Shown here piece after piece: positions 1 through 44,494 of a stretch of 44,494 nt of DNA. The DNA lies in NCBI GenBank assembly GCA_028716145.1, contig JAQUQL010000003.1, positions 1 to 44,494 on the forward strand, given 5' to 3'. The translations under genes were made by a program, and so were the position numbers. Origin of the DNA: Dehalococcoidales bacterium. Its GTDB lineage: Bacteria > Chloroflexota > Dehalococcoidia > Dehalococcoidales > CSSed11-197. The notes below the pieces were generated by a model, which saw only the letters and a list, made by a program, of their open reading frames with translations, did not search any database and had not been told where the DNA came from. Positions within the stretch are counted from its first letter, which is position 1. Every line of letters begins with the position of its first letter.

Positions 1-64
1 CATCGGCCAGTTTGGCCACTGCATCGTCAACTGATGTTGCATCTACATGTGTGATTTTATACAT
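1..64 (-). CDS. Partial CDS (5' end only), probably the FAD-binding subunit of a molybdenum hydroxylase (CoxM/XdhB-like)
   Basis: Minus-strand ATG at 62-64 gives MYKITHVDATSVDDAVAKLAD, resembling the N-terminus of FAD-binding subunits; adjacent to the large and [2Fe-2S] subunits. Confidence 0.5.
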   Translation of the reverse strand, partial: MYKITHVDATSVDDAVAKLAD

Positions 65-76
65 TATCGCTCCTCC

Positions 77-2356
77 CTAGGCCTTGCCCAGTGCTTTTAG
101 AACTTTATCGGGGGTGCAGGGGCCTTTATCGGGCTCAACCCATGCGCCGATTGCATTGAAGATGGCGCAGATGATGCATGAGTAGTTGGTAACACAGGGC
201 TCGCCGATACCATGGGCACCGTAAGGGCCTGCAGCATCGTAGGACTCAAAGTCTTGCTGGTGCAGGTTTTCGCCCTTGAAATCCATGGCAGTGGGCATCA
301 TGGCCTCGGTGTACTGGCTGCTAAGACAGGCACCGCTGGCCTTGTCCCAGATGGAACCGGCATAAAGAGCTTCCCAGATCTGGAGCTCGGAGCCGGACCT
401 CATCTCTTTGATGGTACCCTGCTTGAAGATGGTGCGGCCGGTGTCAACTGCGTTCCAGTGACCGAGTACTTCAACCTCACCGGTATCGGGGTCAACGGCT
501 ACTTCTGCGGCAGCGCAGGAGTTACCATTTGAGTTACAAACCTCACCCAGTTCCAGATCACCAACGGTTCGGTTCTTGAGGTGAGATGCCCAGCCAAAGC
601 CGGAACCAGCCAGTGGCGGCGTGCCGCTCATAACCTGACGGAAGGTGATGCGCTTGGTGGGGTCAGCCTTATAGTAGACTTCGCTGTTTTCGGCAGCAAC
701 ATCATCTACGGTGATACCTTCGATTTCGCGAAGGCCGGCCTTCCCGATGGCATAGGAGAAGAGTTTGTTGCGAAGATCAAGCGCGGCATTCATAAAGCCT
801 GAGCCAGCACCGCCGGTAAAGCCGGAACCAGCCTGGATACCGGCATCAAGACTGACATCGGTGTTACCCCATTCGCCCAGGCCAACATCTTCATATTTCA
901 TGCCGAGAGTCTCAGCAACGATGTGGACACAGATCATCGGGCCGCCTGACGGGCCGCGGGCGCCGCCGACGTTTACCAGACAGGTGCCATCCGGGCACAT
1001 GGTGACGAGACCTGCGCGGCTGGCGCCGTTTACCGAGCCATGGGAATCCCGATGGCCAACAATAGCGATGCCATGCAGTCTGCCATCATCCATGACGTTA
1101 TTTTCACCCGGTTTGTGCCATTTGCCGGCATAACCGGTTTCCTGATGCAGCCATTCAAACATTTCCTTAACGGCGATGCCGCCCCAGACGCGGTTCGGCG
1201 CATCAAGATCGGGAGCGTCGTTTTCGGCTAAGTTCTTCATTATGAGCTGGTAGGGATCCATATCAAGGTGGGCTGCCAGTTTGTAGAGAGCGGTATCATA
1301 GTTGCAGGCACCCGGCGGATCGTTAACGCAGCGCCAGTAACCTCGGGCTGGAGAGTTGGTGCTTATGGTAGTCACCTGGAAGCGGGCATCGGGGATGTTG
1401 TAGGTGGTTCTAAGGCCGAAGTGAACATTGGCTATCGGAGCAAAGCCACTGCTGCCGCCGTCTCCCCAGAACTTGGCATCTACACCGAGGATCTTGCCAT
1501 CCTGGGTTGCTCCCCATTTGATGGTGGATTTAACCGCAAACTGCCAGCTGTGAGTAAGCATACTCTTCTGGCGGGTCTTGATCAGGTTGACCGGAGCGCC
1601 GTTTACTTTCCTTGACATGGCGGCAGAGACGATAGCGGTGTTTTCACCGGTCTTGTCTCCATGTCCACAGCCGGTGAAGTGGGTAAAGAGGTGAACCTTG
1701 TTGGCCGGCATGCCGAAAGCATTGACAACGGCATTCTTTGCGCCGTGGATGTGCTGGCTGGGAATCCAGACATAAAGGTCTTCCCCGACCCACCATGCAA
1801 CCGACTGGTGCGGTTCAAGGGTGGCATGCTGGTAGGTGGTGGAGTAGCCCTGGATGGTTTCCAGCTGGACCGGAGCGCTGGCGATGGCCCCATCGGGGTC
1901 GCCGCGGGTCAGGTCGGTAGCTGTATAGTAGTTGGTATCCGGGCGGATACCGCTAAGCGGTGCGCCGGCCTGCATGGCCTCGTCTGTGTCGAAAACGCCC
2001 GGGCGCTCTTCATATTCAACCTCGATGAGGTCACAGGCGCGCTCGGCGATGTAGGGGTCATCAGCGATAACACCGGCTACTTCCTGTCCCCATTTAAAGA
2101 TGCCTTCTGTCCAGTTGGGAACATCTTCGTAGGTAACAACTGCTCTTACACCGGGTTCGGCAAGAGCGGCATCAGCGTTGATATTGGTGATGACGCCTTT
2201 CATGATGGTGGAACATTTGATGGCGCCGTAAAGCTTACGGCCGGCAAGGCGGTCGCTGGCAAAATCGGCATTACCGGTGACGATCTTGGCGCCGAGTTTG
2301 TCGGGGTTGGCCAGTTGGCCAATTACTTTCAGTTCTGGTTTTTCTACAAGAGCCAT
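77..2356 (-). CDS. Xanthine dehydrogenase/aldehyde oxidase family molybdopterin-binding (large) subunit
   Basis: 759 aa; overall family architecture and C-terminal GPYGAHGIGEPC motif containing the expected catalytic Glu; next to an FeS subunit. Confidence 0.9.
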   Translation of the reverse strand: MALVEKPELKVIGQLANPDKLGAKIVTGNADFASDRLAGRKLYGAIKCSTIMKGVITNINADAALAEPGVRAVVTYEDVPNWTEGIFKWGQEVAGVIADDPYIAERACDLIEVEYEERPGVFDTDEAMQAGAPLSGIRPDTNYYTATDLTRGDPDGAIASAPVQLETIQGYSTTYQHATLEPHQSVAWWVGEDLYVWIPSQHIHGAKNAVVNAFGMPANKVHLFTHFTGCGHGDKTGENTAIVSAAMSRKVNGAPVNLIKTRQKSMLTHSWQFAVKSTIKWGATQDGKILGVDAKFWGDGGSSGFAPIANVHFGLRTTYNIPDARFQVTTISTNSPARGYWRCVNDPPGACNYDTALYKLAAHLDMDPYQLIMKNLAENDAPDLDAPNRVWGGIAVKEMFEWLHQETGYAGKWHKPGENNVMDDGRLHGIAIVGHRDSHGSVNGASRAGLVTMCPDGTCLVNVGGARGPSGGPMICVHIVAETLGMKYEDVGLGEWGNTDVSLDAGIQAGSGFTGGAGSGFMNAALDLRNKLFSYAIGKAGLREIEGITVDDVAAENSEVYYKADPTKRITFRQVMSGTPPLAGSGFGWASHLKNRTVGDLELGEVCNSNGNSCAAAEVAVDPDTGEVEVLGHWNAVDTGRTIFKQGTIKEMRSGSELQIWEALYAGSIWDKASGACLSSQYTEAMMPTAMDFKGENLHQQDFESYDAAGPYGAHGIGEPCVTNYSCIICAIFNAIGAWVEPDKGPCTPDKVLKALGKA

Positions 2357-2357
2357 A

Positions 2358-3167
2358 TTATACTCCTCCTGCTATGGTTGCGATGGTGGCCTTGAAGTTG
2401 TGGCAGGTGCAGATGTGACCGGCAACAGCTTCGCGCACTTCGTCAACAGTAGGATTGGGATTTTCTGCCAGCAGAGCCTTGGCGGCCATGATGAAGCCGG
2501 GGGTGCAGAAACCGCACTGGAAGGCTTCGTTATCCAGCATTTTCTGCTGCAGCGGGCTGAGGTTGGTGCCGTTGGAAAGACCTTCGATGGTCTCGATGTT
2601 CTTGCCGCCACATTCGATGCCCAGGGTAAGGCAGGCGAAGGTGGGTACGCCGTCTACCAGAACGGTGCAGGCACCGCACTGACCAACGCCGCAGCCGACC
2701 TTGGTTCCGTAAAGGGCCAGCCTGTCGCGAAGGACAAAGTCGAGGGTCCAGTAGTCTTCAACCTTGAGGGTAACCGGATTGCCATTGACTACGAAGGATA
2801 CGACACCGGGTATGCCAGCGGTCATGAAGTTAGCGTCGAGATGGGCCTTAAGGGCCTCCAGTGAGTCAAATTCAGCTCCGTCGTAGGGGCTTACAAACTT
2901 GGTGAAGGTGATAGGATCGCCTTCCTTGTGGGCAGCCTCTACATGGGCTTGCAGTTCGGCATAAGTGTCAAACTCCTGGCCATCGTAGGGGCATTTGAAC
3001 TTGGCAGTAGCGGTAGTAACCGTAACCGTCTTGGTTACTTCTTCTGCGTCTCCCTTGCAGGCTGCCAGAATGAACGAGGAACCGACGGCGGTACCGCCGA
3101 CAACGATTCCGGCGTTCTTCAAAAACTGCCTTCTGGAGATTTGTTTGGTCTCCTCTTGTTCGGACAT
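2358..3167 (-). CDS. Tat-exported, probably lipid-anchored [2Fe-2S] subunit of a molybdenum hydroxylase, with two internal degenerate zinc-finger-like repeats
   Basis: N-term SRRQFLKNAG...FILAAC (Tat motif plus lipobox); C-term GCGVGQCGACTVLVDG...C and CGFCTPG...CTCHNF cysteine motifs of CoxS/XdhC-type subunits. Confidence 0.9.
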   Translation of the reverse strand: MSEQEETKQISRRQFLKNAGIVVGGTAVGSSFILAACKGDAEEVTKTVTVTTATAKFKCPYDGQEFDTYAELQAHVEAAHKEGDPITFTKFVSPYDGAEFDSLEALKAHLDANFMTAGIPGVVSFVVNGNPVTLKVEDYWTLDFVLRDRLALYGTKVGCGVGQCGACTVLVDGVPTFACLTLGIECGGKNIETIEGLSNGTNLSPLQQKMLDNEAFQCGFCTPGFIMAAKALLAENPNPTVDEVREAVAGHICTCHNFKATIATIAGGV

Positions 3168-3276
3168 AATTGTCTTAATCGACCTCCTAATAAATTAACC
3201 TTTTGGTCTGGAAAAACAAGTTTTAGGAAATTATGTTTTGTTTCTTTTTAGTACCACCTCCTTTACTAGTCTGTGT

Positions 3277-3320
3277 AAAAACTCCGTGTTAAGTCATATT
3301 ACAGTAGTGCGGGGTTTTTT
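3277..3320 (-). terminator. Candidate intrinsic terminator (possibly bidirectional) downstream of the 69-aa ORF
   Basis: Inverted repeat aaaaactccg ... cggggtttttt with T/A tracts on both flanks. Confidence 0.4.
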
Positions 3321-3326
3321 GTGGTA

Positions 3327-3536
3327 TCATATGTTACCGTTGTCTGTGTGAACTCCCGGTTTGTTGAAGCGACTGCCATTAACCTCTTCCCAGAGTTCAA
3401 TCATCTGGCAGATAAAGCCGTCATAACACTGGCCGGGAGCGCGGTTTTTATCCAGCTTGTTTTTAGTGCTTAGTTTGATACCCAGGGTAGCCCTGTTGGG
3501 CGCGCGTTTAGCATTCTGGCTTTGTTCTTTATTCAT
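3327..3536 (-). CDS. Small protein, possibly ribbon-helix-helix/antitoxin-like
   Basis: 69 aa; segment TLGIKLSTKNKLDKNRAPGQCYDGFICQMIELWEE resembles 'strand - KLxxx - tYDdiI..LiE' small RHH-like proteins. Confidence 0.4.
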   Translation of the reverse strand: MNKEQSQNAKRAPNRATLGIKLSTKNKLDKNRAPGQCYDGFICQMIELWEEVNGSRFNKPGVHTDNGNI

Positions 3537-3615
3537 ACAGAGCTATTCCATTCGTTGTAACGTTGTATAACAAGGTTTCATTAACTATATAATATTTATG
3601 CTTGTGTATGCAAGC

Positions 3616-4122
3616 TTAATATTCCGGCGGCAAATCAGTAGCACCACCCGGAGGATAGATTACTCTGAGCCAGCAATCTTCTATAATAAGGTATGTCCAC
3701 TGCATTCCCCATAAGGTTCCAGTAGCCTCGACTATGTAACCCTCACCTTCCCGGATATTGTTAAGCTGGGAATGATAACGCACTCTAAACTTCACGTTGC
3801 CCATCTGTACAAATTTCTCAGGGTCAGGAGGTTCGCCCAGGAAGCTCATTTTTTCGACCTCTACGTGAGGGAAAAACAGTTTTTTGCCCTGGTATTTTTC
3901 CTTGGTGCTTTCGGGGTCTGCCAAATATTCTTCGTAGAGCTCTAAAGGGTCAACTTCTATGGGAGTCTCTGTTATGGTGGTGGCGGGAGGGGGTGTAAGT
4001 GTATTCTGGCTGCAACTGGAGGCTGGCATAATAACCAAAACAAGTATTACGATAACAACTGCAGCAACCGAGGAAGTTGCTCTTTGCCCTTTCTTTGCTT
4101 TGGGCGATAATATTATTTTCAT
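3616..4122 (-). CDS. Putative lipoprotein/secreted protein with OB-fold (tRNA_anti-like) domain
   Basis: 168 aa; hydrophobic N-terminus followed by Cys; ELYEEYLADPESTKEKYQGKKLFF...EGYIVEATGTLWGM resembles tRNA_anti-like OB folds; SD-like aggaggg upstream. Confidence 0.6.
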   Translation of the reverse strand: MKIILSPKAKKGQRATSSVAAVVIVILVLVIMPASSCSQNTLTPPPATTITETPIEVDPLELYEEYLADPESTKEKYQGKKLFFPHVEVEKMSFLGEPPDPEKFVQMGNVKFRVRYHSQLNNIREGEGYIVEATGTLWGMQWTYLIIEDCWLRVIYPPGGATDLPPEY

Positions 4123-4300
4123 TTTTGCCCTCCTGTTGTTTTGCGCGAAAACAGAATTGGAGGATTTGTGTGATGGCTAAGATTAATAGCAGATATAATT
4201 AGTCCACAATATCCACTGTTATCTAAATTATAATATTACTGCATAATATCGTCAACATCTCAAAGCTGGAATAAATAAAAAACATGGGTTAAAATAAAGC

Positions 4301-5029
4301 ATGTCCTTACATGAAAGCCTTACCTGGCTTGCAGATTTTAAAGAACGCTTTGATGATGACGTCAAGCGTTTATATGCCAAAGAGCCTTTGTGGTCTAAAT
4401 GCCAGAACTGCCCTGATGGCCACTGTTGCGGCCATGGCATTTATCCGGTCACTATGAGCCGCCTGAATCCATTTCGTCTTGAAGAGTGGTGGCTTCAGCT
4501 GGAATATGTTAAGGATAACTTTTCGGAAGACGAGAAAAAGCAGCTGGTGCGTAACGTTCTTTCAAAGCGTCCGCACTGCATTTTTCTTTTTGATAACCGT
4601 TGCAGTGTCCATCCTGCCCGCGCCTGGGCGTGTCGTGTGCACCCCTATACCATATCTTTCCATACCAATCCGGATTATTTCCCGGTTGGTCAGTTGGCCA
4701 TTCCTTCCTGCCCGGCGTTTGCTCATACTTTTAGTGTAAAGAAAAATGAAATCGTAGTTCAAAGCCCGGCAGTCTTAGCAAAAGAACCTGGCTCGCGGCT
4801 CATACAGGTAAAGCTTAAAAAAAGAAAACCGGTTTGGTTGCTTGATGCAACTGATTACGTTAACGAATTTGAAAACCGGGCAGGCGGGGAAGAGAGATCT
4901 GCCGAGGATTGGGAAGCATTACTTTCGCTTGCTGGAGAAGCCGGGAGCAAAGGAGGCATTGCTTTGCAGATGTACCTGGAGAAGATGCAAGGGTTGACGC
5001 GTATGCCGGATGGCAGTATCCGGTTTTAA
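4301..5029 (+). CDS. YkgJ-like cysteine-cluster (putative zinc/iron-chelating) protein
   Basis: CQNCPDGHCCGHG...CIFLFDNRCSVHPARAWACRVHPY pattern. Confidence 0.75.
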   Translation: MSLHESLTWLADFKERFDDDVKRLYAKEPLWSKCQNCPDGHCCGHGIYPVTMSRLNPFRLEEWWLQLEYVKDNFSEDEKKQLVRNVLSKRPHCIFLFDNRCSVHPARAWACRVHPYTISFHTNPDYFPVGQLAIPSCPAFAHTFSVKKNEIVVQSPAVLAKEPGSRLIQVKLKKRKPVWLLDATDYVNEFENRAGGEERSAEDWEALLSLAGEAGSKGGIALQMYLEKMQGLTRMPDGSIRF

Positions 5030-5079
5030 TTATGATATTCTTTTTTTAATGTACTTGCGCTTCAAAAACAGGCATATTT

Positions 5080-5946
5080 TTATGCGCAAGGTCTGCCTTG
5101 TTGGTATAGCTCAGCGGCTTTATAGGAGCTTCTTACCAGCGGTGCAGAGGCAATACCGGAAAAACCCATTTCCAGAGCAGGCTGGATATAACCGGAGAAT
5201 TCTTTCGGTGTTACATAATTTATAACCGGATGATGCTGGCTTGATGGGGCAAGGTACTGCCCCAGCGTGATAAGATTGCATCCCGCCTTGCGCAATTCCT
5301 TCATAACTTCAATAACCTCTTCACGCTTTTCTCCCAGGCCTAGCATCAGGCCTGATTTTGTAACCATTCCCGGGTCAATTTTCTTAATTGAGCTTAGCAA
5401 ATCGAGTGAACGCCGGTAACCGGCAAGCGGTCTTACCTGGCTGTAAAGCCTGGGCACAGTCTCAATATTGTGGTTAATAACAGAAGGTTTGGCGTTTATA
5501 ACTGTTTCAATGGCAGCGTCAAGCCCCTGAAAATCTGGAATTAGCACTTCAACTTTTGTACCCGGACAGACCAAGCGAACAGTTTCAATGGTTCTGGCAA
5601 AATGGGATGCTCCTCCATCATCAAGATCATCTCGCGTTACAGAAGTTATAACAACGTATTCGAGGCCGAGCCTTTTTACTGCTGTTGCGATCCGCTCTGG
5701 TTCGCCATTGTCCAGCGGGGATGGTTTGCCTTTTGTTATGGCGCAAAATGTGCAGTTGCGGGTGCAAACATCTCCCATTATCATAAAGGTGGCGGTTTTT
5801 TTGGCAAAACACTGGCACATGTTGGGGCAAAGTGCGCTCTGGCATACAGTGTTGAGTTTCAAGTCTCTCAGCACGTAAGAAACGTCGGCTATTTCATCTA
5901 CCCTGGGGATTCTCTGTTTAAACCAGTCTGGAAGCCTTTTACCCAA
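5080..5946 (-). CDS. lipA: Lipoyl synthase
   Basis: 288 aa; CQSALCPNMCQCF and radical-SAM CTRNCTFC motifs; overlaps lipB. Confidence 0.96.
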   Translation of the reverse strand: MGKRLPDWFKQRIPRVDEIADVSYVLRDLKLNTVCQSALCPNMCQCFAKKTATFMIMGDVCTRNCTFCAITKGKPSPLDNGEPERIATAVKRLGLEYVVITSVTRDDLDDGGASHFARTIETVRLVCPGTKVEVLIPDFQGLDAAIETVINAKPSVINHNIETVPRLYSQVRPLAGYRRSLDLLSSIKKIDPGMVTKSGLMLGLGEKREEVIEVMKELRKAGCNLITLGQYLAPSSQHHPVINYVTPKEFSGYIQPALEMGFSGIASAPLVRSSYKAAELYQQGRPCA

Positions 5947-6622
5947 AAATCTCTCCTTTCATGTGAGTGTCGTTCAGCGGTTCTGTCTGGATATCAAGAA
6001 TGCGAGACAGAGTGTCGAGGAAAACCGGCTTGACCTCGTCGACTGTAACCTTTTTTTCGCTGAGACTTGTAATTGAGGCAGGCTCTTTGCCTGGAATCCC
6101 GCACAGATTGATGATCTTGAAATCGTCAAGCTCAGGGTTGATGTTAAGCGAAATTCCGTGCATGCTGATACCTCTTGTAAAATGGAGACCGATAGCCGCA
6201 AGCTGTTTTCCTTCTGCCCATACTCCCGGGTGCTCCTGCCATCTTTCGGCGTATATACCGAAGTGTCTGGCAGTGTCAATAACTGTCTGTTCGAGGTCAT
6301 GCATAAACCGGCGAAGTTCTCCTCTCCGCGCTCGCATGTCCATAATCGGGTAAACTACAAGCTGCCCCGGGCAATGAAAGCTTGTATCGCCGCCCCGATT
6401 GGTGCGGCAAACTTCCACTCCTCTGCGGCTCAGTTCCTCTTCATCTGCAAGCACATTCTCGGCCTTGCCGAATTTTCCCAGAGTTACAGTAGGTGGATGT
6501 TCCATGACCAGTAAAACGTCTTCAATTTCTTTCCTGTACCTTAATTCGGCAAGTTTGAACTGTGCGGCGTAAGCTGCCTGATATTCAATTAAACCGAGGT
6601 CCCACACCCAACATTTATTCAT
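5939..6622 (-). CDS. lipB: Octanoyl-[acyl carrier protein]:protein N-octanoyltransferase
   Basis: 227 aa; EHPPTVTLGKFG, RGGDTSFHCPGQLVVYPI, HGISLNINPEL motifs. Confidence 0.95.
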   Translation of the reverse strand: MNKCWVWDLGLIEYQAAYAAQFKLAELRYRKEIEDVLLVMEHPPTVTLGKFGKAENVLADEEELSRRGVEVCRTNRGGDTSFHCPGQLVVYPIMDMRARRGELRRFMHDLEQTVIDTARHFGIYAERWQEHPGVWAEGKQLAAIGLHFTRGISMHGISLNINPELDDFKIINLCGIPGKEPASITSLSEKKVTVDEVKPVFLDTLSRILDIQTEPLNDTHMKGEIFG

Positions 6623-6646
6623 CCTGTCTATAATAGCATGCCCGCC

Positions 6647-7357
6647 TTACATATCCGGATTTGTGTTGTAAATGGCATATTCGATACCGGTCAGCAGACT
6701 ATCCAACTCCTCCGGTTTAGAGAGTTTTACGACGTATATCCAACCCCTCAAATATGGTTCGGCTTGCATGATGAGAGCATTGACGTAGAGATCTTCGTTT
6801 ACCTGTACGATTGTGCCACTCACGGGGCTGTACATGTCAACGTTCATTTTCTGGCCTTCAAAATTCCCCAGCCAGCCGTCATAAGCCAGGTCGCTGCCTT
6901 TCGACAGCAAGGTAACCTCCCCCCTTTCAACAGCTCCCAACAGTAGATGCATTTTATCGCTAAGCCCTATTACTGCCAGATCGTCGTGCAGTGGTTTTAC
7001 CCATACGTGTTCATAGGAATAGAGTCTATCGGTGGCAACCTTGCTGGTGCAGCCGACGGTATCTTCCAATGGCGGGTTTGTTTTAGGAGGCACATAAACA
7101 AAATCACCGTTGCCAGCTGTAGTTGTCGGCGGGGTAGTTGAGGTTGGTGTAGTGGTAGGTGGCGCAGTAGTGGTAGGTGTTGTCGAAGTGGGAGCAGTGG
7201 TTGTCGGGTCCTCTGAATTACAGCCGGTTGCAGCCGCAATCGATGTCAGTGCCAGGCTTCCGGTTATAAGCCCGGTGCTTTTCAAAAAGCTGCGCCTGGA
7301 TATTCCGCTCGGTGCAGATCCGGTGTTTTTACTCTTTTCGTCATTTGATTTTTTCAT
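6647..7357 (-). CDS. Tat-exported GcvH-like (lipoyl-domain) lipoprotein with Thr/Pro-rich linker
   Basis: 236 aa; ISRRSFLKSTG Tat motif, AATGC lipobox-like site, T/P-rich linker, then GcvH-like YSYEHVWVKPLHDDLAVIGLSDKM...EGQKMNVDMYSPVSGTIVQVNEDL...GWIYVVKLSKPEELDSLL; Lys170 aligns with the GcvH lipoyl-lysine; SD ggagg upstream. Confidence 0.85.
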   Translation of the reverse strand: MKKSNDEKSKNTGSAPSGISRRSFLKSTGLITGSLALTSIAAATGCNSEDPTTTAPTSTTPTTTAPPTTTPTSTTPPTTTAGNGDFVYVPPKTNPPLEDTVGCTSKVATDRLYSYEHVWVKPLHDDLAVIGLSDKMHLLLGAVERGEVTLLSKGSDLAYDGWLGNFEGQKMNVDMYSPVSGTIVQVNEDLYVNALIMQAEPYLRGWIYVVKLSKPEELDSLLTGIEYAIYNTNPDM

Positions 7358-7385
7358 CTTCTTCCTCCGTCAGGTTTCGATAATC

Positions 7386-8093
7386 CTATATCTGTGTAAG
7401 GTAATAGATGCCAACTCCAATAAATATTATTGCCATCACGATTCGAAGTATTTTTTCGGTTTTGCCCAGATTGTTGACCCATCTTGATACGGCTGTCACT
7501 CCGGCTGCGATTAACATTCCGAAGAAAATAACCGGTAACCCTGTTCCAATGGCAAACAGTGGAGGCAGGAAAACTCCCCCGGTTGAAGTAAGAGCCATAG
7601 GTATAAGCACAGCAAAGAAAAGTACAGCACTGTATGGGCAAAAAGCGAGGGCGAATATAACTCCCATTAGAAAAGAACCAACTAAACCCCAATCGGAAAC
7701 CTTGTTTCCCAGCGCGGTGATTCTGCCGCCTCCACCGAAGGAGAAACGATCGATAACAAGCATCAGGATCCCGGCCAGAATAAGCAGGGGGCCGAGTACA
7801 TATGTTCCCACGTCTTCCAGGAAGTTGCGTATGGCCGGTGTTTCCATTCCTATGGCGATTATCAGCAGGCCAATAAGAGTGTAGGTTATCATGCGTCCGA
7901 GCGAATAGAGCAGACTGGCCATGATGGCATATTTGCGGTCGGTGATACGGCGGCTTATATAAGCGATAGAAGCTACGTTGGTTGCCAGCGTACAGGGGCC
8001 GACGGAGGCCATCAATCCGAGCAATACAGCTGCAATCAGAGTTATTTCGGTATTAAGAAACAGGTTATGAAAAAAATCAGACAGCCATGCCAT
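7386..8093 (-). CDS. CcdA/DsbD-family transmembrane thiol:disulfide protein (ArsG-like)
   Basis: 235 aa, about 6 hydrophobic segments; paired membrane cysteines MASVGPCTLATN and FALAFCPYSAVLFF. Confidence 0.8.
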   Translation of the reverse strand: MAWLSDFFHNLFLNTEITLIAAVLLGLMASVGPCTLATNVASIAYISRRITDRKYAIMASLLYSLGRMITYTLIGLLIIAIGMETPAIRNFLEDVGTYVLGPLLILAGILMLVIDRFSFGGGGRITALGNKVSDWGLVGSFLMGVIFALAFCPYSAVLFFAVLIPMALTSTGGVFLPPLFAIGTGLPVIFFGMLIAAGVTAVSRWVNNLGKTEKILRIVMAIIFIGVGIYYLTQI

Positions 8094-8572
8094 TATTCTT
8101 CTCCGTAGAGAGCTTTATCCATGTTTTTCTTGAGCTCGCCGATAAATTTGTTCTTGAGTTCCTGGTTGGTTCCGGTTGTATCGGTATATAGCCAAATTCT
8201 GCTCACTTGCCAGGTGCTGGTTGCTTCCCCATCACTTATCGTGGTTATGAAAAATGCAAATTTGGATGCTTTGAACTCATCCATGAGCGGTTTGGTAGCG
8301 GGGTCCCTGGTATCGTGGCTTTTATAGACAAGAGTCCCGTCTTCGACTTCCTGTCCGTAATCTTCATCCATGACGGTATTTACCCACTCAACTGCCAGAT
8401 CAAGGCAAAAGCAGTTATCTGACTCGTAAAAAAAGTTTACCTCTACCATGTCTGCATCGCCGGTGTGTGGAGGGGGAGTCGTTTGGCCGGAGTTGCCATT
8501 GCACCCTGTTACCCCAAAAACGGCAACAAGAAAGGTCATAATTAGTACTGGTACTAGTTTATTTTTGTTCAT
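8093..8572 (-). CDS. ArsF-like putative lipoprotein with CxC motif
   Basis: ORF extends to 8593, but ATG at 8570-8572 has a strong SD (aaggagg); lipobox-like VTGC; VEVNFFYESDNCFCLDLAVEWVN...VEDGTLVYKSHDTRDPATKPLMDEF resembles ArsF-family proteins. Confidence 0.7.
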   Translation of the reverse strand: MNKNKLVPVLIMTFLVAVFGVTGCNGNSGQTTPPPHTGDADMVEVNFFYESDNCFCLDLAVEWVNTVMDEDYGQEVEDGTLVYKSHDTRDPATKPLMDEFKASKFAFFITTISDGEATSTWQVSRIWLYTDTTGTNQELKNKFIGELKKNMDKALYGEE

Positions 8573-8613
8573 AATATGCCTCCTTTCAGGCATAAAGACT
8601 TTTTATAATACGC

Positions 8614-8859
8614 TTAACCGGCTTGCGCTTTGGAAAGCATTTCTGCAATTTCCTGCCTGGCTGGTACTTTGCCGGCGCAAACAACTTCTTCATTTATTAC
8701 CAGGCCCGGTGTGGTGAGAATGGGGTAATCCATTATTTTTCCCATGTCCTGGATGTATTCTATTTTGGCTGATATTCCCATTTCGTCCACTACTTCCCGT
8801 ACTAATTTGTCCAGCTTGTGGCATTTGGCACAGCCCGGTCCTAAAATTTTAATGTCCAT
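8614..8859 (-). CDS. Small thioredoxin/glutaredoxin-like protein (MTH895/ArsE-like)
   Basis: 81 aa; MDIKILGPGCAKCHKLDKLV...TPGLVINEEVV, CxxC motif. Confidence 0.9.
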   Translation of the reverse strand: MDIKILGPGCAKCHKLDKLVREVVDEMGISAKIEYIQDMGKIMDYPILTTPGLVINEEVVCAGKVPARQEIAEMLSKAQAG

Positions 8860-8880
8860 GTTTTTCTCCTTTAATGATTA

Positions 8881-9918
8881 TTAAGCAACAGCACCAAAGA
8901 TAAGTCCTGAAATGGTGGCAAATAACACCACCAGCCCAACATAGGTAAGGGTTTTTTTGGTTCCCATAATAGAACGTATAACCAGCATATTGGGCAGAGA
9001 AAGAGCTGGACCCGCCAGCAGCAAAGCCAGAGACGGGCCTTTGCCCATACCAAGATCCATCAGAGCCTTGATTATGGGTACTTCTGTAAGGGTGGCGAAA
9101 TACATCAATGAACCGAATATCGAGGCAAAGAAATTGGCACCGATGCTGTTACCACCAACAAACCGCCCGACTGCAGCTTCAGGAAGAAGTACAGTTATGA
9201 TGCCGGCAGCAAAAACACCTACCAGCAGCCAGGGGGTGATAAGGCGGACGAACCGCCAGGTTTCCTTCATCCATATACCAAATTCATCACGCGTAAACCA
9301 TTTCCATACGATTATCACCAAAGCCGCCAGACTGACCCCCAGCATTATCCAGTTGGAGGAAGCCGCAAAAAGAAGCACTCCAACCAGAACTACAAATAAT
9401 ACTATTTGCTGCCACCACTTCTTGGCGTCCGGATCATCGCAAAGATTGGCAAAGGCCGCGTCATTTTTCTTGTTTCGATCTTCGTTGCGGTATATGAATG
9501 CCATTATGAGCCCGATAGCTACTGAAAACAGTATCGCACCGATCGCTCTTGCTATCCCAAGATCAAGCCCCAGCAGGCGGGCAGAATAGGTGATCGCCAG
9601 AACGTTGATGGCAGGTCCGGAATAGAGAAATGCGACAGCCGGACCGATACCGGCTCCCCTTTTATATATGCCTCCAAAAAGTGGAAGAACTGTACAGGAG
9701 CAAACTGCCAGAATCGTGCCGGAAACAGAAGCGACGCCATATGAGAGAAATCGATTGGCGTTAGGGCCAAAATACTTAAGCACGGCATTCTGGGAAATAA
9801 AAACCGATATTGCACCGGCGATAAAAAAAGCCGGAACCAGGCATGTTATTACATGCGCTGAAAGGTATTCCAGCAGGGCATTCCATCCTCCTTGGGCAAG
9901 TTCGGCAAGAAGTTCCAT
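8881..9918 (-). CDS. UPF0718/ArsP-type permease
   Basis: 345 aa polytopic; AVCSCTVLPLFGGIYKRGAGIGPAVAFLYSGPAINVLAI motif. Confidence 0.88.
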   Translation of the reverse strand: MELLAELAQGGWNALLEYLSAHVITCLVPAFFIAGAISVFISQNAVLKYFGPNANRFLSYGVASVSGTILAVCSCTVLPLFGGIYKRGAGIGPAVAFLYSGPAINVLAITYSARLLGLDLGIARAIGAILFSVAIGLIMAFIYRNEDRNKKNDAAFANLCDDPDAKKWWQQIVLFVVLVGVLLFAASSNWIMLGVSLAALVIIVWKWFTRDEFGIWMKETWRFVRLITPWLLVGVFAAGIITVLLPEAAVGRFVGGNSIGANFFASIFGSLMYFATLTEVPIIKALMDLGMGKGPSLALLLAGPALSLPNMLVIRSIMGTKKTLTYVGLVVLFATISGLIFGAVA

Positions 9919-9924
9919 TTACTT

Positions 9925-10350
9925 TTAACTCTTCCTTCCCGGCTTAACCATTTCGTTTAATATCCAAACGAACTGGTCTTCAGCCGCTTGCTCTTTTTTT
10001 GCGCAACAGGAATTACCGGTTATGACCCGCTGGATATTTTGAAGGTTGTATCTGTCATAACTCGCCTGCTCATCGTTCTTCAACATGCTTTCTATGTTAT
10101 GGAGCAGGCAGGTAACAAGAGGGGAGGCTTTGCTTTTATTTGCAGAATATAATGACCATTGGCCTTCCCTGGTCATGGTTAGCAACCCTGCATCGTATAA
10201 CTGGTTTAAATTGCGAGATGCGCGGGTTTGAGAGATATCAAGTGCCGACATTACTTCACAGACACAGCATTCACGCATCAGTAGAATGTTAAGAATACGT
10301 AGCCTGGTCTCGTCGCTGAGAGCTTTAAACATTTTCGCTGTGATTTTCAT
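9925..10350 (-). CDS. ArsR-family metalloregulatory transcriptional repressor
   Basis: 141 aa; FKALSDETRLRILNILLMRECCVCEVMSALDISQTRASRNLNQL winged helix with a Cys cluster; extra CC near the C-terminus. Confidence 0.93.
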   Translation of the reverse strand: MKITAKMFKALSDETRLRILNILLMRECCVCEVMSALDISQTRASRNLNQLYDAGLLTMTREGQWSLYSANKSKASPLVTCLLHNIESMLKNDEQASYDRYNLQNIQRVITGNSCCAKKEQAAEDQFVWILNEMVKPGRKS

Positions 10351-10370
10351 CTCGGATTAATTTCTTTAAT

Positions 10371-10382
10371 GCGCATATGCGC
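10371..10382. promoter_or_regulatory. Putative ArsR operator (perfect palindrome GCGCATATGCGC)
   Basis: Perfect 12-nt palindrome just downstream of the -10 of a predicted promoter, and 21 nt upstream of the arsR start. Confidence 0.55.
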
Positions 10383-10390
10383 TTATAAGA

Positions 10391-10420
10391 ATTGTAAACC
10401 CAGTAATATAATAATGTCAA
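10391..10420 (-). promoter_or_regulatory. Predicted sigma70-type promoter of the arsR...lipA operon
   Basis: Minus strand reads TTGACA - 18 nt - TACAAT. Confidence 0.65.
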
Positions 10421-10487
10421 TACCGGAGGCGCGAGGTGGTTTTGGTTTATGGGATGCGGAGCTTTATCTGTTATAATCAACTGGAAT

Positions 10488-11666
10488 ATGGCTGCAAATA
10501 TTTCTCTTTATATACATATCCCTTTTTGCATCAGAAAATGCTCTTACTGCTCTTTCGTGTCTTACTCTGGCAGACAGGATGCCATGGAGCAATATTCGCA
10601 AGCGCTTACCAGGGAAATAATCCAGCGCGTTGATAACCGGATGTTGAAAAGTGTTTATTTCGGGGGTGGTACCCCAAGCCTTCTTCCGGCTGATCATATA
10701 AGCAGGCTGCTTGAGTGTATCGGCACTCATCTCCCGCAAAACAGGGAAATAGAAATAAGCCTTGAGGCCAATCCGGGAACAATCAACCATAAACACCTGT
10801 ACGCAATGCTCTCTTCGGGGGTAAACCGTCTTAGTATCGGGTTGCAAAGCCTTGATGACGGAGAGCTAGGCGTCTTGGGTCGTCTGCATAGCTCGGCTGA
10901 AGGATTGAATGCAGTGGCATACGCTCGCGGAGTCGGTTTTAAAAATATCAACCTGGATCTGATTTACGGTATTCCCGGCCAAACCTTGCCATCCTGGCAG
11001 TACACCCTGGAAGGAGTTTTGAGCCTGGAACCGGAGCACCTTTCCCTTTACGGCCTGAGCCTGGAGAGTGGCACTGCAATGATGGAAAAGATTGAAGCTG
11101 GTGAGTTGCCCACTATTGATCCGGATGTCAGCGCCGAACAATACGAACTGGCTGAAAAGATACTGGCGGCGAAAGGTTACCGGCATTATGAGATTTCAAA
11201 CTGGGCAAAGCCAGGTTTTGAATGCCGGCACAATATGGTTTACTGGAAAAACGAAGAATATATTGGGGTGGGTGCTGGAGCCTGCTCACATATTGGAGGG
11301 CATCGTTTTTTGAATACCTCTTCTCTGGAAAAATACATCGATGCGTTTACGGGTAATGGGGCAGCCGTCGAAAGTGATGAAACCATCAGCCCGGAGATGG
11401 CTGCGGCTGAAGCAGCGATACTTGCCTTGAGGCTGGAAGAAGGAGTAGAGATAAGCAGCTACAATAATGATTACAAAACAGACATTCTGTCTGTTAACAG
11501 CAAGGAGATAAAGGAGCTTGAATCCTACGGACTTATTGAAAATAATGGAGTTAACATAAAGTTAACTCCAAGAGGGAGATTGCTGGGTAATGAGGTGTTT
11601 TGGAGGTTTCTCCCAGCGTCTTCAGCTCAGAACGACACAAACCAGGTAGCAATGGAGAGAGAATGA
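10488..11666 (+). CDS. hemW: Radical SAM family heme chaperone HemW
   Basis: ORF from 10449; likely start MAANISLYIHIPFCIRKCSYCSFVS; YFGGGTPSLL; SIGLQSLDD; NLDLIYGIPGQT. Confidence 0.9.
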   Translation: MAANISLYIHIPFCIRKCSYCSFVSYSGRQDAMEQYSQALTREIIQRVDNRMLKSVYFGGGTPSLLPADHISRLLECIGTHLPQNREIEISLEANPGTINHKHLYAMLSSGVNRLSIGLQSLDDGELGVLGRLHSSAEGLNAVAYARGVGFKNINLDLIYGIPGQTLPSWQYTLEGVLSLEPEHLSLYGLSLESGTAMMEKIEAGELPTIDPDVSAEQYELAEKILAAKGYRHYEISNWAKPGFECRHNMVYWKNEEYIGVGAGACSHIGGHRFLNTSSLEKYIDAFTGNGAAVESDETISPEMAAAEAAILALRLEEGVEISSYNNDYKTDILSVNSKEIKELESYGLIENNGVNIKLTPRGRLLGNEVFWRFLPASSAQNDTNQVAMERE

Positions 11667-13483
11667 ACCAGAACTTGATTAGAAACTTTTGCATAATCGC
11701 TCATATCGATCATGGTAAATCGACTTTGGCTGACCGGCTGATCGATATAGCCGGTACCATGAAGAGAAGCAAAGTGACCGAGCAGGTTATGGATAGCATG
11801 GAGCTTGAACGCGAAAGGGGAATCACGATCAAAGCCAAGGCGGTCAGGCTGGATTATAAAAACCGTGCTGGAGAGCACTTCAGGCTTAACCTTATCGATA
11901 CGCCAGGCCATGTTGATTTTTCTTACGAAGTTTCGCGTACACTGGTTGCCTGTGAAGGCGCCGTGCTGGTTATCGATGCCACTCAGGGAATCCAGGCGCA
12001 AACCCTGGCCAACATCTATATAGCCATGGAACACAACCTGGTGGTGATCCCTGTCATCAACAAGATAGATCTTCCCGGAAGTGAGCCCGAAAGGGTCATG
12101 GAAGAGATAAAAAGCGTACTGGGCTACAACCTCAGCGAAACCTTTTTTATCAGTGCAAAAACAGGACAGGGAGTTGGCGAACTCGTCGAGGCGATTGTCG
12201 ATCGGATCCCTCCTCCGGGTGGCGATTTGAATCTCCCTACCAGGGCTCTTATTTTTGACTCCCATTACGATGATTACAAGGGAGTCATCGCTTACGTTCG
12301 GGTGGTTGACGGAAGGCTGGAAAAAGGCAGCAAGGTGAGGTTGATGGGAGAGGGCACCCAGATGGAAGTGCTGGAGCTGGGATATTTCGCTCCTGACCCC
12401 ACTCCGGCTGAATCACTGCAAGCTGGTGAGGTCGGCTACATAGCAACCGGTTTAAAGAGTGTAGCTGAATGCAGGGTTGGAGATACGGTAACTGTTGTCT
12501 CGGGCGGTGCAACTGAACCGCTTATCGGGTACGACCTGCCCAAACCGATGGTTTATGCTGGCATTTACCCTACCCAGGCCGATGATTACGCTGACCTCAG
12601 GGAGGCGATAGAAAAACTGAACTTAAACGATGCTTCACTGACTTTCGAGCCGGAAGCAAGCCCAATTCTGGGGCAGGGTTTTCGCTGTGGATTTCTGGGG
12701 TTGCTACACCTTGATATTGTTGTAGAGAGGCTGGAGAGGGAATTTGGGCTTTCGCTGGTTGTAACTATCCCGGGGGTAAAGTTCATGGTAACCAAAACCA
12801 GCGGCGAAATAAGCGATGTTACCAGCCCGGTGGATTTTCCTGATCCCTCCGAAATTGCAAAAATCGAAGAACCGTGGGTCAGGATTTCGGTGGTGACCCC
12901 TTCCAACTTTATTGGCGCACTGATGGAAGTCATGCAGGAATTTGAAGGGGTGTACAAGCATACCGAGTATCTTGGGCAGTTTACCGCTTTGGGCGAAACT
13001 GGCCAGCGGGTTCAGCTTGAATACGAAATGCCATTGCGCAGCATGCTGACAACTTTTTATGACTATTTAAAAAGCCGCAGTCGGGGGTATGCTTCCCTTG
13101 ACCATGAGCTGCTGGGTTACCGGGAGGCTAAGCTGGTGAAGCTGGACGTACTGGTTAATGATGTGAAAGTGGATGCTTTCAGCCGCATTATACCTCCGGA
13201 AAAAGCTCATGATATCGGCAAAGCGGTGGTAAGCAAATTGAAGGATTCAATCCCTCGCCAGCTTTTCAAAGTGCCTTTGCAGGCGGCTATAGGTGGCCGG
13301 ATCGTTGCCAGGGAAGATATTTCTGCCCGTCGTAAGGATGTGCTTTCCAAATGCTATGGTGGCGACATAACCCGCAAGAGGAAGCTTCTGGAAAAGCAAA
13401 AAGAAGGCAAAAAGAAGATGAAGATGATCGGCAAGGTGGAAGTACCCAAAGAAGCCTTCCTGAGCATTATGAAGCTGGGGTAA
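11663..13483 (+). CDS. lepA: Elongation factor 4 (LepA)
   Basis: MNQNLIRNFCIIAHIDHGKSTLADRLID...; full-length translation GTPase; ATGA overlap with the hemW stop. Confidence 0.97.
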   Translation: MNQNLIRNFCIIAHIDHGKSTLADRLIDIAGTMKRSKVTEQVMDSMELERERGITIKAKAVRLDYKNRAGEHFRLNLIDTPGHVDFSYEVSRTLVACEGAVLVIDATQGIQAQTLANIYIAMEHNLVVIPVINKIDLPGSEPERVMEEIKSVLGYNLSETFFISAKTGQGVGELVEAIVDRIPPPGGDLNLPTRALIFDSHYDDYKGVIAYVRVVDGRLEKGSKVRLMGEGTQMEVLELGYFAPDPTPAESLQAGEVGYIATGLKSVAECRVGDTVTVVSGGATEPLIGYDLPKPMVYAGIYPTQADDYADLREAIEKLNLNDASLTFEPEASPILGQGFRCGFLGLLHLDIVVERLEREFGLSLVVTIPGVKFMVTKTSGEISDVTSPVDFPDPSEIAKIEEPWVRISVVTPSNFIGALMEVMQEFEGVYKHTEYLGQFTALGETGQRVQLEYEMPLRSMLTTFYDYLKSRSRGYASLDHELLGYREAKLVKLDVLVNDVKVDAFSRIIPPEKAHDIGKAVVSKLKDSIPRQLFKVPLQAAIGGRIVAREDISARRKDVLSKCYGGDITRKRKLLEKQKEGKKKMKMIGKVEVPKEAFLSIMKLG

Positions 13484-13589
13484 CTAACACAGGGCAGTCA
13501 CTGTTACTATCTCATCTGACAGGAAGATTACTTTTCTGATCTCATAACAGCATAAACGGAATTCCTGCTGTTGCCAGTTTATCCAGATG

Positions 13590-13967
13590 CTAGGAATCAG
13601 AGGTTGTTAACCTGGTTCCGCATTCCGGGCAGTATTTCATGCCTTTATTTGTTTTTGTTCCGCAGTTTGTACAATAACCTTCTGTTTCAATATGAGCATG
13701 AGTAGAGCCTCTAACTGGCAAAGCCTGGTCTTTTTTACTGCTCTTGGTCAACGCCAAAACCAGTGCAACTACCCAGCCAATAAAAGTCCATCCCAACAGA
13801 GAGTTCAGCAGGAATACTGTAAGTTTGTTATCGGTGTTTCGGGCAAGTGAAATTATAGTGGGTACAAAATATAAGGGAAATAGAATTATAGCTACTTCTA
13901 TCGGGCCGGGAGGATTAATTGCCAATGGTAACGATTGTATTAATTCAATTGCATATGAAGCCAGCAT
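13590..13967 (-). CDS. Superinfection-immunity (T4 Imm-like) domain membrane protein with C-terminal zinc ribbon
   Basis: YFVPTIISLARNTDNKLTVFLLNSLLGWTFIGWVVALVLAL plus YCTNCGTKTNKGMKYCPECGTRL. Confidence 0.8.
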   Translation of the reverse strand: MLASYAIELIQSLPLAINPPGPIEVAIILFPLYFVPTIISLARNTDNKLTVFLLNSLLGWTFIGWVVALVLALTKSSKKDQALPVRGSTHAHIETEGYCTNCGTKTNKGMKYCPECGTRLTTSDS

Positions 13968-14293
13968 AATCGAACCCCTTCTACTTATTTACCTGTACTG
14001 CTTCGCTCAATTGTACAACTTGATTTCCTGTTGTCAATGATTTTTACTATTTTTTACAGCCAGCCAGCACTGTTGGTTGGGCAGGGCAGACAATGCGGTT
14101 TCATATGGTTATAACCTTAATACATGGGTGGGGCGGGTTAAAGGATAACTGGAATTCAGGAAAAGCAGGTATTGAACAAGGCCTGAGGTTGAGTTACTAT
14201 CAATATATCAATCTGAGTAAAAAGGTATTGCAGAGTTGCAAGCAGGTCTAGCTAAGTTGCAGGAGTAAACAGTGAATCGGGAGAGGTGCAAAA

Positions 14294-14566
14294 ATGGATA
14301 ATTTCTTTGTAATACCTATTTTATACACTGTCTTTATTGGAGGCGTATTCGTTTTTGGTTACTGGGCTTATGCAAAAGGAGTATCAGTAAAATGGTATGA
14401 ATTGCTTTCGGTTGTTACAGGCTCGCTGTTGGGCTTGATGACATGTGTATACGTATTAAATTACTTATCTGCCGTCTGGCTGATCCTGCTCATGCCCGCT
14501 CTAGCTTTAATTTTATTTGGTTGGTGGTGTGTTACAGGCCGCTATAAAACAAGCAATCGTACATAG
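14294..14566 (+). CDS. Small hypothetical membrane protein
   Basis: 90 aa with 3 hydrophobic segments; SD gggagagg upstream. Confidence 0.55.
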   Translation: MDNFFVIPILYTVFIGGVFVFGYWAYAKGVSVKWYELLSVVTGSLLGLMTCVYVLNYLSAVWLILLMPALALILFGWWCVTGRYKTSNRT

Positions 14567-14634
14567 TGTATTCAAGCATATCAATCATGGAAATAAAAAC
14601 GATTTGCGCGCTGTAATCCCCGCCTTTTGCCAGC

Positions 14635-15111
14635 CTAACGGATGCTTACTTCAAAAGTTTTCTCATCCCGGACAGACGACCCAAGGATAGTATGTGAATA
14701 TAAAAACTCGACCTGGGTTGTGCCGCTGTCAATCGCTTTGAAAATAAAGTACTGGTTGCCCCTGTCGTCCATAAAATCTATCCCGAACCAAACATAGCTG
14801 CTTTCTATTAATTCCAGGCAGCTGTTGTCATGTGTGACCGTCCAAACCAGCCCCAATCTGGGGTTTCTGGGTAGTGCTATAGCAAACACCTCGCCGGTTT
14901 CAGTTTCAACCTTTTCACTCATCTGATAATAGGTTGGAATATCCAGCCAGGAAATAACAGGGGTTTCTGCAACTGTAGTTACCGTTATGGTTTTGGTTTG
15001 AACTGGACTATTGCAGCCGCTGGCGAACGCAGATGCTGTAAAAGTGAGTAGAAGAACAGCCAAAAGAAGTCTTCCTGATTTATTTTTTTGTAAATTATTT
15101 TGTGTTGGCAT
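14635..15111 (-). CDS. Lipoprotein with chagasin (I42)-like cysteine peptidase inhibitor domain
   Basis: Signal peptide ending ASGC; GEVFAIALPRNPRLGLVWTV...YFIFKAIDSGTTQVEFLYSH...KTFEVSI resembles the chagasin fold. Confidence 0.65.
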   Translation of the reverse strand: MPTQNNLQKNKSGRLLLAVLLLTFTASAFASGCNSPVQTKTITVTTVAETPVISWLDIPTYYQMSEKVETETGEVFAIALPRNPRLGLVWTVTHDNSCLELIESSYVWFGIDFMDDRGNQYFIFKAIDSGTTQVEFLYSHTILGSSVRDEKTFEVSIR

Positions 15112-15637
15112 GGCTGATTCCAGGGTATATGCTTTTGCCCCTGAGTATGAGGATTATTCCCGATGCTGCCAGGGCTATAAATGTCAGGAACAGGAACACC
15201 ACCAAAACTCCGGGTTCATTGAACAGGGGTAATGTAGTCAAATCACTCATCAGGATTGATGCCAGGAGGTAAATACCACTAATCATAAAAATCAATCCCC
15301 CGGCAACAACATGCAGCCTCCTGGCAACTTCAAGCGTAATGGCAATAAACCCTATACTGCCCAGAAAAGTAATGATAGCGTAAAGTAAAATACCCAGAAG
15401 ACTATGAGAGGCTTCGATGCTTTGGGCAATATTGATGATTACGGCAAATATAACGGCCGACGTTAACAGGGCATAAAATACAAGCTGAGCGGTTATGGTG
15501 AGCGATATTCTTTTTGATAGCTGTATTTTCTTTTGGAAAAATTGCACCCATTGAACGATTGCCCATATCACAAATATCGGCAAGCCGATCGCCATTAAAA
15601 CCAGGGCTATCCAGCCTAAAACTTCGCTGTATTCCAT
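15095..15637 (-). CDS. Hypothetical multi-pass membrane protein
   Basis: 180 aa with about 5 hydrophobic segments; overlaps the start of the downstream chagasin-like gene. Confidence 0.6.
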   Translation of the reverse strand: MEYSEVLGWIALVLMAIGLPIFVIWAIVQWVQFFQKKIQLSKRISLTITAQLVFYALLTSAVIFAVIINIAQSIEASHSLLGILLYAIITFLGSIGFIAITLEVARRLHVVAGGLIFMISGIYLLASILMSDLTTLPLFNEPGVLVVFLFLTFIALAASGIILILRGKSIYPGISHANTK

Positions 15638-15782
15638 CTGCTCTTCCCAATGCCCATTGTACCCCGATATTATCCGGTGTCAATAGTGGTTCAGCAAGAG
15701 ATAATAAGTTCATTTTGATTGCCGGCAAGTGAACTGCCCGGTATAATTTAACACTGTCTTCGATTAATAATGGAGTGTTTTT

Positions 15783-16103
15783 ATGTGGATAGCTAACCTG
15801 GCTTCGGGTGCTTTGCTGTTGTTCCTGGGGTTTATAACTCGAGTTTTTAAGTTGAGCATGCTTGTTGCAGGATATAACACTGCCTCTGAAGAAGAAAAAA
15901 AGAAAATCGATGAAAAAAAGATGACCCGGTATGTGGGTAATCTGCTGATGATAGCGGCCGGAATTTTACTTGTGTTCGGTCTGGTTTCTTTGTGGTTCGA
16001 ATTTGCAGACTATTTGTTTTGGATTTCGTGGGGATTGTTTTTGGCAGTCATAATTGGTGGACTGGTATATTTAAACACCGGCAAACGGCTGGAAAAAGAA
16101 TAA
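15783..16103 (+). CDS. DUF3784-like small membrane protein
   Basis: LSMLVAGYNTASEEEKKKIDEKKMTRYVGNLLMIAAGI pattern. Confidence 0.7.
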   Translation: MWIANLASGALLLFLGFITRVFKLSMLVAGYNTASEEEKKKIDEKKMTRYVGNLLMIAAGILLVFGLVSLWFEFADYLFWISWGLFLAVIIGGLVYLNTGKRLEKE

Positions 16104-16184
16104 TGAGTCCATTTTCAGTCTTAACAGACGGCGTAAATTAACAGAGTGTCTGGCAATAGAACACTGTTTGATCTCAGTGAACCT

Positions 16185-16223
16185 GGCACAGCAACGCACT
16201 TGCTGTGCCGCTTTTTATTTTTT
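16185..16223 (+). terminator. Intrinsic terminator
   Basis: Perfect 9-bp stem ggcacagca/tgctgtgcc followed by a T-rich tract. Confidence 0.8.
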
Positions 16224-16242
16224 AAGCAGGGAAGTATTCAGG

Positions 16243-16671
16243 CTATTTAATTCCTACCAGCGTCAAATCAAAAGTGAGATCTTTCCCGGCCAGAGGATGG
16301 TTGCCATCTACGGTAATAGTGTTTTCTTCCACTTTGGTGATGGTGACTATGGCTCCGGTTCCATCAGGGCGGCTTGCGCTTAATTGCTGGCCGATACTCG
16401 GCTCCAGACCCTCGGGCAGTTGAGACCTGTCAATAGTTGCGATAGCATTATCGTTGCGTTCTCCATAAGCTTCGGCACAGGGGATGGTGATGGTTTTATT
16501 CTCTCCAACCTTCATGCCGACTATTGCTGAGTCAAAGCCCGGGATCACTGAACCTTCACCAATAGTGAACTCAAGCGGCTCGCGGTTGATGGATGAATCA
16601 AAAACCTGTCCATCGCTGAACATGCCCGTGTAGTGTACTTTTACAGTTTCTCCGTTCTGTGCAGTGACCAT
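16243..16671 (-). CDS. FKBP-type peptidyl-prolyl cis-trans isomerase (SlyD-like)
   Basis: VKVHYTGMFSDGQVFDSSINREPLEFTIGEGSVIPGFDSAIVGMKVGE...HPLAGKDLTFDLTL. Confidence 0.93.
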   Translation of the reverse strand: MVTAQNGETVKVHYTGMFSDGQVFDSSINREPLEFTIGEGSVIPGFDSAIVGMKVGENKTITIPCAEAYGERNDNAIATIDRSQLPEGLEPSIGQQLSASRPDGTGAIVTITKVEENTITVDGNHPLAGKDLTFDLTLVGIK

Positions 16672-16710
16672 TTCTTCTCCTTAATCATATAATGCCCTGG
16701 CTTTAAGCCT

Positions 16711-17199
16711 TTATGACGGGCGGATATTTTTAAATGCTTCTCTTGATTCCTCGATAATCTTGATGGCGGCGTCCTGGTCCTGCCATCCGTAAATACCGGT
16801 TTTCTTGGCCTCAAGTTCTTTGTAAACAGTAAAAAAGTGCTCAATCTCCTTAAGCATGTGCGGTGGAACATCTTCCAGTTTTTTGATGTGGTTCCACATG
16901 GGGTCATTCACCGGAACGCAGAGGATCTTTTCGTCCGGGCCTTTTTCATCCCTCATGCTAAAAAGGCCAACCGGATAGGCGTCAATCACGCATCCCGGGA
17001 AAGTAGGCTCCCACACCATTACCAGTGCATCCAGGGCATCTCCATCACCGGCCAAGGTATCCAGGATAAACCCATAATCACTGGGGTAGTGTACTGCTGA
17101 AAAAAGCATACGATTTAATTTTATGGCTTTGGTCTCGGGGTCGTATTCATATTTGTTCCGACTCCCTTTGGGGATTTCGATCATTACGGTTACCAGCAT
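16711..17199 (-). CDS. ppa: Inorganic diphosphatase
   Basis: IEIPKGSRNKYEYDPETKAIKLNR...YPSDYGFILDTLAGDGDALDALV. Confidence 0.95.
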   Translation of the reverse strand: MLVTVMIEIPKGSRNKYEYDPETKAIKLNRMLFSAVHYPSDYGFILDTLAGDGDALDALVMVWEPTFPGCVIDAYPVGLFSMRDEKGPDEKILCVPVNDPMWNHIKKLEDVPPHMLKEIEHFFTVYKELEAKKTGIYGWQDQDAAIKIIEESREAFKNIRPS

Positions 17200-17311
17200 T
17201 GAGTTTATACTTCCTTTTTTGTTTATAATACAGGTCTGTTATATAAGCCTGGCACTCGTGCGACAGGGAAATAAACTGTGAAATAAATATAAGTTACGTT
17301 ATGAACCTTTG

Positions 17312-17344
17312 AAGAGGTAGTTGCCGTTGGTCGGCCTCTTTTTC
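17312..17344 (+). terminator. Candidate plus-strand intrinsic terminator with no upstream plus-strand ORF
   Basis: aagagg ... cctctttttc stem followed by a T tract. Confidence 0.5.
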
Positions 17345-17371
17345 AGCGAATATATGCTGACATTATATTAC

Positions 17372-17454
17372 TTGTGAACCCATCACACAAATCCGGGCAG
17401 TACCAACCTCAGGCGGCAAGTCCTGGAAACAGCCTGGCGGTAATGGGTTGTCAA
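17372..17454. other. Structured intergenic element (nested inverted repeats) upstream of the 17506 CDS
   Basis: TTG..AACCCAT / TACC / CAGGC ... GCCTG / GGTA / ATGGGTT..CAA form nested pairing. Confidence 0.4.
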
Positions 17455-17505
17455 AACAAGATATGTTTCCTAAAATATATTAAGCAGTAAACGGGAGGTT
17501 ATATT

Positions 17506-18264
17506 ATGGCTGAAGAACTTGGGCGGATCACCAAACCTGATGCAGAACAGTTTAAAAACGGCAGGCGTCTGTTTCTGGTGCCCCTGATTTTTACACCGCC
17601 TTCTCCCCCCAAAGAGTTGCAGGAAATCGTAGAGCACTATTGGCAGGAGGCATTAAGCCAGATACACGGTCTTGAGTCACGCATCGGTCGCGTAAAGCGG
17701 TTTTACCATGAGATGATAGCCCTGGACGGAGAAAGCGGTCTTTCAATGCTGGCTTCACTCAATTCAGGCAGTTATAACCTGGCCAGGAAAATGATTGAAC
17801 AGGGTGGCGAATTCACATCCATTGAAGATAGTGATCTTCTGAATGAATTCATGGATTGGGGGCGCTGCCTGTCTACCGGGCTATACAGTCACAAGGTTCT
17901 TACTACCGTTCTGCAATCTTATCAGAATACGCAGGAACAGAGAAATAAAGAAATGGCAACCAGGCTGGATAAAAGCCTGGGCAGTGATGAAATTGGTTTA
18001 CTTGTTGTAACCGAGAACCACCGTATTCAGTTTCCTGCCGATATCGAAGTATTTTTCGTAGCTCCGCCGTCACTTGATGAGTATAAACGCTGGCTCAGGC
18101 GCCAGGAGGAACCGCCTAAACAGGAAAAGCCGCAAAAGGAAGAATCCAAAGAACGGGAGCCGGCTGAAGCTGAAAAGAAAGAAAAACCAGAACCGAAAGC
18201 CGGGGAATCTGAGGGCGAAAAGCCGCAACCCCCCAGGAAAGCCCGCAAGAAAAAATCCTCTTAA
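17506..18264 (+). CDS. Hypothetical protein with highly charged, Lys/Glu/Pro-rich C-terminal tail
   Basis: 252 aa; SD gggagg upstream; well-formed N-terminal domain and low-complexity tail. Confidence 0.7.
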   Translation: MAEELGRITKPDAEQFKNGRRLFLVPLIFTPPSPPKELQEIVEHYWQEALSQIHGLESRIGRVKRFYHEMIALDGESGLSMLASLNSGSYNLARKMIEQGGEFTSIEDSDLLNEFMDWGRCLSTGLYSHKVLTTVLQSYQNTQEQRNKEMATRLDKSLGSDEIGLLVVTENHRIQFPADIEVFFVAPPSLDEYKRWLRRQEEPPKQEKPQKEESKEREPAEAEKKEKPEPKAGESEGEKPQPPRKARKKKSS

Positions 18265-18327
18265 ACTCAGTAGTCTTAAAGATGTGTGTTAATCGGTTGC
18301 CTTCCCGAAGGAGGCCTTTATAACCTG

Positions 18328-18750
18328 CGCCACTTTTGAGTTGGGCGCCCCATTAACCGTGTAATCCTGGAGTCGGGCATTAGCCCGACGAAGAATCTTA
18401 TACGGATAGCGCTCGTTGTAACATGGGCTGTTTTCGTATGGGCGAGCTCTAATCTTAAAAGACCCTTCGCTGGCGCTCGAGGGTGACACGTGTTTTTGAA
18501 GGCTTTTCATTTAATGATCTTCCCCGCAATAGTGCCCGCCGTAACATGGGCTGTTTTCGTATGGGCGAGCTCTAATCTTATAAGATTCTTCGTTTACACT
18601 CAGAATGACACCCCTATTGTGTCTTTTTGGAGGAGAGCAGCCCATTGTCTACGCCACTTTTGAGTTGGGCGCCCCATTACCCGTGTCATCCTTGAGTCGG
18701 GCGCCAGCCCGACGAAGGATCTTCCACGGATAGTACTCCTGGTAACATAC
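18328..18750. repeat. Mosaic of intergenic repeats (two units of ~95 bp and two of ~73 bp)
   Basis: cgccacttttgagttgggcgccccatta.ccgtgt at 18328 and 18652; gtaacatgggctgttttcgtatgggcgagctctaatctta at 18418 and 18541; REP-like 'cgaagaatct/agattcttcg' modules. Confidence 0.85.
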
Positions 18751-18839
18751 GCACTGTTTCCGCATTTAAGCGTTACGCGTTTTACCAGATACTAATGAAT
18801 GAGAGGCGTGTTTTTACCTCAGGAGTGCAAAAAGGGAAC

Positions 18840-19559
18840 TCACCCGGAGGTTATTACTTCCGCAATAAGATCGGGTAGTCCAAGCAGGGAAGAGATGCGA
18901 TAACCTTCCTGCAGATTGTCATCAAAAAGATCATCACGGTCTACCAGCACGCCGGTCATACCTGCCTTTTCAGCACCAACAACGTCTATCTGGTATTGGT
19001 CGCCCACGTAAAGCGCCTGCTTTAGGTCAACACCAGTTTCTTCACAGGCCAGCTGAAAGATTTCGGGAGCGGGTTTATACAAGCCGGTTTGATGGGAGGT
19101 TAGAATGATATCAAGAAACGGAGAGAATCCCATTTCCTCGCACATTGGATTGATATCCCGGTCTATATTGGAAATGATCCCCAGTTTGTAATTATTGTGG
19201 TTTAGTTTTTCAAGGACTGGCAATACATCGTTAAAAGGTGCCATTTTGTATTTTACCTGGCCTAATTCTCTCAGCACATCGTTGACAAGCTCAGGATCAG
19301 GCTCAACTCCGGCCTGGCGCAATATCCTCTCTTGATATTCGTACCAGAATACTTTTTGCTCTTCTGACGGGCGGTTTTTTATAAGAGATTTGGAATTTTC
19401 GCTATAAAAATACTCGTCTCCGGCTTTTATGGCGGGCGAAATCGCTTTTTTTGTTATACTTATACCGTGTTTCTTTAACAAGTTGATCTGAGTCTCCTCT
19501 CGCGGTGGGTCGTAGGTGATGAGGGTGTTAAACAGATCAAAAAAAATACCTTTTATCAA
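18840..19559 (-). CDS. HAD-family hydrolase (YjjG-like)
   Basis: LIKGIFFDLFNTLITYDPP...LGIISNIDRD...LYVGDQYQIDVVGAEKAGM; likely TTG start (the ORF extends to 19706). Confidence 0.85.
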   Translation of the reverse strand: MIKGIFFDLFNTLITYDPPREETQINLLKKHGISITKKAISPAIKAGDEYFYSENSKSLIKNRPSEEQKVFWYEYQERILRQAGVEPDPELVNDVLRELGQVKYKMAPFNDVLPVLEKLNHNNYKLGIISNIDRDINPMCEEMGFSPFLDIILTSHQTGLYKPAPEIFQLACEETGVDLKQALYVGDQYQIDVVGAEKAGMTGVLVDRDDLFDDNLQEGYRISSLLGLPDLIAEVITSG

Positions 19560-19771
19560 AACGCAATACCTCCATAACCGGTTTCGTGGTTGGGGTAATC
19601 GCACCGGTCGTGGCTGATTGTATATTAAAAAAGGCAGTATGTAAAGCTGAAAACAGAATAAAAAACTTGAGTCAGGAGGGAATGCTGCTGGCAGTTGCCT
19701 GGGCAAGCCTCGAAATATACGGGGGTGTTTAAATTGACTATATCAACTGCCTGCCTTATCATCTTATCATT

Positions 19772-21091
19772 ATGAGTACAGATATGTTGTCACTGTTTAC
19801 ACTGAGTTCTTCAGTCAGCCCTGATGGGCATCTTGTTATCGGGGGGTGTGATGCTGTTTCGCTGGCCTCACTATATGGCACTCCTCTTTATGTGTTTGAT
19901 GAGGGGCACATTCGGGAAAAGTGCCGCGAGTTTAAAAAAGAATTTGGCAAATACTATCAAAATACCAATGTTGCCTATGCTTCTAAAGCTTGCCTTAACC
20001 GGTCGATAGCTAAAATCATGGACCAGGAGGGAATGGAACTGGATGTGGTCAGTGGAGGAGAACTGGCGATAGCTTTATCGGCTGGTTTTCCGGCCGAACG
20101 CATTTACTTTCATGGCAACAACAAATCAGAAGCAGAAATCATGTTTGCTCTTGAGAGCGGAATCGGTCACATCGTGGCTGATAATATAACCGAACTTGAA
20201 ATGCTGGACAGGCTTTCCTGCCGGGCTGATTACCGTCCGGATGTTTTTATCAGGATAACACCCGGAGTGGATGCGCATACTCATCACCATATCACAACCG
20301 GGCATTCCGGGAGCAAGTTTGGTGTCTATCTGGAAGAAGCTCCTGAGGCAATACGAATAGCTCAGAAACTGGAAGGAGTGAATCTGGTTGGTTTGCATTG
20401 CCACCTTGGTTCCCAGCTCCACGAAACCAGCCCGTATACTGACGCGCTCGAGATATTGCTGAAATTCAGTAAAAAAATGCACGACGAAGAAGGTTTTATT
20501 CTAAGAGAAATAAGCCTGGGTGGTGGGTTCGGCGTTAATTATACCCTTGAAGATAGCGCGTTACCGGTAGAAAATTACGCAACTGCCATTTCCGGTTTGA
20601 TGATTTTGCTATGCGAACGGTTGAATCTGCCGCATCCGAAGCTGATAATTGAGCCAGGACGGGCTATAGTGGGGCCTGCCGGTGTAGCCCTGTACCGGGC
20701 GGGTATGATAAAACAGGCCAAAAGATATGAAAAGTTTGTGGCTATCGATGGGGGTATGGCAGACAATATTCGCCCCGCTCTTTATGATGCAAGATATGCA
20801 GTGGCAACTGCCGGTAAAATGCTTGATGAACCAGACCAAAAGGTAACCATTGCCGGCAAGTTCTGTGAATCTGGTGATATACTCTCAAGAGATGTTTGGC
20901 TGCCCTCTGTAGAAACCGGAGACATCTTGGCCGTACCGGTGGCCGGCGCATACTGCCTTCCCATGGCCAGTAACTACAATGGAGCTCTAAAGCCGGCTGT
21001 AGTAATGGTTGGTGGAGGTAAAAGCCGTCTTGTGCGCCGTCGGGAAACCTATTCAGACCTGACCAGCCTTGATATTGAGGATGGAGCCTAG
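19772..21091 (+). CDS. lysA: Diaminopimelate decarboxylase
   Basis: YASKACLNRSIAKIM, HGNNKSEAE, GGGFGVNY, EPGRAIVGPAG, CESGDILSRD motifs. Confidence 0.95.
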   Translation: MSTDMLSLFTLSSSVSPDGHLVIGGCDAVSLASLYGTPLYVFDEGHIREKCREFKKEFGKYYQNTNVAYASKACLNRSIAKIMDQEGMELDVVSGGELAIALSAGFPAERIYFHGNNKSEAEIMFALESGIGHIVADNITELEMLDRLSCRADYRPDVFIRITPGVDAHTHHHITTGHSGSKFGVYLEEAPEAIRIAQKLEGVNLVGLHCHLGSQLHETSPYTDALEILLKFSKKMHDEEGFILREISLGGGFGVNYTLEDSALPVENYATAISGLMILLCERLNLPHPKLIIEPGRAIVGPAGVALYRAGMIKQAKRYEKFVAIDGGMADNIRPALYDARYAVATAGKMLDEPDQKVTIAGKFCESGDILSRDVWLPSVETGDILAVPVAGAYCLPMASNYNGALKPAVVMVGGGKSRLVRRRETYSDLTSLDIEDGA

Positions 21092-22121
21092 CCCTGTGTG
21101 GAAAGTCTTTGGGCAGGATAGCCTGCGGGACCATCTTGCCAGCACTCATAAAAAAGGAAGCCTCCACCACGCCTATTTGTTTACCGGTCCTGAAAAAACC
21201 GGGAAAAAATTGATGGCGATGGATCTGGCAAAAGCTCTTAATTGTGAATCGCAGGACGCTCCTTGCGATTGTTGCGATTCATGCAGACGGATTGACGCCT
21301 TTCTGCATACAGATGTCTGGTTGGTTGATCTGTCCGGTCAGCCAGACGGAGCAGCTAGCCGGAAAGAAATAAGCACTGGGGAAATACAGGAAATCCAGCA
21401 TTCTGCCAGTCTTCCTCCCTTTGAGGGCAGGACGAGGGTTTTTATTATTGATGGAGCAGAAAATCTTTCTTCTTTTGCAGCCAATCGTTTGCTAAAAACT
21501 CTGGAAGAGCCGCCTCCACGGGTTGTGTTTATTTTATTGGCTGAGTCTAGCGACAACGTGTTAACCACAATCGTTTCCAGGTGCCAGCACATGGTATTTA
21601 AAAATGTTAACCACAGCCATCTGGCGCTGTATATTTCCCAACAGTTTAAAGTGGACGATGCAAAAGCGAAGCTGGTTGCTCAATTGAGTGGAGGGCACCC
21701 TGGATGGGCTATAACTGCAGTGAAAAATCAAAAAATCCTGACGGATTTCATAGAAAAAAGAGATCGCTTGCTCGGTCTTTATCAGGCAAACCGGGAAGAA
21801 AAATTTTCCTACGCTGAAGATACATCTGCCCGGTTTGGATCCGATCGGCAGTCAGTGATAGAAGAACTGAAGATCTGGCAAACCCTGACAAGGGATATAT
21901 TGTATGCGCAGTTTGGGTTAGAAGAAAACATCATAAACTGTGATGTATTTGAGCCTCTCAGGGAGCTGGCAGGATTGTACAGTACCCAAGATATCCGTAA
22001 TATTCTTTTCACAATCGGCAGAGCAATTGACCAGTTGGGGCATAATGTAACCCCAAGGCTGGTGATGGAAACGATGATGCTTGCCCTGGAATGTCCAGAG
22101 GCAGTCGCGGTAAAATTATAA
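21081..22121 (+). CDS. holB: DNA polymerase III delta' subunit
   Basis: HHAYLFTGPEKTGKKLMAMDLAKALNC, CDCCDSCRRI, VFIIDGAENLSSFAANRLLKTLEEPP. Confidence 0.92.
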   Translation: MEPSPVWKVFGQDSLRDHLASTHKKGSLHHAYLFTGPEKTGKKLMAMDLAKALNCESQDAPCDCCDSCRRIDAFLHTDVWLVDLSGQPDGAASRKEISTGEIQEIQHSASLPPFEGRTRVFIIDGAENLSSFAANRLLKTLEEPPPRVVFILLAESSDNVLTTIVSRCQHMVFKNVNHSHLALYISQQFKVDDAKAKLVAQLSGGHPGWAITAVKNQKILTDFIEKRDRLLGLYQANREEKFSYAEDTSARFGSDRQSVIEELKIWQTLTRDILYAQFGLEENIINCDVFEPLRELAGLYSTQDIRNILFTIGRAIDQLGHNVTPRLVMETMMLALECPEAVAVKL

Positions 22122-22139
22122 TAATCCTGGAGTAAAAAT

Positions 22140-22961
22140 ATGCCTTTAGTTGTAGGAGTACGTTTTCGGCCGGTCGGTAAAATTTATCATTTCGATCCGG
22201 CTGGCATCGATCTTAAAGATGGTGACCGGGTGGTCGTAGAGACTGCCAGGGGGCAGGAATTGGGGAGAGTTGTTGGCGGCCCCTGTGAAATAGCAGAAGA
22301 AGAAGTCCCGGATGGGTTAAAACCAGTTGTACGACTGGCTGATGAATCCGATATCAGACAATGCCAGGAAATGGAAACCAGGGAATCGGAGGCGATGGAC
22401 GAATGCGAAAAGCTGGTAAGGCAGCTGAACCTCCCTATGAAGCTGCTACGCGCTGAATTCAGCCTTGATGGTAGCCTGGTGACCATATTTTTTGGAGCCG
22501 AGAGCAGGGTGGACTTCAGGGAGCTTGTCCGTGAGCTGAGCCGCAAATTGAGAGCCCGTGTAGAGTTGAGGCAGGTTGGCCCGAGGGATGAGGCTCGTCT
22601 GCTGGGTGGATTTGGGCGCTGTGGGCGGTCGTTATGCTGTTCCACTTTTTTATCCGATTTTTCTCCTGTATCCATCAAGATGGCCAAGGAGCAGGATCTT
22701 CCTCTAAATCCGATGAAGATATCGGGTTTATGCGGAAGGCTTTTATGCTGCCTTGGATACGAGTTTGAGCAATACCGGGAAATGAAAAAGGAAATGCCCA
22801 GGGAAGGCGAGAAAGTTATGCTGCCTGGCGGAGAAGCAACGGTTATCTCAAGCCGTCCGCTGGAAAGCATAGTTGTTGTAGAATTCGAAGGGGGAGTTCG
22901 CAACGAGTTCAATATATCTGACATAACCAGAAACCAGGAAGGTCCGACAAAGCGCGGTTAG
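22140..22961 (+). CDS. PSP1/RicT (YaaT)-like stage 0 sporulation family protein
   Basis: VGVRFRPVGKIYHFDP..., GGFGRCGRSLCCSTFLSDFSPVSIKMAKEQDLPLNPMKISGLCGRLLCCLGYE. Confidence 0.93.
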   Translation: MPLVVGVRFRPVGKIYHFDPAGIDLKDGDRVVVETARGQELGRVVGGPCEIAEEEVPDGLKPVVRLADESDIRQCQEMETRESEAMDECEKLVRQLNLPMKLLRAEFSLDGSLVTIFFGAESRVDFRELVRELSRKLRARVELRQVGPRDEARLLGGFGRCGRSLCCSTFLSDFSPVSIKMAKEQDLPLNPMKISGLCGRLLCCLGYEFEQYREMKKEMPREGEKVMLPGGEATVISSRPLESIVVVEFEGGVRNEFNISDITRNQEGPTKRG

Positions 22962-22986
22962 CATGGTTGTTTAATCTGTGACTTGC

Positions 22987-23517
22987 CTAGTTGTGGCTGG
23001 GTATATATTTTTGCCAGGCTGGGATGCCGGTTGTAAAGCGGTGAGGAAGATAAAAGCCGGCATAAACGCTGGGCTGGCATGGTTTGCGATTCAGTTTCAT
23101 ATTGGCTTCTTCAGGGGTGCGCCCGGCTTTGCGATGATTGCATTTGGGGCAGGCGCTGGTGACGTTTTCCCAGGTATGCTCTCCTCCCCGGTGACGGGGG
23201 ATGATGTGATCTATGGTTAATACCATGCTTTGTTTACCGCAATACTGGCAGGTGTAGTTATCACGGCGAAAAACGCCTACCCGGGTAAGCTTGTTGTTGT
23301 GGCGGGGAGGGTGAACCATGTAATCCAGGCGTATCACAGTTGGCAGCGGGAAGTCCGTTGAAATGGCATGGATAAAACCCATGCCATTCTCTATCATTTC
23401 AGCCTTTCCTTCGTGTATAAGTACTATGGCGCGCCTTACCTGGCAGATGCTTAACGGTTGGAAAGAGCTATTAAGCACCAGTACCGGTAACCTTTCCTTC
23501 ATACTCTGATTAGTCAT
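22987..23517 (-). CDS. HNH endonuclease
   Basis: RDNYTCQYCGKQSMVLTIDHIIPRHRGGEHTWENVTSACPKCNHRKAGRTPEEA. Confidence 0.93.
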   Translation of the reverse strand: MTNQSMKERLPVLVLNSSFQPLSICQVRRAIVLIHEGKAEMIENGMGFIHAISTDFPLPTVIRLDYMVHPPRHNNKLTRVGVFRRDNYTCQYCGKQSMVLTIDHIIPRHRGGEHTWENVTSACPKCNHRKAGRTPEEANMKLNRKPCQPSVYAGFYLPHRFTTGIPAWQKYIPSHN

Positions 23518-23550
23518 TTGCTTAAATATTAATCCCGTTGAGCGGTGATT

Positions 23551-24969
23551 TCAACTTCGCAAATTATAACGCTTGCTTTGCGAGCGCTGCTGCGATTTGG
23601 CAGTGGTCGAGCGGGATGCCCTGTCTGCGCGATAATCGGGTACCGTAAGGGCGAATGGAGCGCTTATTTTAGGGTCCAGGAATCTAGAGCGTATCCGGCT
23701 GTCCAGCTCTTCAAGTGAACGGGTGGTGGTAATCACAGTAGCCAGCCGTGCATTGTAGCGATAGTTTATAACCTGGTAAAGTTTTTCCTGTGCCCATGGG
23801 GTAGCGGTTTGTTCCCCGAAATCGTCAAGAACAAGAAAGGGCGCAGTTTTAACCCTTTCAAACAAACGGTCATAAGAGACCCTGGAATCCGGGCTGAATG
23901 TAGACCGGAGATGATCGATAAATTCTGGCACTACTATGAACATAGCCTGCTTGCCGGACTGAAACAGGTAATTGACGATAGCTGAAGCCAGGTGGGTTTT
24001 TCCGCTGCCGGTTACCCCCTGCCAAACCAGCCATCCATCCGGAGAGTGGGCATAGTCAACCGCCAGTCGGTATGCTTTTTCCAGATTGTCACGCTGGGCA
24101 GGCGGCAGATTGACCCTTTTCCAATCAAAGGTTTCAAAGGTCATCTGCTTTTGGAGCTCAAGACCGGGTTCCCAGCTGTAACCAGTGGTTACCTCCTGGT
24201 CTGTTTCAAGGTAAATAATCCGGCTGATTATCGGATCGTTGATTCGGGTTTGAAGACGCTGGTCAATCTCGTTCTCTGGCAGAAGCGTTATCAGGGTTGG
24301 CAATTCGCGGTTAAAGCGGTGGCTTAGAAGCTGGTCCAGTTTTTCTTTTGCCCAGGGGCTTTCGGCGTGTACGCCGAGGTCGTCCAGTATCAGTAGGGGG
24401 GCGTTGCGGACTTCTTGAAGAAGGCTGTCAAAATCGGTTTCGCTTGAAGGGTTATAGCTGGAGCGTAAATGTTCCAGAAGATCCGGAACTGTGATGTATA
24501 GAACCGGCTTTTGTTGTTGCAGCTGCTCCACGGCAACCGCAGCAGCCAGATGAGTTTTTCCAGACCCGCTTGGTCCTATAAGGACCAGCCATCCGCAGGG
24601 GTTTTTGCCAAATTCTTTGGCTGCCTGGTAAGCTGCCCTAAACAGAGCCTGGCTGGTTTTATACCCGCTGCGGCCTTCCGGCAACAGGTTATCAAATGTC
24701 ATCCGGGCGAGTGGGCCAAGATTGCTATATTCAAACAGCTTTGCCTTTTTTTGCTCTCCAGTAATAAGGTCGTGGCAGCCACAGCTGGACACTCTTGCAT
24801 AATCAACCCTTCCGTCTGCCAGTTTGGGATGGAAGAAACCGGCGCCGCCACATCGAGGGCAAGTTGGTTGGTTGGCCGGTTCGGGTTTAATGCTGGACAA
24901 ATCGCTGATACTCGCCGGTGGTGTATTTTGACGGGTCGTCTGTTGGATTATTTTGCCGATATGTTCCAT
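23551..24969 (-). CDS. Tandem-duplicated DnaC/IstB-like AAA+ helicase-loader ATPase with N-terminal zinc-binding motif
   Basis: Two ATPase domains: GPSGSGKTHLAAAV...LLILDDLG and GVTGSGKTHLASAI...FLVLDDFG; N-term CPRCGGAGFF...CGCH. Confidence 0.9.
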   Translation of the reverse strand: MEHIGKIIQQTTRQNTPPASISDLSSIKPEPANQPTCPRCGGAGFFHPKLADGRVDYARVSSCGCHDLITGEQKKAKLFEYSNLGPLARMTFDNLLPEGRSGYKTSQALFRAAYQAAKEFGKNPCGWLVLIGPSGSGKTHLAAAVAVEQLQQQKPVLYITVPDLLEHLRSSYNPSSETDFDSLLQEVRNAPLLILDDLGVHAESPWAKEKLDQLLSHRFNRELPTLITLLPENEIDQRLQTRINDPIISRIIYLETDQEVTTGYSWEPGLELQKQMTFETFDWKRVNLPPAQRDNLEKAYRLAVDYAHSPDGWLVWQGVTGSGKTHLASAIVNYLFQSGKQAMFIVVPEFIDHLRSTFSPDSRVSYDRLFERVKTAPFLVLDDFGEQTATPWAQEKLYQVINYRYNARLATVITTTRSLEELDSRIRSRFLDPKISAPFALTVPDYRADRASRSTTAKSQQRSQSKRYNLRS

Positions 24970-25591
24970 TGGCCTTCCCTTCGGTTAACCATCTTTCCAG
25001 TATTCGTGATATATATCGCCAGCTGCGCTTATTATTCAAAGCAGCTTCGCTGATAGCTTCAATTATCCATTTTTCGGGATAGCTTTGCTCTGCAAGACGA
25101 AGTTCATCTGCGATCAATGGCGTAAGTAGCCCGATATTTTCTTCATAATGAGTAAAGATGTCCGGCATTTGCTCTGCCGGTACAGCTACATGATAATCTG
25201 TTTTTTTGCTGGCGATTTTTATTTCGCCGGATTCTGCAGCCTCTCTGTTTAACGGTGTATTCAACAGGTATATTTCTTCATTTTCGGATTCGTTGCCGAG
25301 CTTGAGAATTATCAGGATTCCTCTTTTAACTGCCCTGGATACAGCATCGTCAAAGCTTCTCTCCAATGACTGCGGGCAATTTTTTAGACCTTCGGTTATT
25401 GCCGGGTCGGCAAGTAGTTCGCTCCGGCTGGCGTATTGCAAGGACCCTTTTTTACGATTGATCACCCTGAATATGTGCAGGCTGAGTTTCAATTCTTCCA
25501 GGTTGTCAACCATCGGCATAACCAGGTTAAGGTAAAAATTTGGTATAGCACTGTATTCCATTCTGGCAGGAAGCCCGGTTGAGTTTTTCAT
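24887..25591 (-). CDS. DnaD-like replication initiation protein
   Basis: C-terminal YEENIGLLTPLIADELRLAEQSYPEKWIIEAISEAALNNKRSWRYISRILERWLTEG; adjacent to dnaB. Confidence 0.85.
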   Translation of the reverse strand: MKNSTGLPARMEYSAIPNFYLNLVMPMVDNLEELKLSLHIFRVINRKKGSLQYASRSELLADPAITEGLKNCPQSLERSFDDAVSRAVKRGILIILKLGNESENEEIYLLNTPLNREAAESGEIKIASKKTDYHVAVPAEQMPDIFTHYEENIGLLTPLIADELRLAEQSYPEKWIIEAISEAALNNKRSWRYISRILERWLTEGKANGTYRQNNPTDDPSKYTTGEYQRFVQH

Positions 25592-26985
25592 TACAGCGCT
25601 TCGCTTCCTTTCAACTGCATGCTGTCAGCGGCCAGGTTTTCGAAGGAAGTAAGTCTGCTGTTAAAGCGAAGCTTGACCTGCCCGATCGGGCCGTTTCTAT
25701 GCTTGGCAACGATTATATCGGCAAGTCCGCGGGGGTACTCCTGGTTTTCGTGGGTGCGGTACCACTCTTCTTCGGTAAAGTAAACTTCTTCCCGGTATAC
25801 GAATGCCACAACATCAGCATCCTGTTCGATCGAACCGCTTTCACGCAGGTCGGACAGTTGTGGCACGTGTGACTGTCTCCATTCAACCGCCCTGCTAAGC
25901 TGGGAAACAGCGATGACAGGCACGTTCAGTTCGCGGGCAAGCCCTTTAAGAGCTCTTGATATGTAACCGATTTCCTGAACCCGGTTATCAGTGCGGGTAT
26001 CACCCTGGAGAAGCTGGAGATAGTCAACAATAATAAGGTCCAAGCCATGTTCGTAATGCAGGCGCCGCGCCTTGCTTCTCATTTCTACCATGCGCAGCTG
26101 TGGTGAATCATCGAGATATATCGGAGTTTCGCTCAGAGTACCGATGGCATCCATGATTCGTCCTTCGTGCTCATCGTGGATATCCTGATATAATCCGAGC
26201 CGAATACGTTTGGCGCTAACGCCGCTTTCTGCAGAGAGCAGACGGCTGACCAGAGATTCCTGGCTCATTTCCAGGCTAAAAATAGCAGTGCATGCTCTTT
26301 CCAGAACAGCTGCGTTGCGAGCAATATTTAAGGCAAAACTGGTTTTGCCCATGCTGGGGCGGCCAGCCACTATCACCAGGTCAGAACGCTGAAATCCGCC
26401 AAGTAGCTCATCCAGCCCGGTGTAACCGGAATGAATGCTTGTTTTGGGTTGGGTAGCTCCAGGTTCAAGTTCAGGAGGTGCTTCAAAGTATTGCTCGAGC
26501 AAATCTCTGATGTGGACAAAATCAGCATCACCCCGCTTGTTACGCAGGCGGAAAAGAACGTCTTCGGCCTTGTTTATAGCTGTTACGGGGTCTGATTCTC
26601 CCGCGTAGCCTATATCGGCGATTTTATCTGAAGCCAGTATCAATTGCCGCATAACAGATAACCGCTGTACGATTCTTGCGTACTGAAGGATATCCAGAGA
26701 AGTCGGAACTATCGATGCCAGGTGGCTGAGATAGGCAAGATTGCCGCTCTTTTCAAGATTTCCCAGTCGGCTCAGTTCCTGCGAAACCGTAATCTTGTTT
26801 ATGGTTTCGTCCCTCTGGTACAGGTTAAGACACGCCTGGAAAATCGACCTGTTGGCAGGGCTGTAAAAATCTTCCGGCTTCAGAAAGGTGGCGATTTCAT
26901 AAATGGCTTTTCCATCTATTAAAAGGGAGCCATTAACCGCTTCCTCTGCGTCAAGGTCATGAGGCGGCAGCCGGGTTTCAGCCAC
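25591..26985 (-). CDS. dnaB: Replicative DNA helicase
   Basis: PPHDLDAEEAVNGSLLID, GRPSMGKTSFALNIARNAA, LDLIIVDYLQLLQG, SQLSRAVEWR. Confidence 0.97.
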   Translation of the reverse strand: MAETRLPPHDLDAEEAVNGSLLIDGKAIYEIATFLKPEDFYSPANRSIFQACLNLYQRDETINKITVSQELSRLGNLEKSGNLAYLSHLASIVPTSLDILQYARIVQRLSVMRQLILASDKIADIGYAGESDPVTAINKAEDVLFRLRNKRGDADFVHIRDLLEQYFEAPPELEPGATQPKTSIHSGYTGLDELLGGFQRSDLVIVAGRPSMGKTSFALNIARNAAVLERACTAIFSLEMSQESLVSRLLSAESGVSAKRIRLGLYQDIHDEHEGRIMDAIGTLSETPIYLDDSPQLRMVEMRSKARRLHYEHGLDLIIVDYLQLLQGDTRTDNRVQEIGYISRALKGLARELNVPVIAVSQLSRAVEWRQSHVPQLSDLRESGSIEQDADVVAFVYREEVYFTEEEWYRTHENQEYPRGLADIIVAKHRNGPIGQVKLRFNSRLTSFENLAADSMQLKGSEAL

Positions 26986-26987
26986 GG

Positions 26988-27443
26988 TTAACCTTCCTCC
27001 CGGGGCACTACATTAACGATCAGTTTAGGCATATGGTTCTTCGCCAGTTTGACGATTACCTCGAATGTGCCCAGTTCATGAAGTGGTTCTGATAGCTCAA
27101 TTTTACGTTTATCCAGTTCCAAACCGTGGGTGTTTTTAAGCTCGGCTGCGATATCGGCACTGGTTATGGAGCCATACAGCTTGCCCTTTGAGCCCACTTT
27201 GGCCGGTAGCGTAACCGTTTTGCCATTGATGGCTTTGGTCTGGCTGGCCAGTTCGGCTTCCAGTTGAGCTTTTTTCTTTTCTTCGGTTTTTTTCTGGGCT
27301 TTCAGCCGGGCGATCGCCTGGTCAGTAGCCGGCATCGCCAGGTTTTGGCGAACAAGGTAATTCATGGCAAAACCATCAGCTACTTCTTTTATTTCGCCCT
27401 CTGAACCGGAGCCTGGTACATCTTTTAAAAATATCACTTTCAT
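26988..27443 (-). CDS. rplI: 50S ribosomal protein L9
   Basis: [36 protein letters not shown]. Confidence 0.97.
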
Positions 27444-27490
27444 ATTCTCTCTCCGCTAAATATTATACCTTACCATTTACAATGCTGAAA

Positions 27491-28408
27491 CTAGGATTCA
27501 AGGTACTCCCTGATATGAAAAGCCGCATGAGCGCCATCACCAGCTGCAGTTACCACCTGCCGAATCGAGTTAACTCTTACATCCCCGGCAGCAAATATTC
27601 CCGGCACTGAAGTTTCCAGCTTTTCGTTTACCTTGATGCTGCCTCGTGTATCCATTTCTACCAGACCTTTGAGGAATTCCGTGTTTGGGGAAAGACCCAC
27701 CGCAATAAATATGCCATCAACCTCCAGCACGGAAATCGAGTTGTCTTTTACATTTTTTATCTCGATACTTCCAACTCGTGAGTCACCATTTATGCTGTTG
27801 ACAACGCTGCTCAATACCGGCTCGATTTTGGGGTTTTTCTCTATTTTTTCAACTACAGCCATGGTCGCACGGTAGGCATCCCGGCGGTGTATCAGATATA
27901 CTTTTACTGCAAACTTGGCAAGGTGTATCGCCTCGTAAAGCGCGGCGTTGCCGCCTCCAACCACTGCAACAGTTTTATTTTTGAAAAAAGGACCATCACA
28001 GGTAGCACAGTATGATACTCCGCGCCCGGAGAGTTCCTTCTCACCCGGCACATTCAGCTTGACTCTTTCAGTTCCGGTGGCGATTATAAGAGCCCTGGCA
28101 GAAAAATCGCCTTCAGAGGTCCGAATGATTTTTTGAGAACCGGCTATCTCTATAGCGTTGACGTTTGCGTTAACTGTTTCAGCGCCGTGTTTGGTAGCCT
28201 GGTCGTGCATTTTGGCGGTCAGGTCAAAGCCGGTGATTCCTTCCGGAAAACCCGGATAGTTCTCTACATCATCAGTGGTGGTGATGTTTCCACCGATCAT
28301 AGCTCTTTCGATTATAAGGGTACTGAACCGGTCTCTGGCTGAATAAATCCCCGCAGTCAGTCCAGCCGGGCCTCCTCCGATTATTGCAACATCGTATTCT
28401 TTTTTCAT
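27491..28408 (-). CDS. trxB: Thioredoxin-disulfide reductase
   Basis: GGGPAGLTAGIYSARDRF, CATCDGPFF, GGGNAALYEA, GIFAAGDVR. Confidence 0.95.
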   Translation of the reverse strand: MKKEYDVAIIGGGPAGLTAGIYSARDRFSTLIIERAMIGGNITTTDDVENYPGFPEGITGFDLTAKMHDQATKHGAETVNANVNAIEIAGSQKIIRTSEGDFSARALIIATGTERVKLNVPGEKELSGRGVSYCATCDGPFFKNKTVAVVGGGNAALYEAIHLAKFAVKVYLIHRRDAYRATMAVVEKIEKNPKIEPVLSSVVNSINGDSRVGSIEIKNVKDNSISVLEVDGIFIAVGLSPNTEFLKGLVEMDTRGSIKVNEKLETSVPGIFAAGDVRVNSIRQVVTAAGDGAHAAFHIREYLES

Positions 28409-28431
28409 CTTATCGATCTCCCTGGTAATTA

Positions 28432-29277
28432 TTATTTGACTGAAATACAGCTAAATCCCTTAAAACAACTTTTGCCGGGGGGTTTTTCTGCCATGCCAAG
28501 CAGTGCCGCACCGATAGCCCCGGTGAGCTCCGGGCGCTCTGGTACAATCAGGTTGATGCCGAGTTCTTCTTGAAATGCCCGTCTTATTCCCATGTTGAAG
28601 GCGACACCGCCCTGGAATACCGCCGGGCTGACGATTGGACGGGATTGTACTACCGAGCGGCGGAAATTTGCGACAAGAGCTTTACATAAACCATAGACTA
28701 CATCTTCGACACCTGAACCTGTTTGCTGATGAGTAATCATATCTGATTCGGCAAAAACCGTACAGGTTGCGTTTATGGTTACCGGGTTTTGGCTTTTTTC
28801 GGCCAGAGCGCTCATTTCATCGAGTGATAATCCAAGCCTTAAAGCCTGATGGTCCAGAAAGCTGCCGGTACCGGCAGCGCAAACCGTGTTCATTCCAAAA
28901 TCCACTACCAGCCTATTGCGAATCACGATCAATTTTGAATCCTGCCCGCCTATTTCAATAATCGTTTGCACTTTTGGTTCCAGGCTTATGGCGCTGACCG
29001 CCTGGCAGGTTATCTCGTTTTTTACGATATCTGCCCCTAACAATTCTCCGGCTAGTTTGCGCCCGCTGCCGGTTACACAAACTGCCCCGATTTCTCTTGA
29101 CGACTCAATGTCGGACTGGATTTTTAAGAGTCCGGTTTCCAGTGCTCTGGAAGGGTTACCGGCAGTTGGCAGGCAGAGTCCGGATACTATGCTTTTACTC
29201 TCATTGAGGACAACAAGTTTGGTACTGACAGAGCCGATATCGACCCCTATATAATAAACTGGGCATTTTTCAATCAT
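28432..29277 (-). CDS. Acyl-CoA dehydratase activase (HgdC/BadF family)
   Basis: YYIGVDIGSVSTKLVV, EIGGQDSKLI, NTVCAAGTGSFLDHQA, CTVFAESDMI. Confidence 0.92.
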   Translation of the reverse strand: MIEKCPVYYIGVDIGSVSTKLVVLNESKSIVSGLCLPTAGNPSRALETGLLKIQSDIESSREIGAVCVTGSGRKLAGELLGADIVKNEITCQAVSAISLEPKVQTIIEIGGQDSKLIVIRNRLVVDFGMNTVCAAGTGSFLDHQALRLGLSLDEMSALAEKSQNPVTINATCTVFAESDMITHQQTGSGVEDVVYGLCKALVANFRRSVVQSRPIVSPAVFQGGVAFNMGIRRAFQEELGINLIVPERPELTGAIGAALLGMAEKPPGKSCFKGFSCISVK

Positions 29278-30449
29278 TGTCTGCTTTGGAATTCTTTCTT
29301 AATCTCGTTGATTATGCCCTGGTTGCTCAGGACATCTGTTATTGTGCAAGCCATTGCTGATGCCCCATCCAGCATGCCCCTGATTCCGGCTTCAGAAGCA
29401 GCAGCTTTTAGAAAATCAACTGAATGGAGAGAAGTGCCAATCGGGGCTATGGCTACTATCGGGTGGATGGAAGGTATTGCCTGGCTGATATTGCCCATAT
29501 CAGTGGAAGCGAAATCCACAGTCCGGGTTTCCATTTCCCTGCCGGCCAACACCATGTTCTGGTTAAACAGACTTGCCAGCTTTCGGTTGGTTTTCATGGG
29601 CTTGCAGCACACTTTAGCCCAGCGGCACCGCAGTTTGGCGCCGGTAGACAGAGACGCTCCTTTAAAACAGTCCTCCACACTTTGCTGTAGACTTTCAAGG
29701 TATTCCATGGTATTTGCTCTAACCATAAACATGGCAGAGGCGTGAGCAGGAACTATATTGGCAGCCTGCCCGCCGTCCGTGATTATGCCGTGTATTCGAG
29801 CTGATTCAGGGATATGTTGACGAAGAGAGTTGATGGCGTTAAAACTGAGGATGATTGCCTCAAGTGCGTTAACTCCTTCCTCCGGGTTGGCAGACGCATG
29901 AGCTTCCAGGCCAGTGAACTCCGCTTCGAGGTTTATACAAGCCAGGGTGGAAATAATGCTTGCATTGACGCAACCCGGGTGTATCATCATGGCAAGGTCT
30001 ATATCTTCAAAAACCCCTTCGCGGATCAGCAGTTCCTTACCGCAGTGGAATTCCTCTGAAGGGGAGCCGACAACCGTTATTTTTCCGCCAAAACTGTCTA
30101 CGGCTACCCTGGAAGCAATAGCTGAACCGGCTGCTGCGGATGCAATAATGTTGTGCCCACAGGCATGGCCAAGCTCGGGGAGGGCGTCATATTCTGCCAG
30201 CAGCGCGATATGAGGTTTCCCTTCGCCGTAACTGGCAATAAAAGCTGTGGGGAGGCTGCCGATTCCTCTCTGTACAATAAAGCCATTTCGTTCCAAGTAG
30301 GCGGTTATCCACTCCGCCGCTTTGAATTCATTCAGTCCTGTTTCTGGACAGGAGTGAATCTTCAGGCATAGAGACTGCAACTCATCTTTATGCTGCTCGA
30401 TAAGTTGGGGAATGCGCATTTTTAACTGCTTGGCGTCATCCATATTCAT
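29274..30449 (-). CDS. M20-family amidohydrolase/peptidase
   Basis: [46 protein letters not shown]. Confidence 0.92.
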
Positions 30450-30516
30450 GTTGCATTATAGCCTAAGATGGTGCTGCTGGCCATAGTAAAACCCGCCAGC
30501 TTGTATTCATGGCGGT

Positions 30517-30545
30517 TTGTTAAAGGTAGTTGGCTGGGGTAAAAT
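30517..30545 (+). promoter_or_regulatory. Predicted uvrA promoter
   Basis: TTGTTA - 17 nt - TAAAAT upstream of the TTG start; inverted repeat aacccgcca/tggcggttt overlaps the -35. Confidence 0.5.
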
Positions 30546-30569
30546 AAAAGTTTGGAAGGAGACTCTTCT

Positions 30570-33422
30570 TTGCCACAGCAGTTTATCACAGTTAAAGGTG
30601 CCCGTGAGCACAATTTAAAAAATGTTGATGTAACTATCCCGCGGGATAAGCTGGTTGTTATAACCGGAGTATCAGGTTCGGGTAAAAGCTCGCTTGCTTT
30701 CGATACTATTTATGCAGAGGGGCAACGGCGCTATATGGAATCCCTTTCAGCCTATGCCCGGCAATTCCTCGGGCGGATGGAAAAGCCCGATGTAGATTAT
30801 ATTGAAGGGCTTAGCCCGGCGATATCTATCGATCAGAAAGGCGTAAGCCACAACCCCAGATCTACAGTGGGGACAGTTACAGAAATCTATGACTATCTGC
30901 GCTTGCTGTTTGCCAGGACTGGACATCCATATTGTCCACAGTGCGGGAGGGAAATAACCGCCCAGACGGTGGAGCAGATTGTAGATTCTCTTTCACGTTT
31001 ACCTGAAGGTGCGAAGATAGCTTTGATGGCGCCACTGGTGAAAGGCCGCAAGGGTGAATATGTACAACTGCTGGCCGATTTGCGCCTCTCTGGTTATTCC
31101 CGGGTAAGGGTGGACGGAAAAACACTGGATCTGTCTGAAGACATCCCCCTGGACAAGAATAAAAAACATACCATCGAAGTAGTTGTTGACCGCCTTGCTA
31201 TCGGCAGGGAGAGGATCTCCTCCCGCATGGCAGGCTCGGTTGAAACCGCACTCAAACTTGGTGGCGGGGTAATACTGGTATCTGTAGTGGGTGGAGAAGA
31301 ACTGCTTTTTTCTGAGCATTACAGCTGTGCCCAGTGTGGGACCAGCCTTGGTGAAATAGAACCGAGAACCTTCAGTTTTAACAGCCCTCATGGAGCGTGT
31401 CCAGCTTGTACCGGGTTGGGATTTAAACAGGAGATCGATCCTGATATGGTAATGCCGGACAAGGCGCTATCTCTGGCAGAAGGCGCCATTCATCCCTATC
31501 AGACCCAAAACTGGTATCTTCACCAGTTAAACGATGTTGTTGCGCGTTACGGTTTTACCACACACGACCCGGTAAAAGATCTTACCAGTGAACAGATAGA
31601 CCTGATTCTTTATGGGGAAGGTGAAGAGCCAAAGCGTTATCGGAATCAATTTGGAAAAATGAGGGAGTATTATAACGGATTTGAAGGCGTTATTCCCCGC
31701 ATGCAGCGCCTTTATCGTGATACTGAATCGGAGCAGTCACGCCAGTTTATGGAGCGTTACATGGTAAACCTGCCATGCCCGGATTGTGAAGGTAAAAGGC
31801 TTAAACCGGAAGCACTTGCGGTCAGAGTTGCAGGAATTAATATTGCCCAGGCTACTTCTATACAGGTAAGTGCGCTCATGAACTGGGTGCAGGAGTTGAG
31901 GGGTGAACAGGGTGCGTTGAGCTCAAGGGAAAAAACTATTGCCAGAGAAATCCTCAAGGAGATAGAATCCAGGCTGAATTTTCTGGTAAATGTTGGTCTG
32001 GATTACCTGACTCTTGACCGGGTTTCGTCTACCCTCTCCGGAGGGGAAGGCCAGCGAATACGTCTGGCAACCCAGGTCGGCAGCGGTCTGATGGGCGTGC
32101 TGTATGTTTGCGATGAGCCGACTGTCGGGCTTCACCCTGCTGATGATGAAAGGCTGATATCAACGCTTACACGCCTGCGCGACCTGGGCAATACTGTGCT
32201 GGTAGTTGAGCATGATGAAGCCATGATGCGCACTGCTGATTATATAATCGATATGGGTCCGGGAGCCGGGGAGCATGGAGGGAAGCTGGTTGCCTGTGGC
32301 GATCTGGAGGAGATCAAGCGCTCACCCCATTCCCTGACCGGTAAGTATCTGAGTGGGGAAAAGGTCATCCCGATGCCAGATGTACGCCGCATGGGTAATG
32401 GCCATTTTATTACTATTCGCGGAGCGCGTGAGAATAACCTGAAAGATATTGATGTAAAGATTCCACTTGGCTGTTTTGTGAGTGTAACCGGAGTATCGGG
32501 CTCGGGGAAGAGTACATTAATGCACGAAGTGCTTTACAAAAAGCTTGCTCAAAAACTGTATCGCTCCCGCGAGAAACCCGGGTTGTGCAGAGATGTCGAA
32601 GGTATTGAATATGTTGATAAGCTGATACATATTGATCAGACTCCGATCGGCAGAACGCCGAGAAGCAACCCTGCCACTTATACCGGTACATTTACCATAA
32701 TTCGCGAGCTTTTTGCTACTTCTCCCGAGGCCAAGGTGAGGGGATACGGGCCGGGTCGTTTTTCCTTTAATGTAAAAGGGGGCCGCTGTGAAGCCTGTAC
32801 CGGGGACGGTTACACAAAAATCGAAATGCAGTTTTTGCCCGATGTAACTGTGCCCTGTGATGTTTGTCGTGGAAAACGCTACACCCGTGAAGTACTGGGT
32901 GTGAAGTTCAAGGGTAAAAACATTGCCGAAGTTCTCAACATGACAGTCACCGAGGCGCTGGAGTTTTTCGAAAACTTCCCCCGTATACGGCGTAAGCTCG
33001 AGACACTGCAGGATGTTGGCCTGGGTTACATTCGCCTGGGTCAGCCGGCAACTACGCTTTCCGGAGGCGAAGCCCAACGGGTTAAGCTGGCTACAGAACT
33101 TGCCAGAAGACCGCTGGGGCACACCCTGTATATGCTGGACGAGCCTACGACCGGGCTGGCATTTGAGGACGTATCTCTTCTGTTGGGGGTGCTCCAGCGG
33201 CTCACTGATGCTGGCAATACAGTGCTGATTATTGAACATCATCTGGATGTGATAAAAAACTCGGACTGGATAATAGACCTGGGGCCTGGTGCCGGGGACA
33301 AGGGTGGTCAGCTTGTGTCTGAGGGAACACCTGAAGATGTAGCAGCCAATCCCGCTTCAGTCACCGGCAGTTTCCTTCGAAAGACATTGGGAATTGAGAA
33401 AACTGTGGCTGAAACGGTTTGA
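30570..33422 (+). CDS. uvrA: Excinuclease ABC subunit A
   Basis: [64 protein letters not shown]; likely TTG start after ggaaggag. Confidence 0.97.
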
Positions 33423-33448
33423 GAATAGATAGGCTAAGGGGGTTTTAA

Positions 33449-34000
33449 TTGGACAGACTGGAAGCTTTAAAGATTGTGCAGGAAAAGGTTGGTAATCAAA
33501 ATCTCGTAAAACACATGCTTGCCACTGAAGCGATTATGAAGGCACTGGCGGTTCGACTGGGAGAAGACGAAGCTTTGTGGGGTATGACCGGCCTGCTCCA
33601 TGACATTGATATGGAAATCTGTAATGGTGATATGGAGAATCATTCGAAAATAGGTGCCCGGATGATACAGGAGATGGGTGTTTGCGAAGAGGCGGTAAAC
33701 GCGGTATTGCGTCACAACGAAGCTCATGGCCTGGAAACTGAAACAAATCTGGACAAAGCGCTGTTCTGTTCAGATGCGCTGACTGGTTTGATTACCACCA
33801 CAGCACTGGTGCGGCCGGATAAAAAGCTCTCCAGTGTGGAACTTAAATCCGTCAAAAAGAAGTACAAGGAAAAAGGCTTTGCCTCCGGGGTAAACCGTGA
33901 ACAAATCGAAACCTGTTCAACTCTTGGGCTTGAACTGGATGAGTTTATTGAGCTAGGGTTAAAGTCCATGCAGGCCATTTCGGATGACCTCGGCCTTTAA
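33449..34000 (+). CDS. HDIG-type HD-domain protein
   Basis: LWGMTGLLHDIDMEICNGDMENHSKIGARMI. Confidence 0.88.
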   Translation: MDRLEALKIVQEKVGNQNLVKHMLATEAIMKALAVRLGEDEALWGMTGLLHDIDMEICNGDMENHSKIGARMIQEMGVCEEAVNAVLRHNEAHGLETETNLDKALFCSDALTGLITTTALVRPDKKLSSVELKSVKKKYKEKGFASGVNREQIETCSTLGLELDEFIELGLKSMQAISDDLGL

Positions 34001-34018
34001 CCGGGAAGTTTTCTTGCT

Positions 34019-36589
34019 TTAAATAATGCTTACCATAGAACCTTCTGGTGTTTTGGTTACTTCAATGCGGTTGTTGAAGGCGTTTTTAAGTTCATCGATA
34101 TGGGTAATTACCAGTATGATTTCAAAGTCGTCCTGTATAGCATTGATTGCTTCCTTAACTTTCTCAAGCCCGATACTGTCCTGAGTACCAAAGCCTTCAT
34201 CGATAATCAGGGTTGGTAAAGGAGCGCCGCTACGGTTGGCCAGCAGTTTGGAGAGAGCGATTCTCAAGGCGAAATCAATACGGAAAGCTTCTCCCCCGCT
34301 GTACATCTCATAGTCCCTGGTGCCGACTTCGTCTGATATGTTGATATCGAGCGTTTCGGCTGTTCCGCCGGTTTTTTTCAGTTTTTGCGATTCCAGCTTC
34401 AAGGCCATTCGGTTATCTGTCATTCTGCCAAGGATGCGGTTGGCTTCGGTCTCTATTTCAGGTATAGCCATCTCAATCAGCATTCCCTGGATGCCTTTTT
34501 TCCCAAAAGCCTGAGCAAGGTTTTTAAGCGTGCTTTCTTCACTGGCGACTGTTTTTAGCCTTGATTCTTCATCAGCCAGCTTGTTTTCAAGTTCTGCCAG
34601 AGCCTCCAGCCTGGCTTTTAATCTGTATACCAGGTCGCGCCTGTTTTTAAGTGTTTCCTCAACCTGTTTTTGTTCGGCTTCTGCCTTCTGCAGTTGTAAT
34701 TTGACCTCCGGCAGATTTTTTACCTCTTCTTCCAGCTTGTGTATTTCTGCCGAATCCGCTTTCAGCCTGTTCTGAAGAACCAGGATAGTGTCCTCCGCGC
34801 TGGCCAGATTTTCCTTTTCCTTGTTTATCTGGCTTTCAGCTTCTGCCAGTTTAATTTGTTGCTCTCTGTAAGACCCGGTTTCATCGATGGTTTTTCTGGA
34901 GGCAATGTAGGCTTCTTCATTATAATCAATGCTGGCAATCTGCCGGTTGATCTCTGACAGTTGCGCTTGCTCGTTTTTTGCGTATTCGCTTGAATTGAGC
35001 GATGCCTCGAGTGTCTGCAGGGTTTTTCTTTCAACTTCCAGTTCTTCCGATGCCTTGCGGCATTCATTGATCTGGTGGCTCAAGACGCTTATATTGCTCT
35101 GGTTTTGTATGATTTTTTTCTGCAGTGCGGTTTGCCTGCTTTTCAGGCCTGCCATCTCGTAATTCAGCGTTTTGATTATTTCGGCTTGCTTCTTGGAAGC
35201 GTTTTCGATTTGAACGGCAAGGTGTTTCTTTTCGTGCGTATATTTTTCTATGATAAAACCCCGCTCTTCATCATTGAGAGGTTTTTCGCACAATGGGCAG
35301 TGCGGTTCGGTGTTTTGGCTGACCAGTTTAATCCTTTCTTCAATCTCGCCTATTCGCTCCGTTGCTCCGGCAGCCTGGAAACGCATCTCTTTGAGTTGTT
35401 CCTCCAGTGACTTTACGCGGTTTTCAACATCCGAGAGTTCATCCTGCTGCCTTTTTAAAGCCGTCATTTCATCCCCGGCTTTAGCCAAGGTAGATTCCAG
35501 CTTGCTCATCTGGCCAGCCCTGTTCTCCAGCTCGGTTACATTTCTTTTTGATACTTCAATCTGACTGTTAAGCCTGGCTCTCTCCGACTGCACAGACTTT
35601 TCCAGACGGCTTTTCGTGTCTGCGAGTTGATTCAGATGGTTTAACTGCAGGCTCATTCTTTCAAATTCTTGCGAGGCTGCTGTATAACGTTTAAACCCTT
35701 CCCTGATTTCCTGTGCTTGTTGTAACAGTTTTTCGTATCTATCGATCAATTCACGGGTTGTATCTGCGCTCTTCTGCCACCCTTTTAGCTGTTTTTCCCG
35801 TTCACCGGAATCAGCCTTGAAGCGGTTGAGTTGTTCACTCTGGTTTTGAAGTGAATGCAGCTGCTCACGCAGTTTGCTGCAGTCGGCTTGTTTTTGCTGG
35901 TAGGCATCCTCAGCAGTTTTAAAATTTTCTTTCGCGTCTTCATGCTGAGTTAGCAATTCCCCGCGTGAAGAAAGTGCGGTTTTTATCTCGGTCGTTGTCC
36001 GCTCAAGGGTCTCTTTTTCGGCTTGCCGTTCACGGGCCTTTTGTTTGGCGGTTTCGGCCAGCTCTTCATAAATATCCAGCTTTAAAATACTTCCCAGGAC
36101 TTCTTTTCTCTTCGCTGGAGTCTGCCGGCTGAATTCATCAGCATGCCCCTGGCGCAGATAGGCGCTGTTGATGAAAGTGTCGTAGTCCATGCGCAGCAGG
36201 CTTTTTACCGCTTCCTGGGTTTTTGTTATGGTGTCCCCGGTTATTGACTGAAACTCCTCACCGGAAAAAATCTGGAAGTCGAGCCCGGAGAGCCCCGCCG
36301 AGCCGGCTTTTTTGGCTTTGGAGCGTTTGCGTATAATACGATAAAGATTACCTGAGGCGCTGAAATCAAACTCAACCTCAACCTCGTCAGCCCCGGTGGA
36401 TATCAGATCATCATCGCTGTCAGCCCGGGTTTTTCCCCACAACGCCCAGGTTATAGCATCAATCAGAGAAGACTTTCCGGCTCCATTGTCACCTGATATG
36501 CAGGCGGTATGAATGCCTGAGAAAGAAAACGCCGGCAGGTCCCCCCGGTAGGACATAAAATTGCGCAGTTTGAGCCGTACCGGAATCAT
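34019..36589 (-). CDS. SbcC/Rad50-like SMC ATPase
   Basis: RNFMSYRGDL...SGDNGAGKSSLIDAITWALWG; CPLC zinc hook within coiled coil; YSGGEAFRIDFALRIALSKLL; PTLIIDEGFGTQD. Confidence 0.92.
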   Translation of the reverse strand: MIPVRLKLRNFMSYRGDLPAFSFSGIHTACISGDNGAGKSSLIDAITWALWGKTRADSDDDLISTGADEVEVEFDFSASGNLYRIIRKRSKAKKAGSAGLSGLDFQIFSGEEFQSITGDTITKTQEAVKSLLRMDYDTFINSAYLRQGHADEFSRQTPAKRKEVLGSILKLDIYEELAETAKQKARERQAEKETLERTTTEIKTALSSRGELLTQHEDAKENFKTAEDAYQQKQADCSKLREQLHSLQNQSEQLNRFKADSGEREKQLKGWQKSADTTRELIDRYEKLLQQAQEIREGFKRYTAASQEFERMSLQLNHLNQLADTKSRLEKSVQSERARLNSQIEVSKRNVTELENRAGQMSKLESTLAKAGDEMTALKRQQDELSDVENRVKSLEEQLKEMRFQAAGATERIGEIEERIKLVSQNTEPHCPLCEKPLNDEERGFIIEKYTHEKKHLAVQIENASKKQAEIIKTLNYEMAGLKSRQTALQKKIIQNQSNISVLSHQINECRKASEELEVERKTLQTLEASLNSSEYAKNEQAQLSEINRQIASIDYNEEAYIASRKTIDETGSYREQQIKLAEAESQINKEKENLASAEDTILVLQNRLKADSAEIHKLEEEVKNLPEVKLQLQKAEAEQKQVEETLKNRRDLVYRLKARLEALAELENKLADEESRLKTVASEESTLKNLAQAFGKKGIQGMLIEMAIPEIETEANRILGRMTDNRMALKLESQKLKKTGGTAETLDINISDEVGTRDYEMYSGGEAFRIDFALRIALSKLLANRSGAPLPTLIIDEGFGTQDSIGLEKVKEAINAIQDDFEIILVITHIDELKNAFNNRIEVTKTPEGSMVSII

Positions 36590-36592
36590 TTT

Positions 36593-38104
36593 CTATTCCA
36601 GGTAGTCCTTCAGTTTGCGGCTTCGGCTGGGATGACGCAGTTTGCGAAGGGCTTTGGCCTCGATTTGTCGTATGCGTTCGCGAGTGACGTTAAATTCTTT
36701 GCCGACCTCCTCCAGTGTTCGAGATCGGCCGTCTTCCAGTCCGAACCTCAGTTGTAGAACCCGGCGTTCCCGATGGGTAAGGCTGGAAAGCACTTCTCCA
36801 ATCTGTTCTTTAAGCAGCTGCCGGGATGCAGCATCCGGAGGCGGGACTATATTCTGGTCTTCTATAAAATCTCCGAGGTGGCTATCTTCTTCTTCCCCGA
36901 TAGGTGCTTCCAGGGAAACCGGAAGTTGGCTGACCTTGATTATTTCTCTGACCTTGTCCGGTGGAAGTTCCATCTCGGCACCTATTTCCTTGGGTGTCGG
37001 TTCTCGTCCGTACTCCTGTGAAAGTTGTCGGCTGACTGATAAAAGCTTATGAATCGTTTCTACCATATGAACAGGGATCCGGATGGTACGAGCCTGGTCG
37101 GCAATAGCGCGAGTAATTGCCTGGCGTATCCACCAGGTAGCATAGGTAGAAAACTTGAATCCGCGGTGGTAGTCGAATTTCTCTACTGCTCTGATTAGAC
37201 CGATATTTCCTTCCTGAAGAAGGTCAAGCAGTGGCATGCCCCGCCCGATATGCTTCTTGGCAACGCTAACTACCAGCCTGAGGTTGGCTTCTGTAAGGTG
37301 TTTTTCAGCCTTTTCAGCTTCAACCTCAAGGGTTCTCAGGTAATGCTTGAGTTTGGCATCCTTTACTTCAACCGAATCAATAAAAACCTGGTTGTTGGTC
37401 AACTCTCCTATTTCCTCAAGTGTGGTGCCATCCGGGATCGCTGCCATAACCTCTTCCGGGAGCAGTCTGATGTTAAGGGAGATGTTGATTAGTTCCTGTT
37501 CCACCTCAGCCGGGCTTTTTCCGGTATTAGTGGCTATATTCTGGGTGAACTGCTGGTCAATCTCATCTATGAGGTTTTTCTGAATTACCGGCTCGGTAAC
37601 AGCTTTCTTAAAGTCGGCATTCTTCTCAAGGCCCAGTTCCGCCTGAAGCAGGTAAACAGTCTCGCGAGCTTTTCCAAGGTCAACCAACATGTTTAATACC
37701 AGTTGAATAGGAGTAGGCGCGACCCCGTATTTATCTATGTATCCTTCGCGGATTTCACGGATGCGTTTGCCGGCTTCCATTTTTTTGGCCAGTACTTTCT
37801 CATCATCAGCGCTTAGCAAAGGAACTCTGCCGATTTCGTGCAGGTACATACGTACCGGGTCATCAACAACTCCGTGTTCTTCGATCTGATCAAGCGGCAG
37901 TATCATCTCCGCTTCTTCCCCCTCGACGTCTTCTTCGAGATCGGAATCCGGATTCAGTTCGTCTTCAATAAGACTTTCATCGGAGGGTGCGTCTTCGTCT
38001 GAAGGCTCTTCATCAGTTTCTTCAGTAACTGCCTGGATAACGATGTTTTCTTCCTTGATATCAAAACCCTTCTTCTTCTTTTTATCTGATGCCATCAGTG
38101 CCAT
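36593..38104 (-). CDS. rpoD: RNA polymerase primary sigma factor
   Basis: [58 protein letters not shown]...; start probably at the internal [10 protein letters not shown]. Confidence 0.95.
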
Positions 38105-39869
38105 TCTCCCTTTTCATTCTTTCCAGGGTGCTGGATTTTTCGTAAAATAGTTCCTTTAATTCCTGGCTGACCTGATTGCCCTGTTTGAGCAGAGAATCCC
38201 TTTCCTCTGCGGTAAGATCAGCCGAGCCAAGTATCGCCTCCTGGTTTTTCAGAAGGTGCCTCAGGTAGCTTTCTTTAAGGAGCAGGGCGCATTCCCTGAG
38301 CTTGTTGTCAAGACCGCTTGGTTCGATATGCCGGCTTGCCAGGCGTTCGTAGTGTTCAAGAGAGGCGCTGTCAAGTTTTTCCCTTACCGTTTCCAGGTCA
38401 TCACCTTCGGTTATTACTGAGAAAATCTCTGCATTCTCAGAATTGGCGAAATATTCTTTTTTTAAACCGGTTGCTTTCTGACCCAGCCGGGGATATTGTA
38501 TCAGCATTGCAAGACAGAATTCCTCGCGAGGGCTGGAGAACAGGTTCTTCCCCTGTTTTATTTCTCTGGCAGGCGGTTTATGAGCCCCGTATACCTTACT
38601 GGAGCCGACCTCTTTTAGGGAAGACTCAAGCCTTTGGAGATCCACATTAATCATACTTGCGAGTTTTTGTAAATAATGTGCCTGGCGCACGGGATTTTGA
38701 ATTTGGGCTATGGTTGGCATAAGCTTTTCAGCCAGCTGTGATTTGCCGGCAGCGCTGGTAATATTAACATCTCTGGCTGCGGTTGAAAAAGCAAAATCAA
38801 GCAGTGGATCGGCGGTTTCAAGCAGTTGCTTCCAGGTTTCGGGTGAGTTATTGATAACCTCGTCCGGATCCTGGCCGGCTGGTATGCTCACAACCCTGAT
38901 TTCATTATTCAGAGTATTTTCATGCTCGATTATCCTTAGCATCGCTTTTTCGCCAGCTTCATCCGCATCCATGGCCAGGACAAGGTTCCTGGTTACCTTT
39001 TTTATGGTATCTATCTGGCGCTCGCCGATGGATGTACCCATTGCGGCAACGGTATGTGTAAATCCGTACTGGTGAGAAATTATGGCATCCATATAACCTT
39101 CTACCATTACTATCATATCCCGTTTTCTTGCTTCTTCACGGGCAATGTCAAATCCGTAAAGCAGTCCACTTTTGTCAAATACAGGTGTTTCTGGGGAATT
39201 CAAATACTTGGGCTGAGAGCCGTCCATTTCACGCCCGCCAAAACCAGCAGTTTGTCCTTTATGGTTGGTTATAGGAAACATCAGGCGGTTGTGGAAACGG
39301 TCAATCGTGCCAGATTCAACCTCGATCAACAGTCCTGCCTCAAGCAATTCCTGTACTGTAAACCCGCGTTCGATAAGGTGGTTTTTAAGGCTTTCCCGGC
39401 CAGTAGGGCTGTAGCCAAGTTTGAAATCCGCCAGCGACTTGGCATTTATACCGCGCTGTTTTACATAATTGCGTGCCTTTTCTGCCCCGGGGGCATTTTT
39501 TAATTGCTCGTAGTAATAATCCCTGGCAGCATCATTGGCTTCGTAGAGGCGGCTGTATTTGTTTCTGTCTTCCTGTTGCCTGCCCGTTGTTGGCAAGGTA
39601 ACGCCAGCCCTGGATGCCAGCATTTTGAGGGCATCACCAAAATCCAGACCTTCCTTCTTCATCACCAGGGAAAACAGATCGCCGCCGGTAGAGCAAGCCC
39701 CAAAACAGTGCCAGCTTTGCCGATCGGGAAAAACAAAAAAAGAGCCGTGCTTTTCCTGGTGGAATGGGCATACACCCTTAAAATTTTTCCCCGATTTGAC
39801 GAGCTGGGTGTACTGTCCGGCTATTTCGACGATATCCAGTTTTTGTTTGATTTCTTCAATAGCGCTCAT
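38082..39869 (-). CDS. dnaG: DNA primase
   Basis: [54 protein letters not shown]...AMDADEAG. Confidence 0.96.
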
Positions 39870-39921
39870 AAACAGGCCTATTATACTATATTAGGGAGTT
39901 TACATAAAATGGAATACAGGG

Positions 39922-40965
39922 TTAAAAGCCCAAACTTGCAGCCAGGCGGGTAGCGTATTGATCTGTCATGCCGGCGATGTAGTCAACTACCGCCCTGGTG
40001 GTATCAGCGCAGCTTGCCGCAAGGTAGTCTGCAGGAAGAAGTTCAGTATGGGAGCAAAGGTGATCAAACAGGTTCATTACAGTTTGCCTGGCTGGTTCGG
40101 TTTCAACAATTACTGATCCGGTTTTATAAACTCGGTAAAAGAGGAAGTTTTTGAGGTCGCTGGCGGCCTCTTTCATTTCAGGGCTCATGCTGATCTGGTT
40201 TTCCGACCCTTCTGTTTCACCGGTAACCGACCAGGAGGTAAATATTATATCGCCTACCATATTGTTGATTCTTTCACGGTGGGTATGCCCCATTATCTTT
40301 TTGGAAGAGGCTGGCAGATCGGAAGGGGCTATCATTTTAGCCCGTATCGCATCTTCTACATCGTGGTTAATATAGGCAACCAGGTCGGACAGCTTAACAA
40401 CATCTGCTTCAAGAGAGCCGGTTTCGCCCCATCCTTCTCCCAGGATTTCCTCCATCGATTTAGAGTGGTTTAATATGCCATCTCTTACTTCCCAGGTAAG
40501 ATTGAGCCCTTTACCCTCATTTTCAAGAACGTCAACTACCCTGAGACTTTGTTGATTATGCCTGAAACCAGGTTTGTACAGCTGGTTTAACACTTCTTCT
40601 CCGGCATGGCCAAAAGGAGTGTGCCCCAGATCATGCCCCAGTCCGATCGCCTCCACCAGGTCCTCGTTAAGATTCAGTGCACGAGCAATAGTACGGGCTA
40701 TTTGAGTTACTTCCAGCGTGTGGGTAAGCCGGGTAACGTAATGGTCCCCTGTTGGGGCGATAAAAACCTGAGTTTTATGCTTCAGCCTGCGGAAGGCTTT
40801 GCAGTGGATTATGCGATCACGATCACGCTGGAATTCAGTGCGTATATCGCAGGGCTTCTCGGGTTTTTCCCTCCCGCGACTCAACCGGCTTTTACATGCA
40901 TGTGGTGACAGGAGCGCCAGTTCTCTCTCTTCGGTTCGAAGTCGGACTTGGCACCTGTTTGGCAT
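39922..40965 (-). CDS. Deoxyguanosinetriphosphate triphosphohydrolase-like protein
   Basis: FQRDRDRIIHCKAFRRLKHKTQVF...THTLEVTQIARTIARALNLNEDLVEAIGLGHDLGHTPFGHAGE. Confidence 0.93.
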   Translation of the reverse strand: MPNRCQVRLRTEERELALLSPHACKSRLSRGREKPEKPCDIRTEFQRDRDRIIHCKAFRRLKHKTQVFIAPTGDHYVTRLTHTLEVTQIARTIARALNLNEDLVEAIGLGHDLGHTPFGHAGEEVLNQLYKPGFRHNQQSLRVVDVLENEGKGLNLTWEVRDGILNHSKSMEEILGEGWGETGSLEADVVKLSDLVAYINHDVEDAIRAKMIAPSDLPASSKKIMGHTHRERINNMVGDIIFTSWSVTGETEGSENQISMSPEMKEAASDLKNFLFYRVYKTGSVIVETEPARQTVMNLFDHLCSHTELLPADYLAASCADTTRAVVDYIAGMTDQYATRLAASLGF

Positions 40966-43211
40966 TATTTTTTCAGCTTTGCTTCAGCCCTGGCAATTAT
41001 CTCCCGAGTGGTGCCTATCATGTCTGGGCTTACTGAAACAGAAGTAATTCCCCAGCTAACCAGTTTTTCAGTGAGTTCGGGATAGACTGACGGAGCCTGT
41101 CCGCAGATAGAAGAAGTTACCCCCATTTCTTTGGAGATGGTTATGGCTCTTTCCAGTGCCATGAGAACCGCTTCGTTGCGTTCGTCAAAGGTTTTTGCCA
41201 GCCGGTCAGAGTCACGATCGATGCCGAGAATGAGCTGGGTAAGGTCGTTTGACCCGATGGAGATACCATCTATGCCGACGCTTAAGAATTTATCAATCAG
41301 GAATATGTTGGAGGGGACTTCCACCATCATCCATAAACGGAAGTCCTTGGAACGTTTGAGCCCTTCAGATTCGAGCAGGTCTTTGGTTGCCTGGAGTTCG
41401 CCAATCGTTCTTACAAAGGGTATCATCACCCATAGATTGGGATAATCTTTGCGAACCCTTCTTATGGCTTCAATTTCCAGTTTGAAAGACTCAACATCTG
41501 TAATGTAGCGTGATGCCCCCCTGTACCCAAGCATTGGGTTTTCTTCTACTTCTTCAAACTCGCGTCCACCGATAAGGTCGCGGTATTCATTGGTTTTAAA
41601 ATCAGTAGTGCGGTATACGACCGGCCTGGGATAAAAAGCTTTGGCAAACATTAAAATGTTGTTGTAGAGCTTTTCAACAAATTCATATCCGCGTTTGTGT
41701 TTTAGCATATATTTGGGATGTTCACCGATCTGGGCGATCATAAATTCTGCCCTGAGCAGACCAACACCATCTACGTTTCTTGAGGCCACCATTTCTGCCA
41801 GTTCTGACTGAGCCAGGTTAACATATACCCTGGTTTTTGTTTCTATGGCTTCCCTCAACACATTGGCCGCAAACGAAGATGCTGTATCTGTGCCAACCTT
41901 GCCTTCATAAACTTTTCCGTGGCTGCCATCAACAGTTATTACCATGTCATTGGCCAGTTTGCCGGTTGCCTGACTGGCACCTACGACGCAGGGGATTCCC
42001 AGCTCGCGGCTGACGATGGCAGCATGGGCAGTGCGGCCTCCGCGGTCAGTGACAATAGCAGCTGCTCTTTTCATGGCCGGTACAAAATCAGGGGTAGTCA
42101 TTTCAGCAACCAGAATGTCGCCTTCTCCCACCTGGTCGATCTGGGTGGGGTCAAGAATTATGCGAACCGGCCCGGAAGCCAGCCCGGGTGAGGCAGCATC
42201 TCCGGTGAGAAGGACTGGAGCATCTATCTCGGCTTCTTCCTCCATGCTTTCCTTTAGTGCGGTTACCGGTCGGGACTGGACGATATAAAATGTATTATTC
42301 TCTCTTGCCCATTCGATGTCCTGTGGTTGGCCATAGTGGGCTTCTATATGCCTGCCCATTTCAGCCAGCTGGAGAATTTCAGCATCAGTAAGCTTTTGCT
42401 GCTTCTGAATTCTTGCTGGCAACTGCAGCCAGATATTGGGTTCCTTTTCTCCAGGTGCAGGATTTCGGGTAAGCTGTTGTTCCTGCCGGCTGATCTTTTT
42501 GGAGATGGTTTTCATTTGCTGTTTGTCTATTATATAAAGGTCTGGGCTTACCTCCCCGGATACCAGGCCTTCACCAAGGCCGTAGATAGCTTCAATCACC
42601 ATCTTTTGAGTATCGCTGGTAACTGGCTCAACAGTGAACATTACCCCTGAAGTGCGGGAGTTGACCATTCTTTGTACCGGAACAGCAATCCCGACTTTTA
42701 GGTGCTCATATCCCTGTTGTTCCCGGTAATAGATCGCGCGTGATTCAAAAAGGGATGCCCAGCAGTTTTGAACTGCCTGGATGACATTTTCCTCCCCCTC
42801 GATGTTTAAATAAGTGCTCTGTTGGCCTGCGAAAGAGGCTTCCGGCAGATCTTCCGCGGTTGCGGATGACCTTACTGCTACCAGGCCCTGGCCAAGCTCA
42901 CTGTAGGCCTTCTTGATAGAGGTCTTTATTTCTTCGGGCATAATTGCAGAAGAAATAAGCTGTTTTATCTTTTTACTGGTTTCCTGTAACTGGCGGGAAT
43001 TATCAGCGTCCAGGTTTTTTAACAGGGCTTGTATCTTGGAGGTTAGCCTGGACTCTTCCATAAAAGAATAATAGGCCTGTGAGGTGACTATAAAACCCGG
43101 TGGCACCGGGATACTAGCCTGAGTCATCTCTCCAAGGTTGGCACCTTTACCGCCAACCACGGCGATGTCGCCCTTGCCGACTTCTTTGAACCACACAACG
43201 GCCTTTTCCAT
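40965..43211 (-). CDS. ppsA: Phosphoenolpyruvate synthase
   Basis: MEKAVVWFKEVGKGDIAVVGGKGANLGEM...TDRGGRTAHAAIVSRELGIPCVVGA...GSNDLTQL; ORF extends to 43292 but internal ATG is preferred. Confidence 0.93.
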   Translation of the reverse strand: MEKAVVWFKEVGKGDIAVVGGKGANLGEMTQASIPVPPGFIVTSQAYYSFMEESRLTSKIQALLKNLDADNSRQLQETSKKIKQLISSAIMPEEIKTSIKKAYSELGQGLVAVRSSATAEDLPEASFAGQQSTYLNIEGEENVIQAVQNCWASLFESRAIYYREQQGYEHLKVGIAVPVQRMVNSRTSGVMFTVEPVTSDTQKMVIEAIYGLGEGLVSGEVSPDLYIIDKQQMKTISKKISRQEQQLTRNPAPGEKEPNIWLQLPARIQKQQKLTDAEILQLAEMGRHIEAHYGQPQDIEWARENNTFYIVQSRPVTALKESMEEEAEIDAPVLLTGDAASPGLASGPVRIILDPTQIDQVGEGDILVAEMTTPDFVPAMKRAAAIVTDRGGRTAHAAIVSRELGIPCVVGASQATGKLANDMVITVDGSHGKVYEGKVGTDTASSFAANVLREAIETKTRVYVNLAQSELAEMVASRNVDGVGLLRAEFMIAQIGEHPKYMLKHKRGYEFVEKLYNNILMFAKAFYPRPVVYRTTDFKTNEYRDLIGGREFEEVEENPMLGYRGASRYITDVESFKLEIEAIRRVRKDYPNLWVMIPFVRTIGELQATKDLLESEGLKRSKDFRLWMMVEVPSNIFLIDKFLSVGIDGISIGSNDLTQLILGIDRDSDRLAKTFDERNEAVLMALERAITISKEMGVTSSICGQAPSVYPELTEKLVSWGITSVSVSPDMIGTTREIIARAEAKLKK

Positions 43212-43506
43212 ATCAAACTCACTCCTTAGGGGTTTTAAAGTTCTATCATTATAACAATAGTGAGCCTCTTGAATAAAGTGGGTAGTTTTCAAGGCTGTTC
43301 CACCCCTTATTTCTTTCGAGTGTCACCTGTAAGGTTGGGCATGTCCGGCGACTGCTGGCCGAACAACCGTTGATTATGGCAGGGTTTTTTCCTGTGGGGA
43401 TAATCACGAGCTTCTGCTTTTTTACGCCACCAGGATTTAGGGGCAATATATTCTCCATCATAGAAATGGTGTAATCCGAACCGCCGGGCAGACATTCGGC
43501 AGTTAT

Positions 43507-43535
43507 TTGACAGTGCAATTAGGCCAGAGTAAAAT
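43507..43535 (+). promoter_or_regulatory. Predicted sigma70 promoter of the DUF151 nuclease gene
   Basis: TTGACA - 17 nt - TAAAAT. Confidence 0.65.
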
Positions 43536-43582
43536 TTCTTTGCTTAAGCGAGCAGCGGCTAAGATGCCGAGGAGGTACCAAA

Positions 43583-44155
43583 ATGGTTGAGGTTACTATT
43601 GATAGTGTTCGAATAGGGCTGATGAACCGCAAGCCGGAATATCAGTATGTTGTATTGCTCAGGGAGAAGATGAGTAAAAGGTATCTGCCTATATTTATTG
43701 GTCAGGCTGAAGCCAGGGCGATACTGGTAAAACTCAAAAACGAAGCAGTGCCTCGTCCCATGACTCACGATCTTTTACAAAAGGTGATCGATGCAATGGA
43801 AGCTTCCGTTGATTCCATAGTTGTCAATTCGCTTGAAAATGATATCTTTTTTGCAAAAATAACCATGAATCTTAAAGGCCACCAGTATGAGATAGATTCT
43901 CGCCCGAGCGATGCGCTGGCTCTTGCGATAAGAGTTGACGCTCCCATTTTTGTTGACGAAAGTGTTCTTGAAAAGGCCGGGATATCTCTTGATCGGGACA
44001 AGGAAACCGATGATTTGATCCTTGATGGTACTGAAAGTCTCGAAGGGGAAGGCAAAGGCGGCAAGGTAAGCGAGGAAGAGATGAAGAGGCTGGGAGCTTT
44101 CCGCGATTTTATCGATACTCTTGACCTGGATGATTTTGATAAAAATAAATCCTGA
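43583..44155 (+). CDS. Bifunctional nuclease domain (DUF151) protein
   Basis: YQYVVLLREKMSKRYLPIFIGQAEARAI...IDSRPSDALALAIRVDAPIFVDESVLEKAGI; SD gaggagg upstream. Confidence 0.92.
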   Translation: MVEVTIDSVRIGLMNRKPEYQYVVLLREKMSKRYLPIFIGQAEARAILVKLKNEAVPRPMTHDLLQKVIDAMEASVDSIVVNSLENDIFFAKITMNLKGHQYEIDSRPSDALALAIRVDAPIFVDESVLEKAGISLDRDKETDDLILDGTESLEGEGKGGKVSEEEMKRLGAFRDFIDTLDLDDFDKNKS

Positions 44156-44184
44156 TTGTTTCGGCAAGATAAACAATCAGGATT
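44148..44184 (+). terminator. Candidate terminator hairpin overlapping the stop codon of the DUF151 gene
   Basis: Perfect 14-bp inverted repeat aatcctgattgttt/aaacaatcaggatt; T tract follows shortly. Confidence 0.55.
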
Positions 44185-44192
44185 AACGATTT

Positions 44193-44222
44193 TTGACTTG
44201 CTTTGAAGTGTTTTGTTATGCT
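44193..44222 (+). promoter_or_regulatory. Predicted sigma70 promoter
   Basis: TTGACT - 18 nt - TATGCT. Confidence 0.55.
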
Positions 44223-44228
44223 ATCCTC

Positions 44229-44383
44229 TTGGAAGCAAAAAATTGCGAGTCCTACGTGTTAAAACGCAATGTTTATATTTACCAGAAGCCTGGTTGGCGA
44301 TTAAAAGTTGGTACCTGTTGATTTTTGTACAGTAAAAGCTTGGTTTTAATCAATTTCTGCATTTTGCAACCAGGCTTTTTTTA
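44229..44383 (+). ncRNA. Candidate structured RNA (sRNA or attenuator/riboswitch-like leader) ending in an intrinsic terminator
   Basis: Promoter upstream; hairpin ATTGCG/CGCAAT; nested GATTAAAA/TTTTAATC inside an 11-bp perfect AAGCCTGGTTG/CAACCAGGCTT stem followed by TTTTTTTA; no convincing ORF. Confidence 0.5.
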
Positions 44384-44462
44384 TGGTTTTTTACGATCGG
44401 TTTTTATCTATGCAGAACTTAGAACATTTTTGCGAAAATAATTCAGGTAAGGGGGATAGCTA

Positions 44463-44494
44463 GTGGCTAAGAAGAAGGGCTGCCTTGGCTGTTC
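44463..44494 (+). CDS. Start of a CDS truncated by the window end (function undetermined)
   Basis: GTG start reading (M)AKKKGCLGC...; purine-rich aggtaaggggg upstream. Confidence 0.4.
   Translation, partial: MAKKKGCLGC

Follow-up and report, generated by a model that had tools for sequence, protein, structure and literature searches.

The window analysed here, a stretch of 44,494 nt, carries a gene for an H-protein-like domain placed behind what looks like an export leader, and the question it raises is what a lipoyl domain of this kind would do outside the cytosol in a bacterium without glycine cleavage.

Leader, linker and lipoyl domain of GcvHlp

The gene in question (6647–7357, minus strand, ATG start) encodes a protein of 236 aa, which we refer to as GcvHlp. 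The first-pass annotation had described it as a Tat lipoprotein with a lipobox-like site and a Thr/Pro-rich tether of about 30 residues leading into an H-protein fold, and this observation was confirmed. The leader contains the twin-arginine motif ISRRSFLK and the lipobox-like sequence AATGC, whose cysteine, Cys46, lies 26 residues past the twin arginine. It scores 17.5 against the NCBIfam profile TAT_signal_seq (TIGR01409, cut-off 16.7) and 16.5 against the Pfam profile TAT_signal (PF10518), which is under the cut-off of 22.7. Thr, Pro or Ser account for 29 of the 35 residues downstream of Cys46; an open reading frame of 125 aa on the opposite strand (7110–7487, plus strand), which spans this linker, arises from the repeat make-up of the sequence and is not a gene. 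The H-protein domain covers residues 112–228 (Pfam GCV_H, E = 3.9e-20, 72.4 bits, cut-off 22.2), has an extra conserved cysteine (Cys103) shortly before it and matches H-proteins in a PDB sequence search with E-values down to 8e-14. Within the domain the motif Ex2Kx10G, quoted as a lipoylation motif (PMC4518038), is complete (E167-GQ-K170-MNVDMYSPVS-G181), and Lys170, encoded by the codon at 6848–6850, holds the lipoyl-lysine position that had been assigned to it.

We modelled GcvHlp with AlphaFold2 from an alignment of 22 rows containing the window protein, L006 and canonical GcvH from viral contigs; an earlier model built with two sequences only had a pLDDT of 36 and was discarded. The model reached a mean pLDDT of 84.9 and a pTM of 0.79. 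Structure prediction had been named by the first-pass annotation as a check on its reading, and in the model Lys170 sits not away from the hairpin but at the turn that joins two strands, E81-87 and E91-95 in the numbering of the construct. All 22 PDB fold matches with E<=0.001 were H-proteins or GcvH-like proteins, with a best TM by target of 0.94 and the nearest solved folds at about 0.9.

Relatives were searched for in the genus, the order, the class, a phylum sample and the gene neighbourhoods of the loci. Applying this search we found 22 members of the GcvHlp family, distributed over three families within a single order; they score at least 168 bits against the family profile, canonical GcvH of the phylum sample at most 125. 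In the tree, 21 of the 22 group in a single clade (UFBoot 97, SH-aLRT 93) that is separate from cytosolic GcvH, also from the small GcvH encoded in these genomes; the remaining member (L043) lies outside the clade on a long branch. An [S/T/N]RR motif with a cysteine 23–26 residues on was present in all 20 complete N-termini, the window protein included. The lipoyl lysine is invariant in the 21 clade members and the strict motif Ex2Kx10G is found in 16 of them, Glu at position -3 from the lysine being absent in L078, L082, L087 and L090 and replaced by Asp in L081. Further marks of the family are the cysteine just before the domain and the motif A-x-DR-x-Y. About 20 relatives share this combination of leader, linker and domain, so chance can be ruled out as its origin. 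Genome G110 holds six GcvHlp-like paralogues (loci L085, L080, L086, L087 and L088), and in L088 both the lipoyl lysine and the RR motif are lost. Two class-level candidates of 231–236 aa from G190 were rejected as lipoproteins: one is a plain GcvH of 131 aa (L106), and at the other no lipoprotein ORF was found. Viral contigs scanned with the lipoprotein family profile yielded no member, and a plasmid scan gave only the GcvH type among the matches listed; the relatives of ArsG on plasmids are distant.

The operon around GcvHlp

The main clue to the function of GcvHlp is its operon neighbours, which were absent from the remarks of the first-pass annotation. The operon reads arsR-arsP-arsE-arsF-arsG-GcvHlp-lipB-lipA on one strand with no gap longer than 28 nt, and its features, by window position, are as follows.

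5080–5946, minus strand: lipA, lipoyl synthase (TIGR00510, 369.3 bits, cut-off 310; 8-nt overlap with lipB)
5939–6622, minus strand: lipB, lipoyl(octanoyl) transferase (TIGR00214, 163.5 bits, cut-off 83.55; 24-nt gap to GcvHlp)
6647–7357, minus strand: GcvHlp, Tat-type lipoprotein with T/P/S linker and H-protein (lipoyl) domain (ORF, profiles, model)
7386–8093, minus strand: arsG, CcdA/DsbD-type transmembrane thiol-redox (or efflux) protein (NF040495, 251.8 bits, cut-off 200)
8093–8593, minus strand: arsF-like lipoprotein (NF040494, 27.9 bits, under the cut-off of 60; 1-nt overlap with arsG)
8614–8859, minus strand: arsE, small thioredoxin-like protein with GPGCAKC (TIGR00412, 101.1 bits, cut-off 62; PF13192, 2.7e-27)
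8881–9918, minus strand: arsP-type permease (PF03773, 272.8 bits, cut-off 32.3)
9925–10350, minus strand: ArsR/SmtB-family repressor with ECCVCE motif (NF033788, 83 bits, cut-off 55)
10362–10391, no strand: 15-nt inverted repeat TTCTTTAATGCGCAT/ATGCGCTTATAAGAA, candidate ArsR operator just upstream of arsR
10391–10420, minus strand: promoter-like site TTGACA-18-TACAAT upstream of arsR (11 of 12 consensus matches)

The total of promoter-like sites in the region is not above that of shuffles, and the site at 10391–10420 is proposed from its consensus match only. The window ArsG matches PF13386 (67.5, cut-off 24.9) and PF02683 (37, cut-off 27.1); the alignment shows cysteines in TM1 (GPCT) and TM4 (CPYS), the arrangement found in membrane proteins that carry electrons from thiols on one side of the membrane to thiols on the other. 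In the ArsF-like lipoprotein the motif FYESDxCFC, with its CxC, is invariant in the alignment. A thioredoxin fold for this protein was dropped, as a PDB profile search returned no relative with that fold. Elsewhere in the window a further protein bears a Tat lipoprotein leader of its own, a [2Fe-2S] subunit from the xanthine dehydrogenase/aldehyde oxidoreductase family (2358–3167, minus strand); it is adjoined by a leaderless molybdopterin subunit (77–2356, minus strand) that may be exported with it; a fused [2Fe-2S]/molybdopterin version lies beside a GcvHlp in L083 (2519–5590).

Two operon types and other neighbourhoods

We found 16 of the 22 GcvHlp genes in ars-type operons of two types. 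Each type includes a CcdA-like protein and has a constant gene set in variable order. Type A, arsR-arsP-arsE-arsF-arsG-GcvHlp-lipB-lipA, occurs in the window, L037, L038, L039, L078, L079, L081 and L082 and, split over two contigs (L043, L104), in G004. Type B, arsR-arsD-arsA-c10-CcdA-like-GcvHlp and usually lipB-lipA, occurs in L042, L077, L084, L085, L089 and L090. The repressor gene arsR is absent from G005, which counts against the detoxification reading given below. The tree does not separate the GcvHlp proteins by operon type but intermixes them, in keeping with a shared function.

The three conserved ArsA cysteines, which are established As(III)-binding residues, are kept in four of four type B proteins. 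The ArsD of this type scores above its curated cut-off (108 vs 90), and its Cys12/13/18 triad, an As(III) site according to Lin 2007 as cited in PMC10820871, is kept in six of six. Because ArsD and ArsA keep these cysteines, the operons are tied to arsenic or antimony better than by gene names. For type A the substrate would follow from NCBIfam naming, with ArsF under its cut-off, and this counts against an arsenic reading. The TM1 motif of ArsG is GPCT in all nine lipoyl-linked type A proteins vs SPCP in four ArsG without GcvHlp, a difference that may be an adaptation to the lipoyl partner or may reflect descent only. Members of this bacterial order also have ArsEFG operons that lack GcvHlp (L109-L111); such an operon can thus do without the lipoyl arm.

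Six GcvHlp paralogues lie outside both operon types. Two are accompanied by a redox protein (DsbD_2 in L040, a MauE-type protein in L041), and four (L080, L083, L086 and L087) have neither ars genes nor a redox partner nearby. In L041 (8257–9931) and L040 (5435–9809) GcvHlp and lipA occur with an orphan protein of 425 aa without a Pfam match and with a divergent radical SAM protein; L041 also has a rhodanese lipoprotein directly after GcvHlp and a MauE/DoxX protein. In L078 (G054) the selenium genes YedE, YedF and a Se-S carrier lie directly upstream of the type A operon (622–4025), and a double-cubane reductase, a BadF-type activase and a NapH-type ferredoxin lie downstream of lipA (12073–16399). 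Parts of these flanking modules are seen again close to GcvHlp in L040 and L083 and close to lipB-lipA in L093. A DGC-domain protein fused to a GcvH domain is encoded in L091 (125–976), where a CcdA-like gene is found at 2966–3655.

Glycine cleavage and lipoate synthesis

The first-pass annotation had pointed to the lack of gcvP in the window, and this extends to the genome as a whole (a draft of 93% completeness), in which GcvP was not found. GcvP was likewise found in none of the six genomes of the genus and, above the cut-off, in none of 12 genomes of the other two families (drafts 52–97% complete). Apart from GcvHlp, the biotin/lipoyl-type domains found in the genus were a small cytosolic GcvH and a single biotin-type domain; the window genome's copy of the latter sits in a protein that by sequence resembles pyruvate carboxylase. 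We counted 18 lipB genes in the three families, of which 15 lie in ars-type operons, one beside a GcvHlp remnant and two elsewhere; the assembly of lipoate is thus linked mainly to the ars-type operon in these bacteria. In genomes that lack GcvP, the small cytosolic GcvH forms a pair with a dihydrolipoamide-dehydrogenase-like flavoprotein (L094 2878–4751, L095 6566–8383, L096 3922–5691), possibly a second case of a lipoyl protein with a non-glycine role.

A proposed function and its alternatives

That this is an extracytoplasmic, tethered lipoyl carrier with a role other than glycine cleavage, as the first-pass annotation proposed, is supported computationally by the fold, the lysine in its turn, the leader in 20 of 20 N-termini and the lack of GcvP above the cut-off. 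We further consider it somewhat probable that GcvHlp serves in an arsenic(al)-detoxification operon and is reduced via ArsG. LipB and LipA of the operon would attach lipoate to Lys170; both are cytosolic enzymes, so lipoylation would have to precede export. Tat exports folded proteins, which would explain its use for a lipoyl domain that leaves the cytosol folded and finished. Signal peptidase II and lipidation at Cys46 would anchor GcvHlp, and the Thr/Pro linker would allow the lipoyl domain to swing. ArsE, with its CxxC, is probably the cytosolic thiol donor to ArsG, which would move electrons across the membrane and hold the lipoyl group as a dithiol. Counting against this electron route, ArsG has been described as an efflux permease and not as an electron conduit (PMC9144182). 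At the outer face the dithiol could reduce, bind or hand over trivalent arsenic species, acting beside the ArsP permease and the ArsF lipoprotein in type A or with ArsD/ArsA in type B. Vicinal dithiols, dihydrolipoate among them, bind As(III) tightly (PMC7072575); direct binding of As(III) by the lipoyl group of GcvHlp is nevertheless the least certain step, and we put it forward with some doubt.

The paralogues outside ars operons and the selenium genes at L078 would allow a broader thiol-redox or sulfur/selenium role, which can be framed in two ways. GcvHlp could be a general extracytoplasmic thiol-disulfide carrier whose lipoyl arm, fed by CcdA/DsbD-type proteins, reduces disulfides or oxidised thiols, arsenic being one setting among others. 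Such a role would suit the variety of transmembrane thiol-redox partners between operons (ArsG, the type B CcdA, DsbD_2, MauE) and the four loci that lack both ars genes and such a partner; the share of GcvHlp genes in ars-type operons and the As(III)-binding cysteines retained by ArsD and ArsA make it rather unlikely. Alternatively, the protein could carry sulfur or selenium outside the cytosol as a tethered counterpart of the LbpA of sHdr systems, which is related to GcvH and functions in sulfur oxidation (PMC6067878). The rhodanese lipoprotein of L041 and the YedE transporter and YedF that border the type A operon of G054 are consistent with this, and sulfane sulfur can act as a signal for repressors of the ArsR type (PMC10451225, PMC12423496). 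Neither a sulfurtransferase gene nor a selenium gene is present in the window operon, however, and the As(III) sites of type B ArsD and ArsA are complete, so that we judge this reading to be distinctly unlikely.

A domain that is unlipoylated or biotin-bearing, and hence an inert or biotinyl module, is suggested by the Met after Lys170 (KMN, like the biotinyl motif MKM), by the five clade members without Glu at -3 and by the paralogue without the lysine. We consider this very improbable: the lysine is invariant in the clade, biotinyl carriers rank far under H-proteins in the fold search, where the latter reach a TM of about 0.9, and the operon contains lipB and lipA, and it was on the fold and these two genes that a biotin carrier was rejected. 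An ordinary GcvH of glycine cleavage with a misleading leader, to which the GCV_H domain would point, was already disfavoured and can practically be dismissed, given a genome draft without GcvP, the conserved Tat/lipobox leader and a score of 62 bits against the GcvH equivalog TIGR00527, far under its cut-off of 115.85.

Comparison with known systems

To our knowledge, lipoyl groups are known only as cytosolic or organellar swinging arms, in dehydrogenases, glycine cleavage, sHdr and GcvH-L, and lipoate is a sulfur cofactor classically poisoned by arsenic. If GcvHlp is the arsenic-linked carrier that we favour, the cofactor would be found in a new location and with a new use, on a lipoyl protein exported by Tat and anchored by lipid; a cofactor poisoned by arsenic would have been turned into a tool against it, a role both unexpected and directly testable. 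It would explain lipoate synthesis in genomes without glycine cleavage or a detectable lipoyl-E2, and would suggest a function for the CcdA-like ArsG together with a testable handling of arsenic species at the outer face. More tentatively, bacteria without glycine cleavage may have kept lipoate synthesis in an arsenic operon, with an exported, CcdA-reduced lipoyl dithiol as an arsenic-binding or arsenic-reducing handle. An exported GcvH-like lipoprotein was not found described earlier in the open-access literature.

The type A operon shares the order arsR-arsP-arsE-arsF-arsG, with ArsG and ArsE above their cut-offs, with the ArsEFG organoarsenical resistance operon that carries ArsP and ArsR (Chen 2019, as cited in PMC9144182), but adds GcvHlp-lipB-lipA and has an ArsF under the curated cut-off. 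Type B resembles the ArsDA arsenite metallochaperone/ATPase operons in its arsR-arsD-arsA genes with intact cysteine sites; unlike these, it has a CcdA-like protein, c10 and GcvHlp and no recognised ArsB/Acr3-like gene beside them. That GcvH relatives serve outside glycine cleavage is known from LbpA (PMC6067878) and GcvH-L (PMC4518038). LbpA of sHdr (PMC6067878, PMC10332631) is likewise encoded with lipoate-attaching enzymes, but it is cytosolic and uses sLpl(AB) and LipS1/S2, whereas GcvHlp has a Tat lipoprotein leader and, among its neighbours, ars genes and canonical lipB/lipA and neither shdr genes nor sLpl(AB)/LipS1/LipS2. GcvH-L of the SirTM/macrodomain operon (PMC4518038, PDB 5a35) shares with GcvHlp a GcvH-like sequence, an operon-borne lipoylation enzyme and a stress or redox setting; no leader is described for it, and its partners LplA2, SirTM and the macrodomain protein are not among the GcvHlp neighbours. 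Neither LbpA nor GcvH-L is described as exported or placed in an ars operon, and GcvHlp appears to differ from them in both respects. With GcvH itself it shares the fold, the lysine in the turn between two strands and Ex2Kx10G, but it lacks a GcvP partner and is set apart by its lipoprotein leader and linker, the A-x-DR-x-Y motif, the extra cysteine before the domain and a clade of its own.
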